This document shows positions 1 through 21,142 of a stretch of 21,142 nucleotides of DNA, in pieces (positions within the stretch are counted from its first letter, which is position 1; each line of letters opens with the position of its first letter). The position numbers and the translations under genes were made by a program. The notes beneath the pieces were generated by a model. It was not told the origin of the DNA, ran no database searches, and saw only the letters and a list, made by a program, of their open reading frames with translations. The stretch comes from a virus. The DNA lies in the IMG/VR virus record IMGVR_UViG_3300010413_002680, positions 1-21,142 of that record; one strand, 5' to 3'.

Positions 1-2
1 GT

Positions 3-152
3 CAACACCCGCCGTTGCGACCCCGCGCGATCCCCGCCTCGTGCCCCCTGCGAAAATCGCCCGCGCTCATCATGCTAAAAGAAGAAGCCGACCAAATAGG
101 GACGATGCTTACTCGTCTCGGTGAGCGCCTATTCGGAAAGATCACAAAATGA
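3..152 (+). CDS. C-terminal end of an unidentified protein (5' partial)
   Basis: An open frame enters from the left edge and runs 49 codons to a TGA at 150-152. The stop overlaps the ATG of the next gene in an ATGA arrangement, which is the usual coupling in this operon and is the main reason to believe the frame. The visible part starts with a Pro/Arg-rich stretch that looks like a linker, followed by a short probable helix containing EEADQIG and RLGERLFGK. An internal ATG at 72 could instead start a 26-residue peptide, but the frame is open upstream of it. No family can be assigned from so short a tail. Confidence 0.45.
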   Translation, partial: QHPPLRPRAIPASCPLRKSPALIMLKEEADQIGTMLTRLGERLFGKITK

Positions 153-451
153 AACCCGGCAACTTCGCACTTATCGAAGAGGTACGCAACGGATCATGTG
201 TTCCCTTGATAACTGTCGACTCGACCGCGGTCGCGAAGCGTGTTGTACGCCAAGCAATTCGAAAGCTCTCCGCCGACGAGAAAGCAGAAATCGAATTCAG
301 AATCACCCGTTTTACCAACCACAAATCAAGCTATCAGTGGATCGTTCACACCGTTCCCGGTGCCGGGCTATGGTGTTGGACAAAAACCTACCGGAACCTA
401 TTTAAACTCACGTTTACCCAAAAACAACTTATGAAATTCGCGCAAAAATGA
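149..451 (+). CDS. Unknown 100-residue protein
   Basis: I do not recognise this protein. It starts with an ATG that overlaps the previous stop (ATGA) and ends with the same overlap into the methyltransferase gene at 448, so it is translationally coupled on both sides. The first half is mixed and charged, with a probable helix around residues 45-58 (LSADEKAEIEFRI). The second half is aromatic and basic (YQWIVHTV, GLWCWTKTYRNLFKL), which resembles a small compact beta domain that could bind nucleic acid, but this is only an impression. No cysteine cluster, signal peptide or membrane segment is visible. The coupling to a DNA methyltransferase suggests co-expression and does not by itself show shared function. 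Confidence 0.65.
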   Translation: MKPGNFALIEEVRNGSCVPLITVDSTAVAKRVVRQAIRKLSADEKAEIEFRITRFTNHKSSYQWIVHTVPGAGLWCWTKTYRNLFKLTFTQKQLMKFAQK

Positions 452-1272
452 AACTCGAAGTCGTCCTACCAACGCTCGCCGGTGCCAACTACGAAATCGT
501 GTACATCGATCCGTCATGGATGTATTACGGTGACAAGTTCAAAGATCAAGCCGCGGGCAAGCACTACGAATGCATGGTATTCGACGACATCGCCGCGCTG
601 CCAGTCCGCGAAATCATGGCGAAGCACTCCGTTCTATTTTGTTGGATCACATCCCCACTCGCCTTTTATCAAATGCTGACGGTCGCACAATGGGGGTTGT
701 ACTACCGTGGATTCACTTACGTGTGGGTAAAAACTCGAAAAGATGGTGGACTTATCCACGGGCAAGGTGTTCGCCCCACACTTACGAAATCAAGTGTAGA
801 AGTACTCACCGCGTGGACACCGAACAAACGCGGTCGCCCGTTCAAAATCTTCACCGAAAAGCAAGCACAAGTGCACCCACTTCCCCGCCCACCGCGACAT
901 AGTGAGAAGCCGGCAATATTCCGCGACCTCATTGTTGAGCTCTGCGGTGACCGGAAGCGTATCGAACTGTGGGCGCGCGACCCCGTCCCGCCGGATTGGA
1001 ATTGTGTTGGTGATGAACTGAAATGTGATAGAATTTCACCTTTTACACCGGAAATAATCATGGCAAACACCGAACGACCACACTGGCTTACAGAAGAAGA
1101 AGGCGCCGCACTCGGACCGCTTACCTCAAAACCTGAACACGACGGCGATCCCACTGCCAGATTCGGAAACCTGTGGTATTTCTTTGACGAAAATTGGATT
1201 CGACTGCGCGGTCCCTTCAAAACCCGCAAATCATGTCGAACCGCCTGTAAACGCTACGCAAAAACACTATGA
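448..1272 (+). CDS. MT-A70-like adenine methyltransferase with extra C-terminal domain
   Basis: This is probably an AdoMet-dependent N6-adenine methyltransferase of the MT-A70 class, acting on DNA or RNA. The family's catalytic motif DPPW appears here as DPSW (residues 21-24). The other family features are present: a Phe/Cys-Trp strand (VLFCWIT), a Trp-Val-Lys strand (YVWVKTRKDG), and the C-terminal HSEKP helix followed by RIELWAR, which matches the HSxKP...ELFAR pattern that binds AdoMet. About 195 residues make up this domain. Residues 205-274 form an extension with a GNLWYFFDENW...RGPF...SCRTACKRYA pattern that I do not recognise; it starts at an internal Met (1060) in the same frame. The gene overlaps its upstream neighbour by ATGA. 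The Pro-to-Ser change in the catalytic motif leaves activity uncertain. Confidence 0.85.
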   Translation: MKLEVVLPTLAGANYEIVYIDPSWMYYGDKFKDQAAGKHYECMVFDDIAALPVREIMAKHSVLFCWITSPLAFYQMLTVAQWGLYYRGFTYVWVKTRKDGGLIHGQGVRPTLTKSSVEVLTAWTPNKRGRPFKIFTEKQAQVHPLPRPPRHSEKPAIFRDLIVELCGDRKRIELWARDPVPPDWNCVGDELKCDRISPFTPEIIMANTERPHWLTEEEGAALGPLTSKPEHDGDPTARFGNLWYFFDENWIRLRGPFKTRKSCRTACKRYAKTL

Positions 1273-1278
1273 GGTATC

Positions 1279-1461
1279 ATGACTACTAAACACGCAAATC
1301 AGGAGATCGTCGCACAACGTATCGAGACAATCAAACGTAATCCCCGCATGCACGCGCGCAACTCCCTCGAAGCAATGGAGTTCTGTACGGTCGACGGAAC
1401 CGTGCACCTTGACATCCTCGAAGCTCACGAAGCTCACGCCGCCGATACGTGCAGTGAGTAA
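1279..1461 (+). CDS. Small protein, first of a tandem paralog pair
   Basis: This 60-residue protein has no family I recognise. It starts 6 bases after the methyltransferase gene, with a GAGG ribosome site just upstream. Its sequence aligns along nearly its whole length with the N-terminal 50 residues of the next gene: both have QEI, RIE.I, a conserved Pro and His (NPRMH and YPEQH), a Cys-Val-Gly segment (CTVDG and CMVAG), and a closing L.AH...A. It appears to be the minimal version of that domain and lacks the Cys-rich tail of its neighbour. It is probably helical and soluble. Duplication followed by tail gain or loss is the simplest explanation. Confidence 0.7.
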   Translation: MTTKHANQEIVAQRIETIKRNPRMHARNSLEAMEFCTVDGTVHLDILEAHEAHAADTCSE

Positions 1462-1463
1462 CC

Positions 1464-1811
1464 ATGAAAAACGAGCAACTAAAACAAGAAATTCATGATC
1501 GCATCGAGCATATCCAAAAGTACCCGGAACAGCACCGACACGCATTTGAAGAACTAACTAAGTGCTGTATGGTAGCCGGCTTGTTTAACCTCGCGCTACT
1601 CGATGCACATAGTAGATACGCACCATGCGGGCAAAATGGCGGAAGTAAATGCGACACCGTCGACGGACCGTGCTCATGTGGTGCATGGCATGACCGAACA
1701 TGTGGCGATTGTAAAGCGTCAAATCTCAAAGGTAACGGTGTGTTGAAATGCCGCACGCACCCGAAACTGTGGATCATCGCATCCACCCCAGCGTGTAAGG
1801 ACTTCGAATAA
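1464..1811 (+). CDS. Small protein with Cys-rich tail, second of a tandem paralog pair
   Basis: This 115-residue protein has no family I recognise. Residues 5-52 repeat the domain of the preceding 60-residue protein (QEI, RIEHI, YPEQH, CMVAG, LLDAH). The remainder is a Cys/His-rich tail, with cysteines in CGQNGGSKC, CSCGAWHDRTCGDC and CRTH, enough ligands for one or two zinc sites. The start follows the previous stop by two bases, and the TAA stop overlaps the ATG of the methyltransferase at 1811 (TAATG). Its place between two methyltransferases could mean a nucleic-acid-binding accessory, but the sequence does not prove it. Confidence 0.75.
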   Translation: MKNEQLKQEIHDRIEHIQKYPEQHRHAFEELTKCCMVAGLFNLALLDAHSRYAPCGQNGGSKCDTVDGPCSCGAWHDRTCGDCKASNLKGNGVLKCRTHPKLWIIASTPACKDFE

Positions 1812-2434
1812 TGCTACAGTTCACCAACCCCGGAACCTTCGTACGCCGCGACGCGATCGACATGCTCGATGAATACAGTGCCCTTGCACAATTCGTGCTT
1901 CTTGATCCACCGTACGAAGACATCGGGTTAATTCGCAATGTGATCGTAATGGCTCTAATACGCCGAAGTCAGCTCAACATAAAAAATGCGATCGCCTGTT
2001 TCATGTGGTTGAAAGATGTCCCCGAAGTCTTCGACGGGTTGGCGTATCGCGGAGCCGAAGAGACGCGCTTACCGGCTTATCCCAACAATATCACCGTATG
2101 GGAAAAACCACAGTCAACAAAGAATACGAGCAAAGACTATTCCAACTTTCTCGAAGCGATCTGTGTGTGGCACGGTGATTACTTCAATAAAGAGCTGCAC
2201 TGGGCAAACCGCACCGGGATCTTTGTCGATCGCTTAATCGAAAAGCCTCCATTCGCACACAAGAAACCCGACACGCTCGTCGAACGACTTGTGAAGCTCC
2301 ACACCCCGCCGCGCGGATTTGTACTCGACACGTTCGCGGGAACCGGAACCACGAAGAGCGTGTGCGACCGATGCGGGTTTTATAGCATCAGTTCAGACGT
2401 TGACCCAAAAGGCGACCTAGCAAAATTAAAATGA
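1811..2434 (+). CDS. DNA methyltransferase, N4/N6 type with DPPY motif
   Basis: This is an AdoMet-dependent DNA amino-methyltransferase. The catalytic motif DPPY is at residues 32-35. The AdoMet-binding FAGTGTT follows near the C terminus at 174-180, preceded by the characteristic HKKPDTLVERLVKLHTPP segment. Catalytic motif first and AdoMet motif last is the order of the beta class, which methylates adenine N6 or cytosine N4. At 207 residues it is short for the class, so the target-recognition part between the motifs must be compact. The ATG overlaps the preceding stop. No restriction endonuclease is visible nearby, so it probably acts alone, for example to protect phage DNA or mark promoters. 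The sequence specificity cannot be read. Confidence 0.88.
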   Translation: MLQFTNPGTFVRRDAIDMLDEYSALAQFVLLDPPYEDIGLIRNVIVMALIRRSQLNIKNAIACFMWLKDVPEVFDGLAYRGAEETRLPAYPNNITVWEKPQSTKNTSKDYSNFLEAICVWHGDYFNKELHWANRTGIFVDRLIEKPPFAHKKPDTLVERLVKLHTPPRGFVLDTFAGTGTTKSVCDRCGFYSISSDVDPKGDLAKLK

Positions 2435-2475
2435 CCGAATCTTCGCCTTTCTGTGTAATAGGTTAGTGAAGGCTA

Positions 2476-2832
2476 ATGCGTGTACTAATCACAGCGTCGT
2501 CTAGCGTAACCGCAAATGGAATGTTCACCAACGCAATCGTGGAAAGTGGTTTCACACCAACACATATCGTGTTGCATAGATGGGATAAAATGACATTTCG
2601 CCTCACAGCATGGGCACACATCCAAGGATACAAAGTCGAAATAATGCCGGAAGACTACGCACACCTCTACGAAGAGGTCGACGCCGTGGTCGTTGTTCGT
2701 CGCGGTAAAAACGCGACAATATGCCAGCAAGTAATTGCAGGAGCGACACAACATAAGAAAAAGATACATATCCATGAAATCACACACAAAAAACGAAATC
2801 CAAGCTCATCCTACGGAACAATCAGAAGGTAA
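2476..2832 (+). CDS. SLOG-like (DUF2493-like) nucleotide-binding protein
   Basis: The protein begins MRVLITASSS and continues with a Rossmann-like alternation of hydrophobic strands. It has TAWAHIQGYKVEIMPEDY, then VDAVVVVRRG, and finally CQQVIAGATQHKKKIHIHE. This order matches small SLOG-superfamily proteins (DUF2493/YspA-type): an MRVLITG start, an 'A..WA...G..V...PADW' middle, a 'D.vlAf.gG' strand and an 'A...G..v' end. The GGxxGxD segment of canonical members is not clear here, so ligand binding may differ. A GAAGG ribosome site precedes the ATG. Related proteins are thought to bind nucleotide-derived ligands, and some SLOG domains act in phage-defence signalling. A counter-defence role is only speculation. 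Confidence 0.6.
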   Translation: MRVLITASSSVTANGMFTNAIVESGFTPTHIVLHRWDKMTFRLTAWAHIQGYKVEIMPEDYAHLYEEVDAVVVVRRGKNATICQQVIAGATQHKKKIHIHEITHKKRNPSSSYGTIRR

Positions 2833-2836
2833 CCAA

Positions 2837-3112
2837 GTGCCGTACAATTACCCGCGGGAATTGCGAGTCTACGAAAAGGTATTCACACTCCGCGCCACCC
2901 AAAAACAACCAAACACGATACTCCGCTACGAGATCGACCAATGCGAAAGCATCCTACGCGTCGAAGCTCGAACAAGTGGGTGGCACGCAATTCTAGCCGA
3001 CGACTATAAAAGCATTGAAGGTCCCGCCGGCTCAACAATCGCGCATGCGATCGAATACCTCGAGTTCGAAATCGGCTTTCTGCGCGATCTCATCTCACAG
3101 GTCACCAAATGA
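2837..3112 (+). CDS. Unknown 91-residue protein
   Basis: I do not recognise this protein. The frame is open further upstream, overlapping the previous gene, with an ATG at 2774. The GTG at 2837 is preceded by AGAAGG at 2824-2829 with 7-base spacing, and it starts 4 bases after the preceding stop, so I prefer it. The protein has an N-terminal mixed segment (ELRVYEKVFTLR), a middle like an alpha/beta fold (RYEIDQCESILRVEARTSGWHAILADD), and a C-terminal helix (IEYLEFEIGFLRDLISQV). Its stop overlaps the next ATG (ATGATG), so it is translationally coupled to the YkgJ-like gene. Confidence 0.6.
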   Translation: MPYNYPRELRVYEKVFTLRATQKQPNTILRYEIDQCESILRVEARTSGWHAILADDYKSIEGPAGSTIAHAIEYLEFEIGFLRDLISQVTK

Positions 3113-3483
3113 TGCATGGACGCTGCACCGGGCATTGCTGCCGGCATTTCTTCTTAGATTACACTATCGAAGATCTGCAAGCGATGCTCGATCCATCAAA
3201 AGACGTGAGGCGTTGCGAAGACTGTGAAATTATCGCACGTATGGTGATTCCGGCAGAAGTACCCGACCACCTAAAAGGGGAAAAAGGTTGTGAACCGGAA
3301 TACTGTTTCACGTGTCGCCATCTACTACCAAATAACGATTGTTTGATCTATCACGCACGACCGAAGATGTGCCGCAACTACCCGTACGGAAAAAACTGCA
3401 AATACCCCAGATGCACCTACACCGGGCTAGGTGAAGAATACGAAAGTGAAGAAAATGAGCAAGACTGTTTTGAATGCGCATAA
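3109..3483 (+). CDS. YkgJ-like Cys-cluster protein
   Basis: This 124-residue protein carries the cysteine pattern of the YkgJ/zinc- or iron-chelating family. CTGHCCRHF near the N terminus is followed by CEDC, then CFTCRHL, a spaced Cys (NDCLIY), and the diagnostic RPKMCRNYPYGKNC. The family motif is CxxxCCR... with RPxxCRxYP, thought to bind a metal ion or Fe-S cluster. The function is unknown in most members. The whole protein is little more than this metal-binding core plus a Glu-rich tail (EEYESEENEQD) that ends in Cys-Phe-Glu-Cys-Ala. A second, larger member lies at 9242-9877 on the other strand. The gene overlaps both neighbours. Confidence 0.75.
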   Translation: MMHGRCTGHCCRHFFLDYTIEDLQAMLDPSKDVRRCEDCEIIARMVIPAEVPDHLKGEKGCEPEYCFTCRHLLPNNDCLIYHARPKMCRNYPYGKNCKYPRCTYTGLGEEYESEENEQDCFECA

Positions 3484-3964
3484 TGTCCTAGTATTCCTAC
3501 TTCACCACATCAAAAAGTTACGCGCCGATTCCGGCACCCCGCAAATCGTGACCGCCAATCACGAAATCTGGCAACGTGCAGTTTACACACTTCGCCTACA
3601 TTGCAATTCACTATTACTGCACGTGTTCCCGTTCACGCGCCGCGGTCTTATCCATTTCAGTGCCGTACTTGAAAAAACGCTCGACGATCTACCACCTGGC
3701 ACCGTCTCCCGAATCGCAACAACTCACGACACATGGGACACTGTAGATTTTATCCTTCGAGATGAGCTCACAAATATCACCCAACATACCCGAGTAACCT
3801 CGACCACGAATCCAGATTACTACGAAAATGCACTCACCGCCGACCCGAACATCCGCGAAGACACACAAGCGATGTTCGACGAGACCCGTGAACTCGCCGC
3901 GCAATTACTCCCGCTTATCGACGAACGTGTCGAAGCGGAAATTAACAAACAAAAACCGTACTAA
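3455..3964 (+). CDS. Unknown 169-residue protein
   Basis: I do not recognise this protein. The ATG at 3455 is preceded by GTGAAG/AAA and is preferred over the GTG at 3431, which has no ribosome site. Either choice overlaps the end of the YkgJ-like gene by about 30-50 bases. The product looks mainly helical. It has a hydrophobic N-terminal helix (NVLVFLLHHIKKL), a second apolar stretch around HCNSLLLHVFPF that is too short and too polar to call a membrane segment, and a C-terminal acidic helix (ELAAQLLPLIDERVEAEI). No metal or catalytic motif stands out. Confidence 0.7.
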   Translation: MSKTVLNAHNVLVFLLHHIKKLRADSGTPQIVTANHEIWQRAVYTLRLHCNSLLLHVFPFTRRGLIHFSAVLEKTLDDLPPGTVSRIATTHDTWDTVDFILRDELTNITQHTRVTSTTNPDYYENALTADPNIREDTQAMFDETRELAAQLLPLIDERVEAEINKQKPY

Positions 3965-3981
3965 AGGAGAGAGTTGTTTTC

Positions 3982-4527
3982 ATGGAAAAGTCAAATACGA
4001 CAATAGACGGTGTTCGCTTTGCGTACATCCGAGATCCACTGTGCCGCTTACGGGTTGTTACGATCGCCTACACAGTAGACGACGCGCAAGACGGTGACAG
4101 GAAATCGGTAACCTACGCCTGCACCATCAATCGCGTCGAAACCTTCAAACACGCGCCAAGTCGAATCAAAGATCCGAAGCGCACCGACATCCACTGCAAG
4201 GCGACCGCCCGCGATATCGCCCTCGATCGTCTCACGAGCACCGGATTAGGGCACGTCGGGCACTGCTACACCGACAAACCGCAAAATGCGGTGAACGCCA
4301 TCACCGACGAATACATTGCGCAGTGTGCGAAGATAGAAGAGCTACCGCGCCGCAAGCGCAACTTCGGACCGACCATGTACCGCGAAAAAGTCTACCGTGT
4401 CTTGGAACGAGCCAAAGATCAAAGGAACTTCGACAAAACACTTGAAGTTGTGCGCGAACAACTTGTGCACCATCCCGAACAAGCACCCTTTTTTGATAAA
4501 ATTGACGCATGCCAACCATCCGAATAG
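3982..4527 (+). CDS. Unknown 181-residue protein
   Basis: I do not recognise this protein. It starts 17 bases after the previous stop and has a strong AAAGGAGAG ribosome site, although the spacing to the ATG is slightly long. The first half is strand-rich (VRFAYIRDP, LRVVTIAYTV, VTYACTINRV). The second half is helical and basic (LPRRKRNFG, YREKVYRVLERAKDQRNF, LEVVREQLVHH). The mixture of beta core and basic helices could suit nucleic acid binding, but no motif fixes a function. The last 19 bases overlap the start of the dUTPase gene in another frame, so the two are probably co-translated. Confidence 0.7.
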   Translation: MEKSNTTIDGVRFAYIRDPLCRLRVVTIAYTVDDAQDGDRKSVTYACTINRVETFKHAPSRIKDPKRTDIHCKATARDIALDRLTSTGLGHVGHCYTDKPQNAVNAITDEYIAQCAKIEELPRRKRNFGPTMYREKVYRVLERAKDQRNFDKTLEVVREQLVHHPEQAPFFDKIDACQPSE

Positions 4528-4955
4528 CAAAACTCGACAAACCGCACGCAACACTACCGAAGCGCTACTCAGACGGTGCCGCCGGTTTTGATTTGTATGC
4601 GGCAATAGAAAAGGAGACGATCCTATTTGTGGGAGATCGTGCGCTCATACCGACAGGAATCGTAATTGAGATTCCGGTCGGATATGAGGGGCAAATCCGC
4701 CCACGATCAGGACTCGCGCTCAACTACGGGATCACCGTCCTGAACTCCCCCGGAACAATCGACGCCGACTACCGCGGTGAGGTCAACGTCGTACTCATAA
4801 ACCACAGTCAAAGTATGTACACCATCAAACCGGGAGATCGCATTGCACAACTCGTAATCGCACGTGTAATCGATGCACAGTTCGAACTTGTCGAGCGGGA
4901 TGAGCTCTCCCAAACCGACCGCGGACGCCGCGGGCACGGATCAACCGGAAGGTAA
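4509..4955 (+). CDS. dut: dUTP diphosphatase (dUTPase)
   Basis: Trimeric dUTPases hydrolyse dUTP to dUMP and pyrophosphate, keeping uracil out of DNA and feeding thymidylate synthesis. All five family motifs can be followed in this 148-residue protein: I SDGAAGFDLYA, II PRSGLA, III NSPGTIDADYRGE with the catalytic Asp, IV IKPGDRIAQLVIA, and V near the end, RGRRGHGSTGR. Motif V normally reads RGxGGFGSTG. Here one Gly is Arg and the uracil-stacking Phe is His, so substrate affinity may be altered. Length is typical of the family. The start overlaps the upstream gene by 19 bases. The deaminase and NrdJ-like genes elsewhere in the window point to the same dNTP-supply theme. Confidence 0.95.
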   Translation: MPTIRIAKLDKPHATLPKRYSDGAAGFDLYAAIEKETILFVGDRALIPTGIVIEIPVGYEGQIRPRSGLALNYGITVLNSPGTIDADYRGEVNVVLINHSQSMYTIKPGDRIAQLVIARVIDAQFELVERDELSQTDRGRRGHGSTGR

Positions 4956-4959
4956 AACA

Positions 4960-5295
4960 ATGGAAGTCGCGCCCAAACTCGAAACATTGGCTGATCGCCT
5001 CAAATCAACCCGTGAACGCCTGCAGCTATCGGTAGACAATATCGCTCAAGAGATTGCCGTCGAGCCGGTTACAGTGGCAGAATTCGAAAGTGGGGCGCGA
5101 CTTCCAACCCTTCCGCAACTCACACAACTTGCGGGGTGTTTAAACACCTCTACCGATTACTTGCTTGGATTACCGGCGCCGCCGCCCGACAGCCTCTTGA
5201 CGTTGCTCAGTCACGTCAAAGGTCGTCGTCGACTGATCTTGGTCAACGCCGTTCGGTTAGCGCTCGGTGTCGATGATGATAAGCGTGTGCCGTGA
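4960..5295 (+). CDS. XRE/Cro-type helix-turn-helix regulator
   Basis: A 111-residue DNA-binding protein. Residues about 8-65 form an XRE-type helix-turn-helix: LADRLKSTRERLQLSVDNIAQEI, then VEPVTVAEFESGARLPTLPQLTQLAGCLNTSTDYLLGL, which is the standard five-helix pattern with a 'S.G...P....L..LA..L..S.DYLLG' end. The C-terminal 40 residues are a short helix (RRLILVNAVRLALGV) that could dimerise. The ATG at 4960 has GGAAGG at 4947-4952 with 7-base spacing; the frame is open further upstream inside the dUTPase gene, but that would only add an unstructured leader. It is the last gene of the left plus-strand operon and may regulate the promoters in 5296-7168, which is inference. Confidence 0.85.
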   Translation: MEVAPKLETLADRLKSTRERLQLSVDNIAQEIAVEPVTVAEFESGARLPTLPQLTQLAGCLNTSTDYLLGLPAPPPDSLLTLLSHVKGRRRLILVNAVRLALGVDDDKRVP

Positions 5296-5387
5296 CGAGC
5301 GGGGCAAATCGTGGAGTATCCTAGGCAAGGTGTTCAAGGGGTAGTGACATCCAATCGCCTACCACAATCGCGCTTCGTCACGCACAC

Positions 5388-5429
5388 TAGCTGTCAAACA
5401 CAGTGAGTTCGAGACAACAACGACAGCTA
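5388..5429. repeat. Perfect 8-bp inverted repeat, 26-base spacer
   Basis: TAGCTGTC at 5388-5395 is mirrored by GACAGCTA at 5422-5429. The spacer is 26 bases and there is no T-run on either side, so this is not a standard terminator. It lies just downstream of the XRE-type regulator gene and could be a protein-binding site, but position is the only support. Confidence 0.4.
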
Positions 5430-5484
5430 CATTAGGATAGCGCGACCGCGCATTGACAAGCAACAGTAAAATCACCGGCACTTG

Positions 5485-5506
5485 CAAAAAATGACGCAAA
5501 TGTCAT
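5485..5506 (-). terminator. Possible terminator of the 7024-5510 minus-strand operon
   Basis: Read on the minus strand, just past the TGA of the gene ending at 5510, there is ATGAC, a six-base loop ATTTGC, GTCAT, then a run of T residues (A residues at 5486-5491 on the plus strand). The stem is only 5 bp, so it is weak, but the U-run and the position directly after the last gene fit intrinsic termination. Confidence 0.4.
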
Positions 5507-5509
5507 AAA

Positions 5510-5761
5510 TCACACGTCAAATTTGTCACGGATATGCCCGATCACACCCTCAGCAATCCCCTCTATCCGTAGAAGTGTGCCACAGTCAAACAACGTGTTT
5601 GCAGGAGAATTCCCGTAATAAGTTCGAACCGCTATCTCTAACGTCGGAAACGAGTTCTTCAAAATATCTTGCAGTAAAACACCCGCCTCGTGACAAATCT
5701 GCGCTTTGTCTTCCCGCGCGTCGAGTAACAAATGGGTTGCAATGTCAAAATTATAGTGCAT
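5510..5761 (-). CDS. Unknown 83-residue protein
   Basis: I do not recognise this protein. The frame is open upstream of the chosen ATG at 5761. I chose it because AGGAG lies upstream (spacing about 11 bases) and the extended N terminus would run into the hairpin-bearing segment. The product looks like a small alpha/beta protein: a helix (DIATHLLLDAREDKAQICHEAGVLLQDIL), then a strand-rich part (TLEIAVRTYYG), and a C-terminal helix (RIEGIAEGVIGHIRDKF). It is the last gene of a minus-strand group starting at 7024, and a terminator-like hairpin follows it. Confidence 0.6.
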   Translation of the reverse strand: MHYNFDIATHLLLDAREDKAQICHEAGVLLQDILKNSFPTLEIAVRTYYGNSPANTLFDCGTLLRIEGIAEGVIGHIRDKFDV

Positions 5762-5775
5762 TATGATCAGTACTC

Positions 5776-6057
5776 CTATGTTGTTGTCAACGTCAAAATG
5801 TAGTGTCGAAAATGTAGAAATTGCCGCAAATGCGTGTGTACCTGTAGCCAAGTTACGGGTACACACGCCTGCAGCAACTGCGCATAATATAAGCAGTTTT
5901 TAATAAGCGCTTCGAAAAGCGAGTACAGAAGGTAGATCCGCAGAAGTCTACAAGCATGCGGACACTCGCCTCGAAGCAATGCGACGGTCACCCACCCACC
6001 GCGGTACGTGATAAAGAAAACTGATGCAAGTTGAACAAAGAAAAACTCAATAACCAT
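5776..6057 (-). CDS. Doubtful hydrophobic ORF, 93 residues
   Basis: This frame starts at an ATG at 6057 with no convincing ribosome site and stops 14 bases before the next gene. In favour: its position fits the operon and it has two apolar stretches (FFFVQLASVFFITY and YLLYSLFEALIKNCLYYAQLL) that could be membrane helices. Against: the composition is odd (many Leu, Tyr, Phe, Cys and Trp with little acidic content), it crosses a 15-bp hairpin and several smaller ones, and it lacks a Shine-Dalgarno sequence. I think it more likely that this stretch is noncoding and structured. If real, it would be a small membrane protein. Confidence 0.25.
   Translation of the reverse strand: MVIEFFFVQLASVFFITYRGGWVTVALLRGECPHACRLLRIYLLYSLFEALIKNCLYYAQLLQACVPVTWLQVHTHLRQFLHFRHYILTLTTT
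5792..5817 (-). repeat. Tandem CTACATTTT boxes
   Basis: On the minus strand, CTACATTTTCGAC and CTACATTTTGAC lie head to tail about 14 bases apart, roughly 30-55 bases upstream of the ATG at 5761. Further copies are at 6108-6125 (CTACATTTA and CTACATTTT, minus strand) and 12232-12240 (plus strand). All are in noncoding or doubtful DNA upstream of starts. Confidence 0.55.
5832..5868. repeat. Strong 15-bp hairpin
   Basis: GCGTGTGTACCTGTA (5832-5846) pairs with 5854-5868 through 14 Watson-Crick pairs and one G-T wobble (5843 with 5857), closing a 7-base loop at 5847-5853. No T-run follows on either strand, so it is not a simple intrinsic terminator. It is the most stable structure I noticed in the window. 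Possible roles include an RNase III-type processing site, a structured RNA or a DNA site for a dimeric protein. Confidence 0.8.
5876..5901 (+). terminator. Possible plus-strand terminator
   Basis: AACTGC (5876-5881) pairs with GCAGTT (5893-5898) over an 11-base AT-rich loop, and T residues run from 5897 to 5901. Read on the plus strand this resembles a weak intrinsic terminator. It could stop read-through coming from the left operon, which ends about 600 bases earlier. The stem is only 6 bp. Confidence 0.3.
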
Positions 6058-6107
6058 TACGTACAGCTCAGTGTAGCTAAAAAAGACACAAATGCAACAA
6101 AAAAGTA

Positions 6108-6125
6108 AAAATGTAGTAAATGTAG
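6108..6125 (-). repeat. Second pair of CTACATTT boxes
   Basis: Read on the minus strand, CTACATTTA is followed directly by CTACATTTT. The pair lies just past the stop of the gene ending at 6129 and about 50 bases before the ATG of the doubtful ORF at 6057. It repeats the motif found at 5792-5817 and 12232-12240. Confidence 0.5.
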
Positions 6126-6128
6126 CAG

Positions 6129-6563
6129 CTAACTGCGGCTCTTCTGACGTTCCTTTTCTTGCTCGTTAAGCATCTCAACGGTGTCGCGCACGTCTTCGAG
6201 CGCCGCAAACATCGTTACCGCCGGCTCTTTCCCCGGCTCGTAACGCATGAGCGTAATAAGGCGCATCTCTACCGATCCGTCTTCCTTCGTATTAGAACCA
6301 GCAATTGACGTGAGCAAGGTGTTGAAAGAGATCCTCTCACTCTCATCAAGCTGACGAATTCCTGCGGTCTTTAACTTTTCCGTTTTAAAAGTCACAGCGT
6401 GTAAAAACACCCGCTGAAACCCTTCGGGATCCGACAACAGACAACGCGTCAGGCGATTGGCAAACAACCGCGCAACGTCGTTCGCATCCGTCGGAGGTGC
6501 ACCATCCAACTTCGCATACTCAACACAATCAACATCGTAAATCGGACCTAATGGATAACGCAT
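6129..6563 (-). CDS. Unknown 144-residue protein, likely paralog of its upstream neighbour
   Basis: I do not recognise this protein. The start is the ATG at 6563, with GAGGGG a few bases upstream; a TTG at 6575 is also in frame. Its central part resembles the gene just upstream (6572-7024): both have a Val/Leu-Ala-Arg...Leu helix (DVARLFANRLTRCL and YLSRRVAGFLNNLI), then a DPE triplet at the same spacing, then an EKL...I segment and a following strand-rich half. The C-terminal tail is a charged helix (EDVRDTVEMLNEQEKERQKS). No catalytic motif was seen. Confidence 0.7.
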   Translation of the reverse strand: MRYPLGPIYDVDCVEYAKLDGAPPTDANDVARLFANRLTRCLLSDPEGFQRVFLHAVTFKTEKLKTAGIRQLDESERISFNTLLTSIAGSNTKEDGSVEMRLITLMRYEPGKEPAVTMFAALEDVRDTVEMLNEQEKERQKSRS

Positions 6564-6571
6564 AGAACCCC

Positions 6572-7024
6572 TCAATTACAACCGAACTTATCGCTCGATG
6601 GTGGAGCAACGGGTATGTCGACGTTTTGAGCCTTCCAACCAAGCGGCAGGTCAGCATACGGAACAATACCGCGAAGATGTTTAATGGTTTCCATAGTCGC
6701 GCCATGCTCAAAAAGAAACACGAGTAAGCCGCCGACCGTGTTACCTTCGAACTTCGCATAACCGCACAGAAACACGAGAATATCAAAACACATGACCTCG
6801 CACGGCTTTCCGTCGACGATCTTCTTACCAAGACCGATCTCAAAAAGTAATTTCTCGTTAACTGGTATCGGTGTGAATAGAAGCTCTTTCGCCGCTTCCG
6901 GATCCGCCTGTATGAGATTGTTAAGAAAACCAGCAACACGCCGCGATAGATACGTACCATCAACATCGGGACGATCGGCGCGAAGCATTGCGAGAACTGC
7001 CTCTAATGATCTTTGTTCCGTCAT
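6572..7024 (-). CDS. Unknown 150-residue protein, likely paralog of its downstream neighbour
   Basis: I do not recognise this protein. It is the first gene of the minus-strand group and starts at an ATG with GGGTGA just upstream. It shares with the 6129-6563 product a helical N-terminal half with the DPE triplet (IQADPEAAKELL) and a NEKLLFEIG segment. The C-terminal half differs (VMCFDILVFLCGYAKFEGN, then a Pro-rich end VAPPSSDK). The stop lies 8 bases before the next gene's ATG, so translation is probably coupled. Nothing shows enzymatic function. A small phage-specific binding protein is the most that can be said. Confidence 0.7.
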   Translation of the reverse strand: MTEQRSLEAVLAMLRADRPDVDGTYLSRRVAGFLNNLIQADPEAAKELLFTPIPVNEKLLFEIGLGKKIVDGKPCEVMCFDILVFLCGYAKFEGNTVGGLLVFLFEHGATMETIKHLRGIVPYADLPLGWKAQNVDIPVAPPSSDKFGCN

Positions 7025-7168
7025 AGTTCACCCATTGGATACAGACATAATACCCACTTGAAGCAATTTTTTGAAAAATAATTTAAAAATCTTCAAAAAC
7101 GAGTAATAGGTATATGTAAGATAAAGCGCAGAGAGTAGGCTCTTGACAAAAGCACAAATTACGCATTA
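7025..7168. promoter_or_regulatory. Divergent control region with AT-rich inverted repeat
   Basis: These 144 bases separate the start of the minus-strand group (7024) from the start of the plus-strand group (7169), so promoters must face both ways. The centre is very AT-rich and contains TTTTTGAA (7068-7075) mirrored by TTCAAAAA (7092-7099). On the minus strand a TATTAT box preceded by TGGG lies about 30 bases before the ATG at 7024. On the plus strand a perfect TTGACA is at 7143-7148, but its -10 position would fall on the annotated start codon. The individual promoter calls are weak; the divergent arrangement is firm. Confidence 0.5.
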
Positions 7169-7576
7169 ATGGAAGCGTACATCGAAACACGTATGGGAAA
7201 TTACTTCACACGAAAAAGCGGTGTCTTCGAAATGGTGGAGGACACAATAGGCGCCGCAAACGATATCTTCGTCTGGTTTGTCGCCGAATCACCACTAATC
7301 GGCGAACAAGCATCGATCGCCACAGGACTGCTCACACAGCACCTAGGCAATGCCCGCGCATCATTTGATCCTTTTGAGCATACACACAGTAAAGGAATCC
7401 CGCGGAGTAATGTAAAACGAGTTATCTACCGCTTCATTCAAATATTGAAGGTGGTCGATAGTGTGCTCGAACACCGCCTCAAAAACAATCAAAAACGCAC
7501 AGAACTGCAAGCACTACGGCAAAAATTTGCCGACCGCCTCGATGCACTTCGAACAGCTACCGTGCTTCTGCAGTAA
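7169..7576 (+). CDS. Unknown 135-residue helical protein
   Basis: I do not recognise this protein. It opens the plus-strand group 7169-8865. The ATG at 7169 has no clear ribosome site and sits where a TTGACA-linked -10 would be, so translation may be leaderless or start later (ATG at 7193 or 7232). The product looks mainly helical, with a hydrophobic stretch (DIFVWFVAESPLIG) too polar for a membrane helix. A long C-terminal charged region (YRFIQILKVVDSVLEHRLKN, LQALRQKFADRLDALRTA) probably forms a coiled coil. A GGAGG ribosome site for the next gene overlaps its end. Confidence 0.65.
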   Translation: MEAYIETRMGNYFTRKSGVFEMVEDTIGAANDIFVWFVAESPLIGEQASIATGLLTQHLGNARASFDPFEHTHSKGIPRSNVKRVIYRFIQILKVVDSVLEHRLKNNQKRTELQALRQKFADRLDALRTATVLLQ

Positions 7577-7585
7577 TGGAGGACC

Positions 7586-8140
7586 ATGACCCAAAACTAC
7601 CATAAAATCACAATCGCCACTCTCGCCAAGTTGCACAACACATGCGCAACAATTGGTACATGCTGGCAAGACGCAATTGGAAAACCGAATCCCGACAAGT
7701 TACACCCATGCGGTGACATTCTGCGGGGCATAGAACCCCTTGTTACACAAAATAAGAACATCCTCTACCGCCTACAGCATGTCAGAAAAATTGACGACAA
7801 CCTACCGGCGTACGGCATGATAAATTTGATCATTGAAAACGCGCGAAATGTATGCGCTTTCAGCGATAACCACATACAGACCTACATTCGAACTTGTGGC
7901 GCCCCACCGGATTGCGATAAAATTAGCGAATGCGTTCAAGAGGCACGAACACTGATCGATCAGGCAACCACCCGCATCACTGCCGTGCACAACGCGACAT
8001 CTAACCGAGAGCTCTTCGCATACGGAACCCACATTAAGGAGATCGCCAAGAATGCCCCACCCATCCCAAAACGACCAGCCAAACCGCGGGCAGATAATAA
8101 AACTCGAATCAAAGCGAAGAGGGGCAAATTACAAGGCTAA
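7586..8140 (+). CDS. Unknown 184-residue helical protein with basic tail
   Basis: I do not recognise this protein. The ATG is preceded by a near-perfect GGAGG ribosome site. The sequence is helix-rich, with several scattered Cys residues (HNTCATIGTCW, NVCAF, RTCGAPPDCDKISEC) that do not form an obvious zinc motif. The last 30 residues are a Pro/Lys/Arg-rich basic tail (PPIPKRPAKPRADNK, KAKRGKLQG), of the sort that contacts nucleic acid. That tail is encoded in the 89 bases that overlap the next gene in another frame, so its composition could partly be a by-product of the overlap. Confidence 0.7.
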   Translation: MTQNYHKITIATLAKLHNTCATIGTCWQDAIGKPNPDKLHPCGDILRGIEPLVTQNKNILYRLQHVRKIDDNLPAYGMINLIIENARNVCAFSDNHIQTYIRTCGAPPDCDKISECVQEARTLIDQATTRITAVHNATSNRELFAYGTHIKEIAKNAPPIPKRPAKPRADNKTRIKAKRGKLQG

Positions 8141-8516
8141 AGTAGGAGGCGTCGACCTATTCATCACCGCAAACCCAGACGCAGACGGCAACCTCGCTGA
8201 GATATTCATCGACATTCAAAAAGCGGGAGCGCCGCTCAGGTCCCTACTCAATTGCTTCGCGATCGCGGTGAATATCGGACTTCAACACGGCGCACCGCTC
8301 GAAAAGTACGTAGAGTTCTTCGCACACACGAAGTTCGAACCATGTGGTTTCGTGGACGGTCACGGAACCATCAACCAAGCAACCTCAATTATTGACTATA
8401 TCTTCCGACTGCTCGGAATGGAATTTCTGAACATCACCGAATTCATTGATGGTGAAGATCCTAAAACAGAATTAGTGTACGAAAAGGAACAACATGCAAA
8501 AACCAGCAATCCTTGA
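8052..8516 (+). CDS. Stand-alone homolog of the C-terminal region of B12-dependent ribonucleotide reductase (TSCPD-like)
   Basis: Most of this 154-residue protein matches the region near the C terminus of class II, cobalamin-dependent ribonucleotide reductases (NrdJ). The matching pieces, in family order, are a 'GG..VYL' strand (KVGGVDLFITANPDADGN), then LAEIFIDIQKAG (family GEIFIDMHKEG), RSLLNCFAIAVNIGLQHG (RSLMN.FAIA.SIGLQYG), PLEKYVEFFAHTKFEP.G (PLEEFVDAFTFTRFEP.G) and TSIIDYIFRLLG (TSILDYIFREL). The catalytic barrel is absent. In some bacteria this region is a separate subunit that works with a split reductase. It could complement a host or phage enzyme, or do something else. The start has AAGGAG with 10-base spacing and overlaps the upstream gene by 89 bases; no later start codon was seen. 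Confidence 0.82.
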   Translation: MPHPSQNDQPNRGQIIKLESKRRGANYKAKVGGVDLFITANPDADGNLAEIFIDIQKAGAPLRSLLNCFAIAVNIGLQHGAPLEKYVEFFAHTKFEPCGFVDGHGTINQATSIIDYIFRLLGMEFLNITEFIDGEDPKTELVYEKEQHAKTSNP

Positions 8517-8865
8517 TCAACTCATCGAAGCATTGAACGCCGCACTAGCGGTAGACCGTAGCGCCGTAGACGCCTTGTTTAGCTTCCGTGTGGCTTGCAA
8601 CGAAAACCTTGCGCAACATCCCAACATTCAAGTCCGGCAAGACGACACCGGCTATTCTGTGAGTATGATCGGCATTCTCAACGGATTACCCGAGCTCAAA
8701 CACCATCGTATAGCAGCGCTTCGCAAAGTCGAATGTGTGAATCCGGATTGCGATAACCGACAACCTATAACGTCGTTCACATGCCCTACATGCGGATCTC
8801 AAGTTAGTGTAGGACCGATCGAACGTTTCGGATGCATCTTGAAAAAAGACTGCGAACGACCGTAA
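8494..8865 (+). CDS. Zinc-ribbon protein, 123 residues
   Basis: The C-terminal half has a probable zinc ribbon: CVNPDC, then 11 residues, then CPTCG, followed by a short strand (SQVSVGPIERFGC). The N-terminal half is a helical region (LDQLIEALNAALAVDRSAVDALFSFRV). An AAGGAA site lies upstream of the ATG, and the first 23 bases overlap the NrdJ-like gene, so the pair is probably co-translated. NrdJ enzymes themselves end in a Cys-rich segment, so a functional link is conceivable, but the sequences do not align closely enough to claim it. The stop lies one base from the stop of the opposing gene. Confidence 0.72.
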   Translation: MQKPAILDQLIEALNAALAVDRSAVDALFSFRVACNENLAQHPNIQVRQDDTGYSVSMIGILNGLPELKHHRIAALRKVECVNPDCDNRQPITSFTCPTCGSQVSVGPIERFGCILKKDCERP

Positions 8866-8866
8866 G

Positions 8867-9136
8867 CTATTCCGGGTCGTAGCCACCGTCGAGACAGTCT
8901 TCTCGAAAGCATGCGTACCCGAGAATATCTTCACCGTCTTCGTGTCCCGGCGCTTCCGCGATCGTCTTTAGCCATCCGGCGTCTTTTTGTCGAATAGCCT
9001 CCATCGGGCGATTACAACGCGGGCACGGAATCACTTCCGCTTGCGGTGGAACACGCGGCACATACGGTGCCGGACGTAAAGTGATGGGATCGGTCTGAAC
9101 TGCAGTTATCTTGATGGTCGGTAATTCAGTGCGCAT
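8867..9136 (-). CDS. Small zinc-finger-like protein, 89 residues
   Basis: This protein has a Pro-rich N-terminal half (TLRPAPYVPRVPPQAEVI) and then CPRC, with a second pair of cysteines near the end (ACFREDC), forming a probable four-Cys zinc site. Acidic residues dominate the rest (APGHEDGEDILG). No family is recognised. The ATG at 9136 has only a weak ribosome site. It lies tail to tail with the plus-strand zinc-ribbon gene, with a single base between the two stops. The preceding 105 bases contain an inverted repeat that may control it. Confidence 0.65.
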   Translation of the reverse strand: MRTELPTIKITAVQTDPITLRPAPYVPRVPPQAEVIPCPRCNRPMEAIRQKDAGWLKTIAEAPGHEDGEDILGYACFREDCLDGGYDPE

Positions 9137-9208
9137 ATCTAACTATGGGTATGAAAACTAACAACTTCAATGCAAAAATACAGGTACAAGCTTATTTTTG
9201 TGAGATAT

Positions 9209-9235
9209 TTGTACACCTAAAACGACGATGTACAA
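9209..9235. promoter_or_regulatory. TTGTACA/TGTACAA inverted repeat, possible operator
   Basis: TTGTACA (9209-9215) and TGTACAA (9229-9235) are perfect 7-bp arms whose centres are 20 bases apart, about two helical turns. A third GTAC is at 9184-9187. Read on the minus strand, the arms also place TTGTAC and TACAAA about 16 bases apart, like a weak -35/-10 pair for the gene starting at 9136. A dimeric repressor site over a promoter would look like this. Confidence 0.45.
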
Positions 9236-9241
9236 TAAAGA

Positions 9242-9877
9242 CTACCGCGGCGCAAACTTCAAACTATCACGTAACGCGTATAACCCCTCGTCAAATGCCG
9301 ATCGCGCGAACGAAAAAGCTATCGGGAGGGGCATCGCTGCCGTGGATAGGCGAAGCTCCCGCCCTATTTCACCCGTCACCTTGTGAAGCTTCTCGGCGAT
9401 AGGAGTGACGTCAAGTTGGTAAATCTCCGAATCGGTAATCGCGCACTTCGCCGGATCATCGAACGAGGTGCGTGCGCGGCAAAGTACCGGACGCCAATTA
9501 TAAACTAGGCACCCACCATCGTGTAAAAACACACACTCTACACCCTTTTCAAGTAGGTCAGCAACCGACATCCCTTTGTGGAGCAACGCGACCTGATCTG
9601 TAATCCGCTCCCATATCTTCGGGAGTCGCGCCGCACGAAACTTGTCTTGTGCAAACGCATGAAAAATGTAAATCGCTTCCGGTACGCTCACCGAAATCAC
9701 ACCACGACAACACGCGGTACACCCCGCCGAACACTCGCACTTTTCTTCCGCTGCCTCAATCCCGGCAGCCACTGCCGCCGAAGCCTCTTCGTGCAAATCT
9801 TTATAGCGTTTCACTACTTCGAGAATGCGCCCGACTCCCGGCTTAACGTACCTTTTTTGATCGCGTCTTCGAAACAT
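9242..9877 (-). CDS. YkgJ-like Cys-cluster protein, larger form
   Basis: This 211-residue protein carries the YkgJ-family metal-binding pattern. CECSAGCTACCRG (Cys47, 49, 53, 56, 57) precedes a helix (VPEAIYIFHAF), then comes C.FLHDGGCLVYNWRPVLCRA and a last Cys in DDPAKC. The family's RP..CR signature is intact. The N-terminal 45 residues are a charged helical region and the C-terminal 50 are a mixed tail, so the protein is larger than the minimal homolog at 3109-3483. The role is unknown in most members; metal or Fe-S binding is expected. The ATG at 9877 has GGAGAG upstream and is preferred over starts further up, which lie deeper inside the overlapping methyltransferase gene (35 bases shared). 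Confidence 0.8.
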   Translation of the reverse strand: MFRRRDQKRYVKPGVGRILEVVKRYKDLHEEASAAVAAGIEAAEEKCECSAGCTACCRGVISVSVPEAIYIFHAFAQDKFRAARLPKIWERITDQVALLHKGMSVADLLEKGVECVFLHDGGCLVYNWRPVLCRARTSFDDPAKCAITDSEIYQLDVTPIAEKLHKVTGEIGRELRLSTAAMPLPIAFSFARSAFDEGLYALRDSLKFAPR

Positions 9878-10682
9878 GCTTCTCTCTCCACTTATCAAAT
9901 TTCTCACGCGCCTCACCATGCCGCGGATCATCCGCCGCGTAGCTATACGCGTTCAAACGTAACACTGCACCAACGTAAACGTCTCGAGAAAGCTCGACAC
10001 CGACGTACCGGCGCCCCGTGAGCAATGCCGCGACGCCTACACTTGCTGCCCCGGCGAACATGTCAAAGATAACATCACCGGGATCGGTAAACTCTTCAAT
10101 CAACTCGACAAGTAGTCTTACCGGCTTTTGGGTAGGCACAAAACGATCAATGCGCTCCACACCATGCGTCCACACAGCGCGACGCCCGCCCGCGTTCCAC
10201 CGCACACTATCCTGACCACCGCGGTCATTCTTGAAGTAGTGCATGATCGCAAGTCCCTCGACCCCTTGCGCCGGACCTTTACCGTTAAACTGTGGAGCAC
10301 TATCCGGCTTCACCCACACACCACCCTTACGGTACGCGGATCCACCGAACATTTGAAACTGCGCAAGCATCTCAAGCGAGCAAAAAACAAGTGACCATCG
10401 CCGCGTCAACGTCAGCACATCGGCAAGATATGATCGTGGATCGGTCGGACTGAAATTGATTCCAAGACTCCGCCCCCGGCTACCGCGCGCACCGGCATGC
10501 GTTCGACTATCGTATCCAGGATCGGTCAGTGTGTGATCGAAAAGGCGATTGATGCGCCCGTCCACAAAACGACGACGAAGATCATGCACTAGCTCATATG
10601 CGTTTGCGTTTAGCAACACCCACGCGCTCGCGCCGTCTACTACATCGAGTACGGTTTGAAGAGTAACTTTTTTTGTCGGCAT
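9843..10682 (-). CDS. Phage-type DNA methyltransferase with altered DPPY motif
   Basis: A 279-residue beta-class DNA amino-methyltransferase. It has the layout of a phage family that I recognise from its HTLTDPPYSxRTH start, WVKxxxxPQF middle and TQKP...LI..FTDPG...FD.fAG end. The catalytic motif here reads DPGY (residues 54-57) instead of DPPY. The AdoMet motif reads FAGAASVG (209-216) instead of F.GSGTTG. TQKP (184-187) and the final RRYVGVE strand are normal. Both changed motifs are catalytic, so the enzyme may be weak, altered or inactive. The ATG at 10682 has no strong ribosome site; a GTG at 10688 is an alternative. Its last 35 bases overlap the YkgJ-like gene. Confidence 0.83.
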   Translation of the reverse strand: MPTKKVTLQTVLDVVDGASAWVLLNANAYELVHDLRRRFVDGRINRLFDHTLTDPGYDSRTHAGARGSRGRSLGINFSPTDPRSYLADVLTLTRRWSLVFCSLEMLAQFQMFGGSAYRKGGVWVKPDSAPQFNGKGPAQGVEGLAIMHYFKNDRGGQDSVRWNAGGRRAVWTHGVERIDRFVPTQKPVRLLVELIEEFTDPGDVIFDMFAGAASVGVAALLTGRRYVGVELSRDVYVGAVLRLNAYSYAADDPRHGEAREKFDKWREKHVSKTRSKKVR

Positions 10683-10723
10683 GATCACTATCTAGACAAT
10701 AATGACCGTTTTCCGAAAAAAAG

Positions 10724-11320
10724 TTAAAATAAACGTACTTTTTCTAAAGGCTTACCCGCCGGAACAGACTTTTCGGATGCAACTAAACTTCGATCTGTCT
10801 TTGCCGCTAATTTGATTAAATCAAGTTTCTCAGGAGTAGAATGCGTTTCAACCGGCGCCACACTAAAGCTACGCGCAGATATTGAGACTTTCGGAGTGTC
10901 ATCTACGCGCGACAATGTTCGCATCGCGCGATCCGTACTGTGCGTCGCATCACTAGTCGACCCGAAGCGTACACGTAATTCTGAATGAATCCCGGCGACG
11001 GCTTCCCTCAAATACATTGTGTGCTTCTCGTCTTGCTCGAAACGCTTTTGGGTTGCTGTGATCGATTCTTGCATCAGCGTTTTTAGCTCACGCATCTCAG
11101 ATCGCAACGCCGCAACGTCTTTCTGCAACGTAACCACTTCTTTGTCACGATCATGCATAGCAAGATCACAAAGAGGTGGAAAAACAAAACGACAAATAGT
11201 AACGACTGCAGCTAAAACGCCGACATAAATACCGTATCGTTGCCAGCGTTTCGCCGTTGGAGAAAGTGATTGCCTTGCCACTGGTCGGACCTCTGTGAGT
11301 TGTGGTGTGATGTATCTCAC
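10724..11320 (-). CDS. Membrane-anchored coiled-coil protein
   Basis: This 198-residue protein has one clear membrane helix (about residues 30-50, IYVGVLAAVVTICRFVFPPL) preceded by a basic N-terminal segment. The positive N-terminal side suggests an N-in orientation. It is followed by a coiled coil (about 60-100, with leucines in EVVTLQKDVAALRSEMRELKTL, given in part) and a low-complexity Ser/Thr/Lys-rich tail. This layout fits a bitopic envelope protein, but phage function is unknown. The frame begins with a GTG at 11320; a second GTG at 11281 has AGAGG at a better distance and would remove 13 residues. It lies between the methyltransferase and the lipoprotein gene on the same strand. Confidence 0.7.
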   Translation of the reverse strand: MRYITPQLTEVRPVARQSLSPTAKRWQRYGIYVGVLAAVVTICRFVFPPLCDLAMHDRDKEVVTLQKDVAALRSEMRELKTLMQESITATQKRFEQDEKHTMYLREAVAGIHSELRVRFGSTSDATHSTDRAMRTLSRVDDTPKVSISARSFSVAPVETHSTPEKLDLIKLAAKTDRSLVASEKSVPAGKPLEKVRLF

Positions 11321-11350
11321 TAATTCTAACCCACCGAGGTCGCCAAGTCA

Positions 11351-12094
11351 CTACTTGAGCCACGACCAAAAATGATTTTTGGCGCAAACCTTGCTATTCA
11401 GCAACAAACGCTGTGATAAATTGTCACACGTTGCCTGAGGTACACGATTACAGTGGATCTCTTGCCACCCACTTTCCGCCGGTCCACCCGGTCGATACGT
11501 GTCTTTATCATTACCCCATGTCGTAGGGCGCCCATCACAACGACTTCGTGTAAAACCCTTCAAAAACAACTCGGTCGAGCGTACCGCAAATTTGCAACGC
11601 TTGAAATACAACTTACGCCAGTCCCGAATCGGACCGGTCGCAAATTGCGACCACCCCGCCGGCTCCGAACAATCTAACTGCAGCGTCGAAGACCAAAGAT
11701 TCCGCGATGTCTGGCGAGCTCGATGCTTCTTTCGCTCGTCAAGGTCAAGCATCAAAAACTTGCTATTCGCAGGGAAAGTGCGTGGACTGTGCGCGATCAT
11801 CCGTTTCATAAGCTTTTTATAGTCGAGACCGAAACCAGTTCCCGGCGCTTCACCACGCAACCACCGCCGACCGCCGCCTCCGAAAAGGAGCGATTGCAAA
11901 ATACCATCATGATCCGCCACGCTCTGAAATGGTGCCTCATTAGCTACGATACGAAAGTACGCATTATGCACATCATGAAACGTAGGAATAGGCATCGTTT
12001 GCGCCGCATCGAGTGCGGTTATTTGCGAAACCGCATGATTTCGAAAACAGCAACAAGCACCTATTATCAAAACGAAAATAACAACTCTGCGCAT
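11351..12094 (-). CDS. Probable Cys-rich lipoprotein, function unknown
   Basis: The first 16 residues are a classic export signal: MRR, a hydrophobic core (VVIFVLIIGA), and Cys at a lipobox-like IGAC. The mature protein would be lipid-anchored at the cell envelope. The remainder (about 230 residues) has six or more cysteines (LDCSEP, KRCKF, SRCDGR, IHCNRV, ATCDN, KVCAK) that may form disulfides once exported. It also has a Gly/Arg-rich turn (FGGGGRRWLRG) and basic, aromatic patches. I do not recognise the fold. The ATG at 12094 has AAAAGGAG five bases upstream, which decides the start over the open frame beyond it. A lipoprotein in an early phage operon could act in superinfection exclusion, but that is only a guess. 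Confidence 0.75.
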   Translation of the reverse strand: MRRVVIFVLIIGACCCFRNHAVSQITALDAAQTMPIPTFHDVHNAYFRIVANEAPFQSVADHDGILQSLLFGGGGRRWLRGEAPGTGFGLDYKKLMKRMIAHSPRTFPANSKFLMLDLDERKKHRARQTSRNLWSSTLQLDCSEPAGWSQFATGPIRDWRKLYFKRCKFAVRSTELFLKGFTRSRCDGRPTTWGNDKDTYRPGGPAESGWQEIHCNRVPQATCDNLSQRLLLNSKVCAKNHFWSWLK

Positions 12095-12113
12095 CACGAC
12101 TCCTTTTAAAAAA

Positions 12114-12164
12114 CCCGGCACCACAACCGACGAAAGGCTTCAAACTTCGAACTGTGATACCGGG
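12114..12164. repeat. Imperfect 12-bp inverted repeat
   Basis: CCCGGCACCACA (12114-12125) and TGTGATACCGGG (12153-12164) can pair at 10 of 12 positions around a 27-base spacer. It lies just upstream of the lipoprotein gene and within the divergent region ahead of the 12287 gene. The plus-strand copy is not followed by a T-run. An operator or weak RNA structure is possible. Confidence 0.35.
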
Positions 12165-12209
12165 CAAACATACAACCCACACTTTACCTATAGCCAATAT
12201 TTGCAATTT

Positions 12210-12238
12210 TTGCAACAAAACGACAAACATGCTACATT
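12210..12238 (+). promoter_or_regulatory. Candidate promoter for the 12287 gene
   Basis: TTGCAA (12210-12215) and TACATT (12233-12238) are separated by 17 bases, giving four of six matches to each sigma-70-type hexamer. The -10-like box lies inside a CTACATTTT box (12232-12240), a motif repeated at 5792-5817 and 6108-6125. Expected transcription would start about 40 bases before the ATG, leaving room for the ribosome site AAAAGGAG at 12271-12278. Confidence 0.4.
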
Positions 12239-12286
12239 TTGACAAATTTGCATTAGCAGTGAGTCTAAACAAAAGGAGCACAAAAA

Positions 12287-13096
12287 ATGGGAGACACCCT
12301 TATAATCACAGGTGACCGTAATACCCACGGAAAAAAGGATTTTACCGGCGCATTCAAACCGGAAGCCGACCGCTTCGCACGAGTTGTCCCGGGAGTGCAT
12401 CACACCGTGCGAATTGACGTATCGAAAAGTATGCCAGGTCGACGAGCCGATTTATACACGGTTTTCAAAGAATTAAACGACGACGCCATGATGTTTAATG
12501 ACGTCGCATTCTTTATGCATGGATGGTCAAAGGGCATACAATGCGGTGTCAGCCGCGAAGATGTTGGCAATCTCGCACAGCTCCTACTACCGATCACCGC
12601 CAACGGAAAAGACGCCGACCACCCTCTACACATCATCCTCTATTGCTGCCTCACCGGCGACGTTCCCGGCTCCCCGAAAGAGAATCAAACGAAAGACGGT
12701 CCCGGCGGTGACGGTGGCTTCGCCGACCGCGTTCGCGACGAGTTCTGTAAAGCCGGGCGCCCATGGGTGAAAGTCTATGCCCACACCACCGCCGGTCACA
12801 CAACCCGCAACATATGGGTGCGTAGCTTCGAGGGAAAAGGATCAACAATCGGTGCCGTAGATGCTGATTGGTTGGTGCGCCCCGCGAAATCCGGACGCCC
12901 ATCACCCCTATGGGGTGCGTGGAAAGATGCACTTTGGTCAAAGGGTAAATTCGCGAACGGCAACCTTATCGACTACCCGGGATACCTTTTCAAAACGCCA
13001 CCGTATACTCTAACCGGTAAAGCGCTTCGAAAAGACTTCCGCTTCTTCGTGCCATTTATGACAATCGAAGAGCTCCACGCGGAATTAAGCCGGTAG
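12287..13096 (+). CDS. Possible caspase-fold (DUF4347/CHAT-like) protein
   Basis: This 269-residue protein stands alone on the plus strand, with a strong ribosome site (AAAAGGAG) and a candidate promoter. I do not recognise it by close family, but the motif order suggests a caspase-like peptidase fold. A hydrophobic strand leads to His-Gly (VAFFMHGW, His78) and a following GIQCG. A second strand leads to paired Cys (HIILYCCLTGD, Cys120/Cys121), then a Gly-rich loop, a FADRVRDEF helix and a VKVYAHTTAGH strand. DUF4347 and CHAT-type proteins share this HG...C..(G) pattern and the later strand. The alternative, an alpha/beta hydrolase (HGW is also seen there), is weaker because no GxSxG elbow exists. 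The C-terminal 80 residues are unassigned. The 3' end overlaps the opposing SpeD-like gene by 12 bases. Confidence 0.55.
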   Translation: MGDTLIITGDRNTHGKKDFTGAFKPEADRFARVVPGVHHTVRIDVSKSMPGRRADLYTVFKELNDDAMMFNDVAFFMHGWSKGIQCGVSREDVGNLAQLLLPITANGKDADHPLHIILYCCLTGDVPGSPKENQTKDGPGGDGGFADRVRDEFCKAGRPWVKVYAHTTAGHTTRNIWVRSFEGKGSTIGAVDADWLVRPAKSGRPSPLWGAWKDALWSKGKFANGNLIDYPGYLFKTPPYTLTGKALRKDFRFFVPFMTIEELHAELSR

Positions 13097-13501
13097 GCTA
13101 AACGGATAGCGAAGCGAGTCCGACAGGTCATTAGCGAAAATCAAGTCAAGCGGTGCATCGAACATATTCATCACCGCTTTGACTACAATTTCAAGATCAA
13201 ACTCTCGACACGAGTAGACATCCATCACCGCATAGGAGTGTTCCGGCCAACTATGGATCGAAATATGCGACGTCGACAGAACACCCACGCAAGTCACACC
13301 ACCTTCATCCTCTTCACACTCAAGACTCGCTTTAGAGAGCTCGATCGGAATACTGTACGCGTGCACCTCACCGAGAAGCGTCATACGAATAGCTGGTATT
13401 AAATCGGCGACAAACTTACGAACGACATCGACATCGCCTAGCTTCGCACGATTCCCGCGAAAGCACACCTTCCAGTGGTTACCCTTACGTGGATCCATCA
13501 T
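13085..13501 (-). CDS. speD: SpeD-like S-adenosylmethionine decarboxylase proenzyme
   Basis: SpeD proenzymes cleave themselves to form a pyruvoyl group and decarboxylate AdoMet for spermidine synthesis; some homologs now decarboxylate ornithine or arginine. This 138-residue protein has the core motif SHISIHSWPEHSYAVMDVYSC, given here in its parts: Ser78-His79 (Ser is the pyruvoyl precursor), His83, and Cys98 (proton donor). In canonical enzymes a Glu precedes the cleaved Ser; here it is Thr77. A longer acidic loop (LECEEDEGG) replaces the usual HKFxPxGVSG stretch. Chemistry or substrate may therefore differ. A TAAGGAC site precedes two ATG codons, and 13498 is also a possible start. It is the last gene of the large minus-strand operon and overlaps the plus-strand gene by 12 bases. 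Confidence 0.88.
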   Translation of the reverse strand: MMDPRKGNHWKVCFRGNRAKLGDVDVVRKFVADLIPAIRMTLLGEVHAYSIPIELSKASLECEEDEGGVTCVGVLSTSHISIHSWPEHSYAVMDVYSCREFDLEIVVKAVMNMFDAPLDLIFANDLSDSLRYPFSLPA

Positions 13502-13505
13502 GTCC

Positions 13506-13721
13506 TTAGTTTTCTAGTGGCTTAAGCCACCCGTTACGCACACCCATTTCTTCAAGCACCCGCACCCGCGCAAGTACAGTCGCGCGACACTTTGCAAAGT
13601 CGACGTTAAAAGCGTCTACCCCATGCTCCGCCATTGCGCGCGCCGACGCTAGTGCAATGCGCCACCGTAGCCAGACAAAAAACATGTGCAGTTTTCTAAT
13701 CAAAGGTTTCATCCGCACCAT
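13506..13721 (-). CDS. Small basic protein, 71 residues
   Basis: I do not recognise this protein. It is short, basic and probably helical: an N-terminal amphipathic or weakly membrane-associated stretch (KLHMFFVWLRWRIALASARAM) and a C-terminal helix with RATVLARVRVLEEMGVR. Ribosome sites are poor; an ATG at 13712 is a possible alternative to the one at 13721. Its stop is 4 bases before the SpeD-like start, consistent with an operon. The small size and lack of motifs keep confidence modest. Confidence 0.5.
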   Translation of the reverse strand: MVRMKPLIRKLHMFFVWLRWRIALASARAMAEHGVDAFNVDFAKCRATVLARVRVLEEMGVRNGWLKPLEN

Positions 13722-13759
13722 ATAGCCGAATTTAACTAACTTCGATTAAAATTGTTGCA

Positions 13760-14107
13760 CTAACTCACTAAAGCGGCAATTTCTGTTTTTATGCGACAAA
13801 TTTCAGCGTCAAGCAAAGCGTGGCATTTATCCACCCACACCCGAGACATATCTGGATTTTCTTCAAACAATGACTCTAACGCTAAGATCATCGCCACACC
13901 CTGACCATGGAGAGAAGCTTTTACCTCATCCTCCCCGTCGCATCTGATTAATCCAAAATCAACTCTCGACTTAGAAAACAATTCGCAGAGTAAGAAACGG
14001 AAACCACTGACACACATCTCAGAAAAGCGCTGTTTTGCCTTCTGCGCAACACTCAATTGTCGCGTCAATACCGCCAAATTTTCCACGTCAACTTGATTCA
14101 TAGACAT
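13760..14107 (-). CDS. Unknown 115-residue helical protein
   Basis: I do not recognise this protein. The ATG at 14107 has AAGGTGG upstream, and its stop precedes the next gene by about 38 bases. The sequence is helical throughout: an N-terminal coiled stretch (NLAVLTRQLSVAQKAKQRFSEM), an apolar helix (FRFLLCELFSK), and a C-terminal stretch (CHALLDAEICRIKTEIAALVS). It lies directly after the SbcC-like gene, with only 11 bases between, so it is probably co-transcribed with the recombination genes. No motif links it to them. Confidence 0.7.
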   Translation of the reverse strand: MSMNQVDVENLAVLTRQLSVAQKAKQRFSEMCVSGFRFLLCELFSKSRVDFGLIRCDGEDEVKASLHGQGVAMILALESLFEENPDMSRVWVDKCHALLDAEICRIKTEIAALVS

Positions 14108-14118
14108 CGCTACCACCT

Positions 14119-15855
14119 TTATTTAATCCTAACGTTGCCCGCATCCACATTGATGTGCATAACAGGTCGTAATTTTGAAACAATATTCAACGAATGTGAG
14201 ATCACGACAACCGGTCGCTCAAGCGCGAGCTCTTCCAACGCGTCACCGACCGCATCGATACCAAACGCGTCAAGGTTATCAAAAATCTCATCCATCCACA
14301 AAGTACCCTGTGGAACCCCTAGGGCAGAATCGGCAACGGTCGCCATCGCCATCGTGATCGGAACATCAATCCGGCGCTTCTCGCCAGTCGACGCCGCGTC
14401 ATACCCATAACCACCCCCGAACCCACCGACCACAATAGATAGTGCGTCATTGATTCCCGCGGTCTTTGTCTCGGAATATGGTTTCAAGCAAATACTGGCT
14501 TCCGGATTGTTCGTGATCTTCGCCAACCAATACGATGAGAGGTCGTTGATCCCTTCAAGCGCATGCCCTAAAACCTGCACTCTAACGCCACGAAGACCGA
14601 GCACCCGCTCCACAACCTTCAAAAACTCTACGCGTGACTCGGCTTCAGTTTTACGCACCACCGCCTGTTTTTGGTCGTTCCGCAACTTCGCAATTTGTTG
14701 CTCAAGCTGTGCCAACGATTGCTCACAGCGCACTACATTGTCGCGCGCCTGTTGCTTCCGCGCTTGAATCATCGCCGGATCCGCCTTCTTCACCCGATCA
14801 CGCGCGATCGCTAACTGACCGCTCAACTCTTCAACCCGAGTGCGCAATAAGCTCACCTCTTCATTCAAGTCATCACGCTCAACTTCGAGTTGCTTTGCTT
14901 CTGCCGCCGCCGTTGCACGCGTCGCCTCGACACGTTGGCGTAATAAGTTGAGTTGCGCATTGACTGAATCCCGCGTCTCTTTCGGGATATCTTGCCCACA
15001 CGTCGGGCATTTCTTTTCCGTCAACGCCCCATGTTGATCGGTAGCCATCGTCAAGCGTGTCATAGCCTCCCGGACCGTTCTATCAACCTCCTGCATGCGT
15101 ACCGCAACCTCGCGAAGATCACCCTGTGAATCGCCAAGATCACGACGCAAATCCTGCACATCACTATCTAGTTTTTCCAGTTGCTCAGGTGTCGGAATAT
15201 CGGCAAACGATTCGACAACATCATTGAGCATTTTCTCTGCAAGCGTCAAGCTCTCCTGTGCTTGGTCGCGCTGAGATTCATACGACATCACCTGCGACTC
15301 AAACATCGAAGTGCGGCGATCCGCTTCGTCAAATTGAGTCCGAGCCGTTTTCAAATCCTCACGACACAGACCAAGCGCCGCGTCGAACATCGACAGACCT
15401 AGAAATGCTTCAATCAAACGCTTTCGCTCAGAGTCTTTAGCCGCGGTGAAGTTCGACGCCATCGAGGGAGAAAATACGTGCGTACGCCGCCACAGATCAT
15501 GTTGCATGATGAATGCGTCAAGCGCCGCTTGCGCCTTTGTAGGTGTGTTATATTTGCGCTTATCAAAAGTCTTGTTGCTGCCAGTCCACGACACCGACAC
15601 TTTACCGCCCGCGGTGCACTTCCGAGTCACCGCCACAGTCCCCGCATCAACCAATACCGATCCTTCTTTGTCTTTCCTCCACGGTGGCGTTTTACGAAGT
15701 GTTTTACCCCAGTAAGCCATACTAACGGCTTCCTGCAACGACGACTTCCCGGAACCATTAGGACCGGTCACAAGCACTATCCCACGGTCCGGTAATTCCA
15801 ATTCAAGATCATCGTAGCGCATGAAATTGTGAACTTTTATCTTACGTACAAGCAT
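14119..15855 (-). CDS. SbcC/Rad50-like ATPase subunit of a DNA end-processing nuclease
   Basis: SbcC (T4 gp46-like) is the ATP-driven SMC-type subunit that works with the SbcD nuclease to process DNA ends and hairpins. This 578-residue protein has a Walker A motif GPNGSGKSS (31-39), long coiled-coil arms on either side of a zinc hook CPTCG (Cys283, Cys286), a signature STGEKRR (489-495), and Walker B LWMDEIFDN (519-527) followed by an ISHS switch region. At this length it is much shorter than bacterial SbcC (about 1000), which is typical of phage versions with short arms. The ATG at 15855 with TAGGTG upstream is used; an open stretch of 18 codons before it lies inside the SbcD gene. The gene starts 7 bases after the SbcD stop, so the two subunits are co-translated. 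Confidence 0.95.
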   Translation of the reverse strand: MLVRKIKVHNFMRYDDLELELPDRGIVLVTGPNGSGKSSLQEAVSMAYWGKTLRKTPPWRKDKEGSVLVDAGTVAVTRKCTAGGKVSVSWTGSNKTFDKRKYNTPTKAQAALDAFIMQHDLWRRTHVFSPSMASNFTAAKDSERKRLIEAFLGLSMFDAALGLCREDLKTARTQFDEADRRTSMFESQVMSYESQRDQAQESLTLAEKMLNDVVESFADIPTPEQLEKLDSDVQDLRRDLGDSQGDLREVAVRMQEVDRTVREAMTRLTMATDQHGALTEKKCPTCGQDIPKETRDSVNAQLNLLRQRVEATRATAAAEAKQLEVERDDLNEEVSLLRTRVEELSGQLAIARDRVKKADPAMIQARKQQARDNVVRCEQSLAQLEQQIAKLRNDQKQAVVRKTEAESRVEFLKVVERVLGLRGVRVQVLGHALEGINDLSSYWLAKITNNPEASICLKPYSETKTAGINDALSIVVGGFGGGYGYDAASTGEKRRIDVPITMAMATVADSALGVPQGTLWMDEIFDNLDAFGIDAVGDALEELALERPVVVISHSLNIVSKLRPVMHINVDAGNVRIK

Positions 15856-15862
15856 TGCACAC

Positions 15863-16993
15863 CTACTTACTTCCCGACTCACCGCGCCGCAAATAATCAA
15901 CCGCCGCACCGTAAACGTCTTTATGCTTCAAGCCGCTCGGAAGCGTCAAAGCACTGATATAAGACCCCAGCGCCGCATCAAGCGTGTCTTGCTGCCTTGA
16001 AATGGTTGCAGCCTGCCGCGCCGAGCTCTCAGCACCAACTTTATCCGGCACAATCTCGATTTTGTCTTCTTTGAACTGATCAGCTAGCTCCGTTTTCAAA
16101 CCTTGTGCTTCCGGAAGCCTATCAACCGGCGCAACGATTTGCAGGAAAATCGGTGCTTTGTAATTTGTCGCCTCATTGATTAATTTCTCATCATCAATAT
16201 GTGCGGTCACAAACCGCGCCCCTACAACCTCCTGCAATGAAAATTCAGCGGTCGCCGGATTGTAAAACGCGACACCGCCGTACCCTTCGAGTCCCGGGTT
16301 ATCCCACCCAGTAGGAACAAGCGCCCCCGGCTGACAAATCGTCGCGCCGCCCTTCTGCCATATCTCACGATGGTGGAAGTTCCCCGCCGCGACAAACGCG
16401 ATCTTGAACTTCTCGACCAAGCGCATGATCTCGGAAACTCCAATTGCATCCGGCACGTCGCGCAACCACGGGGAAGTTTTTGCATCGACAACACCGGCAT
16501 GAAACACAAGAATCCGAGCTCGGTCACCGGGACGCCCCGGTGATTGATCAAAGAGCTCTTTTGTCATTGCCGGAATATACTTCCGCGCATCCCCGGGAGT
16601 GAACGGAATACAGGCGATTTCCGCACCCGCTAAACGAAGCAACCGAGGTTTATCAACAACGGTCGCCACCGGCGCCAAAGGTCCGAGCGCATGATCACCG
16701 TCCGCCGACGAAACAATCTCATGGTCGCCGAGCACTAGCACAGTCTCGAGACCCTTCTTTTTTGCATCGCGCAACGTCTTTTGAACAATCGCAATTATCT
16801 GCGGTTCCATCCGCACGTAGTCGAGAAAGTCACCGGCGACAAATAGCACGGACGCCTTGCGTTGTAACGCGAGCTCAATCGCTTCGTCGAGAGCGGTGAG
16901 AATGAGACAACACCGCGCATTCGTGCCGGCATCCACCGGTCCGCCAAAACGCTTGAAGTTGCCAATATGAACGTCACTAATAAAAGCGTACAT
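15863..16993 (-). CDS. SbcD/Mre11-like nuclease subunit
   Basis: Mre11-family nucleases use two metal ions to cut DNA and pair with SbcC/Rad50; in T4 the counterpart is gp47. The five motifs are present: I DVH (Asp7, His9), II GDFLD (54-58), III GDHE (89-92), which replaces the usual GNHD, IV a His in LVFHAGVVD, and V GNFHHREIW, where GHTH is usual. The two motif changes are conservative, but they touch metal-binding regions. The protein is 376 residues, close to the family's length, with a C-terminal cap. The ATG at 16993 has a good GGAGG ribosome site, which lies inside the last codons of the deaminase gene, so the two are translationally coupled. Confidence 0.93.
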   Translation of the reverse strand: MYAFISDVHIGNFKRFGGPVDAGTNARCCLILTALDEAIELALQRKASVLFVAGDFLDYVRMEPQIIAIVQKTLRDAKKKGLETVLVLGDHEIVSSADGDHALGPLAPVATVVDKPRLLRLAGAEIACIPFTPGDARKYIPAMTKELFDQSPGRPGDRARILVFHAGVVDAKTSPWLRDVPDAIGVSEIMRLVEKFKIAFVAAGNFHHREIWQKGGATICQPGALVPTGWDNPGLEGYGGVAFYNPATAEFSLQEVVGARFVTAHIDDEKLINEATNYKAPIFLQIVAPVDRLPEAQGLKTELADQFKEDKIEIVPDKVGAESSARQAATISRQQDTLDAALGSYISALTLPSGLKHKDVYGAAVDYLRRGESGSK

Positions 16994-16995
16994 GA

Positions 16996-17562
16996 TTAGT
17001 CCTCCAAATCTGACAAAAGTCGGAGACACGCACACCCATCGCAACTCAATTCAGCACACGGTTTTCCGTAAATGCACGCGTACCCTTCGTAGTTACCAGA
17101 CAACGCGTGATATCGTGGCTTTTCTTCCTCGTACCACTGAATCTCGACAGGGGGTTTCGCGGTCTCAAGCATGTGTTTCGCTACGCGAAAATGTATACCC
17201 CAGTACGGATCATTGTAATCCGGTCGCCTAGCAACAATCGCCTTTATCCCGGATTGAATAATTGCCCGCGCACAGTCTGCGCACGGAAACCACATGATAT
17301 ACATGGTACAGCCGAGTAACGACCGCGACGCGTTGTAAACCGCATTGCGCTCCGCATGCTCTGCGTACAAGTATTTCACATCTGTTTCGTAAATCTCGTC
17401 GTCATCGTCGTCACACCCACGAGGTGCCCCGTTGTAACCCATCGAAACCACCGTGTGTCGATCATCAACGATGACCGCACCCACATGACGCCCGCGATAC
17501 TTACTCCATCCCGCGATATACTCCGCGAGTTCCATGAAACGCTTATCCCAATTAGTCGACAT
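16996..17562 (-). CDS. Deoxycytidylate deaminase-type enzyme
   Basis: This is a zinc-dependent cytidine/deoxycytidylate deaminase. The zinc and catalytic motifs are HAE (69-71, with the catalytic Glu) and PCADC (93-97). The enzyme likely converts dCMP to dUMP, supplying thymidylate synthesis, as in T-even phages; the dUTPase in this window serves the same pathway. An Asp-rich insertion (DDDDDE, 51-56) sits before the HAE motif, where T4-type enzymes have a zinc-binding insert. The C-terminal 30 residues are Cys-rich (CIYGKPC, CDGCAC) and could hold another metal site. ATG 17562 with GGAGGCGGGG is preferred over 17586; the first 11 bases overlap the RecA-like gene's end. Confidence 0.92.
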   Translation of the reverse strand: MSTNWDKRFMELAEYIAGWSKYRGRHVGAVIVDDRHTVVSMGYNGAPRGCDDDDDEIYETDVKYLYAEHAERNAVYNASRSLLGCTMYIMWFPCADCARAIIQSGIKAIVARRPDYNDPYWGIHFRVAKHMLETAKPPVEIQWYEEEKPRYHALSGNYEGYACIYGKPCAELSCDGCACLRLLSDLED

Positions 17563-18577
17563 CTTCCCCGCCTCCTGAATCTTCATTCAACATTACATCC
17601 GCGACCTCAATGCTTGCTTGTGATGCGGCTGCCCACCCGAGCTTACCAAGTGCCTCTTCATACGACTTGCGATTATACTTAGCATTCGCCGCAATCACAC
17701 CGACATCCTTCGCATGTGATACCGTTGTGAAAATATTGTTCCACCCTGTCGCGAAATCCAACCGCACATCGGCTTTCCGAAACGGAGGCGCAAAGCGATT
17801 TTTCACCGCAACGATTTTGATAGTTTTTCCGATATGCTCGCCTACAGTGTTCTTCACACTCTTACCCGGGAATAACTGCAGCCGCACGCTCGCGTGAAAC
17901 TTGATCGCATGACCCCCGGGAGTGACGTACTTGTCTCCAAACATCACACCGATGTTCTCCCGCACCTGATTGATGCACACAAGTAACACCGGACGTGTCG
18001 CCGTTCGACCACCGAGCACACGCATCGCTCTCGATAAAAACTTCGCGCGTTCACCCATTTTGTCTTTAGACTCAACACCGCCCTCGAACTCGGCTTTCGT
18101 CTGCGTCGCCGCAACTGAATCCCACACGACAACTGACGTGCTACCGGGCGCAACCGATGAAAGCGCATCAATCCCCACCTCGGTGTAAGAAACAACCTCT
18201 TCAAGATGGTTTGGCTGACTAATGAGAAGATCTTCAGTGTTAACGCCGAATACACGCGCCCGTTCAGGGTCAAACGAATTCTCAGTATCGATCAGTTGAC
18301 CGACACCACCGGCGCGTTGTGCCGCCGCTAAAAAGGTGTAGCCTAGGGACGTCTTCCCCACACCTTCCGCTGAAAACAGCTCGATGATACGTCCCCTAGG
18401 CAATCCACCACACCGCAACACATAGTAATCGAGAACTTCGATACCCGTTGGTATTGTTGCAATAGCCGACGAGTTCGAAGACTCACGAAGTAAACTTGCG
18501 GATTCACCGCCAAGCTTCTGTTGAATAATATCTAAAGCCGCTTTGGCGATGTCCATTTTTGTCTTTGCTTTAGACAC
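17552..18577 (-). CDS. RecA-like recombinase
   Basis: RecA forms ATP-dependent filaments on single-stranded DNA for strand exchange. This 341-residue protein follows bacterial RecA closely: a P-loop SAEGVGKT (69-76), then IDTENSFDPERARVFGV, SVVVWDSVAA (Walker B), KAEFEGG, and the L2 region INQVRENIGVMFGD...PGGHAIKFHASVRL. The end has NRFAPPFRKADV, as in RecA's DNA-binding/ATP part. The P-loop's first Gly is Ser, which is unusual. The C-terminal domain is shorter and acidic (EDSGGGEDVD). The GTG at 18577 overlaps the previous stop (TAGTG); a TTG four codons upstream is a possible alternative. It is flanked by an SSB-like gene upstream and the deaminase, SbcD and SbcC genes downstream. Confidence 0.95.
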   Translation of the reverse strand: MSKAKTKMDIAKAALDIIQQKLGGESASLLRESSNSSAIATIPTGIEVLDYYVLRCGGLPRGRIIELFSAEGVGKTSLGYTFLAAAQRAGGVGQLIDTENSFDPERARVFGVNTEDLLISQPNHLEEVVSYTEVGIDALSSVAPGSTSVVVWDSVAATQTKAEFEGGVESKDKMGERAKFLSRAMRVLGGRTATRPVLLVCINQVRENIGVMFGDKYVTPGGHAIKFHASVRLQLFPGKSVKNTVGEHIGKTIKIVAVKNRFAPPFRKADVRLDFATGWNNIFTTVSHAKDVGVIAANAKYNRKSYEEALGKLGWAAASQASIEVADVMLNEDSGGGEDVD

Positions 18578-19413
18578 TAACGAGTCCAATCACCATCAGC
18601 ATCGTCAGTATCATCGGTAAACTCAGCATCAGTGATATCCGCCGCGTCGAACATCTGAGCATTCGCACGCTGTTGTCGCGGACGACCACCGCCGGCACGT
18701 CGCGCGTTACCCGCTGCCCGCGCATCTTCCGCACTCTCACCCGACAAGCGAGCAGTGATTTCAGCCTCACTCGGCACTGTCGAGTAACGGCTAAGATCTG
18801 GCATTTGCACGCGCAGTTCATCCATCAACGCCGCATCGTCTACGATCGGTCCCGAGTTACGCGCCAAATTGACGTTATAGCGTGTGTTGAATTTACCGTC
18901 GCCGGTACGTTCGATGATGACATCAATACCGTTTACAGGATGAGTGAAATCACCGCCCATATCTTCATCTTGACGAAGAGCAACCAATTGCTCATGCACC
19001 ATTTTCCCGAAACCAAGAATTTGCGGACCTGCATCCGGATTCCGTCGATCGAGCACGACGCAATATACGCGCCGCGATGGTGACAATTCGCGAGCTCGCG
19101 CTTTATCCGCTTCCGTTCCGGACCGCTGCAACTTCGCCGCATGATTGCACACCGGGCAAGGCTTCTTTTCCATCACCCGCGGACAAGCAAAGGTGTATTT
19201 CTTCCCGTCGGGAAGATCCACGTAATGCTGAAAAGTTACAACGAAAGGACTCGTGCGTCCCGGTGCAGGCGGAAAAATGCGTACGCGATTCTTCCCGACC
19301 TCGAGTTTCATAAAGCCGACTCCGCCACCCTCTTTTGAAAGCGCTTCCTGCTCTTTGGCAGCCGCTTCGACTTCGTAGCTTCCCCACTTTTGTAGTTCAG
19401 TTCCTGTTCCCAT
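18577..19413 (-). CDS. gp32-like single-stranded-DNA-binding protein
   Basis: This 278-residue protein has the layout of phage SSB (gp32-type) proteins: a N-terminal charged segment, an OB-like core with a zinc site, and an acidic tail. The zinc ligands are Cys77, Cys86, Cys89 and His91 (CPRVMEKKPCPVCNH), the C...C..C.H pattern expected. The core includes RIFPPAPGRTSPFVVTFQHYVD and the later Arg/Asn-rich strand GKFNTRYNVNL. The C terminus is low-complexity and acidic (DDTDDADGDW), the usual protein-recruiting tail. AGAGG precedes the ATG with 8-base spacing. Position between the 186-residue gene and recA supports a role in recombination or replication. The exact family cannot be confirmed here. 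Confidence 0.82.
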   Translation of the reverse strand: MGTGTELQKWGSYEVEAAAKEQEALSKEGGGVGFMKLEVGKNRVRIFPPAPGRTSPFVVTFQHYVDLPDGKKYTFACPRVMEKKPCPVCNHAAKLQRSGTEADKARARELSPSRRVYCVVLDRRNPDAGPQILGFGKMVHEQLVALRQDEDMGGDFTHPVNGIDVIIERTGDGKFNTRYNVNLARNSGPIVDDAALMDELRVQMPDLSRYSTVPSEAEITARLSGESAEDARAAGNARRAGGGRPRQQRANAQMFDAADITDAEFTDDTDDADGDWTR

Positions 19414-19458
19414 GTTCTAACCTCTTGTTTTTATTTTTGTTTTTGACTGTTTTTCTGT

Positions 19459-20019
19459 TTAGCTGTTCTGTTTTACCAGTAAATGATCCCGCACAACGGG
19501 ATCGGTTTGCATCTCGACACGATACTTCGCGCCGAGCGATTGTAGCATCTCACGTTTAATCTGCACCGCTTCACAGCGATTCCGAATAGCCTGCCGTTGC
19601 GCTTCCGCCTCGACATACTGAAGATAGGCGTCAACAACCCGCGGATCAGTCGTTACCATCGCATCGACATCACCGACTGTGCGCTTCAACCCGCTTTGCT
19701 CGATATGTACCCGCGTCTCGAGTAAGACTTTCGCCCGCGTGTTATCGTAGTGCAGTTTCGCCATCAAATGGTCACGGATTGCCGCGCTATAGCGTTCATT
19801 CCAGTACGCCATATCCATCGGCATACGCACGAATTCGTCGTCGAGCATTGTCGGCTCAATCGCGACACACTCGAGAAGGTACTCGTCAATTTGGATGTCG
19901 CGGAGCGGAACTTTCGGACCTTCCGTCACCGCCGCGCTCATCGGCGCTATTGGTTCATCCGGACCGCCGGTAACGATGGAATCACCAACTGTTGTTTGCT
20001 GTTTTGTCTTTTTTACCAT
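19459..20019 (-). CDS. Unknown 186-residue helical protein, possible recombination mediator
   Basis: I do not assign this protein to a family with confidence. It is largely helical, with a long helix after residue 70 (YWNERYSAAIRDHLMAK), a patch containing VGDVDAMVTTDPRVVDAY, and another helix (QYVEAEAQRQAIRNRCEAVQ, about 20 residues) followed by KREMLQSLGAKYRVEM. The pattern of an AYW...Y start, a coiled middle and a short LGAKYR end resembles small phage proteins encoded beside SSB and RecA that act like UvsY (mediators that load recombinase), but the resemblance is general. AAAAGGGG precedes the ATG. The location between the polymerase and the SSB gene is the best argument for a replication/recombination role. 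Confidence 0.75.
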   Translation of the reverse strand: MVKKTKQQTTVGDSIVTGGPDEPIAPMSAAVTEGPKVPLRDIQIDEYLLECVAIEPTMLDDEFVRMPMDMAYWNERYSAAIRDHLMAKLHYDNTRAKVLLETRVHIEQSGLKRTVGDVDAMVTTDPRVVDAYLQYVEAEAQRQAIRNRCEAVQIKREMLQSLGAKYRVEMQTDPVVRDHLLVKQNS

Positions 20020-20031
20020 GAAAAACCCCTT

Positions 20032-21142
20032 TTATGTCACTAGTTTATAGTCTTTGAGAGAACCCCACGCCGTACCGCGCTTTGCGTCTACTACAAGCGG
20101 CACACCGCCGCTATTCCACTTAGTCATGATCTTATGTGCGCGAATTCCCACCTCGTCAATAACATCTGAACGCGCATGAAACATCACACTGTCATGCACA
20201 GTCAAAACTAATTCCGCCGGCAACGTGGAAGATAGAAGCCACTTTATCAAAACACCGATAGATGCCAAGCAAAAATCACTCGCCGTACCTTGAACAGGAG
20301 TGTTACCGGTAATAAACACATGCCCGCTTCTCCGAGCAACAAAAAAAGTATTTGGTACTACCGGACACCACACACTAGCTTTTGCGCGAAAGCGCTTACA
20401 TTGCCTACCTAAAACCTGAACTTTATCGCGGCGAAGTAAAATAACTTGCCAATGAGACGTACCGTGCGGAGATTGCCCTTTCCATAATTTAGATGATTTA
20501 GGTGTATATTTACGCATGTCTCGCTTAATAATTGACGACGCTATGCCGCATAAAACAGCAAGCGCTTGAAACGCCTCCGCCTGTTTAGCGCTTCCAGAAA
20601 CAAATGTTCGCTTATGCCCATTGTGCCCATCCCCAAGCATCATAGTTTCTAAAAGAATTTCGGCTTGACGACGCCCCAACATAAAAACAAATTCCGTAGT
20701 CAATTCTCGTGAAGGAAATAACTCAACCAGTTTTTTGCTATATTTATCTGACCATTCCCATTGACGACACTTAGACCACTCAATATCTCGAATGGTTGGA
20801 TTAATCTGCAACCGCTCCAATAGAGCGAAAATCATACGAACTTTCTCTAAGTTAGCCCGACAACTTTGGGTTAACCCAATGCGCTGTTTTGTAGGTTTCG
20901 GGCCACGCTTACCCAAACGATCCAACACTTTCCGCGTTCTCTTCCTATACCCGTCAGTCAACCACCATCCAACCAAACGAATAAAATCGTCGCTATACAA
21001 AGAAACACCTTCACCACTAAATTCACCGGTTCGATGAATTCTATGATCGCCGTGCAAAGAGATATTTTTTGTAGTTTTCTCTATGTCATTACCCGAATTC
21101 TTATCTCGAACTAACCAACGATGATCAGGCGTTGTTATTGCA
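20032..21142 (-). CDS. Family A DNA polymerase C terminus interrupted by an intein (5' partial)
   Basis: The last 89 residues are the end of a family A (Pol I-like) polymerase. They have TPVQGTASDF, which corresponds to the APMQGTAAD segment of E. coli Pol I, then motif C as LVLTVHDSVMF. Motif C is normally VHDE; the change of Glu to Ser is noted. Directly before Thr (20299-20301) the frame reads FITGN and continues upstream as an intein for at least 280 residues to the window edge. The mature enzyme needs protein splicing. The start of the gene, polymerase motifs A and B and any exonuclease domain lie outside the window. The frame is open to the last base; an in-frame TTG at 21055-21057 is not a start. 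It is the first gene seen of the right-hand operon. Confidence 0.92.
   Translation of the reverse strand, partial: AITTPDHRWLVRDKNSGNDIEKTTKNISLHGDHRIHRTGEFSGEGVSLYSDDFIRLVGWWLTDGYRKRTRKVLDRLGKRGPKPTKQRIGLTQSCRANLEKVRMIFALLERLQINPTIRDIEWSKCRQWEWSDKYSKKLVELFPSRELTTEFVFMLGRRQAEILLETMMLGDGHNGHKRTFVSGSAKQAEAFQALAVLCGIASSIIKRDMRKYTPKSSKLWKGQSPHGTSHWQVILLRRDKVQVLGRQCKRFRAKASVWCPVVPNTFFVARRSGHVFITGNTPVQGTASDFCLASIGVLIKWLLSSTLPAELVLTVHDSVMFHARSDVIDEVGIRAHKIMTKWNSGGVPLVVDAKRGTAWGSLKDYKLVT
20302..21142 (-). mobile_element. Intein with LAGLIDADG homing endonuclease (5' partial)
   Basis: An intein sits in the polymerase gene. The visible part begins with a Block B-like TPDHRWLV, has the endonuclease motifs LVGWWLTDG (about 20950-20976) and LLETMMLGDG (about 20626-20655), and ends with a Block F-like CPVVPNTFFVARRSG and a Block G FITGN. 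The splice junction is Asn then Thr at 20301/20302, so Thr is the +1 nucleophile. The penultimate residue is Gly, where His is usual. Block A with the first Cys or Ser is off the window. By eye the intein is AT-richer than its neighbours, consistent with later arrival. Confidence 0.9.

What the first reader, a model, noticed from the sequence alone, without database searches (positions are those of the whole stretch)
12287..13096. Candidate caspase-fold protein as a lone plus-strand gene
Strand-HG (His78), then strand-CC (Cys120/121), a Gly-rich loop and a VKVYAHT strand recall DUF4347/CHAT/caspase-type folds. The gene has its own promoter-like region and is inserted between two minus-strand operons, next to a lipoprotein gene with the opposite orientation. 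A phage-encoded caspase-like protease could act in host takeover, anti-defence or prophage-linked abortive infection. No known family was confirmed.
Basis: inference. Interest (0 to 1): 0.72.

Follow-up and report, generated by a model that had tools for sequence, protein, structure and literature searches.

The report
Phage caspase-like protease, new family
A phage gene encodes a protein predicted with high confidence to have the caspase protease fold, with its two likely catalytic residues kept in all 51 relatives that could be checked; the relatives lie in about 50 uncultivated phage contigs, often next to the genes that burst the host, and no family library used here describes them.

Summary
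An alignment-based AlphaFold2 model (pLDDT 94, pTM 0.92) is a caspase-type sandwich. Best solved match: the DUF4347-type T6SS effector Tce1 (Z 12.0), then SAVED-CHAT, C80 protease domains, legumain and caspases (Z about 8-9). About 50 uncultivated viral contigs carry relatives. His78, Gly79 and Cys121 are kept in 51 of 51 aligned sequences, including relatives found with DNA patterns that did not include these sites; Cys120 is usually Ala, so the dyad is His78/Cys121. No Pfam, PHROGs, NCBIfam or PADLOC family claims the protein, and tblastn with six members found no convincing relative in 50,697 phage records.

The gene behaves as a mobile accessory gene: 82% identical between the window's phage and a 140-kb relative whose shared neighbours are 32-65% identical, and differently placed and oriented. 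Across phages it lies near small membrane, secreted or holin genes (16% versus 4.6% of genes; p = 1.5e-8), often beside transglycosylases. Eleven records, including the closest relative's, encode a separate head-maturation protease.

Best reading: a caspase-fold cysteine peptidase acting in the host cytoplasm late in infection, around lysis. Fold and dyad are well supported; activity, substrate and timing are inferred.

The parts
12287..13096 (+). caspase-fold putative cysteine peptidase, 269 aa
   Evidence: ORF, structure model m15186cc773fa pLDDT 94.1, pTM 0.92, fold matches, family alignment A2
12518..12523 (+). codons of His78-Gly79, predicted catalytic His at the end of the third strand
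   Evidence: position from the translation; 51 of 51 conserved; strand 72-76 precedes
12647..12649 (+). codon of Cys121, predicted catalytic Cys after the fourth strand
   Evidence: 51 of 51 conserved; neighbouring Cys120 is Ala in 28, Cys in 22 and Gly in 1; strand 114-119 precedes
12698..12739 (+). Gly-rich loop and following helix GPGGDGGFADRVRD, near-invariant in the family
   Evidence: A2; D147, R150 and D151 near-invariant
12767..12814 (+). strand and loop VKVYAHTTAGHTTRNI; His166 invariant, His171 and Asn175 near-invariant (probable substrate-pocket loop, inferred)
12271..12286 (+). Shine-Dalgarno-like AAAGGAG and spacer before the ATG
   Evidence: read directly from the sequence
11354..12094 (-). 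divergent neighbour: secreted/lipoprotein-like protein of a lysozyme-like family that also lies beside the gene in other phages (context, not part of the protein)
   Evidence: profile of the neighbour family matches it, E 6e-5 in the neighbour gene set; no Pfam or PHROGs hit; its own structure prediction failed

Best explanation
The gene encodes a single-domain cysteine peptidase of the caspase fold (clan CD type) with a His78/Cys121 dyad. It has no signal peptide or membrane segment, so it acts in the host cytoplasm. It is a mobile accessory gene: it moves between phages independently of the backbone and is most often kept in or beside the tail-fibre/lysis/terminase region. The most likely job is limited proteolysis late in infection, cutting one or a few host or lysis-control proteins so that the cell is prepared for, or timed into, lysis. 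Supported by computation: fold, dyad conservation, transfer and context enrichment. Inferred: that it is an active protease (about 0.8), that it acts at the lysis stage (about 0.4). The substrate is unknown.
For: Model pLDDT 94.1 with the caspase strand order, His after strand 3 and Cys after strand 4. Foldseek PDB rank 1 is CED-3, with many caspases below, though none reached E 0.001. VIA Z 12.0 to Tce1 over 160 residues at 3.0 A, well above the next rows at 8-9 (SAVED-CHAT, C80, legumain, caspase-6). In Tce1 the proposed dyad is His186/Cys240, aligned by its authors with the TcdB dyad (PMC13323088). 51 of 51 keep His78, Gly79 and Cys121. Strong constraint, dN/dS about 0.09, and 82% identity where shared neighbours have 32-65%. 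Small membrane or secreted genes within 3 genes: 41/254 versus 35/766 far away, p 1.5e-8; locus permutation 3 of 1999. Eight of nine records with an SLT transglycosylase have it within 3.5 kb of the gene, five within 400 bp. Lysozyme-type neighbours are scattered over the family tree, about 8 changes. Holin hits phrog_608 near two members.
Against: No activity or substrate is known, and no residue-level structural superposition could be made here. The SLT-adjacent records are partly related phages, so not all independent; 13 of 43 loci show no membrane or lysozyme gene within 3 genes. In the window, L001 and L171 the gene lies among DNA-metabolism genes (SbcCD, RecA, dCTP deaminase-like), not in an obvious lysis cassette, although the window copy does abut a secreted lysozyme-like gene. 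Accessory genes of any function often settle at module boundaries, so position alone does not show a lysis role.
Confidence: 0.5

Rival explanations
1. Anti-defence or host-takeover protease: the same caspase-fold peptidase cleaves a host immune or regulatory protein during infection, and its late-region position only reflects where accessory genes settle.
For: Mobile accessory behaviour, different insertion places and orientations, a position among early/replication genes in the window, L001 and L171, strong constraint on one dyad across diverse phages.
Against: Enrichment near membrane and lysis genes is not expected for a purely early function; no partner or defence model recognised.
Confidence: 0.25
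2. Self-contained toxin or effector related to Tce1, used in superinfection exclusion, prophage-linked cell death or against predators of the host.
For: Closest solved fold is Tce1, a putative cysteine-protease effector of the Hcp3 tube (PMC13323088); integrase genes in 7-9 of 46 records show that some carriers are temperate.
Against: Most records have no integrase (many are fragments); no adjacent immunity candidate is shared across the family; Tce1 itself did not markedly affect E. coli growth.
Confidence: 0.15
3. Morphogenesis protease that matures the phage head or tail.
For: Adjacent to terminase genes in L126/L136/L137/L139/L152 and at the end of baseplate/tail-fibre runs in others.
Against: A separate head-maturation protease (Peptidase_S78_2) is encoded in 11 of 46 records, including the closest relative G001 and all five terminase-adjacent ones (G007, G017, G018, G021, G034); phylogenetically patchy and mobile, unlike head genes.
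Confidence: 0.06
4. Catalytically dead regulator that keeps the fold only.
For: No activity data exist.
Against: 51 of 51 keep His and Cys of the dyad plus invariant Asp18 and His166.
Confidence: 0.04

Closest known systems
DUF4347 domain proteins (PF14252), with the T6SS effector Tce1/PA0256
   Same: Best structural match (Z 12.0, 160 residues, 3.0 A) and the Pfam family hit by most members (10 of 35); His and Cys in the same order
   Different: Best score stays below Pfam's cut-off and the window protein itself has no hit; phage-encoded, no Hcp/T6SS context, no roughly 100-residue N-terminal extension; 16% identity in the structural alignment
CHAT proteases (PF12770; SAVED-CHAT, TPR-CHAT of Craspase)
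   Same: Same fold (Z 8.9) and HG ... strand-C pattern; one member scores E 8e-4
   Different: Below cut-off; free-standing domain without TPR, SAVED or CRISPR partners
Caspases, paracaspases and metacaspases (C14)
   Same: Fold (Foldseek rank 1 CED-3; Z about 8), dyad order, HG motif
   Different: No QACxG motif (Y-[A/C]-C here); single small domain with its own C-terminal tail; no significant sequence match to the PDB
C80 cysteine protease domains, C11 clostripain, C13 legumain
   Same: Clan CD fold, Z about 8-9 for C80 and legumain; a BFVD C11 protease hit at E 9e-4
   Different: No domain fusion here; no significant sequence relation seen

Membership tests
Caspase-fold (clan CD type) cysteine peptidases | alpha/beta sandwich with catalytic His after strand 3 and Cys after strand 4 | tested here: met
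   Model secondary structure and fold matches; positions of His78 and Cys121 relative to the strands
Caspase-fold (clan CD type) cysteine peptidases | conserved His/Cys dyad across the family | tested here: met
   51 of 51 aligned sequences, including relatives found with patterns lacking these sites
Caspase-fold (clan CD type) cysteine peptidases | proteolytic activity dependent on the Cys | not testable with these tools
   needs biochemistry
DUF4347 (PF14252) | score above Pfam's gathering cut-off (24.6 bits) | tested here: not met
   window protein: no hit; L096, which has the best E-value of the 10 matching members: 20.2 bits
CHAT (PF12770) | score above Pfam's gathering cut-off (24 bits) | tested here: not met
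   the only matching member, L096, has 19.3 bits
C14 caspases | QACxG-type motif around the catalytic Cys | tested here: not met
   window reads Y-C-C-L-T-G; family Y/F-[A/C]-C; the motif definition is from general knowledge
T6SS effector Tce1 | association with Hcp/T6SS genes | tested here: not met
   no T6SS or Hcp gene recognised among the neighbours read; phage genes around the copies
Head-maturation proteases (S78 types) | match to Peptidase_S78 / S78_2 | tested here: not met
   a different locus matches S78_2 in 11 records; the one sub-threshold S78 match (G004) is also elsewhere

The most novel reading that the evidence does not exclude
Phages carry their own transferable caspase-like executioner: a widespread, undescribed family of caspase-fold proteases used as a timed component of host-cell killing and lysis, alongside holin, transglycosylase and spanin.
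Probability: 0.3. Interest if true: 0.82.

Novelty: new variant of a known kind. Interest (0 to 1): 0.62.

Why it matters
Caspase-fold proteases in prokaryotes are known mostly from host defence and cell-death systems and from secreted effectors. A conserved, mobile family carried by phages, often near lysis genes, would mean that phages also use this protease class against their hosts. The family is invisible to the libraries searched (Pfam, PHROGs, NCBIfam and PADLOC give no confident hit), so it would be overlooked in routine annotation, yet it is small, single-domain and easy to express and test.

Tried and rejected
Genome-contig scans with the window protein and the two-sequence alignment found no bacterial relative, but these used narrow peptide patterns, so absence from bacterial genomes is not shown. 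Plasmid and INPHARED phage tblastn with several members: no convincing match. Sequence profile against the PDB: only chance hits. The structure prediction of the divergent neighbour 11354-12094 failed (pLDDT 41) and was not used. The sigma-70 promoter claim was not supported. The HGWxxGxQxG motif was itself a search pattern, so W80, G83, Q85 and G87 conservation is partly circular; independent patterns show W80 and Q85 do vary while HG and Cys121 do not. A head-maturation role was considered and largely rejected. Phage_TAC_6 similarity of two members (best E 0.016; C-terminal tail in L020) was not pursued. Literature searches on phage-encoded caspases or caspases in lysis returned nothing; the library lacks most subscription journals.

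Full report
What was checked. The finding is the ORF at 12287-13096 (+) in a 21,142-base virus record. The gene stands alone on the plus strand between minus-strand genes; its stop overlaps the convergent AdoMet decarboxylase ORF by 12 nt. A Shine-Dalgarno sequence is present; a sigma-70 promoter was not found.

Family. No Pfam, NCBIfam or PADLOC family matched the window protein, and PHROGs gave only a chance-level hit (E 0.14). One IMG/VR contig (L001, 140.7 kb) carries an 82% identical copy. A scan with a back-translated HGWxxGxQxG motif, a scan with GDGGFADxxRD, one with AHxxAGHxxxNP and a profile-derived scan brought in relatives in about 50 contigs, most 30-40% identical, confirmed by tblastn or profile. 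Each of 46 records searched whole holds one copy (one of them, G008, as two pieces in different frames). tblastn with six members against 50,697 annotated phage records found nothing convincing.

Fold and dyad. With 35 sequences AlphaFold2 gave pLDDT 94.1 and pTM 0.92. Strand order is that of caspases, with His78 just after strand 72-76 and Cys121 just after strand 114-119. Foldseek's top solved structure is CED-3 (E 1.1e-3), followed by many caspases mixed with other Rossmann-like folds; none reached 0.001. The finer aligner puts the T6SS effector Tce1 well ahead (Z 12.0, 160 residues, 3.0 A), then SAVED-CHAT, C80 cysteine protease domains, legumain and caspase-6 at Z 8.3-8.9. Rows near Z 8 alone could be a common arrangement, but every row shown is a caspase-fold (clan CD) entry. 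Tce1 is PA0256, described earlier as a DUF4347 protein (PMC8262886) and later as a putative cysteine protease with His186/Cys240 (PMC13323088). Ten of 35 family members hit DUF4347 (best E 5.5e-4) and one hits CHAT (8.2e-4); for L096, the best of them, both stretches span its HG and Cys and both scores are below the curated cut-offs. In 51 of 51 aligned sequences His78, Gly79, Cys121, Asp18 and His166 are unchanged; Asp147, Arg150, Asp151, His171 and Asn175 are nearly so; Cys120 is Ala in 28. Relatives first met through patterns without the HG and Cys sites also keep them, so the dyad conservation is not a product of the search.

Mobility. Compared gene by gene with L120 (the region of G001), 12 other shared genes are 32-65% identical with mostly saturated synonymous sites, whereas this gene is 82% identical with pS 0.63 and dN/dS 0.09. 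In the window it is inverted relative to sbcC and separated from it by the AdoMet decarboxylase and small genes; in L120 it directly abuts sbcC on the same strand. Exchange more recent than the split of the two phages is the simplest reading; stronger constraint may add to it. In the tree the window pair groups with L152 and the terminase-adjacent copies L126/L137/L139, while L136, which has the same terminase neighbours, lies elsewhere, again suggesting exchange. In L146 and L135 transposase-like genes lie next to the gene by eye.

Context. Neighbours were called in stretches of up to 20 kb from 45 records. Small membrane or secreted proteins are enriched within three genes (41 of 254 versus 35 of 766 far genes; p 1.5e-8; 3 of 1999 random placements reach the observed number of loci). 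SLT transglycosylases occur in nine records, eight of them within 3.5 kb of the gene, five within 400 bp; several of these phages are related. A second secreted lysozyme-like family includes the window's own divergent neighbour 11354-12094 (E 6e-5); its biochemical identity is unproven. Two neighbours match a holin family. Upstream there are often baseplate and tail-fibre-like genes (by eye and by clustering); in L167 the order reads tail protein, caspase-like protein, then small membrane proteins. Lysozyme-type neighbours need about eight changes on the tree, so the association recurs. It is not universal: 13 of 43 loci lack it, and the window, L001 and L171 copies sit near DNA- and nucleotide-metabolism genes.

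What it probably does. None of the called members has a membrane-like segment, so the peptidase should work in the cytoplasm. A separate head-maturation protease is encoded in 11 records, including the closest relative, which argues against a capsid role. A late, lysis-linked proteolytic role is the best-supported inference; an anti-defence or host-takeover protease that travels as an accessory gene is the main rival. Nothing here shows activity or substrate.

Novelty. The fold and dyad are known; the family, its phage distribution, its mobility and its lysis-linked position were not found in any library or paper searched. Hence a new variant of a known kind.

Noticed in passing
window 13085-13501 (-): S-adenosylmethionine decarboxylase (AdoMet_dc, 69 bits) in a phage, convergent with and overlapping the caspase-like gene; L120 carries one at 53% identity.
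   Followed up: partly
window 20032-21057 (-): Intein-like insertion with a weak LAGLIDADG match ahead of the C-terminal part of a family A DNA polymerase.
   Followed up: partly
window 1811-2434 (+) and 9846-10682 (-): Two N6_N4 DNA methylases on opposite strands; a further gene at 448-1272 reads like an MT-A70-type methyltransferase (by eye).
   Followed up: no
L146 2277-4045 and L135 7114-9495: Genes that read as IS607-type TnpA/TnpB (L146) and IS66 transposase genes (L135) lie immediately beside the caspase-like gene, which may help to explain its mobility (by eye).
   Followed up: no
G008 (L127), about 30518-31199: The caspase-like gene is split between two frames, so it may be frameshifted or misassembled there.
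   Followed up: no
L121, L127, L128, L144, L149, L150: A family of short secreted SLT-like transglycosylases lies beside the gene, several too diverged for Pfam.
   Followed up: partly
window 13034-13093, C-terminal tail of the protein family: Conserved R-[FY]-x-x-P-F-[ML]-x-x-x-E motif; two members weakly hit the phage tail assembly chaperone family TAC_6.
   Followed up: no
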